Source of the DNA: Cryomorphaceae bacterium BACL29 MAG-121220-bin8
GTDB lineage: Bacteria; Bacteroidota; Bacteroidia; Flavobacteriales; Flavobacteriaceae
Length of the DNA stretch: 42,143 nt
Direction: 5' to 3'
Assembly: GCA_905182765.1 (NCBI GenBank)
Contig: CAJJCV010000012.1
Location: forward strand, 1-42,143
Under the pieces are notes generated by a model, which was not told where the DNA came from, did no database searches, and saw only the letters and a list, made by a program, of their open reading frames with translations. A program made the position numbers and the translations under genes. Positions 1-42,143 of the stretch are shown piece after piece; position 1 is the first letter of the stretch, and every line of letters starts with the position of its first letter.

Positions 1-68
1 TTTTCATATTTGATTGTGAATAATTATTAAAGTTAATTAAACAAATTAAAATTAATAGTAAATTTAAT

Positions 69-2627
69 TTATAACCTTTTATCTGGTAATCTTCTTTTGT
101 CATATTTTAGATCGCTAAGTAAATCAGATTTAATTCCTATAAAAAAATACCATGATGCTCTAGTACTAAATGGCACCCAGTTAAAATTCATCTTCCAGCT
201 ATCTAAGTCTCTTTCAAATCTTAACTGAGTATAAGTAACCCCCTTGTTTTTAAAATCATAACCAGAAGACCCTCCAACTTTCCATTTTTTAGAAAGATCA
301 ATATTTGCAGAAAGCATCAATGAATTATTTGTAATATCTTTCTGTTTTCTGTTATTTGAGTATGTTAGTGAATGTGCAATTCTAATATCCCACGGGATTT
401 GATTCTGATAGAATTTCAAACCTTTCTCATCTTCCTTATCTTCATCTTCCTCATTATCATCAAATGAGCTATCTGCAAAATCGTTTGCTCTTCCAAATAA
501 ATCGTCACTTCTACCACCACTTCTTGAATTATCAGATCCTTTAGATTTATCACTTTTTGAATTTTTACTTGAGTACGAAAAACCTAGATTTATATTAGCA
601 CTTGTCATTCTAAACAACCCTCCTCCATCATTAATGTTTAAGATATTTATTCTTCTACCATTTTCGTTAATAGTATAAGGATCAAATGTTGCTCCTAAAT
701 TTAAATCTAATTTGTCATCAAATAATGATGTTGATGTCGTCATTCTTACTGGACTCCATTTTAATGAATCTGCAGCAATATTATAACTTGTCGAAAAATT
801 TAAATTATTTAAAAGTTTAATTTTTTTAGGTTCAAGTTTCATACTGTCCTTGTCTTTTATTTTTGCCTCAAGAACATTGCTTAAGCTAAATCCAATAGAA
901 CTAGAAAAAGTTTTACCTGGAGTTCCAAAAAAACCGCCTTCAAATCTTGTGTATTCGTTTGTGTTTCCATTAGCATCTATAATATATTCATCATAATATT
1001 TTTCAAAACTTGGATTTATTCCATATGTAACAGACGGTCTCATTACATGTCTGATAGATTGTATTTTCTTCCCTTCTTTAAAATTAAACACACCATACAC
1101 AGTTGTACCAAGACTTGCGCTAAAGCTGTATTTATTAAACCTGTCAAACCCTTTTATTGTATCTTTTTTTCCAATTGATTGATTGATTACATCATAATCA
1201 TTTCTTTTTATAGTTTGTCCAGTCCATACTTCATCAAATCTCCCACTTAAACTAAGACTTAAATGTTTAAGGAATTTAAAGTTTGTTCCAATAGGTATAG
1301 AATGTTTCATTCCATACATAGCGTCATCAAACATTTCTTTTTTCAAAAATAAAGAATCCGAGGTTTGTATCCTGTTTTCTCCTCTAACTGAATATTGTAA
1401 ATTAATATTCTTTAAAATCCCTTTCTTTTGACCATTCTTTTTTACAAATGGGTAAATTCTTTCTACATTGGCTTGCAGAGTTGGTAAACTCATGTTTACA
1501 GTCTGAGTTCTAGTGTTTTGTGAATGTGAAGCTGTTAGGGATAGATTAACAGAGGGATATCCTCTGAAAGTTTTAGAATAAGAAACAGAAGAGTTTAAAG
1601 TGTTATTTAAAAAATTAGGAGTATTAAGTTGGTTTACTGATTCTCTAAAATAATTACTACTTCCTAAATTAACAGAAGCAGAAAACCTACTATTAGGGTT
1701 TGATTTTGAATCTTGACTATGTGACCATCTGATATTATAAATATTATTTTTAGAATATCCTGGCAGGCCTCTTTCTCCATTTATTAAGTTTTCAAATCTT
1801 AAACTTAGTGACCCAGTGTAATTATATCTTACCTTATACTTAGATTCTGCTCTAAATCCATAACTTCCATTAGTATAATAATCTGCTAAAAGAGTTACGT
1901 CAAAAAAGTCACTAGGCGCAAAATAATATCCTCCATTTTGAATAAAATATCCTCTTTCGTTGTTTTGACCAATACTTGGAAATATAAATCCTGTAGCTCT
2001 GTCTTGAGTTAATGGAAAATATGCAAATGGTAGAAAAATAGGTGTAGGTACATCTGCTACATATATATTGCTTAGACCCGCAATAATCTTGTTATTTGGA
2101 ATGAATTTACCCTTTCTAACTCTAATATAATAATCTGGATTTTCTTTTTTTGAAGTAGTAATTCTTGCTTCTTTTATAAAATATACCGAATCATTTTCTT
2201 TTTTAGTTGCTAATGCGGAAACGTTCATTCCGCTCTGCTCACTTCTAGAATTCCAAATTAATGCTTTTTTTGTGTCAAAATTAAATCTAATTGAATCTGG
2301 ATTAACCTCGTCACCTGCTTGTTTAAAAAAAGGAGGTTGTGTTAACGCACCTGATGAATCTTTAATTCTTCCAGCAGAAACTTCATTTTTATTGTAGTCT
2401 AAAATAATAATCCCAGCCTTTAACTCAGTGTCTTGATAGTAAAGTTCGGCCTTATCATACAAGTATAATTTCCCCTTTTTTTTATCAATTTTAATGTATC
2501 CTTTTGCATTTCTTGTTATCTTACCCAACAATAAAGGCTTTTTCTTCAATGTGTCATTAGTAATTATACTGTCGACTCCCTTAATATCTTGTGAATAATT
2601 AATTTGAAAAGTAAGTAATACTATCAA
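69..2627 (-). CDS. lptD: LptD-like LPS assembly outer-membrane protein
   Basis: Large outer-membrane protein that, in this family, inserts lipopolysaccharide into the outer leaflet. The N-terminal ~200 residues show the OstA/LptA-like jellyroll region (KGKLYLYDKAELYYQDTEL), followed by IFLPFAYFPLTQDRATGFI typical of flavobacterial LptD, then a long Tyr/Ser/Asn-rich beta-barrel to the C-terminus, with an acidic low-complexity loop near residues 700-735 (DDNEEDEDKEDEKG). About 850 residues fits the family. Start is uncertain: 2627 is a TTG that would leave a signal peptide without a positively charged n-region. The frame stays open upstream and encodes NNYSFKLIFIL before it, but contains no ATG; a CTG lies at 2678. 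Divergent from the amidase gene at 2732. Family assignment is firm; the 5' end is not. Confidence 0.88.
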   Translation of the reverse strand: MIVLLTFQINYSQDIKGVDSIITNDTLKKKPLLLGKITRNAKGYIKIDKKKGKLYLYDKAELYYQDTELKAGIIILDYNKNEVSAGRIKDSSGALTQPPFFKQAGDEVNPDSIRFNFDTKKALIWNSRSEQSGMNVSALATKKENDSVYFIKEARITTSKKENPDYYIRVRKGKFIPNNKIIAGLSNIYVADVPTPIFLPFAYFPLTQDRATGFIFPSIGQNNERGYFIQNGGYYFAPSDFFDVTLLADYYTNGSYGFRAESKYKVRYNYTGSLSLRFENLINGERGLPGYSKNNIYNIRWSHSQDSKSNPNSRFSASVNLGSSNYFRESVNQLNTPNFLNNTLNSSVSYSKTFRGYPSVNLSLTASHSQNTRTQTVNMSLPTLQANVERIYPFVKKNGQKKGILKNINLQYSVRGENRIQTSDSLFLKKEMFDDAMYGMKHSIPIGTNFKFLKHLSLSLSGRFDEVWTGQTIKRNDYDVINQSIGKKDTIKGFDRFNKYSFSASLGTTVYGVFNFKEGKKIQSIRHVMRPSVTYGINPSFEKYYDEYIIDANGNTNEYTRFEGGFFGTPGKTFSSSIGFSLSNVLEAKIKDKDSMKLEPKKIKLLNNLNFSTSYNIAADSLKWSPVRMTTSTSLFDDKLDLNLGATFDPYTINENGRRINILNINDGGGLFRMTSANINLGFSYSSKNSKSDKSKGSDNSRSGGRSDDLFGRANDFADSSFDDNEEDEDKEDEKGLKFYQNQIPWDIRIAHSLTYSNNRKQKDITNNSLMLSANIDLSKKWKVGGSSGYDFKNKGVTYTQLRFERDLDSWKMNFNWVPFSTRASWYFFIGIKSDLLSDLKYDKRRLPDKRL

Positions 2628-2731
2628 AATAAAAATTAATTTGAAAGAATAATTATTATGTGTTTTTATTGTAGACAGATTAAATCGTTTAAGTAGTAAA
2701 ATTACATATATTTTTCTAGTGATAATTTATT

Positions 2732-3829
2732 ATGAAAAATTTAATTAAGCTTGTTATTAACTTGACTGTATTCTGTTTAATTTTTTTAAACACAAATCTT
2801 TTATTTTCTCAAGAAAGTAAAAGTAAGTTTACGGTTGTTTTAGATGCTGGTCATGGAGGAAAAGATCCTGGAAATCGAGGTAATGGATATTATGAAAAAA
2901 ATATAGCCTTGTCAATAGCTTTAAAAGTTGGAGCTGAGTTAGAAAAACAAAGTAATATTAAAGTTATATACACTAGAAAAAAAGATGTTTTTGTAAATCT
3001 ATTTAAAAGAGCTGAAATTGCTAATAAAGTAAAAGCTGATTTATTTATCTCAATTCACTGTGATGCTCATACATCTAATGCTTATGGAGCAGGAACTTTT
3101 GTTTTAGGCTTACATGCAAACCAAAGAAATTTTGAAATTGCAAAAAAAGAAAATTCAGTTATTTTCAAGGAAGAAAACTATGAGCAAAAATATGATGGAT
3201 TTGATCCTAATTCTCCAGAATCTGTCATAAGTTTAGTACTTATGCAGGAAGACTATTTAGATCAAAGCATAGTAATTGCAGATTTAATTCAAAAGGCCTT
3301 TGTTTCTGATTTGAATAGAAAAAACAGGACAGTTAAACAAGCTGGATTTATAGTTTTAAAATATACTTATATGCCTAGCGTTTTAGTTGAAACAGGATTT
3401 TTAACAAATAAAAAAGAAGGTGCTTATTTGAATTCTAAAAAAGGTCAAAAAGAAATATCCAAATCAATTTCTAATGGAATATTAAGATATAGAAACTCTA
3501 TTATTTCTGGTGTTATTAATAACGACAGTCAATTGTTTAGCGATCTTGACGAAAATTATACTGACGATTATTTTTTAAAAATTCAAATAGCTTCAAGTTC
3601 AAAAAAAGTACCTTTAAAATCATACAATTTCAAAGGCTTAATCAATCTTAGTTACACAAAAAATAGTAATGTTTATAGATATTATTATGAAAAGACTCAG
3701 AATTATGAACAAGCTAAAGACATATTAAAAACAGCTATTAATGCTGGTTTTAAAGATGCTTTAATTGTTGGTTTTAAAAATGATAAAAATATTACGATTG
3801 AAGAATATTTATCTTCTTATAAAAATTAA
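2732..3829 (+). CDS. N-acetylmuramoyl-L-alanine amidase (Amidase_3) with SPOR-like tail
   Basis: Periplasmic zinc amidase that cleaves the bond between MurNAc and the stem peptide in peptidoglycan, usually for daughter-cell separation. Signal peptide at residues 1-26 (LNTNLLFSQ). The catalytic domain has all expected residues: H41 in VVLDAGHGGKDPGN, E55 in YYEKNIALS, H109 in ISIHCDAH, and the catalytic E220 in VLVETGFLTN. After residue ~280 a ~75-residue segment (YFLKIQIASS ... AINAGFKDALIVGF) looks like a SPOR-type peptidoglycan-binding domain, which is an inference from pattern. ATG start directly before the signal peptide. It is followed after 47 bases by the MCE-domain gene. Confidence 0.93.
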   Translation: MKNLIKLVINLTVFCLIFLNTNLLFSQESKSKFTVVLDAGHGGKDPGNRGNGYYEKNIALSIALKVGAELEKQSNIKVIYTRKKDVFVNLFKRAEIANKVKADLFISIHCDAHTSNAYGAGTFVLGLHANQRNFEIAKKENSVIFKEENYEQKYDGFDPNSPESVISLVLMQEDYLDQSIVIADLIQKAFVSDLNRKNRTVKQAGFIVLKYTYMPSVLVETGFLTNKKEGAYLNSKKGQKEISKSISNGILRYRNSIISGVINNDSQLFSDLDENYTDDYFLKIQIASSSKKVPLKSYNFKGLINLSYTKNSNVYRYYYEKTQNYEQAKDILKTAINAGFKDALIVGFKNDKNITIEEYLSSYKN

Positions 3830-3876
3830 TTTTTGATTAAATAATTCATAACTTTGATATAATTCAATAATACAAT

Positions 3877-4815
3877 TTGAAAAATAAAAACGAAATAAAA
3901 ACTGGAATTTTAGTCATTATTGGTGTTGGCCTATTCATTTTTGGTTTTAGTTATCTAAAATCTAATGATATCTTTGTGAGCGACAGGACGTTTTACTCTG
4001 TTTATGATGATGTAGAGGGCGTTGTTAATGGTACTCCAGTTACTGTTAATGGATATCCTGTAGGTAGTATAACAGATATATCTTTTTTTACTAATAATCG
4101 TTTAATTGTTAAGTTTAGAGTTGAGAATGATATCAAGTTTTCTGTCAATAGTATAGCACAGATTTATGAAACTGGTCTTATTGGTGGGAAAGCTCTTGCG
4201 ATTATACCAGCTATGGATAATAGCAGGGTAGCTGTTTCTCTAGACACTTTAAAATCCTCTGTTGCACCTGGTTTAACTGAGCTTGTTAATCAAAAATTAA
4301 CTCCTTTACAAGATAATATTGAAACTATGATTCTTAGTGCAAATGCTGTTTTAGAAAAAGTTAACTCAATTTTTGATGATCCTACTAGATCCAATCTACG
4401 TACAAGTGTTTCTGATTTTTCTGAAACAATTACTGACTTAAAGGAAACTAGCGCTATGATTAAATCTATAGTAAAGTCTAATAAACTCAGTATTAATAAC
4501 TCAATTGAAAATATTAATAATATTTCATCAGATCTTTCATCTATTTCCAGTACAATTAAATCAAGTGATTTAGAATTAACTTTAAATAATTTAAAATCAT
4601 CTTCTGATAATTTATCCATTGTTTTAGATAATATAAATAATGGAAACGGTTCTTTATCAAAACTAATTTCTAATGATTCTTTGTTCAATAATTTAAATAA
4701 CGCTTCAAAATCAATTGACCTTTTACTTGAAGATATAAGGCTGAACCCAAAAAGGTATATTCATTTTTCAGTTTTTGGAAAAAAAAACAAAGCCTTTCAA
4801 TCAAATAAAAATTAA
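3877..4815 (+). CDS. MlaD/MCE family lipid-transport protein
   Basis: Membrane-anchored MCE protein, the substrate-binding type of component in ABC systems that move phospholipids between inner and outer membrane. One N-terminal membrane helix (residues 7-25, TGILVIIGVGLFIFGFSYL) is followed by the MCE domain at about 35-110 (YDDVEGVVNGTPVTVNGYPVG ... YETGLIGGKALAI). The C-terminal half is a long Ser/Asn/Ile/Leu-rich helical region typical of these proteins. The start is a TTG, supported because the helix begins seven residues later and no ATG lies in reach. The permease and ATPase partners are not in this window. Followed 3 bases later by the Fe-S membrane protein. Confidence 0.88.
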   Translation: MKNKNEIKTGILVIIGVGLFIFGFSYLKSNDIFVSDRTFYSVYDDVEGVVNGTPVTVNGYPVGSITDISFFTNNRLIVKFRVENDIKFSVNSIAQIYETGLIGGKALAIIPAMDNSRVAVSLDTLKSSVAPGLTELVNQKLTPLQDNIETMILSANAVLEKVNSIFDDPTRSNLRTSVSDFSETITDLKETSAMIKSIVKSNKLSINNSIENINNISSDLSSISSTIKSSDLELTLNNLKSSSDNLSIVLDNINNGNGSLSKLISNDSLFNNLNNASKSIDLLLEDIRLNPKRYIHFSVFGKKNKAFQSNKN

Positions 4816-4818
4816 TCT

Positions 4819-6147
4819 TTGATTTCATTAATTCCTAATATCATATTTATTGCTCTTTTTTCTTTTGCATTGTATCTTTTTGTTAAAAATGTAAAAAAAA
4901 TATATAGAAATATAAATTTAGGAATATCCATTGATCGTACTGACAATAAAAAAACCAGATTATTTCAAATGCTTAAAATTGCTTTTGGTCAGTCTAAGAT
5001 GATAGATAAACCAATTGTCGGATTATTACATGTTGTGGTTTATGTTGGGTTTTTAGTCATTAACATAGAACTACTTGAAATTATAGTAGATGGTACTTTA
5101 GGTACTCACAGAGTTTTTGCTCCATTTCTAGGATCTTTTTATAATTTTTTAATTGCTTTTTTTGAAATATTTGCATTTTTAGTAATAGTATCGGTAATTA
5201 TTTTTTGGATTAGAAGAAATATGTTGAATATAAAAAGGTTTCTTAGTCTAGAGATGAAAGGATGGCCAAAGAATGATGCTAATATTATTCTTTACGTTGA
5301 AATAGTGTTGATGGTTTTATTTTTAACTATGAATGGAGCAGATTTATGGATTCAACAAAATGCTCCAGAGTTTAATTATATTTCTGCTGGTTCATTTCCA
5401 GTAAGTCAATATTTATTACCTCTTTTTGATAGCTTTTCTTCAAATAGCGTGTTTATTATTGAAAGATCAGCTTGGTGGTTACATATAATAGGAATTTTAT
5501 GCTTTTTAAATTATTTATATTATTCTAAACATCTTCATATTTTACTTGCATTTCCAAACACCTACTTTGCTAATCTAAATGCAAAAGGTAAGTTTACGAA
5601 TTTGAAATCAGTTACCAACGAAGTTAAAATGATGTTGGATCCAAGTATTGATCCTTATTCATCTACAAGTTCTGTTGAAATTTCCAAATTTGGTGCTTCT
5701 GATGTTTTCGATTTGTCAAAAATTCAATTGTTAAATGCCTATACATGTACTGAATGCGGTAGATGCACTAGCGAATGTCCTGCAAATCAAACTGGAAAAA
5801 AACTTTCTCCTCGCAAAATTATGATGGATACACGTGATAGGATGGAAACTGTTGGTAAAAATATTGACAATAATAAAGGAAAGTTTATAAGTGACGGTAA
5901 GGAATTGTTAAGCGACTATATTAGCAAGGAAGAGTTATGGGCTTGTACGTCCTGTAATGCATGTGTTGAGGCTTGTCCTATTGGGATTGATCCACTATCC
6001 ATAATAATGGATATGAGAAGGTATTTAGTAATGGAAAAATCAGATGCTCCGTCTGAACTTAATAATATGATGTCTAATATTGAAAATAATGGTGCTCCGT
6101 GGCCATTTAATCAAATGGATAAGCTTAATTGGAAAAATGAAATTTAA
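4819..6147 (+). CDS. Membrane Fe-S oxidoreductase, cytochrome-b-like plus two 4Fe-4S clusters (HdrD/GlpC-like)
   Basis: Integral-membrane electron-transfer protein. The N-terminal ~250 residues carry several membrane helices with histidines placed as in nitrate-reductase-gamma/HdrE-type haem b domains (LLHVVVYVGF, WWLHIIGIL, YYSKHLHIL). The soluble C-terminal part binds two 4Fe-4S clusters through C310 onward (CTECGRCTSECP) and C376 onward (CTSCNACVEACP). Known relatives pass electrons between a quinone and a CCG-domain catalytic subunit; here that subunit is the separate gene at 6612. The real substrate cannot be told. Start is TTG, three bases after the MCE stop. The first residues (MISLIPNIIFIALFSFALYLF) already form a helix, which supports it. 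Confidence 0.88.
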   Translation: MISLIPNIIFIALFSFALYLFVKNVKKIYRNINLGISIDRTDNKKTRLFQMLKIAFGQSKMIDKPIVGLLHVVVYVGFLVINIELLEIIVDGTLGTHRVFAPFLGSFYNFLIAFFEIFAFLVIVSVIIFWIRRNMLNIKRFLSLEMKGWPKNDANIILYVEIVLMVLFLTMNGADLWIQQNAPEFNYISAGSFPVSQYLLPLFDSFSSNSVFIIERSAWWLHIIGILCFLNYLYYSKHLHILLAFPNTYFANLNAKGKFTNLKSVTNEVKMMLDPSIDPYSSTSSVEISKFGASDVFDLSKIQLLNAYTCTECGRCTSECPANQTGKKLSPRKIMMDTRDRMETVGKNIDNNKGKFISDGKELLSDYISKEELWACTSCNACVEACPIGIDPLSIIMDMRRYLVMEKSDAPSELNNMMSNIENNGAPWPFNQMDKLNWKNEI

Positions 6148-6162
6148 TTTTAATACATATAA

Positions 6163-6606
6163 ATGAAACAAGAAGACGTTGACAAATTACTAAGTGAAAA
6201 AATCGAAAACGGAGAGCATATTAGCCCAATACTTCCAGACGGAATAAAAAACTATTTAATTGATATTGACGGAACTATATGTGATGATATTCCAAATGAA
6301 GAGCCTGAAAGAATGGCTACAGCAAATGTATATCCAGATGCATTGGTCACCTTAAATAAGTGGTATGATGAAGGTCATATTATTTGTTTTTTTACTTCAA
6401 GAATTGAAGAACACAGAGAGGTTACTGAGAAATGGTTAAATGATCACGGGTTTAAGTTTCATGGTATGGTAATGGGTAAACCAAGAGGAGGGAATTACCA
6501 CTGGATAGACAATCATTTAGTTAAAGCAACAAGATATAATGGTAAATTTACTGACTTAGTCGATAAAGAAGTTACCATCGAAGTATTTGATGACGGTCAC
6601 AACTAA
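6163..6606 (+). CDS. HAD-superfamily phosphatase-like protein
   Basis: Small soluble protein of 147 residues with a HAD motif I, YLIDIDGTICDD, giving the nucleophile/acid pair D34 and D36. It also has a motif-II-like FFTSR near residue 85, a possible motif III lysine in the MVMGKPRGG segment, and a late acidic WIDNH. Proteins of this kind in flavobacteria are often labelled phosphoheptose isomerase in databases, a name the sequence does not support. The substrate is unknown. It sits between two halves of an apparent Fe-S oxidoreductase complex, 15 bases after the first and 5 before the second, so it is very probably co-transcribed and perhaps functionally linked. Confidence 0.78.
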   Translation: MKQEDVDKLLSEKIENGEHISPILPDGIKNYLIDIDGTICDDIPNEEPERMATANVYPDALVTLNKWYDEGHIICFFTSRIEEHREVTEKWLNDHGFKFHGMVMGKPRGGNYHWIDNHLVKATRYNGKFTDLVDKEVTIEVFDDGHN

Positions 6607-6611
6607 TAATT

Positions 6612-7400
6612 ATGAAAAAAATAGAAATTCATACTTTTTCTGAATTAATATCTCAAGGGAAGACACCTGAAATTTTATTTTGGGTTGGCTGTGCCGGAAG
6701 TTTTGATGATAGAGCCAAAAAAATCACTAAAGCGTTTGCTAATATTTTAACCCAAGCAAATGTTTCTTTTGCTGTTCTTGGAAGTGAAGAAGGTTGTACT
6801 GGTGATCCTGCTAAAAGAGCAGGCAATGAGTTTTTATTTCAAATGCAAGCTTTAACAAATATTGAAGTTTTAAATGGTTATAACATTAAGAAGATTGTAA
6901 CTACATGCCCTCACTGTTTTAATACATTGAAAAATGAATATCCTGAACTTGGAGGAAACTATGATGTAATGCATCACACACAGTTTATTAAATCGCTATT
7001 AAAAGAGGGTAGAGTTTCGGTAAAAGGAGGAGTTTTCAAAGGAAAAAGAATAACTTTTCATGATCCATGTTATTTAGGTAGAGCGAATAATGTTTACGAA
7101 GCTCCAAGAGATGTTTTAGAAAAGCTTGACGTAGAACTTTCAGAAATGAAGAGTTGTAAACAAAAAGGTCTTTGTTGTGGTGCAGGTGGAGCACAAATGT
7201 TTAAGGATGCAGAGAAAGGTGATAAAGAAATTAATATAAAGAGAACAGAAGAAGCTTTAGAAACAAAACCAGACATTATTGCTTCAGGATGTCCTTTTTG
7301 TAACACAATGCTTTCAGATGGGATTAAATATAAAAAGAAAGAAAATGAAATTGAAGTTTTGGATATAGCAGAACTTATTAACCAGGCTTCAGATTTATGA
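6612..7400 (+). CDS. CCG-domain (cysteine-rich) Fe-S oxidoreductase subunit, HdrB/LutA-like
   Basis: Soluble 262-residue protein with two cysteine-rich CCG domains that in HdrB, GlpC and LutA hold a catalytic Fe-S centre. The first domain has WVGCAGS (C27), EEGCTGDPAKRAGN and TTCPHCFN. The second has HDPCYLGR, GLCCGAGGAQ and SGCPFCNTML. It lacks the 4Fe-4S ferredoxin motifs usually fused in HdrD; those are in the membrane protein at 4819, so the two genes look like a split HdrD/E-type enzyme. Its stop overlaps the next start in ATGA, indicating translational coupling. Physiological substrate unknown. Confidence 0.88.
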   Translation: MKKIEIHTFSELISQGKTPEILFWVGCAGSFDDRAKKITKAFANILTQANVSFAVLGSEEGCTGDPAKRAGNEFLFQMQALTNIEVLNGYNIKKIVTTCPHCFNTLKNEYPELGGNYDVMHHTQFIKSLLKEGRVSVKGGVFKGKRITFHDPCYLGRANNVYEAPRDVLEKLDVELSEMKSCKQKGLCCGAGGAQMFKDAEKGDKEINIKRTEEALETKPDIIASGCPFCNTMLSDGIKYKKKENEIEVLDIAELINQASDL

Positions 7401-7879
7401 TACTCCCATTTGATGAAATGCCAAAAGATTCACGAATTTGGATTTATCAATCAGATAAAAAATTCAAAGGATCAGAAATTGATCAAATTCAAACTAAACT
7501 CACACAGTTTTTAAAAAACTGGACTGCGCACGGAGATAATTTAAAATCTAGTTTTGAAATTAAATATGATAGATTTCTAATTATAGCATTAAACGAGAAA
7601 TCAACTAAAGCATCTGGATGTTCTATTGATGCTTGTGTTCATTTTATTCAGCAAATTGAAAATGAATATCAGGTAAGTTTATTAGATAAAATGAATGTAG
7701 CTTTTAAGCAAGGTGAATATGTTTCTTATAAATCAATTGTTGAATTTAAATCTTTAATTAAAAACAAATCAGTTTCTAAAAACACTGTCGTTTTTAATAA
7801 TCTTGTTGTCGATATTGAAGATTATAATAACAGTTGGGAAGTTCCAGCTTTTAAAAGCTGGCATTCTAGGTTCTTTTGA
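7397..7879 (+). CDS. Conserved protein of unknown function (often mislabelled ABC transporter ATPase)
   Basis: A 160-residue soluble protein without signal peptide or membrane helix. It resembles flavobacterial proteins that databases call ABC transporter ATPase, but no Walker A, Walker B or signature motif is present, so that name should not be used. Recognisable segments include WTAHGDNLKSSFEIKYDRFLI and STKASGCSIDACVHF. The ATG overlaps the stop of the CCG-domain gene by four bases, and it closes the redox operon. The two cysteines in ASGCSIDAC could matter for metal or redox chemistry, but that is only a guess. Confidence 0.75.
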   Translation: MILPFDEMPKDSRIWIYQSDKKFKGSEIDQIQTKLTQFLKNWTAHGDNLKSSFEIKYDRFLIIALNEKSTKASGCSIDACVHFIQQIENEYQVSLLDKMNVAFKQGEYVSYKSIVEFKSLIKNKSVSKNTVVFNNLVVDIEDYNNSWEVPAFKSWHSRFF

Positions 7880-7959
7880 TAGCCAATAAGTTTGTATTTA
7901 TCTAAAAACCTCGGATTCAAAACCTTTTTTTTTTAAATTAGCAATATAATTTACAGAAC

Positions 7960-10859
7960 ATGCATTTTTTAAAAATCCTGTTATTTTTTCTTGTTTTTTC
8001 TTTTCATTCTTATTCACAGAATCCTTTAGTTTCAGATGATGCAGTAAAACAAGAAGTGTGGGTAGATAGTATTTATAATACTCTGTCGATTGATCAAAAG
8101 ATTGGACAGTTATTTACCATTTGGGTAGCCACAAAACAAGGTGATGATAAAATGAAAGAGGTTTCTTCAATAATTGAAAAAAATCATCTAGGAGGATTGA
8201 TTTTTTCTCTAGGAAACATAAAGGATCAAGCAAAATATACTAATATTTTTCAATCTATTTCAAAAGTTCCTTTATTAATTGGTATGGATGCAGAATGGGG
8301 TATTGGCATGAGGTTGGACGATGCTTTTTCTTTCCCATATAATATGACACTTGGAGCATTAAATGATGATTCTTTAATATATAATGTTGGAAAAAGAATT
8401 GGTGTTCACGCTAAAAGAATTGGTGTTCATATTAATTTTGCTCCAGTTACTGATATAAATACAAATCCTAACAACCCTATAATTGGTAGTAGATCGTTTG
8501 GAGAGGATAAGATTAACGTTACAAAGAAATCTTTATCATATTTAAAAGGAATGCAATCAGTTGGAATTATGGGCTCTGCAAAACATTTTCCTGGTCATGG
8601 AGATACATCAACGGATTCTCACAAAACGCTTCCAGTAATCAACTTTTCTGCTAAAAGAATAAATGATGTAGAGTTATTTCCTTACAAAGAGTTAATTAAA
8701 AATAATTTATCTACTGTTATGGTAGCTCACATGGAAGTTCCATCTTTAGAAAAGGAGCCAAAAATGCCATCAACGTTGTCAAAAAACATTATTTCTAAAC
8801 TTCTAAAAAAGAAATTAAAATTTGAAGGTTTAGTAATCACAGACGCTATGGATATGAAAGGTGTTGTAGATTTTAATAAAAATCAATCAGCTGATGTTGG
8901 CGCATTGTTAGCTGGAAACGATGTGTTACTTATGCCTGATGATCTAGATGAAAGTACAAAAAGCATTAAAAAAGCAATTAATGATGGAATTATAACAGAA
9001 AAGAGATTGAAGTATTCCGTTAAAAAAATATTAATGGCTAAATATAAAGCAGGGCTTTATAAAAAAAATAAAATTGATTTAGAGAATATTGTTGAAGATA
9101 TGAATAGCAATATAGATAAGTTATTATTTGAAGAAATTACAGAAAAATCTATCACATTAATAAAAAATGATAATGACATTCTTCCTATAAAAGATATTTC
9201 AACAAAAATTGCTTTTTTAGAAATGGGAGATTCAGACTCAGATGAATTTTTTAAAATATTAAATCATTACACTAAGGTCGATAAAATTGAATATGATTCA
9301 AAAGCTGAATTACTTACAACCTTAAAGCCTTATCATACAGTTGTTGTAGGTTTTCATAAATCAACTAAAAGTCCATTTGATCCTTATAAGTTTAATCAAT
9401 CAGAAATAGAAACGTTAGAGTTGTTATCAAAGAATAAGAATGTAATCTTAAATGTTTTTGCAAAACCTTATGCATTGATGGATCTTGATATGACAAATAT
9501 TTCTTCAATTTTAGTTTCTTATCAAAATAACGTTATTGCTCAAAACAAATCAGCTCAAATCATTTTTGGAGCATTACCTGCTGTTGGAAGATTACCTGTT
9601 TCAATAAGTAAAAAATATCCTTTACATAGCTCAATTAAAACAAAAACTATAAATAGGTTAAGTTATGGGCTTCCTAGCGATAAAAATTTCGATTTGGATA
9701 TACTGAATTCAATTGACTCAGTTGTAGAAGATGCAATACAAAAAAGAATGACACCTGGAGCTCAGGTACTTGTTTCTAAAAATGGTAAAGTTGTTTTTAA
9801 TAAAAGTTATGGTTACAAAACCTATAAAAAAAACAATCAAATTAAATGGGATCATATTTATGATTTAGCATCTCTTACCAAAATCTTATCATCTGTTCCA
9901 TTACTTATGAATGAGTTTGAAAGTAATGGTATTAATGAAAAATCAACTTTATCTGATATTTTACCTGATTTAGATTTAAAAGATAAAGGCAATTTATTGT
10001 TAAAAGAAATGTTGGCTCATCAGTCTGGATTATATCCATGGATTCCTTTTTATAAGGAAACTTTGGATTCTGTGAGTTATAATCCTTTAACTAGTTTTTA
10101 CAGTAAAAAAAAAACAAAAAATATTCTATCTCAGTAAATAGAGATCTTTTTCTTAAAAATTCTTTTTTAGATACAATTAAAAATAGAATTATTGACAGCG
10201 AACTTTCACAAAATAAATCATATTTATACAGCGATCTGCCTTATTATTTTTTTAAATATTTTCTTGAGGATAAACATAAGGTTACTTTAGATAAATTACT
10301 TAAAAAGATTATTTTAAATAAAGTTGGCGCAAATTTCACAACATATAATCCATTAGAGTTATTTACTTCAAATAAAATTGTCCCCTCTGAAATTGATAAT
10401 TATTTTAGAAAAGACACTCTTGTTGGCTATGTTCATGACATGGGTGCAGCTATGCAAGGTGGAATAGGTGGGCATGCAGGTCTTTTTTCTAATTCAAACG
10501 ATGTTGCTAAGATTATGCAAATGTATTTACTGAATGGTAAATATGGTTCAAAAACATTTTTTTCTAAATCAACAATTGATTACTTTAACACCTGTTATTA
10601 TTGTGAAGATGGAAATAGAAGAGGTTTAGGTTTTGACAAGCCACAAATTGATGATAGTTCTCCAACTTGTGGGTGTGTTCCAATGTCTAGTTTTGGACAT
10701 TCGGGTTTTACGGGAACATATGTATGGGGAGATCCTGAAAATCAAATTATATATGTTTTCTTGTCAAATAGAACATTTCCATCAATGAATAATAACAAAC
10801 TTTCTGATAATAATATTAGAACAGAAATTCAAAGAATTATTTACGATTCTTTAAAATGA
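7960..10859 (+). CDS. GH3 glycosidase (NagZ-like) fused to serine beta-lactamase domain, interrupted by a -1 frameshift
   Basis: Exported fusion expected to be about 966 residues. The signal peptide (residues 1-19) precedes a GH3 domain with the NagZ-type KHFPGHGDT (K208, H209) and the nucleophile D295 in VITDAMDMKG. A GH3 C-terminal alpha/beta domain follows, then a class-C-like beta-lactamase domain with SLTK (S638, K641), YSD in LYSDLPYYFF, and GHSGFTG near the end. As sequenced, the frame from 7960 stops at 10137. The rest continues without a stop in the -1 frame from about 10122 to 10859 and carries the missing beta-lactamase motifs, so this is one gene broken at an A10 C A6 tract. It may be read by slippage, be a young pseudogene, or reflect a sequencing error. 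The stop overlaps bshA by four bases. NagZ-like members remove GlcNAc from muropeptides; the exact role here is inferred. Confidence 0.85.
10105..10122 (+). other. Frameshift site: A10 run and in-frame slippery heptamer
   Basis: Ten A residues (10105-10114), a C, then six A and a T. In the frame of the upstream domain the codons are ACA AAA AAT, so 10116-10122 is A AAA AAT, an exact X XXY YYZ heptamer. Slipping back by one base lands in the frame that encodes the rest of the beta-lactamase domain (next codons TAT TCT ATC TCA). A weak 5-bp stem (ATCTC 10128-10132 with GAGAT 10141-10145) starts five bases downstream. A lost A in a homopolymer would look the same. Confidence 0.6.
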
Positions 10860-11995
10860 TGAAAATGAAAATAGCTATTGTTTGTTACCCAACGTTTGGA
10901 GGAAGTGGTGTTATGGCGACTGAATTAGGAATGTCTCTAGTTAATCATGGTCATGAGGTTCATTTTATAGCTTATAAGAAACCAGTAAGATTAACTGATT
11001 TAAACAACAAATTACATTTTCATAAAGTTAATGTTCCTGATTATCCGTTGTTTAGTTTTGTTCCCTACGAACTTGCTTTATCTACTAAACTAGTTGATGT
11101 AGTTAAAAATAATTCTATTGATGTATTACATGTACACTATGCAATTCCTCATGCATATGCCGCTTATATGGCAAAAAAAATGTTAAAAGAGCAGTCTATC
11201 AATATTCCAATAGTTACAACTCTACACGGAACAGATATAACTTTAGTTGGAAATCATCCTTCTTACAAAACTGCTGTAACTTTCAGTATCAATAAATCTG
11301 ATATAGTTACCTGTGTGTCTCAAAGTTTAAAAGAGGATACTTTAGATCAGTTTGAAATTAAAAAGGATATTAAAGTTATTCCCAATTTTATTGATATCAA
11401 TAAATACATGGTACAACAAGATTTATGTTTGCACGAGAATCCCATCCCAGCAAAAGAATTTATTATTTCTCATGTTAGTAATTTTAGACCTGTGAAAAAC
11501 ATAGCCAATGTTGTTAAAATATTTTATAATATTCAAAAAAAATTGAATGCCAAATTAATAATGATAGGAGAGGGGCCAGACAAATTATTAGCCGAAAATT
11601 TATGTCAAGAACTAGGAATCTCACATTTGGTAAAGTTTTTAGGGAATTCCAATCAAGTTGAAAAAAACTTATGTCATTCAGACTTGTTTTTATTACCATC
11701 TTCAGCTGAGAGTTTTGGATTAGCAGCTTTAGAAGCTATGGCGTCTAAAGTCGCTGTTATTTCATCTGATTCAGGTGGCCTTCCGGAAATTAATATTAAC
11801 GGAGAAACAGGCTATGTTGAAAATTTTGATAATGTTGATGAGATGTCAAGAAAAGCTATATCTATTTTAAGTAGTAAAGAAAGTCTAGATAATTTTAAAA
11901 ATAAAGCATTTTTAAAGGCTAAGGAGTTTGATATAAGCAAAATAGTGCCGTTATACGAAAAGACCTATCAAGATGCTTTAGATAGCATTAAATAG
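10856..11995 (+). CDS. bshA: N-acetyl-alpha-D-glucosaminyl L-malate synthase BshA
   Basis: GT4 glycosyltransferase that joins UDP-GlcNAc to L-malate in the first step of bacillithiol synthesis, in the cytoplasm. The N-terminal MKIAIVCYPTFGGSGVMATE is the BshA signature; VLHVHYAIPHAYAAYMA and TTLHGTDITLVG follow, and the donor-binding C-terminal domain has SAESFGLAALEAMA with the conserved ExxxxxxxE. 379 residues is the usual length. ATG at 10856 overlaps the preceding stop (ATGA); the third codon ATG at 10862 is an alternative giving the canonical MKIAIV start. The other bsh genes are not in the window. The 3' end overlaps the opposing Dabb gene by eight bases. Confidence 0.95.
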   Translation: MMKMKIAIVCYPTFGGSGVMATELGMSLVNHGHEVHFIAYKKPVRLTDLNNKLHFHKVNVPDYPLFSFVPYELALSTKLVDVVKNNSIDVLHVHYAIPHAYAAYMAKKMLKEQSINIPIVTTLHGTDITLVGNHPSYKTAVTFSINKSDIVTCVSQSLKEDTLDQFEIKKDIKVIPNFIDINKYMVQQDLCLHENPIPAKEFIISHVSNFRPVKNIANVVKIFYNIQKKLNAKLIMIGEGPDKLLAENLCQELGISHLVKFLGNSNQVEKNLCHSDLFLLPSSAESFGLAALEAMASKVAVISSDSGGLPEININGETGYVENFDNVDEMSRKAISILSSKESLDNFKNKAFLKAKEFDISKIVPLYEKTYQDALDSIK

Positions 11996-12395
11996 GTTCT
12001 TGAATCGAATCAAATATTAATACTTTTTCCCATAAATGCTTTGCTTCACCTATAAAAATTAAGTGTGCTGGTTCATCTTGATATATTCTTTGGTCTTTAT
12101 AAGTATCGAATGTAAAAATCAAGCAATAGTTATAGGAGTTATCAATTACTTCTCTTTTTTCTGTATTAGCCGGTTTACCTAAATGCATTTTATTAGCAAA
12201 CTGACTATTTTTCATAAGCTTTTTAATAGCTGTTTCAAAAGTCTTAACATCCTCTTTATTATCAGAATCATTTAACCAGAAATAGACACTGTGAATAATT
12301 TTACCTTCAATTAGTTTTGAATCACTTTCGTTTGAATTGTTACAGCTTGACATAATTAATAAAGTTAATAGAATATATGTGTAATTAAATTTCAT
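11988..12395 (-). CDS. Dabb-family (stress-response A/B barrel) lipoprotein
   Basis: Lipoprotein of 135 residues: signal peptide with lipobox LIMSSC, C18 as the likely lipidated residue. The mature part (IIHSVYFWLNDSDNKEDVKTFETAIKKL ... LIFTFDTYKDQRIYQDEPAHLIFIGEA) matches the ferredoxin-like alpha/beta barrel Dabb fold, including the HSVYFWL first strand and the late YQDEPAH segment. The biochemical role of exported Dabb proteins is unknown. It lies 20 bases downstream of the penicillin-acylase gene start side on the same strand, so both may be co-transcribed from separate promoters. Its 3' end runs into bshA tail to tail. Confidence 0.8.
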   Translation of the reverse strand: MKFNYTYILLTLLIMSSCNNSNESDSKLIEGKIIHSVYFWLNDSDNKEDVKTFETAIKKLMKNSQFANKMHLGKPANTEKREVIDNSYNYCLIFTFDTYKDQRIYQDEPAHLIFIGEAKHLWEKVLIFDSIQEPI

Positions 12396-12415
12396 ACCTA
12401 AAAATACAAGATTTT

Positions 12416-14473
12416 TTAATTTGGATGATATATTTTTTTGGCATTTTTATAAATTTCTTTTTTATCAAATGTCATTTTTTTAGTTTGAAACTTTGAATAC
12501 ATATCCATCTGGTCGGAATAGTGAACCGAGTTTTTACGATCACTGCTTCCATATGAAATAATAGATTCAATTTCAGTTTTGTTTTTAGTGAATTTCACTA
12601 ATTCAATATATGATTCACCATGTGTTACTTTTATTTGTCCATCTTTGTGATCAACTCCTCTCATTGCTGTTAATACATCTGGGAGACCGTATATAGGTAT
12701 TTCTTTATTTCCTCTTACAAGTTTTTGAAATTCACCAAGCTTAACATTTTCAGAACCAAAATCACTTAGCATTTTTTCCTTAGTATCTTTTAAACAATCT
12801 ATAATCATTTGTTTTGTTGCTACCTTATCATCTGAAAGTAGTTTAAAATACTTTTTACCAAATAAATAATAAAAAATCCCATAGGATCCTGCACCGTAAG
12901 AATCAGCATCAGCAGATCTATCCCAATTTTGAATAGATTCTATTAGGTTTTTTATTTCAGGATGCTGATTTGGATCTAATTCAAAAAGAACATTTAAATC
13001 TATATAATTATAATTAAATGGTGTAGGAAATGTTCTGTCGTATTTTATTTTTTTAAATGTCGAATAATCTATTGTATCATAAGAGTTAATTAAATTATAT
13101 AATCTAGTACTTCTATTGTTATCGTATGTAGGAAAACCCATTGTTTTAGAAAAATCCTCTTCACTTGGATTCTCTTCAGTTGAAGTTGATTTAAAGGGAC
13201 TATGATTTGCATTGTAAACGTAACCAGATTTTGGATTTAGAACTTGAGGAAGCTCTTCTGTAGTGTAATATTTTGTCCAAAGATTTTTTCTAGTATTTCC
13301 AGGAACTACATTTCTCCAGTTAAATTCTTCATTTCTAACGGGAATTATTCCATTTGAAATATAAAATATATTCCCCTTATTATCAGCATATCCAATATTA
13401 TATCCAGGTAAATTTCTAGTTTTTAATATTTCATAAAACTCCTCAAATGAATTGGCTTTATTCATTTTCCACCACTGTTGTAGAGCTTTAATATTGAAAA
13501 GGGAAGGGGTGCGAATAGAAAAATATCCAGATTCGTTTTTTAATGTAGGTCCAAAAATACTTTTATAAAATTTTCTTTTAACCTTAATGTCAATTCCTAA
13601 AACCTTAACATATATAGAAGCTTTTTTCTTTTCAAGTTTTAATTCCTCTCCGTCAACTAAATAAGTAAGCTTTTTTGTAGGATGCATTTCTAGTTCAAAA
13701 ATATCCGCTTTATCTGGGTAGTTAACCGTGTGAGCCCAACCTAAATTTTTGTTGGCTCCAATAAGTAAACAAGGTGCTCCAGCAAAAGTAGCCCCGATGA
13801 TGTTAGTACCTTCTTCACTAACCAAATGAGCCTCGTACCAAGAAGTAGGACCATCAAGTGGTTGATGCGTGTTTATCGCTAAGTATGTCTCATTGTTACC
13901 CGTTTTATTTGAGTTAAACGCAAAAGTATTAGATCCTTTAATATCATCCTTGAACGGATTCTCTCTTGGAACTTTATTATTTATTATTGACAGCACTAGT
14001 TTGTCAGCTTCGTTTGCTATAAATAATTGAAGAAACGAATATGCACTCATTTTCCTTGGAGTTATAGGAAATAATTTCTTTTCCAGTACTTCATCAGGAT
14101 GCGTATCAGCATACTTGTTTAATCCCTGAGAATATGCTTTTAAAATTTCAATGAACTCAGGATCTAATGTGTTAAATAACTTGTCTACTGTTTCTTTAGA
14201 TTCAATAAGTTGAGTTAAAAAATCTGCACCAGCCCCATTTATACCTATATGTTTACTTAGTAATCCGTTTCCAGCTAAATAACCTTGTTGAATGGTTTTA
14301 AAATCATCCTCAGCATGACTCCAGGCTAAGCCATAGGCAACATCCGCATCTGTTTTACCATAAATATGAGGCACTCCAAAATTATCTCTTACTATTTCAA
14401 CATCCAATGGATTAATTTGAGAATAACTTAAACTAACATTAAATAAAATAATTAGTAAAATGATTTTTTTCAT
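12416..14473 (-). CDS. Penicillin acylase family protein (Ntn hydrolase)
   Basis: Exported amidase of the penicillin/AHL acylase family, 685 residues, with signal peptide (residues 1-19, SLSYSQ). The alpha-chain start VEIVRDNFGVPHIYGKTDADVAYGLAWSHAEDD is diagnostic. Self-processing should occur before S181 in KGSNTFAFN, the N-terminal nucleophile of the beta chain. Downstream YLAINTHQPLDGP and ATFAGAPCLLIGANKNLGWAHT are conserved substrate-pocket regions, and YNANHSPF carries a catalytic-type Asn. Substrates range from beta-lactams to acyl-homoserine lactones to peptides, and this sequence does not decide among them. Transcribed toward the Dabb gene with a 20-base gap. Confidence 0.92.
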   Translation of the reverse strand: MKKIILLIILFNVSLSYSQINPLDVEIVRDNFGVPHIYGKTDADVAYGLAWSHAEDDFKTIQQGYLAGNGLLSKHIGINGAGADFLTQLIESKETVDKLFNTLDPEFIEILKAYSQGLNKYADTHPDEVLEKKLFPITPRKMSAYSFLQLFIANEADKLVLSIINNKVPRENPFKDDIKGSNTFAFNSNKTGNNETYLAINTHQPLDGPTSWYEAHLVSEEGTNIIGATFAGAPCLLIGANKNLGWAHTVNYPDKADIFELEMHPTKKLTYLVDGEELKLEKKKASIYVKVLGIDIKVKRKFYKSIFGPTLKNESGYFSIRTPSLFNIKALQQWWKMNKANSFEEFYEILKTRNLPGYNIGYADNKGNIFYISNGIIPVRNEEFNWRNVVPGNTRKNLWTKYYTTEELPQVLNPKSGYVYNANHSPFKSTSTEENPSEEDFSKTMGFPTYDNNRSTRLYNLINSYDTIDYSTFKKIKYDRTFPTPFNYNYIDLNVLFELDPNQHPEIKNLIESIQNWDRSADADSYGAGSYGIFYYLFGKKYFKLLSDDKVATKQMIIDCLKDTKEKMLSDFGSENVKLGEFQKLVRGNKEIPIYGLPDVLTAMRGVDHKDGQIKVTHGESYIELVKFTKNKTEIESIISYGSSDRKNSVHYSDQMDMYSKFQTKKMTFDKKEIYKNAKKIYHPN

Positions 14474-14559
14474 ACTTATATCTATCCAATAATCATACCA
14501 CTTAATTCATGAAATTTATTGTCTCAAATTAATTTTATATTAGCAGTCTATTAACTACT

Positions 14560-14916
14560 ATGATTAAATTTATAACAGGAAGAATTAAAGCAATTTTTTA
14601 TTCAATTAAAGGAGCTTTTTTATTATTAAAAACTGAACATTCTATCCAGGCTCAATCTTTTATTGCGTTGTTGTTTGTTGTTGCAGGGTTTTATTTTGAA
14701 ATTTCTGATATTGAATGGTTATTTCAAGTACTTGCAATATGTCTAGTTCTCTGTGCTGAATCTCTTAATACAGCAATTGAGAAAATAGCAGATTTTATTC
14801 ATCCAGATTATAACAATAAAATAGGATTCATTAAGGATGTTGCTGCTGGTGCAGTTTTTTTTGCAGCTATTTTTGCTTTAGTAACAATATATTTTATTTA
14901 TTCAGTAAAACTTTAA
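14560..14916 (+). CDS. dgkA: Diacylglycerol kinase family protein (DgkA)
   Basis: Small inner-membrane kinase of 118 residues with three helices. The signature ESLNTAIEKIADFI (residues ~68-80) and KDVAAGAVFFAA (~96-107) match DgkA/undecaprenol kinase enzymes of bacteria. Relatives phosphorylate diacylglycerol or undecaprenol with ATP, recycling lipids in the envelope; which one this uses cannot be said. ATG start is supported by the amphipathic N-terminus and by a normal family length. Convergent with the DUF1295 gene: one base separates the stop codons. Confidence 0.9.
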   Translation: MIKFITGRIKAIFYSIKGAFLLLKTEHSIQAQSFIALLFVVAGFYFEISDIEWLFQVLAICLVLCAESLNTAIEKIADFIHPDYNNKIGFIKDVAAGAVFFAAIFALVTIYFIYSVKL

Positions 14917-14917
14917 T

Positions 14918-15649
14918 TTACAGTAAATAGGGGATAACCGCTTTTCTTTTACTGGGATAGTTTTCAAAATTTTCATTATACCATTTATGATGTGCTTTTG
15001 ATCTTGGAATCAGGTTACAGATTGTCCATATTAAAAATGATATAGAACCAAGATTTAACGTCATTATTGCAAAACCTAGCCATTCTATTATTTCTCCAAA
15101 GAAATTGGGACATGAAACATAATTAAATAGTCCGCCTTTAGGGATAACATATCCTTTTTGATTAGTTCTTAATTTAATAAGTATGTTATCCGAGAAAATA
15201 TTTATAAATAAACCAATGATAAAAATAATAAAACCAATTAGTATACAAGTAAATGAAATGGATTCAAAAGGTATTGTTGCTATAAAATATCCATTCAAAA
15301 TACCATTTATTACATTGAAAAAGAATGCAGATGCTACAATTGCAACAGGAATCTTTTTCCCTTTAGTTTTAATTTTTAAAGGATAGATTATTGTTCTGTT
15401 AAAATAGTGTGTAATCCATATAAAAATAAAACCAATACTTAGACTTATCTCCTCTACAACTATATAATAAATTAATGGACAAGTGATAAGTGCAGGAAAC
15501 TCCATCAAAACCCAACCTGTTTTGTTATCTATGGTTTTACCCCATTTTTTAGTTGAATGTTTTCCGTAGGGTGCTTTATAAATTAAGTTTATAGGAAAAA
15601 TAATTAAAGCTATTATAATCCATAAATATGTAATTTCTGTTATTCCCAT
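14918..15649 (-). CDS. DUF1295/steroid 5-alpha-reductase-like membrane protein
   Basis: Integral-membrane protein of 243 residues with about six helices. The C-terminal third (GGLFNYVSCPNFFGEIIEWLGFAI ... SKAHHKWYNENFENYPSKRKAVIPYLL) is the conserved signature of the steroid 5-alpha-reductase/isoprenylcysteine methyltransferase superfamily, with the Pro-Asn-Phe and HxWY..F..YP motifs. The member is close to eukaryotic 3-oxo-5-alpha-steroid 4-dehydrogenases in pattern. Bacterial function is unproven; reduction of a steroid- or terpenoid-like double bond is a guess. Ends one base from dgkA tail to tail. The SusCD terminator lies immediately upstream of its start. Confidence 0.85.
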   Translation of the reverse strand: MGITEITYLWIIIALIIFPINLIYKAPYGKHSTKKWGKTIDNKTGWVLMEFPALITCPLIYYIVVEEISLSIGFIFIWITHYFNRTIIYPLKIKTKGKKIPVAIVASAFFFNVINGILNGYFIATIPFESISFTCILIGFIIFIIGLFINIFSDNILIKLRTNQKGYVIPKGGLFNYVSCPNFFGEIIEWLGFAIMTLNLGSISFLIWTICNLIPRSKAHHKWYNENFENYPSKRKAVIPYLL

Positions 15650-15660
15650 TTATTTTAAAT

Positions 15661-15688
15661 AAAAAAAACCCGCCTTGCAGCGGGTTTT
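15661..15688 (-). terminator. Rho-independent terminator of the susC-susD operon
   Basis: Stem CCCGC (15669-15673) with GCGGG (15680-15684), six-base loop, extended by A:T pairs on both sides. Read on the minus strand, the stem is followed by eight T residues, so it ends transcripts coming out of susD (stop at 15718). It is the strongest hairpin terminator seen in the window and lies in an otherwise very AT-rich stretch. Confidence 0.85.
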
Positions 15689-15717
15689 CTTATCAAATAT
15701 CTTTGGTTAATTAGATA

Positions 15718-17154
15718 TTAGTTTCCGTATCCGTAATTTTGAACCATATTAGGATTCGCATTTCTCTCTGAAAGTGAAATTGGGTATGCGTACCTATGTG
15801 AACCATAAACAGGTGGAGTTCCAGTTAAATCATCATTTAATTGTTTAAATCCATCAATTAAAGGCATGTCCATTCCCATTCTTGATAAATCATGGAATCT
15901 AAGACCTTCAAATGCAAATTCCTTTCTTCTTTCCTCTAGAATATTTTCTAAAGTTGCAGAAGCATAGTAATCAGCACCTAATCCTCTTATTGCAGGAATG
16001 TTATTTAGGTATGAAAGTGCATCAGTAGCATTTCCAGCTCTAAGGCTAGTTTCTGCGGCTATTAAATGCATTTCTTCAACTCTGAACAATGTTACATTAT
16101 CAGCTCCATTCATTGAAGGAAATTTACCAAGCATTGTTGGATATCCCTGTGCAGTACCAATCATATCAGCTGCACCTCTAACATCATCGACACCATAAAT
16201 ATCTAATAGATCTGGATTAGCTCCAGTTCCAGTTAATATTCTAACATCTCCATAAGAAGTTCCTCTTAATATGTAAGCGATTCCGTTAATACCTCTATTA
16301 TCTGTTCCAGAAAAAGCTAATTCAAATAAAGAATTTGAAGCATTGTCTGTAGTGTAAGAAGAAGCAAAACCAGCTGCACTTACAGGTGAAGCTCCAGAAT
16401 TAGCGATTACCCACTTGGCTGCTGAATCAGCAGTTGCATATAGGCTAGGATCAACTGATCCAGCGTAAAGAGTCGCTCTAGCTAAAATAGCATATGCTCC
16501 TGCTTTACTCATGTAACTTGTTGATGAGTTAAACGAATCGTTCATCATACCAATTGCAGATGTTAAATCTGCTGCAATATCACCAATATTAGATACAACA
16601 GTTCCTCTTGCTGGCGTTAAATAATCAGCATCTTTGTAAGTTTTAACGTATGGAATTCCTAATGAGCTAGCTCCACCTTGACCAGTAATAAAATGTTGAC
16701 CATAGTCTTGAAGTAAATCAAAATGAGCTAAAGCTCTTAGTGCGTGAGCTTGACCTTGGATATGTGCAATTTCATCTGCACTTCCAGTTAAATTGGAAGT
16801 ATCAGCATTAATTACAATATTAGTAATTGCTATAACTCCATAAACCGAACTCCATGGTCCAGCACCATTATTGCTGTAATCCATGTCAGAGTTTGCAAAT
16901 CTTCCAGAATTCATATTAGAATAAGCGTTGTCAGTTCTAACATCACCCATAATAATTTGATCTCTTCCATAGTACCCTGACCCACTCATTCTGTCGTAAG
17001 CACTATTTAAAACAAAACCTAAATCAGTAGCAGAATTAATTCCGCTATCTAAGTCTTTATCTAAAGCCAATGTTGGTTCTAGATCGCTTTCACCACACGA
17101 TACTACTAGAGCTGATGCGGTAAAAATTAATAAGTATCTGTATATATTTTTCAT
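15718..17154 (-). CDS. SusD/RagB family nutrient-binding lipoprotein
   Basis: Surface lipoprotein that acts as the lid of a SusC TonB-dependent transporter. Lipobox SALVVSC gives C20 as the lipidated residue. The N-terminal TPR-like region contains IQGQAHALRALAHFDLLQDYGQ, the SusD hallmark, and the C-terminal part has RVEEMHLIAAETSLRAGNATDALSYLN and NILEERRKEFAFEGLRFHDLSRMG. 478 residues is normal. The gene begins four bases after the susC stop, so both are one operon ended by the hairpin at 15661. No glycosidase, sulfatase or peptidase flanks the pair, so substrate is undetermined. Confidence 0.95.
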   Translation of the reverse strand: MKNIYRYLLIFTASALVVSCGESDLEPTLALDKDLDSGINSATDLGFVLNSAYDRMSGSGYYGRDQIIMGDVRTDNAYSNMNSGRFANSDMDYSNNGAGPWSSVYGVIAITNIVINADTSNLTGSADEIAHIQGQAHALRALAHFDLLQDYGQHFITGQGGASSLGIPYVKTYKDADYLTPARGTVVSNIGDIAADLTSAIGMMNDSFNSSTSYMSKAGAYAILARATLYAGSVDPSLYATADSAAKWVIANSGASPVSAAGFASSYTTDNASNSLFELAFSGTDNRGINGIAYILRGTSYGDVRILTGTGANPDLLDIYGVDDVRGAADMIGTAQGYPTMLGKFPSMNGADNVTLFRVEEMHLIAAETSLRAGNATDALSYLNNIPAIRGLGADYYASATLENILEERRKEFAFEGLRFHDLSRMGMDMPLIDGFKQLNDDLTGTPPVYGSHRYAYPISLSERNANPNMVQNYGYGN

Positions 17155-17158
17155 ATTA

Positions 17159-20100
17159 TTAAAATTTTAAATTTAGACCTACTGAGATTGACTTTAAGAT
17201 AGGAGTGTAAATTTCCCAACTTCCACTAAAAGCAACTTCAGGATCAACTTGAAGATTATCGTCTTTTACCCAAGTCCAAAGGTTTGTTCCTTTTACATTA
17301 AGCGATATAGAATCAAAACCTAATCTCTCAACTGCAGCATTGTTTACATTGTAACCAATTACAAGATCTCTAAGTCTTACGTAATCACCATCATATAAAA
17401 ATCTAGTTGAATTACCAGATCCTGTTCCAGACGTACTTGTACTGTATCTCATTCTAGGTACATTAGTTATGTCACCAGGTTTTTGCCATCTGTCCATAAG
17501 TGAAGCAGCACCTTGGTAGTAATATGTAGATAGTAATCCAGTTGATTGTGAATACCAGTTCCATCTCTCATATATTTTGTTTCCTCCAGAGAAGTAAAAG
17601 TTTGCATCAGCATAAAATCCACCCCAATTAACTCTAGTCCCAAGACCACCAGAATAAGTAGGTAATCTATTTCCAACTGGTGTTTGATCTGCAGCATTTA
17701 AACTATTTACTATTGTTGGATCAAAATCTTCACCACCTTTATAGTACATTGGGTTTCCTGTGTCTACATTTACACCAGCCCATTGTCTTAAATACCATCC
17801 TCTTAATTCTTCACCAACTCTAACTCTATTGTATCCACCATCTAAATTAAGATCGTTACCTTCAGCATCTTTAGCTAGCTTAGTTACTTTGTTGTCCAAT
17901 GTAGCATAGTTAGAATAGACAGACCAAGTGAAATTATCAGTTCTTATTACATCAGAAGAAAGTTCTATTTCAATTCCTTTGTTTTCAACTTCTCCAATAT
18001 TTTGAGATTGAGATGAATGACCACTAGTTAAAGAAAGAGGAACACTTTGAAGTAAATCACTTGTTTTCTTGTTAAAAGCTACAATTGAACCAGAAACTCT
18101 ATTGTCTAATAAACTAAAATCAAGTCCTATATCGTATTGAGCTTGTTTTTCCCAAGTTAGTATAGCGTTACCAAATGAACCTGGAGAAACAGCTCCATTG
18201 TCATCGTAAGAACCTCCATAACTAAACAATGATTGGTATGAGTTAAGCCCTACATTGTTGTTTCCAGTTTCACCAAGAGAAGCTCTAAGTTTTAAGCTGT
18301 TTACAATGTCACTGTCTGCAAGAAAATCTTCTTCAGTAAGGTTCCAAGCAACAGCAGCAGACCAGAACGATCCAAATCTATAACCCATAGCAAATCTTGA
18401 AGACCCGTCGTATCTGTATGAAAGATCTACAATGTACTTATCATCATACGAATAGTTTAAAAGACCTAGATAACCAAGTTCTTTCCAATCACTAAATGAA
18501 CCTGAAGCAGATTGGTTAGTTTGGAAACTTGAAACATATATTAAGTTATCTGTAGCAACGTTTTCACCAGATGAACTTAAAAAGTCATATTTCTGTTTTT
18601 GAAAACTCATTTGACCAAGAGCTGAAATATAATGAACATCGTTAAATGTTTTGTCCCATTTCAATTGATTAGTAAAAGACCAAGTAAACGATCTACCAGT
18701 TGATTGGTAAGCATATCCATTATCACCTCTTCCACCACCATGAACAGCATTTTGGTATCTGTGAGAGTTAGTAAGGTTATAATCCAAAGAATATCTAGTG
18801 TTAAACTTTAAATCATCAGAAAATGAATAAGTCATTGAAGTATTTGACAATGCTCTTGTCCCATCCAATTTACTAATATTATTTTCAGCTAAATAAACAG
18901 TATTAAAAACACTTGTTGAAAGACTTGTATTCAAATTGCCATCAGCACCATATATTTGCTGAAAAGGAGACATGAAAATTCTAGTCATCTGTGGAGCAGC
19001 AAAATATGAACTACCTTCCAACTGACCTTCTTGTATTGCATTAGAAACTCTAACACTTGTAACTATATCTACTTTTCCAGCTTTTTTCTTGTAATCTAAA
19101 GCACCACTCACACTTTCGTATTGAACACCAATTGATGTACCAGTTGTTTTTCTGTGTCCTAAAGAAATTCTAAAGTTTTCAGTTGCATTTCCACCTGATG
19201 CAGAGAAATTATAAACAGCATCTGGTGCATCTTTAACTTTTACAGCATCATCCCAATTTCCATCAATTCTACCACCAGCATCCCATGCAGCAGCTCCTGG
19301 AAAGTTTGCTAAGGCGTAGTTTGTAGCATTTTCTTTAGTAAATCCGTAATCGTTAATTAAAGTTTCAGCTCCTAATTCTAATCTTTGATTACCATTAAGC
19401 ATTGGACGCTCGTCCATTGCATAGTTTTGAAAACCATAGTTAGAAGTAATTTGATATTGTACTTCTCCAGCAGAACCAGTTTTTGTAGTAATAACAATTA
19501 CACCATTAGATCCTCTAGCTCCATATGGAGCAGTAGCAGAAGCATCTTTAAGTACAGTTATACTTTCAATATCTGATGGGTTTATCATTGATAGAACACC
19601 TAAGTCATTGGTAAGTGGACTGTAAGATCCGTTAACAACAGGAACTCCGTCAATTACAAATAAGGGAGAATTTGAACCTGTAATAGATCCTTCACCTCTA
19701 ATTCTAATTGAAGTTGGTGAACCAGGTGTACCAGATTGAGAAACAACTCTTAAACCAGCAACTCTACCTTGAAGAGCAGCATCAGGAGAAGTCATTGCTA
19801 CACCCTCAATTTGGGCAGCATCTACAACAACTGAACTACTAGTTGATCGTTTTAGGTTTCTTGTTGTAATTCCAGTAACAACTACTTCATCAAGTTCGTT
19901 ACTTGAATTTAGTAGAACGTTAATTTTTCTGTCATTGCCAACAGTTACGGTTTTAGTTTCAAAACCTACATAGCTAAAGACTAATACGTCTCCAACACTT
20001 GCAGTAATTGAATAATTTCCGTCGAAATCAGTTGTAACACCATTAGAGGTGCCCTCAACTATAACTGTTGCTCCAGGGAGAGCAAGACTACTATCATCAG

Positions 20101-20191
20101 CTACACTACCAGTAATGGTAACTTGCTGACTTAATCCCCAGAATGACACTAACATAAAAGATAATGTCACCAAAAAGTTTAGTTTTTTCAT
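17159..20191 (-). CDS. SusC/RagA family TonB-linked outer-membrane transporter
   Basis: Outer-membrane beta-barrel of 1010 residues energised by TonB. Signal peptide at 1-21, then a CarboxypepD-regulatory-like domain (VTITGSVADDSSLALPGATV ... SYVGFETKTVTVG), the TonB-box-like DEVVVTGI, the plug domain with ALQGRVAGLRVVSQSGTPG and IRIRGEGSITGSNSPLFVIDG, and a barrel ending in ILKSISVGLNLKF, with a terminal Phe as expected. It imports a ligand, glycan or peptide, captured by the SusD partner four bases downstream. G+C is visibly higher than in the neighbouring genes and codon choice looks smoother, as is common for abundantly made porin-like proteins; this is impression, not measurement. Confidence 0.95.
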   Translation of the reverse strand: MKKLNFLVTLSFMLVSFWGLSQQVTITGSVADDSSLALPGATVIVEGTSNGVTTDFDGNYSITASVGDVLVFSYVGFETKTVTVGNDRKINVLLNSSNELDEVVVTGITTRNLKRSTSSSVVVDAAQIEGVAMTSPDAALQGRVAGLRVVSQSGTPGSPTSIRIRGEGSITGSNSPLFVIDGVPVVNGSYSPLTNDLGVLSMINPSDIESITVLKDASATAPYGARGSNGVIVITTKTGSAGEVQYQITSNYGFQNYAMDERPMLNGNQRLELGAETLINDYGFTKENATNYALANFPGAAAWDAGGRIDGNWDDAVKVKDAPDAVYNFSASGGNATENFRISLGHRKTTGTSIGVQYESVSGALDYKKKAGKVDIVTSVRVSNAIQEGQLEGSSYFAAPQMTRIFMSPFQQIYGADGNLNTSLSTSVFNTVYLAENNISKLDGTRALSNTSMTYSFSDDLKFNTRYSLDYNLTNSHRYQNAVHGGGRGDNGYAYQSTGRSFTWSFTNQLKWDKTFNDVHYISALGQMSFQKQKYDFLSSSGENVATDNLIYVSSFQTNQSASGSFSDWKELGYLGLLNYSYDDKYIVDLSYRYDGSSRFAMGYRFGSFWSAAVAWNLTEEDFLADSDIVNSLKLRASLGETGNNNVGLNSYQSLFSYGGSYDDNGAVSPGSFGNAILTWEKQAQYDIGLDFSLLDNRVSGSIVAFNKKTSDLLQSVPLSLTSGHSSQSQNIGEVENKGIEIELSSDVIRTDNFTWSVYSNYATLDNKVTKLAKDAEGNDLNLDGGYNRVRVGEELRGWYLRQWAGVNVDTGNPMYYKGGEDFDPTIVNSLNAADQTPVGNRLPTYSGGLGTRVNWGGFYADANFYFSGGNKIYERWNWYSQSTGLLSTYYYQGAASLMDRWQKPGDITNVPRMRYSTSTSGTGSGNSTRFLYDGDYVRLRDLVIGYNVNNAAVERLGFDSISLNVKGTNLWTWVKDDNLQVDPEVAFSGSWEIYTPILKSISVGLNLKF

Positions 20192-20251
20192 ATATAATTA
20201 TTTGATTTACAACAAATATGTTAAAATAATGTTAAGAATAAAAGTTTTTTA

Positions 20252-20266
20252 TCATAAATTTTATGA
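20252..20266. promoter_or_regulatory. 15-base palindrome upstream of susC
   Basis: TCATAAA-T-TTTATGA is a perfect inverted repeat located 61 bases before the susC start codon, in the 268-base stretch between susC and the DUF488 ATG. The position would suit an operator or part of the susC promoter. The rest of that stretch is very AT-rich with no other feature I can support; no clear -33/-7 pair was found. Confidence 0.3.
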
Positions 20267-20459
20267 ATTTTTATCAACCTGGATTAACAGGTAATAAGAT
20301 TATATTAATAATATTCAATTTTTTTTGTGAATTTGTTAAAATTATTTAAATTCATTATAAATTTAAAATATCAAAACAGCAAGCTTTAACATATTAAAAA
20401 ATACTGAAATTGAGGGAGGTGTTTCTATATCACTTTTTCCTTCAAACTCATCTGATATT

Positions 20460-20795
20460 ATGTTTGAATACAAAGCATTAGCCCCAAATTTTAGATTATT
20501 AGACAATTTTAAAAAGAAAAAAATATCTGAGGAAAAATTTATTATCGAATATAATAATATGCTCTTAGAATTAAATGCTAATAATGTTTTAGAACATATA
20601 AATTCATTAACAGGTAGCACAGAACCTGTTTTGATGTGTAACTGTGCAAAAACAAAATTTTGTCACAGACATTTAGTAGCTGAATGGTTAGAAAGTAATA
20701 CAGGTATAATTATAAAGGAACTTAATTATCCAGATTATATTAGAAAAAAAGGTTATTTAGTTAAAGAAAAAAACCCTTCTCTGTTTCCTGAGTGA
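20460..20795 (+). CDS. DUF488 family protein, start codon uncertain
   Basis: The C-terminal half is clear DUF488: PVLMCNCAKTKFCHRHLVAEWLE, with the conserved Cys...FCHRHL motif. The ATG at 20460 gives 111 residues, but family-like sequence continues in frame upstream to about 20370 (IKTASFNILKNTEIEGGVSI), including the strand that normally opens the domain, and the join FEYKALAPNFRLL is also typical. No ATG, GTG or TTG exists in this upstream part; an ATC sits at 20370 just after an in-frame TAA. So either a rare start codon is used or the true start has been lost. Molecular function of DUF488 is unknown. Confidence 0.7.
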   Translation: MFEYKALAPNFRLLDNFKKKKISEEKFIIEYNNMLLELNANNVLEHINSLTGSTEPVLMCNCAKTKFCHRHLVAEWLESNTGIIIKELNYPDYIRKKGYLVKEKNPSLFPE

Positions 20796-20872
20796 AATTT
20801 AGAAAATGAAATAGATCAATATCTAAGTAGACGATTCTTTTAACAAAAATAGCCATAACGCAGTATGATTAA

Positions 20873-21787
20873 TTATTTTAAAACTACATCAAATAAGTAA
20901 TTTTCAAAATCATTTTGATTTTCAATATGTGGAAGATGACCTGAATTTGGTACAATATATTCAAATCTATTTGGTAATAGTTTGTTTAATTTATCCTTGA
21001 TTTGATTATAAACGACCACTGAATCACTGTCCCCCCAGATTGTATAAACAGTTTTATTTGAATCACTTATTTCTTTATTCTCAGAATCTAAGTTTACATG
21101 ATTTTTTAAAGTAGAAATTAAGGCTCTAGCAAATCCATTGAATTTTAATAGTTCTTCGTACTTATCGTCCCAATTAGGATAGTTTTCAGGATATTTGAAA
21201 TCTGATAATTGTCCAGACGATATTGTAGGATATTTGTTTTCTATAAAATCTTTTATCTCATCTTCAGAAACATTTTTATTTTCTAACTCTTTATGACTGT
21301 TGAAGCTTGAAGCAGATACATAAACTAGTTTCTCTACAATATTTGGTTTTAAATCTGCTATTTTTGAAATAACTCTCCCGCCGTTAGAAAGACCCAAAAA
21401 CGTTGCGTTTTTAATCTCTAAGGCTTCAAGTAGTTCTATCACTTGATTAGCAAATAAGTCATCTGTATAATCTAAATCTGGATTATCAGAAAAACCTCTT
21501 CCATATAAATCCAATTTAATTACTTTATAACCTTTTTCTTTTGCTGAATTGTATGTTTTGTCCCAAATGTAAGAGGGAACTGAAAACCCGTGTATAAATA
21601 CTAAAGTATTTTCACTTGAACTATTATTAATATTAAAATAAGTATATCCATTTTTTAATTCTAAAAAATTTCCTTTTTTTATTGTTGTTCTAAACAAATC
21701 GTCTTTAATAATATATTCATATTTAGGACTTGAACATGATAAAAAAACAGAGAGAGTTACTAATAAAAAAAATCTTTTGATTGTCAT
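20873..21787 (-). CDS. Alpha/beta-hydrolase lipoprotein
   Basis: Exported lipoprotein of 304 residues (lipobox SVFLSC, C18). The fold is shown by the oxyanion HGF in LVFIHGFSVPSYIWD, the nucleophile elbow GLSNGG with its Ser, DLYGRGFSDNP after strand 4, the acid in the VYTIWGDSDSVV region, and the catalytic His in NSGHLPHIE. All triad elements are present, so it should be an active esterase- or peptidase-like enzyme. The substrate is unknown. Monocistronic, divergent from the EamA transporter 48 bases away. Confidence 0.88.
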   Translation of the reverse strand: MTIKRFFLLVTLSVFLSCSSPKYEYIIKDDLFRTTIKKGNFLELKNGYTYFNINNSSSENTLVFIHGFSVPSYIWDKTYNSAKEKGYKVIKLDLYGRGFSDNPDLDYTDDLFANQVIELLEALEIKNATFLGLSNGGRVISKIADLKPNIVEKLVYVSASSFNSHKELENKNVSEDEIKDFIENKYPTISSGQLSDFKYPENYPNWDDKYEELLKFNGFARALISTLKNHVNLDSENKEISDSNKTVYTIWGDSDSVVVYNQIKDKLNKLLPNRFEYIVPNSGHLPHIENQNDFENYLFDVVLK

Positions 21788-21835
21788 TGTTTTATATAAT
21801 AGAATTACCTTTACAAGGTATAATAAACTTATTAA

Positions 21836-22729
21836 TTGAGTAATAGATCATTAGGATTTTTGGCCGCTTTTGGAGCTACATTAATTTATGGCTTAAATCA
21901 CACTGTTGCTAAAAATGTAATGCCAGTTTATATAGGTCCATATGCTTTTATACTTTTAAGAGTTATTGGTGCTTCATTATTATTCTGGACTGTTAGTTTA
22001 TTTATTAAATCCGAAAAAATTGATAAAAAGGATTGGCCTAGAATAATTCTTTGTGCTTTCTTAGGAATGGTTATCAATATGCTTGCGTTTTTTAAAGGAC
22101 TTGAACTTTCAACCCCAGTTAATAGTTCCGTAATGATTACTCTTTCTCCAATTGTTGTATTTATTTTTTCTGCAATATTATTAAAAGAAAAAATTCAAAG
22201 TATGAAAGCTTTCGGAATAATTTCTGGTTTTGTGGGTGCTCTAATATTAGTACTCTATACGGCAAAGACAGGTGAAAATGCCCCTAATATTCCTTTGGGA
22301 AATTTTTTATTTATCGTCAACTCTTTTGCATACGGTCTTTATTTAGTTTTAGTTAAACCATTAATATCTAAGTACAATATAATTACTTTACTTAAGTGGT
22401 TGTTTTTATTGGGAGTGATTATGAATTTTCCGGTAACAATAAGTCAGTTTTTAGAAGTAGAGTGGACAAGTCTTCCTTTAAAAGAAGCTGTTATTCCGAT
22501 GCTTTTTGTTGTGGTAGGAACTACATTTTTTACTTATTTGTTTAATGCTTATGCTTTAACAAAATTAACAGCATCTTCATTAAGTTCGTTTATATATCTT
22601 CAGCCTATTGTAGGAATTGTTTTTGCAATCTCAACTAAAAGCGATTCTTTGTCACTTGTTAGTTTGGCAGGAATGATCTTGATTTTTATTGGAATTTATT
22701 TAGTAACAAAACGAACTGTAGAAATATAG
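21836..22729 (+). CDS. EamA (DMT superfamily) transporter
   Basis: Inner-membrane protein of 297 residues with ten predicted helices in two EamA repeats: first repeat from GFLAAFGATLIYGLNHTVAK to KEKIQSMKAFGIISGFVGALIL, second from LGNFLFIVNSFAYGLYLVLVKP to LVSLAGMILIFIGIYLV. Such proteins export metabolites or amino acids; the substrate cannot be read from sequence. The start is TTG at 21836, chosen because MSNRSLGFLAAFGATLIYG is the canonical family N-terminus and no ATG is closer. A bidirectional terminator follows. Confidence 0.9.
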   Translation: MSNRSLGFLAAFGATLIYGLNHTVAKNVMPVYIGPYAFILLRVIGASLLFWTVSLFIKSEKIDKKDWPRIILCAFLGMVINMLAFFKGLELSTPVNSSVMITLSPIVVFIFSAILLKEKIQSMKAFGIISGFVGALILVLYTAKTGENAPNIPLGNFLFIVNSFAYGLYLVLVKPLISKYNIITLLKWLFLLGVIMNFPVTISQFLEVEWTSLPLKEAVIPMLFVVVGTTFFTYLFNAYALTKLTASSLSSFIYLQPIVGIVFAISTKSDSLSLVSLAGMILIFIGIYLVTKRTVEI

Positions 22730-22744
22730 TTTCGATTTGTATAA

Positions 22745-22776
22745 ATAAAAAAGGCTGCTTCAATGAAACAACCTTT
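22745..22776 (-). terminator. Terminator between the EamA and cold-shock genes
   Basis: On the minus strand AGGTTGTTTCA pairs with TGAAGCAGCCT using two G-U pairs, followed by a T-rich run, so it fits the end of the cold-shock gene. On the plus strand the same stem has two C/A mismatches but is also followed by T residues, so it may end both convergent transcripts. Confidence 0.7.
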
Positions 22777-22830
22777 GTCTTTTTATATATCCTTAAATAA
22801 GGATTTATACTAAAGTTTAACTAATACTAA

Positions 22831-23025
22831 TTAGTCAATTTTCTTTACGTTGACAGCACTTAGGCCTTTTGGACCATCCTCTAACTCAAATTCTACTTTG
22901 TCGTTTTCATCGATTCTGTCAATTAATCCTGAAGCGTGAACAAAATGATCTTTTTCCACTCCTTCTTCTTTGATAAAACCATATCCTTTTGATCCGTTAA
23001 AGAATTTTACAATTCCATTTTTCAT
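22831..23025 (-). CDS. Cold-shock domain protein (CspA family)
   Basis: Single S1-like OB fold of 64 residues that binds single-stranded RNA and DNA and melts RNA structure. RNP1 is KGYGFIKE and RNP2 is DHFVHASGL, where HFVH replaces the common VFVH. The opening KNGIVKFFNGSKGYGFI and closing GPKGLSAVNVK are textbook. Monocistronic, with its own terminator at 22745. The next gene upstream is divergent, with 82 bases between, enough for a promoter and a short leader. Cold induction through the leader RNA is usual for the family but not demonstrable here. Confidence 0.95.
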   Translation of the reverse strand: MKNGIVKFFNGSKGYGFIKEEGVEKDHFVHASGLIDRIDENDKVEFELEDGPKGLSAVNVKKID

Positions 23026-23107
23026 ATCTTAAATAATTTATTAATTTTTGGCGAATGTAGTTTAAATTTACTAATAAGAGTCTATTTTTAGAAAATATTA
23101 TTAAAAT

Positions 23108-23725
23108 ATGAAAAAATATCTTGAAGATCATTGGCAAAATGTTTATGATAAAAAAAATGAAAACGAAGTTAGTTGGTATCAAAAATCTCCAAAACTCTCT
23201 CTGGAATTTGTTAAAAGCTTAAATTTAAGTCTAGATGCTGAAATAATTGATATTGGAGCTGGGGAGAGTAGATTAGTTGATAATTTACTTGAAATGGGTT
23301 TTGTTAATTTATCGGTTTTAGATATTTCATCAAAATCTATTGAAAAAACTAAGAAAAGATTAGGTCTTAAATCAAAGCTTGTGAACTGGATAGTTTCTGA
23401 TATTAATAATTTTAATCCTACAAAAAAATATGATCTTTGGCATGATCGTGCCGCATTTCACTTTTTAAAAGACAGTGTAGAAATTGATAACTATGTAAAA
23501 CTTGTAAAAAGTTCATTACATAATCAAGGCAATTTAATTATTGCTACATTTTCAGAAAATGGTCCTTTAAAATGTAGTGGGCTAGAAGTTTCAAGATACA
23601 GTGAGAACTCGATTTCTGACTTATTTAATAACGATTTTGAATTAATTAAATCTCAAAAAAGTATTCACAAGACACCATTTAGCACTTCACAGGAATTTTT
23701 GTTTTCAAAATTTAAAAAGAAATAA
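23108..23725 (+). CDS. Class I SAM-dependent methyltransferase
   Basis: Cytoplasmic protein of 205 residues with the Rossmann SAM-binding motif I at residues ~46-56 (IIDIGAGESRLVD), the acidic end of strand 2 in SVLDISSKSIE, and motif II-like WIVSDINNFNP. The WHDRAAFHFLKD segment marks a well-known bacterial group near TehB/thiopurine-type methyltransferases. Substrate unknown. ATG start. Its stop lies two bases from the end of the convergent M81 gene. Confidence 0.9.
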   Translation: MKKYLEDHWQNVYDKKNENEVSWYQKSPKLSLEFVKSLNLSLDAEIIDIGAGESRLVDNLLEMGFVNLSVLDISSKSIEKTKKRLGLKSKLVNWIVSDINNFNPTKKYDLWHDRAAFHFLKDSVEIDNYVKLVKSSLHNQGNLIIATFSENGPLKCSGLEVSRYSENSISDLFNNDFELIKSQKSIHKTPFSTSQEFLFSKFKKK

Positions 23726-23727
23726 TT

Positions 23728-25266
23728 CTAATTTGATACTGGAACAAATACTGCTTTTAGATCAGGATCTTTTGTAAATGAATCTATAGGAAACATTGGC
23801 CTTTTAATTCTTTTATAATCTAATCTAAAAAGATCTTGATCAACTCCACCTGGTGTTAAAGCCATTATCCACCCTTTATTTATATCGTAAAGTTCAGGAA
23901 CTAAGTAACCGATTTTAACAACGACAATATTTGATTCACTTGGTTTTAAATTCAAATCTGTAAAATCCTTTATGTAGTGATAAGGCTTTCTTTTTTCGGT
24001 GACAATAACGTTAATGCTACCTGTTTTGATCACTAATTCAGTTTTGGCATTTACATCTCCCTTTTTAATAGATTTAATTATACCCTTTAAAAGAATAGGA
24101 GCGGAGTATCTGTTATCTACTTCAGCACCAACATATCCTTCAACATAATCTCCAATATTTAATTTCAAAGCTTTTTTTATTAGTTTAGGACCTGGAATTG
24201 AGGCATATATTAATGATGGACCATTTTCATTTTTAAATTCTTTTCTTTTTAATAATTTATCCAGTGTCCATGTAACATCTCCAGCTCCTCCTGCTGTTGG
24301 ATTGTCACCCATGTCACTTATTATAAATGGTTTGGTCTTGCTTTCTAAAGCTAAGTTTACACTCTCTTCTAAAGTTCCAACGGGTGCTACAAATTCAAAT
24401 TCATTTTTTACATCCCAAAAACTTTTTGCTAAGTACTCTGAAGATTCTTTAACTGCTTCTTTATTATCTCCGTAAACAACAACTACTCCGTGATTTCTTG
24501 GTTCATCAGCCCAAGGATACCCCATCCATATCGCAGCATCTATAACACCCTCTTTTTTAGTTTCTGGATTTACTTTTGCATATAAACTTTTTCCAGGTTC
24601 TATTCTAGTACTAGTTTTTTCACCTGGCAACAAAATAGGAACTTCAATTCTTGACTTGTATAACGGTTTTCCTTTTCCAGATTCTAACCTATCAAGCAAG
24701 TTAGTGACTGCCCTTCTTTTTGACTCAATTGCATCTTCATGAGGAGCCATTCTATAACAAGTTATTAAATCTGATTCTTTGGTTAGTTCATGTGAAACAT
24801 TTCCATGTAAATCCATTGATGTTGATATTAACGTGTTGTATCCAACAACTTCTCTAACTCGTTTTATAAAATTTCCTTCTGGATCATCAATTCCCTCAAC
24901 ACTCATTGCGCCATGAATATCAAAAAACAATCCATCGTATGGCAGATTCTCTTTCAATCTTTTTAATGTTTGAGTTACTAATGACTCGTAAGCTTCTCTT
25001 GTCACTATTCCACCAGGAAGAGCATGACCTCTTAACGTAGGAATCCATTCTGCTCTTTGTCTGTTAATAGAATCTTTTTTTAAAAATGGGTAGTAACTAA
25101 AAACATCATCTCCGAATCTAGCTTTAAAGTCAGATTCTAAAGTTTTTGCAGGTGAGAAAGTACTTGATTCTATAGCAAGTCCTGCTATTGCAATTCTTGG
25201 TTTTTGTACTTCATTACAACCGTATAATATTGTGATTAATAATATTGACACAAAAAAATTCTTCAT
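23728..25266 (-). CDS. M81 family metallopeptidase (MlrC-like) lipoprotein
   Basis: 512-residue protein related to microcystinase C of Sphingomonas. The conserved residues that bind zinc in that family all appear: E33 in GLAIESSTF, H118 in FFDIHGAM, D152 and H154 in SMDLHGNV, and H176 in RMAPHED. A C-terminal DUF1485-type domain follows with SDMGDNPTAGGAGD. Unusually for the family it has a lipoprotein signal peptide (LYGC, C17), so it acts outside the cytoplasm. Natural substrates are probably small peptides or modified peptides; microcystin is only the tested one elsewhere. Divergent from the propeller lipoprotein 49 bases away. Confidence 0.88.
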   Translation of the reverse strand: MKNFFVSILLITILYGCNEVQKPRIAIAGLAIESSTFSPAKTLESDFKARFGDDVFSYYPFLKKDSINRQRAEWIPTLRGHALPGGIVTREAYESLVTQTLKRLKENLPYDGLFFDIHGAMSVEGIDDPEGNFIKRVREVVGYNTLISTSMDLHGNVSHELTKESDLITCYRMAPHEDAIESKRRAVTNLLDRLESGKGKPLYKSRIEVPILLPGEKTSTRIEPGKSLYAKVNPETKKEGVIDAAIWMGYPWADEPRNHGVVVVYGDNKEAVKESSEYLAKSFWDVKNEFEFVAPVGTLEESVNLALESKTKPFIISDMGDNPTAGGAGDVTWTLDKLLKRKEFKNENGPSLIYASIPGPKLIKKALKLNIGDYVEGYVGAEVDNRYSAPILLKGIIKSIKKGDVNAKTELVIKTGSINVIVTEKRKPYHYIKDFTDLNLKPSESNIVVVKIGYLVPELYDINKGWIMALTPGGVDQDLFRLDYKRIKRPMFPIDSFTKDPDLKAVFVPVSN

Positions 25267-25315
25267 GATTGTTAATTTTAATTCCTCTAAATTTAAAGAT
25301 ACAAATTTTAAAAAA

Positions 25316-26344
25316 ATGATAAGACAGACTTTTTTTTATTTATTAATTCTAATGATTTTTAATTCATGTTCTAAAGACACTGTAATTTCAAGTCTTGAAA
25401 TAAATCCAGTTTTAATTGATTCAGAAATAAACATTAGAGCTTTAGAAATTAAAAACAACAGGGTATATTCTGCAACTTCAAACGGAACTGTTTTATATTT
25501 TGATATAGACAAAAGTGATGTTATTTCAGAAATCACCTATAAAATTGAAAATGATTCAATTGTTCCAAATTTCAGATCTTTGGCTGTAACCGAAAATGAT
25601 GTTTTTACTATTTCAATTTCAAACCCAGCTCTATTATTTAAAAACGGTAGACTAGTGTATAAGGAGGAACATCCAAAAGTCTTTTACGATTCAATGGAGT
25701 TTTGGAATAATAATGAAGGAATTGTAGTTGGAGATTTTACTGATAATTGTATTAGTGTTTTAGTTACTCGAGATGGGGGAGACTCTTGGAATAAGCTAGA
25801 TTGTTCTGTTTTTGGAGATATAAAAGATTCAGAAGGTTTTTTTGCAGCTAGTGACACTAATATTTCCATTATTGATGACTATACTTGGATTGCAAGTGGA
25901 GGAATTAATAGCAGAGTTTATTTTTCAAAAGACAAGGGTAGGAGCTGGGAAATTTTTAATACTCCAATTTTACAAGGAGAATCTACAACAGGTATATTTA
26001 GTATTGATTTTTATGACAAGAAGAATGGTTATGCTGTTGGAGGAGACTATACTAAGCCTGAAATAAATAGCTTAAATAAAATTATTACTAGTGATGGTGG
26101 AAAGACTTGGAAATCAATTGCTGATAATCAAAATCCAGGGTACAGAAGTTGTGTTCAATATTTTCCTAATAGTGATGGAAAAAAATTACTTGCAGTTGGT
26201 TTTGATGGAATTGACTATTCGTCTGACAGTGGAATGACTTGGAAACATTTTAGTGATGAAGGCTATTATACCGTAAGGTTTTTAAATGATACTGTCGCTT
26301 TTGCAGCAGGAAATGGAAAAATATCAAAACTTTATTTTAAGTAG
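25316..26344 (+). CDS. Asp-box (BNR) beta-propeller lipoprotein, Ycf48/sialidase-like
   Basis: Lipoprotein of 342 residues. The frame is open from 25232, but the ATG at 25316 places a perfect signal peptide and lipobox (MIRQTFFYLL, MIFNSC, C18) at the N-terminus, so that start is chosen. Four Asp-box turns are visible: TRDGGDSWNKL, SKDKGRSWEIF, TSDGGKTWKSI and SSDSGMTWKHF, spaced as blades of a propeller. Flavobacterial relatives are often called oxidoreductase or glycosyl hydrolase without evidence; the catalytic residues of sialidases are not evident. Probably a binding or assembly protein on the periplasmic side. Followed by a hairpin terminator. Confidence 0.82.
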   Translation: MIRQTFFYLLILMIFNSCSKDTVISSLEINPVLIDSEINIRALEIKNNRVYSATSNGTVLYFDIDKSDVISEITYKIENDSIVPNFRSLAVTENDVFTISISNPALLFKNGRLVYKEEHPKVFYDSMEFWNNNEGIVVGDFTDNCISVLVTRDGGDSWNKLDCSVFGDIKDSEGFFAASDTNISIIDDYTWIASGGINSRVYFSKDKGRSWEIFNTPILQGESTTGIFSIDFYDKKNGYAVGGDYTKPEINSLNKIITSDGGKTWKSIADNQNPGYRSCVQYFPNSDGKKLLAVGFDGIDYSSDSGMTWKHFSDEGYYTVRFLNDTVAFAAGNGKISKLYFK

Positions 26345-26432
26345 TTTCTTTATGGGACAAACTAAAACATCTTTAATTACAACAATTTCTCAAAAGTATT
26401 ATACTACATTAAATAGCAGCTTAATTTTCAAT

Positions 26433-26463
26433 AAAAAAAGCCCTAGTAACTAGAGCTTTTTTT
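26433..26463. terminator. Bidirectional terminator
   Basis: AAAAAAAGC, one mismatch, CTAG, three-base loop, CTAG, one mismatch, GCTTTTTTT. T runs follow the stem on both strands. On the minus strand the mismatch becomes a T-G wobble, so that direction is slightly better. It serves the propeller gene and the convergent NTF2-like operon. The rest of 26345-26486 holds nothing else that I can support. Confidence 0.8.
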
Positions 26464-26486
26464 AATAAAATTTATATAAGATTGTT

Positions 26487-27017
26487 TTAATTTTCGATTT
26501 GCATCATTTTTACTTGTGCTGGAACTAAAGCCAATTCTTGGTTCATCAAAGTAGGGTCAAATAAATGTACTTCTTCAACGATTTCGCCATTTTCCCATCT
26601 AAATGATATATGAGCAGGAAATTCAATTAGGTTTCCACTTGTTTTACCAACTGCTGACCATTTAAACCATGTATTAGTCCATGTTTGTCCACTTTCATAT
26701 GCTTTGGTTTCAACATATATAGGTTCATCTGCACCTTGTATATTAAGCATTTGAATATTATCAAAAGCAGCATGTTGAACTCCAATTAATCCAATTAGTT
26801 CAGAAAGTGGAGTTTGTTCCACACTTCCAAGAAATAAAACGATTTTATCATCATCAGCCCAAAGTTTTTTTAACCCATCAATATCATTGTTTAGATAATG
26901 TTCGTAATGTCCTCTAATTGCATTTGATTTTTCATCTTCAAATTCAACGATAGTAACGCCAGTTTGATTACAACCAACAGTTGTGATAATAATTAATAGT
27001 AATAATAGTTTTTTCAT
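26487..27017 (-). CDS. NTF2/SnoaL-like lipoprotein (third of three)
   Basis: Lipoprotein of 176 residues (lipobox TVGC, C16). The mature part has the cone-shaped NTF2-like pattern: an opening helix (SNAIRGHYEHYLNNDIDGLKKLWADDDKIVLFLGS), then strands with TWTNTWFKWSAVGKTSGNLIEFPAHISFRWENGEIVEEVHLFDP. It is the last gene of a three-gene tandem cluster of similar lipoproteins, 12 bases after the previous one. Whether it is enzymatic or ligand-binding is unknown. Terminated by the hairpin at 26433. Confidence 0.8.
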   Translation of the reverse strand: MKKLLLLLIIITTVGCNQTGVTIVEFEDEKSNAIRGHYEHYLNNDIDGLKKLWADDDKIVLFLGSVEQTPLSELIGLIGVQHAAFDNIQMLNIQGADEPIYVETKAYESGQTWTNTWFKWSAVGKTSGNLIEFPAHISFRWENGEIVEEVHLFDPTLMNQELALVPAQVKMMQIEN

Positions 27018-27029
27018 AATATTTAATTT

Positions 27030-27500
27030 TTATAGTTCAGGTTTACTAAATTGATTCATTACGGTAATTTTGTCATTCTCAATTCTAAAGGATTCCATAT
27101 AATTTGTAGTTACGCCACTAGATCCTGCAGAATCCCAAATTAAAACCCATTCATGGCCTTCTTCAGAAACTACAGAAATGTTTGCTCCAACCGAGTATTC
27201 AGAAAAAACTCCCGATCTGAAAGCTTCATCATAAAGTGTTTTAAACTCTTCGATTCCCTCAGTTGTTGATCCGTCACCGTGATAAACAACTATGTCATCA
27301 GACATATAACCATAGGCTTTATCAATTTCTATATCCATTATGGCTTTATGTAGGTTTTGAACTAGTAAAACATTTTCTTGATTTCCAATTTTCCATTCCT
27401 TTTGATAAGTAGGTTCAAAAGGGAAATCTTGAGAAGATTTCTCCATTTCAGAACATGCTGAAATAGAAATAATTGTTAGTAATAAAATTAGTTTTTTCAT
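27030..27500 (-). CDS. NTF2/SnoaL-like lipoprotein (second of three)
   Basis: Lipoprotein of 156 residues with lipobox SISAC (C16). The NTF2-like pattern is LLVQNLHKAIMDIEIDKAYGYMSDDIVVYHGDGSTTEGIEEFKTLYDEAF, then EWVLIWDSAG and YMESFRIENDKITVMNQFSKPEL. The initiation codon is one base after the stop of the first member, so translation is likely coupled. Divergence among the three paralogues is high (recognisable only by fold pattern and lipobox), which suggests an old duplication. Function unknown. Confidence 0.82.
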   Translation of the reverse strand: MKKLILLLTIISISACSEMEKSSQDFPFEPTYQKEWKIGNQENVLLVQNLHKAIMDIEIDKAYGYMSDDIVVYHGDGSTTEGIEEFKTLYDEAFRSGVFSEYSVGANISVVSEEGHEWVLIWDSAGSSGVTTNYMESFRIENDKITVMNQFSKPEL

Positions 27501-27501
27501 A

Positions 27502-28008
27502 TTATTTATTTTCTCTTTTAGCTGAAGACCACATAGCTAATTTTCCATCAACAATTTGATACCATTCTTCGTAAACATCTCCGTTTGCACCAGTAAACCT
27601 AGCACATACCCATTCACCATTTTCATTTGCATAATCTCCATCTTCGGACTTAGTTGGTTTTACTGAAAAAGCAAAATTTGTAACCCATCCCCATTCTTCA
27701 TCTTTTTCTAGTGAATCTTGATAACCAGCTTCAATATGAGCTATAAATTCTTCTGCGTTTGTAGAAACAGAGTTATCATCGTGAGTGTAATTTCCTTCGT
27801 CAGAAATAAGTGTTTTTAAAGATTCATAATCTCTTTCTGCCCAAGCTTTGTCTATTGCTTTAAATACATCAACAGTAGCTTCTGAACCAAGAGTTACAGA
27901 TTGTCCTGTTCCTTCAATAAATCCATTTGATGGTGTTTCACATTCTTTATCTTGATCAGCACAAGAAATAAATAGTGTAATAAAACTTAATAATAATAAT
28001 TTTTTCAT
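27502..28008 (-). CDS. NTF2/SnoaL-like lipoprotein (first of three)
   Basis: Lipoprotein of 168 residues, lipobox TLFISC (C16). The fold signature is TVDVFKAIDKAWAERDYESLKTLISDEGNYTHDDNSVSTNAEEFIAHIEAGY followed by a beta-rich half ending WYQIVDGKLAMWSSAKRE. Acidic, secreted, probably anchored in the outer or inner membrane facing the periplasm. First gene of the tandem set; upstream are overlapping palindromes (28056-28081) that separate it from the outer-membrane barrel gene on the same strand. No catalytic motif can be assigned. Confidence 0.82.
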   Translation of the reverse strand: MKKLLLLSFITLFISCADQDKECETPSNGFIEGTGQSVTLGSEATVDVFKAIDKAWAERDYESLKTLISDEGNYTHDDNSVSTNAEEFIAHIEAGYQDSLEKDEEWGWVTNFAFSVKPTKSEDGDYANENGEWVCARFTGANGDVYEEWYQIVDGKLAMWSSAKRENK

Positions 28009-28055
28009 TTTTAGTTTATTTGATTAGTTAATTAATTCAGGAAGTTAAGTTAAGA

Positions 28056-28081
28056 AATCTTTTAAAGATTCTTTAAAGAAT
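28056..28081. promoter_or_regulatory. Two overlapping palindromes before the NTF2-like cluster
   Basis: AATCTTTTAAAGATT (28056-28070) and ATTCTTTAAAGAAT (28068-28081) are perfect inverted repeats sharing three bases. They lie 47 bases or more before the first NTF2-like gene and just after the barrel gene's stop. They could be a regulator site or a weak hairpin; there is no T run long enough for a confident terminator call. Confidence 0.35.
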
Positions 28082-28090
28082 GTTTAAAAT

Positions 28091-28681
28091 TTAGAATCTT
28101 TTTCCAATTGAGACTCCTGCTCTTACAGTTCCAGAGGATCTATTACTATCTTTTTTATCGTATAATAGATTTCTACCCACACCAAACATTAATTCAAAAG
28201 TAAATCCTTTTCTATTAATCCATTTTCTACCTACAGCAAGTCCTGGAGCAATATCAAAATATGAGTCGGATACAGAATTTGGAGATATGTTATCATAATA
28301 TTCGTTTTCGCCCAAGGTTAGTTTTCCAAATATTTCAGCAAATACACCATATCCTCCATAGTCTTGAGATTCTAAAAAATAAAACCTATAGTAGGGTGTA
28401 ATTGCAAATTTATCGTTCCAATCATCACCTAACTCTCCATTAAGATTTATAAACATGGTAGCCCCAAAAGCAGTAGAAGAATTTCTGCTTTTTTCATAAC
28501 CTATTGTTAAGGCTGGAAATAATAAAAAATCTAAAAAGTCAATTTTAATTTCATTTTGACCCAATAATTCATTTAGTTTTTCAATTTGAGAATCTGATTT
28601 TATAACTTCAACTTTCTGAACTTCTTGAGATATGTTAAGATATGGAATTAGAATAAATAACGTTAATAATATTTTTTTCAT
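28091..28681 (-). CDS. Outer-membrane beta-barrel protein
   Basis: 196 residues with a signal peptide (MKKILLTLFILIPYLNISQ), a short coiled stretch, and alternating amphipathic strands (TIGYEKSRNSSTAFGATMFINL, FAITPYYRFYFLES, GYGVFAEIFGKLTLGE, FTFELMFGVGRNLLY) ending in SGTVRAGVSIGKRF with terminal Phe. That is the usual layout of a small eight-stranded barrel. No specific family is recognised. It precedes the NTF2-like lipoprotein genes on the same strand with an 82-base gap, so it may share their transcript or end at the palindromes between. Confidence 0.82.
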   Translation of the reverse strand: MKKILLTLFILIPYLNISQEVQKVEVIKSDSQIEKLNELLGQNEIKIDFLDFLLFPALTIGYEKSRNSSTAFGATMFINLNGELGDDWNDKFAITPYYRFYFLESQDYGGYGVFAEIFGKLTLGENEYYDNISPNSVSDSYFDIAPGLAVGRKWINRKGFTFELMFGVGRNLLYDKKDSNRSSGTVRAGVSIGKRF

Positions 28682-28735
28682 TTTTTTAAATTTTTAACAA
28701 ACGTAATGTTAATTTTACTTTTTTAATTTTAATAA

Positions 28736-29353
28736 ATGAAATTGTTTTTAAGAATATTTTTATTTCTAATTTTACTTTCCTGTGATGATGTAAAGGTAGA
28801 TTGTTGTGTGTTTCCAGATTTAAGGGAAGAAGTTATTATCAACAAGGGTATTTTTACAGTTTCTTATAATGAAGTTTATGAGCAACCAAATTGGATAGAA
28901 TATTCTGTATCAAATAGACCCAAAAATGTTGATAGAGGTAATAAAGATTTTTACTTAGAATCTGGTGTTAAAACTAGTGATAATGATGATTATTATAAAA
29001 ACGAGTGGGATAAAGGTCATCTTGCACCTGCAGCAACTTTTAGTGACTCCGAAGATAATTTAAACAAGACATTTTCGTTTATAAACTGTGCTATGCAAAT
29101 TGACGATCTAAATAGAGGAGAATGGGCTCAATTAGAACAACAGGTTAGAGACTGGTCCGCATCACTTGGAAGTATTAGAGTTAGAATAGAACTTGTTTTT
29201 GAGGCTGGACATGAAGTTAGAACCACTGGAGTGCATATACCAACTGGATTTTGGAAGAATTTAACTTATCCAAATGGAGAAAAAGAATGTTATTACTTTC
29301 CTAACGCACCTACAAACAAAAACTGGGATAAGTACATAGCTAGTTGTAATTAG
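28736..29353 (+). CDS. DNA/RNA non-specific endonuclease (NucA/NUC1 family) lipoprotein
   Basis: Metal-dependent nuclease of the beta-beta-alpha-metal type, 205 residues, with a lipoprotein signal peptide (LILLSC, C16). The catalytic DxGH motif is DKGHLAPA with H95 as general base, where Lys replaces the common Arg. The metal-site region is FINCAMQIDDLNRGEWAQLE with N117 and N126. The N-terminal part has the typical NRPKNVDRGNKDFYLESGV segment. It should degrade extracellular nucleic acid on the cell surface or in the periplasm, for nutrition rather than defence by context. Its 3' end overlaps the PhzF gene by 14 bases tail to tail. Confidence 0.9.
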   Translation: MKLFLRIFLFLILLSCDDVKVDCCVFPDLREEVIINKGIFTVSYNEVYEQPNWIEYSVSNRPKNVDRGNKDFYLESGVKTSDNDDYYKNEWDKGHLAPAATFSDSEDNLNKTFSFINCAMQIDDLNRGEWAQLEQQVRDWSASLGSIRVRIELVFEAGHEVRTTGVHIPTGFWKNLTYPNGEKECYYFPNAPTNKNWDKYIASCN

Positions 29354-30143
29354 TTTTATTTATTTCAATAATTTTCTGAGAATGTGTTATTGCACTCCCA
29401 ATAACAGTAACTCTATTGGAATTATTAACACACTCAAATTCACCAACTCTATCTGACAATTGTAATGATGTTAAATGTGTTTTATTTAACCTTTTAGACC
29501 AAAAAGGAATTAGAGAACAATGAGATGATCCAGTGGCTGGATCTTCAAGTATTGTAGATTGAGGAGTGAAATACCTGGATACAAAATCAGAATTAGTCCC
29601 TTTAGAAGTGACAACAACTCCTCCAGGATCTAAATTTATTTGATTAAAATAATGGGTGTTAATTTTAATTCTTTTAATTTCCTCTTCAGATTTGTATATC
29701 AATAAGTAATCTCTTGATTTGTAAACCTCAAAGGGTTGAAGGTTTAAAGAGTCAGATATTAGTTTTGGCAACTTTGATTTCACAGCAGTTCTTGATGGAA
29801 AGTCCATATGGTATCTGCCGTTTTTATAATCAACAGTAACTTCTCCACTTTTAGTTTCAAATTTCATCAAACTTTTAGGGTATTTCAAAATAGAATTTAA
29901 GCAATGTGCTGTGGCTAAAGTAGCATGTCCGCATAAATCCATTTCTATGTCAGGAGTGAACCATCTTAAATGAATTTTATCATCTTTAAATATAAAAAAA
30001 GCCGTTTCAGTTACAGCATTTTTTTTACTTATAGAAAGAAGTAACTCATCCTCAAGCCATGTTTTTAAATGGATTACACACGCAGCGTTCCCACCAGAAA
30101 TTTTATCAGTGAATGCATTAATTTTGTAAACGTTTAATTTCAA
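29340..30143 (-). CDS. PhzF family protein (isomerase/epimerase-like)
   Basis: Cytoplasmic two-domain protein of 267 residues with the diaminopimelate-epimerase fold. Hallmarks: YKINAFTDKISGGNAACVI at the N-terminus, the catalytic-type E46 in NAVTETAFF, MDLCGHATLATAH, and FTPQSTILEDPATGSSHCSLIPF in the second half. PhzF itself isomerises a phenazine precursor, but no other phenazine genes are here and most homologues have unknown substrates. The start is TTG at 30143; MKLNVYKINAF is the expected N-terminus and no ATG lies nearby. Confidence 0.9.
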   Translation of the reverse strand: MKLNVYKINAFTDKISGGNAACVIHLKTWLEDELLLSISKKNAVTETAFFIFKDDKIHLRWFTPDIEMDLCGHATLATAHCLNSILKYPKSLMKFETKSGEVTVDYKNGRYHMDFPSRTAVKSKLPKLISDSLNLQPFEVYKSRDYLLIYKSEEEIKRIKINTHYFNQINLDPGGVVVTSKGTNSDFVSRYFTPQSTILEDPATGSSHCSLIPFWSKRLNKTHLTSLQLSDRVGEFECVNNSNRVTVIGSAITHSQKIIEINKTNYN

Positions 30144-30145
30144 AC

Positions 30146-30291
30146 TTATTTTTTATTATTGTATAAATAAGTTAATAATAAACCCATTAATATTTGAAAG
30201 CCACCCATTGCATATTGACTTCTAAATATGAAATAAACAGAAGATACATACATTAAAATGATACAGGCTAAGATAAATTTTTTGTCCATTT
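30146..30291 (-). pseudogene. Possible frameshifted small membrane protein
   Basis: From an ATG at 30291, one frame gives MDKKFILACIILMYVSS and then diverges to a stop after 34 codons. Another frame, entered after a CAGAGAAG stretch near 30238-30245, continues YFIFRSQYAMGGFQILMGLLLTYLYNNKK to a stop at 30146. Joined, they would make a coherent 47-residue two-helix protein ending in a basic tail. A two-base insertion would explain the break. Evidence is only hydrophobic pattern and fit, so this is tentative. It lies just upstream of phzF on the same strand. Confidence 0.3.
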
Positions 30292-30375
30292 TTTAAATAT
30301 AAGTTTTTATTTAAAATTAGCTTAAACATTCGCTATCATATGTTTTTAATATATTTAAGAATTATAATTTAAAAT

Positions 30376-31110
30376 ATGAAAGAAATTAAATCAAGAGAGG
30401 TGAATTACAAATTATTAATATTTTCTTTATTCTTTCTTTTTTTTTTATTTGTTGAGAGTGATCTAGATTTATTAAATATCTATACAATACTAATATTAAT
30501 TATTTTAATTGGACTTTCTTTTTACGAGATAAGATTGAATAGTCAAGGAATAGTTAGAAAAAATTTATTTTTCCCTTTTTTAAAAACTATAAAAAATTGG
30601 AAAGAAATAAAGTATTATGTTACAGTTAAAGAGTTTAATAAGGATCATTATACTGGTTACAACAGCAGTAGGGGATCTATATCTTTTTTGGAATCAAGTT
30701 TCCTAAAGTCAATACAAAATCAACAAAAGCTTAAAAACTCATTAGGACAAATTGTAGGAATCTCAAACTGTCTATGGTTTATTGATCAAGAAAATAAAGT
30801 TTGTTTAAGACTTGATATGGATAAATATTCAAATTCCGACGAAGTTTTAAAGTCAATTCAAAGTAATGAAATAAGTTATGGAGATGAGTTTGAAGTAAAT
30901 CAACCATCATTTCCTTTTATTGGATACAAAAAATTCGATGAATTATATTTTCCTAGAAATCCTGAAGAATTAGCATTGTTAGAGAAAAAATTAACTGAGC
31001 CTGAAAAAATTAAATTAAACAATCTTAGAAAACGTAAAGAAAAAGGTGATAAAATTTATTTAATTTCAAGAGATTTGAATCTTAATATGTTTTTTGATAA
31101 AACCGAGTAA
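30376..31110 (+). CDS. Membrane protein of unknown function
   Basis: 244 residues, not recognised. Two N-terminal membrane helices (LLIFSLFFLFFLFV at 13-26 and IYTILILIILIGLSFYEI at ~35-52) are followed by a soluble part that begins with RLNSQGIVRKNLFFPFLKTIKNWKEIKYYVTV, a layout resembling bacterial PH-like domain proteins. It closes with a charged helix (EKKLTEPEKIKLNNLRKRKEKGD). Base composition and codon use are like its neighbours, and the frame is clean, so it is a real gene. It stands alone between phzF and the convergent pterin-dehydratase pair. Confidence 0.7.
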   Translation: MKEIKSREVNYKLLIFSLFFLFFLFVESDLDLLNIYTILILIILIGLSFYEIRLNSQGIVRKNLFFPFLKTIKNWKEIKYYVTVKEFNKDHYTGYNSSRGSISFLESSFLKSIQNQQKLKNSLGQIVGISNCLWFIDQENKVCLRLDMDKYSNSDEVLKSIQSNEISYGDEFEVNQPSFPFIGYKKFDELYFPRNPEELALLEKKLTEPEKIKLNNLRKRKEKGDKIYLISRDLNLNMFFDKTE

Positions 31111-31117
31111 TGTTTAG

Positions 31118-31222
31118 TTAATCACCTCCCCATGAGTCTTGAAAAAATATTCCAACTCCTAGTTCAGCCCATAAGTAGAGAACTGTAACAACTATAATTG
31201 TTATTATTAGTTTTTTCTTCAC
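31118..31222 (-). CDS. 34-residue single-helix membrane protein overlapping the pterin dehydratase stop
   Basis: Starts at GTG 31222 and ends at TAA 31118, giving MKKKLIITIIVVTVLY followed by LWAELGVGIFFQDSWGGD. The start overlaps the upstream stop in GTGA, the classic sign of translational coupling. A Lys-rich beginning, one helix and a polar Trp/Gly/Asp tail make a plausible real small protein rather than random sequence. It resembles short hypothetical membrane proteins of flavobacteria, from memory only. Function unknown. Confidence 0.6.
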   Translation of the reverse strand: MKKKLIITIIVVTVLYLWAELGVGIFFQDSWGGD

Positions 31223-31503
31223 ATAAAATCAATTAATTTTTCATCAATTATTTGAGCCAGTTTGAAATCTAGTTCGGTAATTGATCCTTTATCGTGAGTA
31301 AAAAGAATTATTTCCAATCTGTTGTATTCGTTTGTCCAAAGAGGATGGTGATTTAACCTATCACATTCATTGGCAATCACTTTCATAAAATCAAAAGCTT
31401 TATTAAAATCAGAAAACTTAAGGTTTATCTGAATTTTATTATTAATTAGTTTCCAGTTGTTTGTTAATAAATTTAATTTGTTGTCTATTTCTAAATTATC
31501 CAT
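31219..31503 (-). CDS. 4a-hydroxytetrahydrobiopterin dehydratase (pterin-4a-carbinolamine dehydratase)
   Basis: 94-residue PCD/DCoH protein that dehydrates the pterin carbinolamine formed by aromatic amino acid hydroxylases. The active-site signature is RLNHHPLWTNEYNRLEIILF then THDKG, with H52, H53 and H70 as the expected catalytic histidines. N-terminal WKLINNKIQINLKFSDFNKAFDFM also matches. No phenylalanine hydroxylase gene lies in the window. The 3' end overlaps a 34-residue ORF by four bases. Confidence 0.92.
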   Translation of the reverse strand: MDNLEIDNKLNLLTNNWKLINNKIQINLKFSDFNKAFDFMKVIANECDRLNHHPLWTNEYNRLEIILFTHDKGSITELDFKLAQIIDEKLIDFM

Positions 31504-31640
31504 AATTAAAGGTAATAACTAATATGACAACATTTATGACTTATTATTGATAAATAGTCAGTAATTGATATTACAGCTTTCGAATAAAATAAAATATTTG
31601 AAATTTATTGTATTTAATCCTCATTACATGGGATTAATAT

Positions 31641-31648
31641 TAGTTTTG
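31641..31648 (+). promoter_or_regulatory. Candidate -7 element for the SulP gene
   Basis: TAGTTTTG matches the Bacteroidota TAnnTTTG consensus and lies 28 bases before the TTG start of the SulP transporter, which would put the start of transcription a few bases later with a short leader. No convincing -33 TTTG at the proper distance was found. The remaining bases from 31504 hold no other feature. Confidence 0.4.
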
Positions 31649-31675
31649 CGGCTTTAAAAATTTAAATATTTTCTT

Positions 31676-33289
31676 TTGAAAAAATTACTAAAAAACTTTA
31701 GTCAAAATCCTAAAAACGATATTCTTTCAGGAATTACTGTTGCACTTGCTTTGGTTCCTGAAGCTGTAGCTTTTGCTTTTATTGCCGGAATCGATCCTCT
31801 TGTTGGTCTATACGGTGCATTTATAATGGGAATAATTACTGCACTATTTGGTGGAAGGCCTGGAATGATTTCAGGAGCGACTGGAGCGATGGCAGTTGTA
31901 ATGATTCATATGATTCAAAAAGGAAACGAAGTTGGGGAAGCTCTGTTGAACCCTGTTGATAATCTAGGCTTACATTGGTTATTTATTACTTTATTGATAG
32001 TTGGATTTATTCAAGTTTTAGCTGGAGTTTTTAAATTAGGGAAATTTGTTCGTTTAATTCCTCATTCAGTAATGATGGGATTTGTAAATGGTTTAGCAAT
32101 TGTGATATTTTTATCACAGTTAGGATTGTTTCAGGAAAATTCAATTAATGGTCCTCAATGGATAAGCGGAGTAGAATTATATACTATGCTTATATTAATT
32201 GCTGTAACTATGCTTATTATGTATTATCTGCCAAAAATAACTACTAAAGTTCCTGCAGCTTTAATAGCGATTGTGAGTGTAGCATTAATTACAGTTTTAG
32301 GTAATATAGATGTGTCAACTGTAGGATCATTTATTGCAGACGGAGGAGGTGAAGGTTTAAAAGGTGGATTACCTGTGTTTCAAGCTCAAATATTTGAGCT
32401 GATTTATACAATAGATGGACATTGGGACTTGATAATCTCTACAGCTGTATTGCTAGCAGCAGTAGGATTAATTGAATCTTTAATGACTCTTAATCTAGTC
32501 GACGAGATCACTCAAACACGTGGAAGTGGAAATCGTGAATGTTTAGCTCAAGGAGGAGCGAATTTTTTGAATGGACTTTTCGGGGGAATGGGTGGATGCG
32601 CAATGATAGGACAATCAATTATAAATGTTAATTCTGGTGGAAGAGGACGTTTGTCTGGAATTGTGGCATCAATTTCTTTATTATGTTTTATTCTTTTTGG
32701 ATCTAGTATTATTGAACAAATTCCTATCGCAGCATTGGTTGGAGTCATGTTTATGGTAGTTATAGGAACTTTTGCATGGAGTAGTTTAAGGATTTTACAT
32801 AAAATACCTAAATCTGATGCTTTTGTTCTTATTACAGTTTCGGGCATTACAGTGTGGCAAGATTTAGCGATTGCTGTAATTGTTGGAGTTATTATTTCAG
32901 CTTTAGTGTTCGCTTGGGAAAATGCAACAATGATTAGAGCTAGAAAACGTTTTAAAAATGATGGAACTAAAGTTTATGAAATTTGGGGTCCTTTATTTTT
33001 TGGATCTATCCAGAATTTCAATTCTAAATTTGATATTAAAGATGATCCTAAAAATATAGAAATTGACTTTATTGAGTCTAGGGTTAGTGATCACTCTGGA
33101 ATTGAATCAATTGAAAATATAATCCAGAAATATACAAGCTTAAACAAGAAAGTTAAACTGACCCATTTAAGTCCCGAGTGTAAGGTTTTACTTTTAAAAG
33201 CTAATCCGATGATTGCTGATAGTATTGAACAATCTATAGATGACCCTAGGTATTATGTGGTTACAGATCTGATTGATAGAGAGATTTGA
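31676..33289 (+). CDS. SulP family anion transporter with STAS domain
   Basis: Inner-membrane protein of 537 residues. The SulP core starts with DILSGITVALALVPEAVAFAFIAGIDPLVGLYGAF, then GRPGMISGATGAMAVVM, and later VGLIESLMTLNLVDEITQTRGSGNRECLAQGGANFLNGLFGGMGGCAMIGQS, all family hallmarks. A STAS domain occupies residues ~425-537 with FIESRVSDHSGIESIENI. Substrate could be sulfate, bicarbonate or another anion; many marine bacterial SulP proteins carry bicarbonate. TTG start at 31676 gives the standard short MKKLLKNFSQNPKNDILSG opening. The last 17 bases overlap only the extended form of the next frame. Confidence 0.93.
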   Translation: MKKLLKNFSQNPKNDILSGITVALALVPEAVAFAFIAGIDPLVGLYGAFIMGIITALFGGRPGMISGATGAMAVVMIHMIQKGNEVGEALLNPVDNLGLHWLFITLLIVGFIQVLAGVFKLGKFVRLIPHSVMMGFVNGLAIVIFLSQLGLFQENSINGPQWISGVELYTMLILIAVTMLIMYYLPKITTKVPAALIAIVSVALITVLGNIDVSTVGSFIADGGGEGLKGGLPVFQAQIFELIYTIDGHWDLIISTAVLLAAVGLIESLMTLNLVDEITQTRGSGNRECLAQGGANFLNGLFGGMGGCAMIGQSIINVNSGGRGRLSGIVASISLLCFILFGSSIIEQIPIAALVGVMFMVVIGTFAWSSLRILHKIPKSDAFVLITVSGITVWQDLAIAVIVGVIISALVFAWENATMIRARKRFKNDGTKVYEIWGPLFFGSIQNFNSKFDIKDDPKNIEIDFIESRVSDHSGIESIENIIQKYTSLNKKVKLTHLSPECKVLLLKANPMIADSIEQSIDDPRYYVVTDLIDREI

Positions 33290-33341
33290 TACTGTAATAA
33301 CATTACAGTTAAAATGTTTTATATTTATAAAAATATTAAAA

Positions 33342-33749
33342 ATGAAAAAATCACTTTTTACTCTAATCTTTTTATTTTCTATTAATTTAGGATTTTCTCA
33401 AGATGATAATTACAAAAATCTTTTAACTGAATTTTTAAATGCTCAAGGAAACATACAGACATTTGATTCAACATTTAACCAGATGGCAGATATGTTTGGT
33501 GTTTCTGTAGACGACGAAAAATTCAAAGATCTTAAAACTGAAATGGTAGCTAGTTTAATTGACAAAATGGTTCCTGTATATAAAAATCACTTTACTGAAA
33601 GTGATTTAAAAGAAGCTATCTCAATGTTTGGCTCTCCAATAGGAAAAAAGATTTCTGAAAAGGCCCCTTTAATAGCTCAAGAGTCTATGAAAGTGTCTAT
33701 GGAATGGGGAATGGAAATAGGACAAAAAATGCAAGGTCTTATTAAATAA
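33342..33749 (+). CDS. DUF2059 family exported protein
   Basis: 135 residues when started at the ATG at 33342, which opens a clean signal peptide (MKKSLFTLIFLFSINLGFSQ). An upstream in-frame ATG at 33273 is rejected because it would put 23 unrelated residues before it and overlap the SulP gene. The mature helical part KMVPVYKNHFTESDLKEAISMFGSPIGKKISEKAPLIAQES is the DUF2059 signature (helix, F, SPxGKK). Periplasmic; function unknown. 52 bases after SulP, possibly on the same transcript. Confidence 0.87.
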   Translation: MKKSLFTLIFLFSINLGFSQDDNYKNLLTEFLNAQGNIQTFDSTFNQMADMFGVSVDDEKFKDLKTEMVASLIDKMVPVYKNHFTESDLKEAISMFGSPIGKKISEKAPLIAQESMKVSMEWGMEIGQKMQGLIK

Positions 33750-33753
33750 CAGT

Positions 33754-33969
33754 TTATTTTTTAATTGATTCTCTAACGACTCCAATAATTATTAAAATAA
33801 TTGAGGGCCAAAATGTTAAAAATGCTAGAATTCCAGGTCCAACAGGATTTGAAACATCAATAATTCCTAATGTTTCTAAAAATAAAATTATTAATAACGG
33901 GCCAGATCCTAGTATTAAAGTTGAAATTCCAATTTTTAAAGGCAGATTTAATCTTGAAATTTTATTCAT
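33754..33969 (-). CDS. Small two-helix membrane protein
   Basis: 71 residues with two hydrophobic helices (IGISTLILGSGPLLIILFLETLG and GILAFLTFWPSIILIIIGVV) and a basic C-terminus. Not recognised. ATG start. It follows a 57-residue membrane ORF on the same strand with a five-base gap, making a two-gene unit, and ends four bases from the convergent DUF2059 gene. Confidence 0.6.
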   Translation of the reverse strand: MNKISRLNLPLKIGISTLILGSGPLLIILFLETLGIIDVSNPVGPGILAFLTFWPSIILIIIGVVRESIKK

Positions 33970-33974
33970 AATTA

Positions 33975-34148
33975 TTATCCTTGATCTCTAAAGCCGACTG
34001 TATAGATAACAAAAATTATCCATGAAATGGCTATTAGTCCAAGAGGATAAGAAATAAAACTTGGAATATCTATCCAGTTTCTTAAAAACCAAACTAAAAC
34101 GTAAGGAAAGAATCCGAAGTGTCGATAATAGTATTTTATTGCCTTCAT
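33975..34148 (-). CDS. 57-residue small membrane protein
   Basis: ATG at 34148, TAA at 33975. The product opens MKAIKYYYRHFGFFPYVLVW and continues through WIDIPSFISYPLGLIAISWIIFVIYTVGFRDQG. A basic aromatic N-terminus, an amphipathic stretch and one strong C-terminal helix give a protein-like composition. Five bases separate it from the next membrane gene, consistent with co-transcription. Family unknown; the gene is easy to miss because of its length. Confidence 0.6.
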   Translation of the reverse strand: MKAIKYYYRHFGFFPYVLVWFLRNWIDIPSFISYPLGLIAISWIIFVIYTVGFRDQG

Positions 34149-34226
34149 TTCTTAAATATAGAAATGTTTTTTTAATTTGCCTTTAAATTCAGATTCATAA
34201 ATTAACTTTAGTTAAATATTTTAAAT

Positions 34227-35987
34227 ATGAAAAAAACAATAATTATTTTAAGCGTTGTTATGACAATGTTTAGTTGTCAAACTAACAATAAACAATCTTT
34301 AGAAATTAATCAAGTTTTTGAAAATTACTATCAGGAAAGTCTTAAGTTATATCCTTTAAACGCAACTAGTCAAGGAGACAAAAGATATAATGATTTTTTA
34401 CCTAACGATTTAACAGATGAATTTAGAAATAAAGAAAAAACATTTTATTCTAGTTATAAAAGTCAATTAAATGAAATTGATAATAGTGATTTAAATAAGA
34501 ACGATATTTTAAGTAAAAAAGTATTGTTGTGGGAGTGTAATACTAACCTAGAAAGATTAACTTTTAAAGAGCAGTATACACCAATAAATCAAATGTGGAC
34601 ACTACAATTAAACATTGGACAATACGCAGCTGGATTAAGCGCTCAACCTTTTAAAACTACAAAGGATTATAACGATTGGCTTAGTAGATTAGATGACTAC
34701 CTGATTTGGTTAAGTTCAGCTGAAGATAGGATGAGAGAGGGAGTAGAAAATGGTTATGTACTTCCAAAGTCATTAACTAAAAAAGTTATTCCTCAGTTAA
34801 AAACGATTATAAACACGAATCTAGAGGAAAATTTATTTAATAGTCCAATTAGACAATTTCCATCAACCTTTAGTGAACAAGAAAAACTAATCTTGTCTAA
34901 CAAGTACAAAGACATGATTTTAAATAAAATTATACCTGCATATCAGAGACTCTATGATTTTATGAAAAATGAGTATTTATCTAAAGGAAGAAACTCGAGT
35001 GGGATAGATGTATTCGATGATGGATCTGATTATTATGACTACTCCATTAAACTGTATACAACTACTGAAATGACAGCAGACGAAATTCATCAGTTAGGAT
35101 TAAGTGAGGTTGCAAAAATTTCTTCTGAAATGGAAATTGTAAAAAATAAAGTTGGATTCGAAGGAGATTTAAAATCGTTTTTTAACCATGTAAGAGGATT
35201 AGATGAATTGATTCCTTTTGACAAACCAAGTCAGGTAATTGAAAATTTTAATAGAATTCATAAAGAAATGACCCCTCAAGTTAATTCGTTGTTTGGACTA
35301 CAACCTAAAACACCTTTTGAGGTAAGAAGAACTGAGGCTTTCAGAGAAGCTTCTGCAAGCGCTGAATACAACTCAGGATCATTAGACGGAACAAGACCAG
35401 GAATTTTTTACGTTCCAATTCCTAATATTAAAGAATACAATTATTTTTCTGATGAAGACCTTTTTTTACACGAGGCTATTCCAGGTCATCATTTTCAAAT
35501 ATCATTACAGCAAGAGAATACTTCTTTGCCGTCTTTTAGAAAAAGTTTGTGGTATAGTGCCTATGGAGAAGGTTGGGCTTTATATTCTGAATCACTTGGT
35601 GAAGAATTAGGTCTTTACAAGGATCCTTATCAGTATTTTGGTATGTTAAGTGCTGAAATGCATAGAGCTATTAGACTAGTTGTTGATACTGGTATTCACA
35701 CCAAAGGATGGACAAGAGAAAAAGCAATACAATATTCTTTGGATAATGAGGCTGAATCTGAGGCTGGTATTACATCTGAAATTGAAAGATACATGGCTAA
35801 CCCTGGACAAGCTTTATCTTATAAAATAGGTCAGCTTAAAATAAGAGAATTAAGATCAAGAGCAGAAAGTAAAATAGGAGATAAATTTGATATTAAGATT
35901 TTTCATGAAAAGGTACTTGAATCTGGTTGTATTCCTTTAAAATTACTTGAAGAAAAAATTGATATTTGGATTGAAAGTTACATTTAG
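34227..35987 (+). CDS. DUF885 family lipoprotein (M32-like metallopeptidase)
   Basis: Lipoprotein of 586 residues (lipobox TMFSC, C17). The zinc-binding HExxxHH-like motif is LHEAIPGHHFQ with H415, E416, H420 and H421, followed by GEGWALYSESLGEELG, where the second Glu-rich stretch completes the site in this family. N-terminal YYQESLKLYPLNATSQGD matches the DUF885 opening. Related proteins are peptidases acting on small peptides; direct evidence is scarce. ATG start. Its stop overlaps the stop of the convergent DUF983 gene by four bases. Confidence 0.9.
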   Translation: MKKTIIILSVVMTMFSCQTNNKQSLEINQVFENYYQESLKLYPLNATSQGDKRYNDFLPNDLTDEFRNKEKTFYSSYKSQLNEIDNSDLNKNDILSKKVLLWECNTNLERLTFKEQYTPINQMWTLQLNIGQYAAGLSAQPFKTTKDYNDWLSRLDDYLIWLSSAEDRMREGVENGYVLPKSLTKKVIPQLKTIINTNLEENLFNSPIRQFPSTFSEQEKLILSNKYKDMILNKIIPAYQRLYDFMKNEYLSKGRNSSGIDVFDDGSDYYDYSIKLYTTTEMTADEIHQLGLSEVAKISSEMEIVKNKVGFEGDLKSFFNHVRGLDELIPFDKPSQVIENFNRIHKEMTPQVNSLFGLQPKTPFEVRRTEAFREASASAEYNSGSLDGTRPGIFYVPIPNIKEYNYFSDEDLFLHEAIPGHHFQISLQQENTSLPSFRKSLWYSAYGEGWALYSESLGEELGLYKDPYQYFGMLSAEMHRAIRLVVDTGIHTKGWTREKAIQYSLDNEAESEAGITSEIERYMANPGQALSYKIGQLKIRELRSRAESKIGDKFDIKIFHEKVLESGCIPLKLLEEKIDIWIESYI

Positions 35988-36349
35988 TTTTTACTGTCTA
36001 TAAATGCATTGAGCCATATTAACCTTGACAGGTAATAATTAACTGGAGAAAGAATTAAAATGCTTAAGCCAATTATAGCGGTAAGAGCTACAATGTTTTT
36101 AAATTGAAACACAGCGAGTGCAATAATTAATATTATTGATCCTAATCCTATTCCTAAACCATAACTTACAAACATTGCTCCATAAAAAAACCCAGGCTCT
36201 ATCTCAAATTTTAATTCACAATTTGAACATTTACTGTGATTCTCACCTGCTTTAAAAAATAAATTATAGTAGGGGTTATTGCTTTTCCAAAAACTTCCCT
36301 TAGAGCATTTTGGACATTTGTTAAATAAAATACTGTAGAGTTTCCCCAT
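35984..36349 (-). CDS. DUF983 family membrane protein with zinc ribbon
   Basis: 121 residues. Two CxxC pairs near the N-terminus (KCPKCSKGSFW and HSKCSNCELKFEIEPGFFYGAMFVSYGLG) form a likely zinc ribbon, followed by two membrane helices. The EPGFFYGAMFVSY segment is the DUF983 signature. Role unknown, although the family is widespread in Bacteroidota and alphaproteobacteria. ATG start. A 62-residue membrane ORF lies 24 bases upstream on the same strand. Confidence 0.88.
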   Translation of the reverse strand: MGKLYSILFNKCPKCSKGSFWKSNNPYYNLFFKAGENHSKCSNCELKFEIEPGFFYGAMFVSYGLGIGLGSIILIIALAVFQFKNIVALTAIIGLSILILSPVNYYLSRLIWLNAFIDSKN

Positions 36350-36373
36350 TTTAATTACTAAGTAAATATTAAG

Positions 36374-36562
36374 TTAGTTATTCTTTTTTTTTGAGATAAA
36401 ATGTTCAACGGAAAGAATGATAATAAAAAGTATTATCAATTTAAAAAACCGATTATAATCCCAGTTTAATAAATTAAAATGAGTTTGAAATCCTCCAATT
36501 ACATCAATAGATGTTAGTAAATATGATAGTAATATTCCCTCAAGTATTTTTCTTTTTTTCAT
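36374..36562 (-). CDS. Small membrane protein of unknown function
   Basis: 62 residues: MKKRKILEGILLSYLLTSID, a loop with NLLNWDYNRFF, and a second helix LIILFIIILSVEHFISKKKNN. Basic ends and two hydrophobic stretches give it a plausible membrane topology. Not recognised. It is immediately upstream of DUF983 and may share its transcript. Between it and the terminator at 36711 only a 21-codon plus-strand frame was seen, which is not supported. Confidence 0.5.
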   Translation of the reverse strand: MKKRKILEGILLSYLLTSIDVIGGFQTHFNLLNWDYNRFFKLIILFIIILSVEHFISKKKNN

Positions 36563-36710
36563 TTACTTTAAATTAGAAATGCTATTGATTTAAGTTCATT
36601 AGAATAATTAATATGAAAAGACTCATGAAAATGATAAATACAATAGTACTAAAGTGTTTTTTCATTTTTCTAATATAGTAAATCGATATTTATATTAAGG
36701 TAAATAGTAA

Positions 36711-36732
36711 AAAACCCTCAAAAGAGGGTTTT
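36711..36732 (-). terminator. Rho-independent terminator after the YceI-CDGSH unit
   Basis: AAAACCCTC (36711-36719) pairs perfectly with GAGGGTTTT (36724-36732) around a four-base A loop. On the minus strand six T residues follow, so it ends the CDGSH gene at 36736 four bases after its stop. The plus-strand side also has a broken T run. Confidence 0.8.
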
Positions 36733-36735
36733 GTT

Positions 36736-36828
36736 TTAATTATTTAAATGTGAACCATCACAATATCCATTAGGATCTTGAGTATTTCCGCATCCACACT
36801 TTGGACGATTTTGTTTTATGTGAATCAT
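36736..36828 (-). CDS. 30-residue CDGSH-type iron-sulfur protein
   Basis: ATG at 36828, TAA at 36736, product length 30. The sequence is essentially one CDGSH motif: RPKCGCGNTQDPNGYCDGSH with C11, C13, C23 and H27. The three-Cys/one-His set is what binds a 2Fe-2S cluster in the family, although the spacing before the third Cys is slightly longer than the textbook pattern. Four bases after the YceI stop and just before a terminator, so it is the last gene of a two-gene unit. Possibly a minimal redox or iron-sensing protein. Confidence 0.7.
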   Translation of the reverse strand: MIHIKQNRPKCGCGNTQDPNGYCDGSHLNN

Positions 36829-36832
36829 ATTT

Positions 36833-37396
36833 TTATATTTTATTTAATATTACCTCTAAATTAATTTCATCGTAAATCAAATTATCACCTAAATTTTCAA
36901 AGAAACTACCCGAACCAAATTGAATATCATATTTTGATCTGTCAAATTTTAATATACTTTTAATTTTGTCATCATAAACTTCCAAGGTAAAATCAATAGG
37001 ATGGGTAATACCTTTGATTGTTAAATCCCCTGTAAGATTATAAGAGTTTTCTTTTTGAGAATTAACTTTTTTGATGATTAAGTTTGCTTCTGGGTGTTTA
37101 TCAACAGAAAAAAAATCATCTGATTTTAAATGGCCCTCAAGTTTTTGTTTCCATTCACCTGATAAATCATCATTTGTTATTGTTTTCATGTCAACTTTAA
37201 ATTGCCCTGAAACTTCTATTTTATTTTTAATTTTTATTTCAGCTTCTTTAAATTTTAAAGTTCCAGTATGAGATTGATTTGTAATTTTTGTGCCTTTCCA
37301 TTGTATTTTGCTTGACTCTAAATTATATTCAGATTGTGCAAACGAAAGTGATGATACGGCAATTAATAGTAGTGATAATAAAGTTTTTGTTTTCAT
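36833..37396 (-). CDS. YceI family periplasmic lipocalin-like protein
   Basis: Exported 187-residue protein (signal peptide to residue ~20, SLSFAQ). The mature domain has the YceI pattern: SEYNLESSKIQWKGTKITNQSHTGTLKF, FKVDMKTITNDDL, KLEGHLKSDDFFSVDKHPEANLIIKKV and TGDLTIKGITHPIDFTLEV. The family binds polyisoprenoid-like lipids in a barrel. It is divergent from an HxlR regulator with a palindromic site between, so control by that regulator is a reasonable inference. Confidence 0.93.
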   Translation of the reverse strand: MKTKTLLSLLLIAVSSLSFAQSEYNLESSKIQWKGTKITNQSHTGTLKFKEAEIKIKNKIEVSGQFKVDMKTITNDDLSGEWKQKLEGHLKSDDFFSVDKHPEANLIIKKVNSQKENSYNLTGDLTIKGITHPIDFTLEVYDDKIKSILKFDRSKYDIQFGSGSFFENLGDNLIYDEINLEVILNKI

Positions 37397-37424
37397 ATTT
37401 ATTTTTTTGTTAAAGCAATATTAC

Positions 37425-37432
37425 TACATTTG
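37425..37432 (+). promoter_or_regulatory. Candidate -7 element for the HxlR regulator
   Basis: TACATTTG fits TAnnTTTG. It lies 74 bases before the regulator's ATG and eleven bases before the palindrome at 37443, so transcription would begin next to or inside that palindrome. A TTTG lies 15 bases upstream, shorter than the usual -33 to -7 spacing. Confidence 0.4.
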
Positions 37433-37442
37433 GTAATATAAA

Positions 37443-37454
37443 GTAACTTGTTAC
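37443..37454. promoter_or_regulatory. Palindromic operator candidate between yceI and hxlR
   Basis: GTAAC-TT-GTTAC is a perfect inverted repeat in the 109-base divergent region. A further half-site GTAAC occurs 18 bases on, at 37461. Size, symmetry and position beside the candidate start site suit binding by the winged-helix HxlR protein encoded just downstream. Confidence 0.5.
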
Positions 37455-37505
37455 CTTTAAGTAACTATAATTTTCTAGGAACCTACAGGTCACTAAAACA
37501 GTATT

Positions 37506-37811
37506 ATGAAAGTAACTAATGACATATGTCCGGTTGTATCCTTCACAGAAATGCTAGGGGGGAAGTGGAAGTTGATTATAATCAATACAATAAGAAATAG
37601 GGGAGTTATAAGGTTTGGTCAACTTGCTTCATCAATTCCAAATATTTCTAGAAAGGTTTTAACGGATCAATTAAAAAGTTTAGAGGGTGATAATCTTATT
37701 TCAAGAAAACAATATCAACAAATTCCTCCAAAAGTCGAGTATTCTTTAACAAAAAAAGCAGATGGCTTATGTTCGGTTTTTAAAACAATTGAAGAATGGA
37801 TTAAAAAATGA
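37506..37811 (+). CDS. HxlR family winged-helix transcriptional regulator
   Basis: 101-residue DNA-binding protein. The N-terminal DICPVVSFTEMLGGKWKLIIINTI, with C8, and FGQLASSIPNISRKVLTDQLKSLEGDNLISRKQYQQIPPKVEYSLT are diagnostic of HxlR/MarR-like winged helices. C8 is at the position that senses oxidants or quinones in several relatives, so a redox or electrophile signal is a reasonable inference. Divergent from yceI with the GTAAC palindrome between. ATG start; ends 9 bases before DUF3820. Confidence 0.93.
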   Translation: MKVTNDICPVVSFTEMLGGKWKLIIINTIRNRGVIRFGQLASSIPNISRKVLTDQLKSLEGDNLISRKQYQQIPPKVEYSLTKKADGLCSVFKTIEEWIKK

Positions 37812-37820
37812 CAATAATCA

Positions 37821-38042
37821 ATGATTGAAGATAAACAGTTTCTTATAGACCTAGCTAAAATGAAAATGCCTTATGGAAAGTACAAGGGAAGATATTTAAT
37901 TGATCTTCCTGAGCATTATTTGATTTGGTATAAAAACAAAGGTTTTCCTAATGGAAAAATAGGGAAACAACTTGAATCAGTTTATGAAATCCAATTAAAT
38001 GGATTAGAAGATATAGTTAGACAGGTTCGAAAAAGATATTAG
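37821..38042 (+). CDS. DUF3820 family protein
   Basis: 73-residue cytoplasmic protein. The MPYGKYKGRYLIDLPEHYLIWY core, with the conserved G-K-Y-K-G and LPEHYLxWY, is the DUF3820 signature, sometimes labelled a quorum-sensing-regulated virulence factor without support. The C-terminal KGFPNGKIGKQLE is also family-like. Nine bases after the HxlR regulator, so it may be co-transcribed. Function unknown. Confidence 0.85.
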   Translation: MIEDKQFLIDLAKMKMPYGKYKGRYLIDLPEHYLIWYKNKGFPNGKIGKQLESVYEIQLNGLEDIVRQVRKRY

Positions 38043-38082
38043 GATTTAAAACATCCAACAAAGAATGTGTATATTTGATTTA

Positions 38083-38664
38083 ATGAAAAACTTCACTTTA
38101 TTAATTATAATTTTAATATTAATACCAATTAATATGAATTCACAAGAAAACAAACTTCCATTTTTTGAAATTGGAGATTATCCTAATCAATACTCAGAAG
38201 CTAATATAGTTTCTAGAATGATTGACGGTTTAGGCTATCGATATCATTGGGCTACAGAGTCTTTAAATGAAAATGATTTAAGTTACACACCAAGTGACGA
38301 TAGTAGATCAACATTTGAATTAATTGAACATATTTACAGTTTATCTCTTGCTATTGTATCAACTTTTAAGGGAAAAGAATTTGAATCTCCACAAGAGAAA
38401 TACAATTATAATGAATTAAGGAAAATGACTTTAGAAAATTTAAAATTTGTAAAAAATAAATTAAAAAAGACAGATGACTTTTCAAAACTTAATATAATGA
38501 TAGGGCAGGGTGAAAACAAAATTACTTTACCGTTTTGGAATCATATTAATGGTCCAATTTCAGATGCAATTTGGCATAGTGGTCAAATAGTAACAAACAG
38601 AAGAGCAAGTGGTAATCCAATTAATCCCAAGGTTAATGTTTTTATCGGGAAAAACAATGAGTAA
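38083..38664 (+). CDS. DinB-like exported protein
   Basis: 193 residues from the ATG at 38083, which starts a signal peptide (MKNFTLLIIILILIPINMNSQ); an in-frame ATG 18 bases upstream adds six residues that spoil it. The four-helix DinB pattern is seen in SRMIDGLGYRYHWATESL, FELIEHIYSLSLAIV and DAIWHSGQIVTNRRASGNPI, with histidines placed as possible metal ligands. Bacterial DinB-fold proteins include metal-dependent thiol transferases; bacillithiol-linked activity is imaginable since bshA is present, but an exported protein makes that doubtful. Confidence 0.8.
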   Translation: MKNFTLLIIILILIPINMNSQENKLPFFEIGDYPNQYSEANIVSRMIDGLGYRYHWATESLNENDLSYTPSDDSRSTFELIEHIYSLSLAIVSTFKGKEFESPQEKYNYNELRKMTLENLKFVKNKLKKTDDFSKLNIMIGQGENKITLPFWNHINGPISDAIWHSGQIVTNRRASGNPINPKVNVFIGKNNE

Positions 38665-38864
38665 CAACTGGAGACACGCTTAGTTATACGGTTTATGTAG
38701 ATACTACAGACGGTAAACAAACACCAACAACAGCTTTATCAAATCTGTCAGCTCAAACTGCTGATGTGGAACTGGAAGCGGCTACAACATATTACTGGAG
38801 AGTAAAAACATCAGACGGAACTAACGCTAGTTACTCCATTGTTTACTCGTTTAAAATACAATAG
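38661..38864 (+). pseudogene. Orphan fibronectin-III-like C-terminal fragment
   Basis: Frame starting just after an in-frame TGA and ending at TAG 38864: TGDTLSYTVYVDTTDG ... LEAATTYYWRVKTSDG ... YSIVYSFKIQ. This is the second half of an FN3-like repeat, the kind found at the end of large secreted flavobacterial proteins. There is no start codon, and the upstream part is absent: the fragment abuts the DinB-like gene's stop. Its G+C is visibly higher than the flanks. It is best read as a relic of a deleted surface-protein gene. Confidence 0.6.
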
Positions 38865-38919
38865 GGTTTTAATTAAAATACCTAAATTAGAGCCTTATAT
38901 AAACTGTTATTTTAATATT

Positions 38920-40002
38920 TTGAATCTTTTAATTCTTTATGCTGTTTTAACAATAGCTCTCTCATTTTTTTGTTCAATCTTAGAAGCTGTTTTACTAAGT
39001 GTCAGTCCAACATTCTTAAAAATCAAAATTAGTGAAGGGAAAAAATATGCTTATGACCTTCAAAAAATGAAAGACAATATTGATGAGCCATTAATCATTA
39101 TATTAACTTTAAATACAATTTCACACACTGTTGGAGCAATTCTTGTTGGAGTTCAAGCAAAGGAAATTTACTCTTCATTTAATAATAATACAATTGATAT
39201 TTTTGGAGTCTTTCTCACAGAAGATTTAGTTGTTGGAATTGTTTCAAGTATTATGACCATACTTATTTTATTGGTCTCTGAGATTATTCCTAAAACATTA
39301 GGAGCAACGTATTGGCACAAACTTGTAAGATCCACTTCAATTTTTTTAAAGACTATTATACCTCTATTTAAGTATTCGGGTATATTATTTTTACTTCAAT
39401 TTTTTACCAGACTTATAAATAAATCTAAAAAAAATAATATTTTTTCAAGAGAAGATTTTTCAACTATGGCTGAAATTGCAGAAGAAGAGGGGGTGATTGA
39501 AGAAAGTGAATCTGATATTATTAAAAATATGGTAAAATTTAAAGATGTTAAAATTAGAAATATAATGACCCCTTTTTCTGTTATGAAAATTGCTTCAGAA
39601 AATAATTCTATTATTGATTTTTATGATAAAAATCCTAATTTATCATTTTCAAGAATACCAATATATTCTGGTAAAATGGATAATATTACAGGCTATGTTT
39701 TAAAGGATAATATACTAGAGCAGATTGTTAAGAAAAAAGGAGATTTAAATCTTTCAACTATTAAAAGAAAATCAATCCTTTCAGATTATGAATCACCGAT
39801 TCCTAAAACTTTTGACAAACTAATTAAAGAAAGAGAGCATATATCTATGGTGGTTGATGAATATGGAACAGTTAGAGGACTAGTTACTATGGAAGATATA
39901 ATTGAAACACTTTTAGGACGTGAAATTATGGACGAAACTGATACGGTAAAGGATATGCAAGTTTTAGCAAAGAACAAAATTCAAAATGATTTAGAAAATT
40001 AA
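38920..40002 (+). CDS. CNNM-domain protein with CBS pair (CorC/TlyC-like)
   Basis: 360-residue inner-membrane protein. Three to four helices form the CNNM (DUF21) domain (LSFFCSILEAVLLSVSPTFLK ... LILLVSEIIPKTLGATYW), and a CBS pair follows (KIRNIMTPFSVM and VVDEYGTVRGLVTMEDIIETLLG). The family takes part in divalent metal, often Mg, transport. The frame is open from a TTG at 38839, but that part overlaps the FN3 relic and is unrelated; the TTG at 38920 (MNLLILYAVLTIALSFF) gives the usual N-terminus and is chosen. The common C-terminal CorC_HlyC domain is absent. Confidence 0.85.
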   Translation: MNLLILYAVLTIALSFFCSILEAVLLSVSPTFLKIKISEGKKYAYDLQKMKDNIDEPLIIILTLNTISHTVGAILVGVQAKEIYSSFNNNTIDIFGVFLTEDLVVGIVSSIMTILILLVSEIIPKTLGATYWHKLVRSTSIFLKTIIPLFKYSGILFLLQFFTRLINKSKKNNIFSREDFSTMAEIAEEEGVIEESESDIIKNMVKFKDVKIRNIMTPFSVMKIASENNSIIDFYDKNPNLSFSRIPIYSGKMDNITGYVLKDNILEQIVKKKGDLNLSTIKRKSILSDYESPIPKTFDKLIKEREHISMVVDEYGTVRGLVTMEDIIETLLGREIMDETDTVKDMQVLAKNKIQNDLEN

Positions 40003-40079
40003 CTTATAACACTTTTGTGCTTATTCTTTAATTTCTTATTCTTATAAAATTTATTGTATCATTATAACCAACAGTTATT

Positions 40080-40418
40080 TTACTTTAATGATTTATTTAA
40101 TTTAAAATAAGTAACATGAAACTTATTATTCATTACTTTTCCTTGAACATCTGCTTTTCTGATCGCATTACAAAACCCTGAGTCAGAATGAGCATCTCCG
40201 TGGTCATCAATACCAGTTCCTACCACATAATACGTTGAATCTTTTATTTTCACAGCTAATTCACATTCTTTGCCCTCCATATTTAGCATACATATTCCAC
40301 AAGATGCCTCAGTTTTTATTAAACTCATTTCAGGGTTAAATATTAATTTATTTTTAAATGTTTCCTGCCCAAAAGAAACAAGTGGAATAAATAGTAATAG
40401 TAGAAGTAGCTTTTTCAT
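40080..40418 (-). CDS. DUF6370 family exported protein
   Basis: 112 residues with a signal peptide (MKKLLLLLLFIPLVSFGQ). The mature part is dominated by conserved cysteines and acidic/His clusters: EASCGICMLNMEGKECELAV, then GTGIDDHGDAHSDSGFCNAIR. Four Cys and several His/Asp in ~60 residues suggest metal binding or disulfides in the periplasm. Family function is unknown. ATG start. Monocistronic by spacing. Confidence 0.82.
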   Translation of the reverse strand: MKKLLLLLLFIPLVSFGQETFKNKLIFNPEMSLIKTEASCGICMLNMEGKECELAVKIKDSTYYVVGTGIDDHGDAHSDSGFCNAIRKADVQGKVMNNKFHVTYFKLNKSLK

Positions 40419-40475
40419 ATCCTAATATAGTAATTATTTAAACCTTATTAATCTACTCACTTTATCAAAGTTGCT

Positions 40476-40508
40476 GAGTTAAAGGAAGAATATATACCTA
40501 TGTTTTAG
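40476..40508 (+). repeat. Degenerate repeat copy 1 (ELKEEYIPMF tail)
   Basis: 33-base stretch that matches the stretch at 41654-41686 in 28 of 33 positions, same orientation. Both read as the end of a coding frame (ELKEEYIPMF stop here). No gene leads into it: the frame is closed by a stop about 50 bases upstream. It is in the gap between DUF6370 and DUF2237. Confidence 0.5.
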
Positions 40509-40521
40509 GATTATACTACAA

Positions 40522-40923
40522 TTATGCTTGGTATTCAAGTAACTTTTCAAGACTCACAAAATCGAGAGTTTTAATATTTGTAGATTCTAATAAAAGTTTA
40601 GGTGCGCATCCATTATTGTAAGCCTCAACCCACCTTAAAGCGCATAAGCACCACTTGTCACCTGCTTTCAAACCTTTAAAATTATATATCGGAATATCTT
40701 TTGTTAAATCATTTCCTGTTTTTTTTGAAAAAAGCAAAAATTCATCAGTGACAATTGCACAAACTGTATGTGTTCCAATGTCATTATTATCTGTGTTACA
40801 AAACCCATCTCTATACACACCAGTTACAGGTTTTAAACAACATAATTCAAGGTCATTACCAAAAACGTTTAACTGTCCCTGTTTGTGTAAATTTTCTTTC
40901 AAAATGTCTATTTGTTTTTCCAT
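40522..40923 (-). CDS. DUF2237 family protein
   Basis: 133-residue soluble protein. The family signature is nearly complete: NVFGNDLELCCLKPVTGVYRDGFCNT, GTHTVCAIVTDEFLLFSKKTGNDL and GDKWCLCALRWVEAY, including its cysteine pattern. An in-frame TTG at 40938 would add five residues; the ATG at 40923 (MEKQID) is preferred. Function unknown, though the conserved cysteines suggest metal or redox chemistry. Monocistronic. Confidence 0.92.
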   Translation of the reverse strand: MEKQIDILKENLHKQGQLNVFGNDLELCCLKPVTGVYRDGFCNTDNNDIGTHTVCAIVTDEFLLFSKKTGNDLTKDIPIYNFKGLKAGDKWCLCALRWVEAYNNGCAPKLLLESTNIKTLDFVSLEKLLEYQA

Positions 40924-41067
40924 TTGTAATATAACCAAGAAAAAATCAATGTTGCCGTTATCATATTTTTAATATAACATTATGAAACTAATTCTAAACA
41001 AATTTTATGCCATAATACAATTAGTTAACTTGTAATAAATAAATTAATGTTTAGTTTTTACATAATT

Positions 41068-41151
41068 CTAATAAAAGAAAAGAAAATAAGGAATAATTAC
41101 GGCAAGAAAGCCTACAATATTAGCGAGAATAAATTTTTTATTTTTTTTCAT
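41068..41151 (-). CDS. Possible 27-residue membrane peptide
   Basis: ATG at 41151, TAG at 41068: a Lys/Asn-rich start followed by FILANIVGFLAVIIPYFLFFY, one continuous helix. It is 38 bases downstream of the lipoprotein gene on the same strand. Composition suggests a real small membrane peptide, but length makes chance possible. The rest of 40939-41189 shows nothing else that I can support. Confidence 0.3.
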   Translation of the reverse strand: MKKNKKFILANIVGFLAVIIPYFLFFY

Positions 41152-41189
41152 ACCTACGATTTACAAAATTTAATTTTTACTTAAACTAT

Positions 41190-41537
41190 CTAAAAAACTT
41201 CTAGTAACGCAAGCATAAAGGTTATGCCTAAGGCGGCTGCAGCCCAAGCGACTGATTTAGCTACGCCTCCTAAGGTTTTAAGAGCTGAAAACTTTTTAAC
41301 TTTAAGGTCGTAAATTTCTTCCTTAAGTATTGTTTGTGTGGCTCCGTTGTTTTCTAAAGTCATTGAATTTTCGTCTTTAAAAATTAACACCCCTCTAACG
41401 TTCGTTCTGTCAACCGTTTGAATTTGAATCATTTGTTCTTTGTTGTTAGCCGCAATGTTGTTGTAATCTACTGATTTGTAGCTTAAACAGCTTTGAAACA
41501 GAATTGATAATGACAATAAAAGAGTAAGGTTTTTCAT
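41190..41537 (-). CDS. Lipoprotein of unknown function
   Basis: 115 residues, lipobox LFQSC (C17). The middle forms a small beta-rich domain (MIQIQTVDRTNVRGVLIFKDENSMTLENNG, TILKEEIYDLKVKKF), resembling an Sm-like barrel by pattern. It ends with a hydrophobic Ala/Gly-rich helix (SVAWAAAALGITFMLALLEVF). The combination of a lipid anchor and a C-terminal helix is unusual. Not recognised. Confidence 0.72.
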   Translation of the reverse strand: MKNLTLLLSLSILFQSCLSYKSVDYNNIAANNKEQMIQIQTVDRTNVRGVLIFKDENSMTLENNGATQTILKEEIYDLKVKKFSALKTLGGVAKSVAWAAAALGITFMLALLEVF

Positions 41538-41653
41538 AATATTTATTTTATTCTAATATAATTAAAAACTTGTTTAAGCAATTAAACTTTAAGCTTAAAT
41601 AGTTTAACTATTTTACAATACATTTTAAATATTAGCTTTTTAATAAACTATAT

Positions 41654-41686
41654 GAATTAAAAGAAGAAGATATGCCTATGGTTTAG
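41654..41686 (+). repeat. Degenerate repeat copy 2 (ELKEEDMPMV tail)
   Basis: Second copy of the 33-base element found at 40476, 28 of 33 positions identical; it reads ELKEEDMPMV stop. Three of the five differences change the amino acid, but the ELKEE and PM residues are kept. The frame is closed about 40 bases upstream. The rest of 41538-41731 shows no other supported feature. Confidence 0.5.
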
Positions 41687-41731
41687 TCGCAGAATGGATT
41701 ACAATTTGCAAAATTAATTAACTGAAATCCT

Positions 41732-42143
41732 CTAAAATTTATTTTCGTATTCTTCCAGTTTTCTCCAAATATCAATAGCTACTTCCACCCTTTCTTTTTT
41801 GAGATCTGTATTTACAAACAAAATTTTTCCAATCTTAGTTTCTGAATTAAAAAACATAAGAGTAGCTACTCCAGGATCTCCGCCTGTATGCCCAATTTGG
41901 CGTTTGGATGACATCCCCATAAATACTCCCATATTGTATTCATCATTGTAAGTACCACTGCTTCTATTTATATGAATATCGTTGTTAAGTTTTGGGGTAT
42001 ATAACTCATTGTAGCTCTCTTTGCTAAGAACTAATCCGTTTTCATTATAGCCTGAAATTAATTCGATAAGATATTTACCCAAGTCATTTGATGAAGTGAT
42101 CAGTCCGCCGTCTGGATAATTAACCAAATTATAAAAAGCTAAT
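41732..42143 (-). CDS. Serine hydrolase (beta-lactamase family), 3' part only
   Basis: C-terminal ~136 residues of a class-C beta-lactamase-like enzyme that continues beyond the right edge of the window. Visible are YPDGGLITSSNDLGKYLIELI, the typical lid helix, and the KTG-equivalent GHTGGDPG with its HxG triplet. The frame is open to the window end (LAFYNLVNYPDGG), so an internal TTG at 42127 is not the start. The SxxK nucleophile and YxN region lie outside the window. Family members act as esterases, peptidases or transpeptidase-like enzymes; the substrate cannot be given. Confidence 0.85.
   Translation of the reverse strand, partial: LAFYNLVNYPDGGLITSSNDLGKYLIELISGYNENGLVLSKESYNELYTPKLNNDIHINRSSGTYNDEYNMGVFMGMSSKRQIGHTGGDPGVATLMFFNSETKIGKILFVNTDLKKERVEVAIDIWRKLEEYENKF

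Follow-up and report, generated by a model that had tools for sequence, protein, structure and literature searches.

A microprotein gene of 30 residues with the ligand set of a CDGSH iron–sulfur site lies directly behind yceI in the window, by which we mean the whole 42,143-nucleotide stretch of Cryomorphaceae bacterium BACL29 MAG-121220-bin8 that was analysed (one contig of a 1.4 Mb genome in 54 contigs, about 80 percent complete). It is a coding gene under purifying selection and, judged by its sequence, its product differs from a canonical CDGSH domain in more than size. Our leading reading is a tentative one, which we place a little short of an even chance: the product would be a metal-templated mini CDGSH module, probably holding a [2Fe-2S] cluster, that belongs to a thiol/quinone-stress regulon and works on the cytoplasmic face with YceI, DoxX or a flavin reductase. 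The features of the locus are as follows.

36736–36828, minus strand: microprotein ORF of 30 residues (ATG at 36828, TAA at 36738–36736), encoding MIHIKQNRPKCGCGNTQDPNGYCDGSHLNN
36748–36798, minus strand: proposed metal site, CxC-x9-CDGSH, codons C11 to H27 (17 residues from Cys to His, 18 including K10)
36833–37396, minus strand: yceI, 187 residues, first gene of the pair (Pfam PF04264, E 9.1e-24)
36711–36732, minus strand: terminator-like stem-loop of nine pairs with a four-base loop, then T-rich
37443–37465, no strand: putative operator-like array (GTAAC at 37443, GTTAC at 37450, GTAAC at 37461)
37506–37811, plus strand: divergent HxlR-family regulator (Pfam PF01638, E 2.9e-26) with N-terminal Cys8 (CPV)

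Translation bears out the first-pass annotation, which had described a 30-residue CDGSH-type frame with C11, C13, C23 and H27; the strand is the minus strand. As it had also stated, the frame starts four bases (36829–36832) after the end of yceI at 36833, and the terminator it had placed just past the microprotein corresponds to a terminator-like nine-pair stem (36732–36711) three bases beyond the stop codon. Within 36300–37900 there are two terminator-like matches, which are one palindrome read on both strands; 0.3 were expected in shuffles. Because only four bases separate it from yceI and the stem comes right after its stop codon, the microprotein gene appears to close a unit of two genes. 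The YceI protein of the window has an N-terminal signal-peptide-like segment, and the gap between hxlR and yceI is 109 bases. On the other side of the regulator, a 73-residue PF12843 protein (E 2.3e-31) is encoded at 37821–38042 on the plus strand, starting nine bases past the end of hxlR.

Concerning the distribution of the microprotein, a protein search found relatives in 13 of 199 genomes of the family, at 16 places (L003–L018), all of which keep CxC-x9-CDG(S/T)H with the four ligands. A scan of genome_contigs, which spans other phyla, gave 254 pattern matches and 193 relatives; the best 80 of these 193 loci (L019–L098) were read and contain 81 genes, each with a spacing of 9 and the full 3Cys-1His set, and since they are the best loci found by two peptide patterns, diverged forms are under-represented among them. 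All of these best 80 of 193 carry a Bacteroidota label, which in almost every case is Flavobacteriales or just Bacteroidetes; L033 is labelled Spirosoma, yet its locus is closely like L031. Outside Bacteroidota, the sampling covered viral, plasmid and named-phage collections. The order samples contain 28 matching genomes out of 395 at E 1e-4. In a broad sample of the phylum 35 of 395 genomes match at E 1e-2, the window genome alone strongly and the others at 6.2e-5 at best; there the motif is canonical wherever it is found (25 of 29 loci, L100–L128), with a spacing of 8.

The stand-alone host proteins (79 distinct) have a median length of 28 residues and range from 25 to 38. The four ligands and their spacing are invariant in all 78 distinct host core peptides, which were partly gathered by motif patterns, so that part of this invariance is built in. 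Nearest-pair codon comparisons gave a dN/dS of 0.094 among host copies (55 pairs) and of 0.172 among viral ones (24 pairs). Loss of the Cys/His residues or of the frame in relatives, which the first-pass annotation had named as the finding that would speak against it, was seen only in two damaged copies, L137 (an in-frame TAA within the motif) and L077 (no start codon). These two copies could be taken, together with the very short ORF and with the presence of only a stand-alone type copy in G004, the one further genome of the genus that was encountered (93 percent complete), as signs of a chance or decayed frame or of an upstream-type regulatory ORF in place of a protein gene. Such a reading is contradicted by the selection test in the host pairs, by the spacing of 9 in every copy read and by the translation of the motif inside longer YceI, RicT-like and phage fusion proteins, and we regard it as extremely improbable.

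The window genome has a second copy (L016, G000:C1:51256–51336, minus strand), MSDKPKCGCGNTQNPDGFCDGSHNNQVD, without an adjacent YceI, and stand-alone copies resembling it are L012, L017, L048, L079 and L081. L018 contains, around position 1507, a 58-residue frame with the diverged motif CSCGQTSNPYGICDGTH; another copy in genome G187 lies about 10 kb away. L029 is a tandem pair of different subtypes (3995–4084 and 4252–4335) downstream of HxlR and YceI.

The canonical CDGSH motif is 17 residues long, PhiCxCxx(S/T)xxxP(Phi)CDG(S/T/A)H, and the CISD definition includes a universal Pro at position 11 and hydrophobic residues at positions 1 and 12 (PMC3174974, in the text accessible to us). The window motif has 18 residues, K10-C11-x-C13-G-N-T16-x-x-P-x-G21-x-C23-D-G-S-H27. 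The 3Cys-1His set with the CDG(S/T/A)H signature is present in the window protein and in all of the 16, 81, 28 and 80 copies read (L137, with its stop within the motif, was left out of the motif counts). The 17-residue CxC-x8-C form is absent, as the spacing is 9 in all microprotein copies counted. The earlier assignment to the CDGSH motif stands for the ligands, with the correction, which it had not foreseen, that CxC-x9-CDGSH is one residue longer than the canonical CxC-x8-CDGSH. Motif position 1 is Lys in 60 of the 78 host cores, where the canonical motif has its hydrophobic residue, and the fixed Pro 11 is missing: a Pro is found in only 51 of 78 cores, elsewhere in the longer loop. In 59 of 78 cores a Y or F stands immediately before the third Cys, and Gly21, present in 77 of 78, is new with respect to the canonical motif.

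Differences can also be found outside the motif. A beta-sandwich is said to be required for CDGSH proteins, and the known modules come in pairs (PMC3174974, same portion). Each microprotein has a single motif, and the flanks in the 79 distinct proteins measure only 5–10 residues before the first Cys and 2–12 after the His, too short to accommodate the N-strand, P motif or beta-sandwich. Since the protein is also very hydrophilic, with about 10 percent hydrophobic residues, any fold would be organised by the metal. In Pfam the window protein has no match at E 10; zf-CDGSH (PF09360) matches weakly in 38 of 69 relatives, with a best E of 0.0026, and the PF09360 matches at E 1e-3 in the 13 carriers include no microprotein place. 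The only NCBIfam model to respond to the 69 sequences was that of allose kinase (9 of 69, best E 0.068), an implausible family for this peptide. A PDB profile search gave 3tbm_A as the best match (E 0.026), in an alignment that needs a one-residue gap, and AlphaFold run on the 69 sequences returned a poor model (pLDDT 61, pTM 0.23) without a confident strand. Based on these comparisons, the nearest known proteins are the CISD/NEET proteins (zf-CDGSH, PF09360), especially bacterial single-motif types 3, 4 and 7: the 3Cys-1His ligands are common to both, and Thr/Ser at motif position 7 and the CDGS(H) signature are kept, whereas the microprotein has 18 motif residues against 17, no fixed Pro or first hydrophobic residue, no N-strand, P motif or beta-sandwich and no significant family-model match. 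It thus shares the ligands, and presumably the chemistry, of CISDs, while several of the structural features that define them are absent. The window genome also encodes a canonical zf-CDGSH protein (L001, G000:C24:15904–16035, 52.7 bits) with a spacing of 8.

The coupling to YceI proposed from the window is frequent across the collection. The gene lies only a few bases away from YceI or from another redox or membrane gene, and a HxlR or MarR regulator is often close by. Among the 81 genes of the best 80 of 193 loci, YceI is directly upstream of 55, fused to one, not adjacent to 22 and untestable for three, so that YceI is adjacent upstream or fused in 56 of the 78 genes that could be tested. 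Other partners exist besides YceI, a point that the first-pass annotation had not foreseen. Regulators near the 55 YceI-linked genes are MarR-family proteins for 22 and divergent HxlR proteins for 13; one flank is too short, and for 19 of the 55 neither type is present within the distances searched. In the genes without YceI, HxlR faces the microprotein, which is followed by DoxX, in L031, L032, L033 and L095 (L075 has HxlR only), and the order YidC, microprotein, NADPH-FMN reductase, pirin is found in L041, L042, L056, L058, L071 and L090. Partner families were searched in Pfam for L031 (DoxX, E 5.3e-6), L032 (DoxX, below the cut-off) and L041 (NADPH-FMN reductase, E 1.9e-24; pirin, E 5e-15), and the other DoxX and reductase loci were assigned by sequence likeness. 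The MarR protein at L006 matches its family at E 4.5e-10. A reductase also follows L014, which lacks YceI, and an FMN-reductase-like gene follows the YceI-linked copy L009.

The motif is also seen as part of longer proteins. In 11 loci (L015, L046, L135, L138, L139, L141–L144, L148 and L157) it lies in frame before the signal or membrane segment of YceI; a twelfth, L137, is broken by its stop. In seven of the 11 an in-frame ATG, GTG or TTG could start YceI separately (six of these starts lie between the motif and the hydrophobic segment, and the ATG of L015 lies inside the segment that was taken as hydrophobic). No in-frame start separates the two in L135, L139, L142 and L148, and since re-initiation is possible in the other seven, the YceI fusion is firm only for these four. 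The motif also forms the C-terminal end of PSP1/RicT-like proteins, after a Lys-rich stretch, in L149 and L153–L155 (PF04468 for L153, E 4.6e-28), while the PSP1/RicT-like protein of the window genome has a Lys-rich tail without the motif.

Concerning regulation, all 17 distinct divergent HxlR proteins have an N-terminal Cys with Val two residues later. In HypR, YodB and CatR a Cys of this kind is the sensor for HOCl, quinones and diamide (PMC6943732, accessible part), and formaldehyde sensing by B. subtilis HxlR needs a Lys two places after the Cys (PMC7835342, accessible part). As this residue is Val and not Lys in all 17, the proteins do not form the formaldehyde-sensing HxlR pair. The 18 distinct HxlR intergenic regions contain 83 GTTAC/GTAAC sites, where dinucleotide shuffles give 9.8 (sd 3.0), and a palindromic pair is present in 15 of the 18, where 0.07 would be expected. 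The pattern was chosen after the sequences had been seen, and because the regions share ancestry they are less independent than the shuffles assume. The array precedes both YceI and microprotein–DoxX at HxlR loci. The microprotein is thus plausibly under HxlR control, with the array as operator candidate, and the earlier proposal that it shares the control of yceI is well supported, by the array common to HxlR–YceI and HxlR–CDGSH–DoxX loci, but unproven. The HypR, YodB and CatR regulons of B. subtilis are similar in that they have an HxlR/DUF24-type regulator with an N-terminal Cys (PMC6943732) and adjoining flavin reductase and DoxX genes. CatD is a DoxX protein. The targets here, YceI and the microprotein, are the difference.

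The partner set of YceI, DoxX, NADPH-FMN reductase and pirin points to quinone or thiol stress, and the leading reading can be put in the following steps. Thiol or quinone stress would inactivate the regulator; the 3Cys-1His set of the microprotein would hold a [2Fe-2S] cluster; and the protein, which has no signal peptide, would work in the cytoplasm near the inner membrane. There it might pass electrons from flavin reduced by NAD(P)H flavin reductases to the quinone-handling partners YceI and DoxX, or alternatively report their redox state. In the YceI-fused copies the module would sit inside the cell, ahead of the signal or membrane segment. Relatives of the YceI lipocalin bind ubiquinone-8 (PMC9113575), and mitoNEET together with a flavin reductase and FMN carries electrons from NADH to O2 or ubiquinone (PMC9490426), each according to the part of the source accessible to us. 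By analogy, the latter is the closest mechanism in print: the proposed route likewise runs from flavin through a CDGSH cluster to quinone, and some relatives adjoin an NADPH-FMN reductase gene, but mitoNEET is dimeric, anchored in a membrane and about 108 residues long (PMC9490426). The closest architecture for the YceI-fused forms is LcoA–BcnA of alpha-proteobacteria, in which cytochrome b561 is linked to, or fused ahead of, the YceI lipocalin BcnA, with a linker in place of the lipocalin signal peptide, and in which mutants show increased membrane lipid peroxidation (PMC9113575, same part). In both systems a redox module is encoded together with YceI and in some cases fused ahead of it, the two parts joining at the signal-peptide region; the redox module is a haem membrane protein there and a CDGSH-like peptide on the cytoplasmic side here, and the parallel is architectural only.

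Several observations count against the leading reading. The motif length, the first hydrophobic residue and the fixed Pro are non-canonical, there is no room for a beta-sandwich, 22 of the 78 testable genes have no adjacent YceI, and 19 of the 55 YceI-linked genes have neither regulator type within the distances searched. As YceI is exported, contact with an unfused microprotein in the cytoplasm would have to come before export or across the membrane. We also considered the microprotein as a replacement for cytochrome b561 and rejected the idea: PF01292 is found in one of 12 carriers, but few genomes of the family have it at all (9 of 60 over the cut-off, 15 of 60 at E 1e-3, in a sample that includes a few carriers), so its absence from 11 of 12 says little.

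Among the other accounts of the metal site, the one nearest in probability to an electron-transfer module, although unlikely, is a zinc knuckle: the CxC...C...H peptide would then bind Zn and act as a tag, either structural or for docking to proteins. Such a peptide is presumably comparable to the SEC-C tail of SecA. The very hydrophilic composition, the use of the motif as an N- or C-terminal appendage (including after the Lys-rich tail of RicT-like proteins), its departure from the canonical [2Fe-2S] form and an extra Cys at position 15 in 15 of 34 viral cores all suit a zinc site; the Asp, Gly, Ser and His of the CDGSH signature, found in 78 of 78 host cores, go beyond what a knuckle needs, and the neighbouring genes are of redox type.

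Considerably less probable is a [2Fe-2S] cluster that serves as a labile sensor or carrier, being lost, donated or nitrosylated, and not used for electron transfer. The thiol-sensor-type regulators would agree with this, as would the fusion to RicT-like proteins (PF04468). A B. subtilis relative of the RicT-like proteins is part of an iron–sulfur complex. A further point in its favour is that redox cycling of the mitoNEET cluster is blocked when NO binds to its reduced form (PMC9490426, accessible portion); the linked reductase and quinone-type genes, however, suit electron transfer at least as well. The last account, that of a non-autonomous subunit which pairs with a canonical CDGSH protein encoded elsewhere in the genome, we consider very improbable. 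Known CDGSH modules are indeed paired (PMC3174974, in the part cited above), the window genome has a canonical copy (G000:C24, 52.7 bits), and one is over the cut-off in seven of the 13 carriers, but six of the 13, some of them incomplete genomes, have none at E 1e-3, and the microprotein lacks the interface residues of the canonical motif.

As to what the microprotein may represent, it is a conserved gene class missed by the family models searched. The accessible text of PMC5859297 and PMC3174974 describes no such 18-residue or microprotein form, and searches of the open-licence PMC literature found no report of a CDGSH microprotein in flavobacteria, with YceI or in phages. A bolder proposal, which we regard as possible but doubtful, is that of an autonomous natural iron–sulfur protein of 25–30 residues with no fold beyond the cluster loop. 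Flavobacteria and phages would use this portable mini-cofactor, which has an 18-residue motif of its own, as a free protein, and it would also be attached to YceI (ahead of the membrane) and to RicT-like proteins. If true, this would run against the idea that a CDGSH site requires a beta-sandwich and a second module, and the microprotein would be among the smallest natural iron–sulfur proteins. Binding of a cluster would lower the known size limit for such proteins, and the CDGSH loop would then work without the dimeric beta-sandwich thought to be required. The microprotein would also be a candidate for the redox partner of the YceI lipocalins in flavobacteria, a role comparable to that of cytochrome b561 in Proteobacteria.

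Copies are also found in viral sequences, which the first-pass annotation had not foreseen. The IMG/VR scan gave 188 pattern matches and 169 relatives, and the best 80 of the 169 (L158–L237) were read, among which diverged forms are under-represented. These best 80 comprise 47 stand-alone copies and 33 with a C-terminal extension of 64–86 residues, and contain 41 distinct motif-region peptides. Checked with PHROGs at named loci within these 80, phage origin is firm by neighbour matches for L174, L177, L188, L198, L202, L215 and L234 (tail and virion proteins, endolysin, primase, exonuclease, terminases, clamp loader and DNA polymerase), while the neighbours of L206 (GroEL), L164, L200 and L209 gave nothing decisive. 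PHROGs itself has no match for the window protein, for one phage microprotein (24 residues of it) or for the phage fusion, and the plasmid and named-phage collections gave no match either, which is little evidence of absence because queries so short are weak there. The viral-collection copy closest to the host form, L158, lies among sugar-nucleotide genes and is of uncertain phage status.

A peptidase of an endolysin family (PHROGs) is encoded within 1.5 kb of 35 of the 47 stand-alone viral copies (20 of 29 distinct cores). In 28 of the 47 a small membrane-protein gene ends at most 21 bases before the first Cys codon, so that the two genes overlap or abut; holin-like is our own label for this gene, to which PHROGs gave no function. 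The phage copies near lysis genes are the part least explained by electron transfer, and they raise the question of why phages keep the same peptide, often in this setting. In a freshwater group the microprotein is fused to a domain of about 85 residues, for which neither Pfam nor PHROGs gave a match (L174 tested). On one viral contig, L206, the microprotein is followed within a few bases by a GroEL gene (3083–4678), and a GroES-like gene lies further on.
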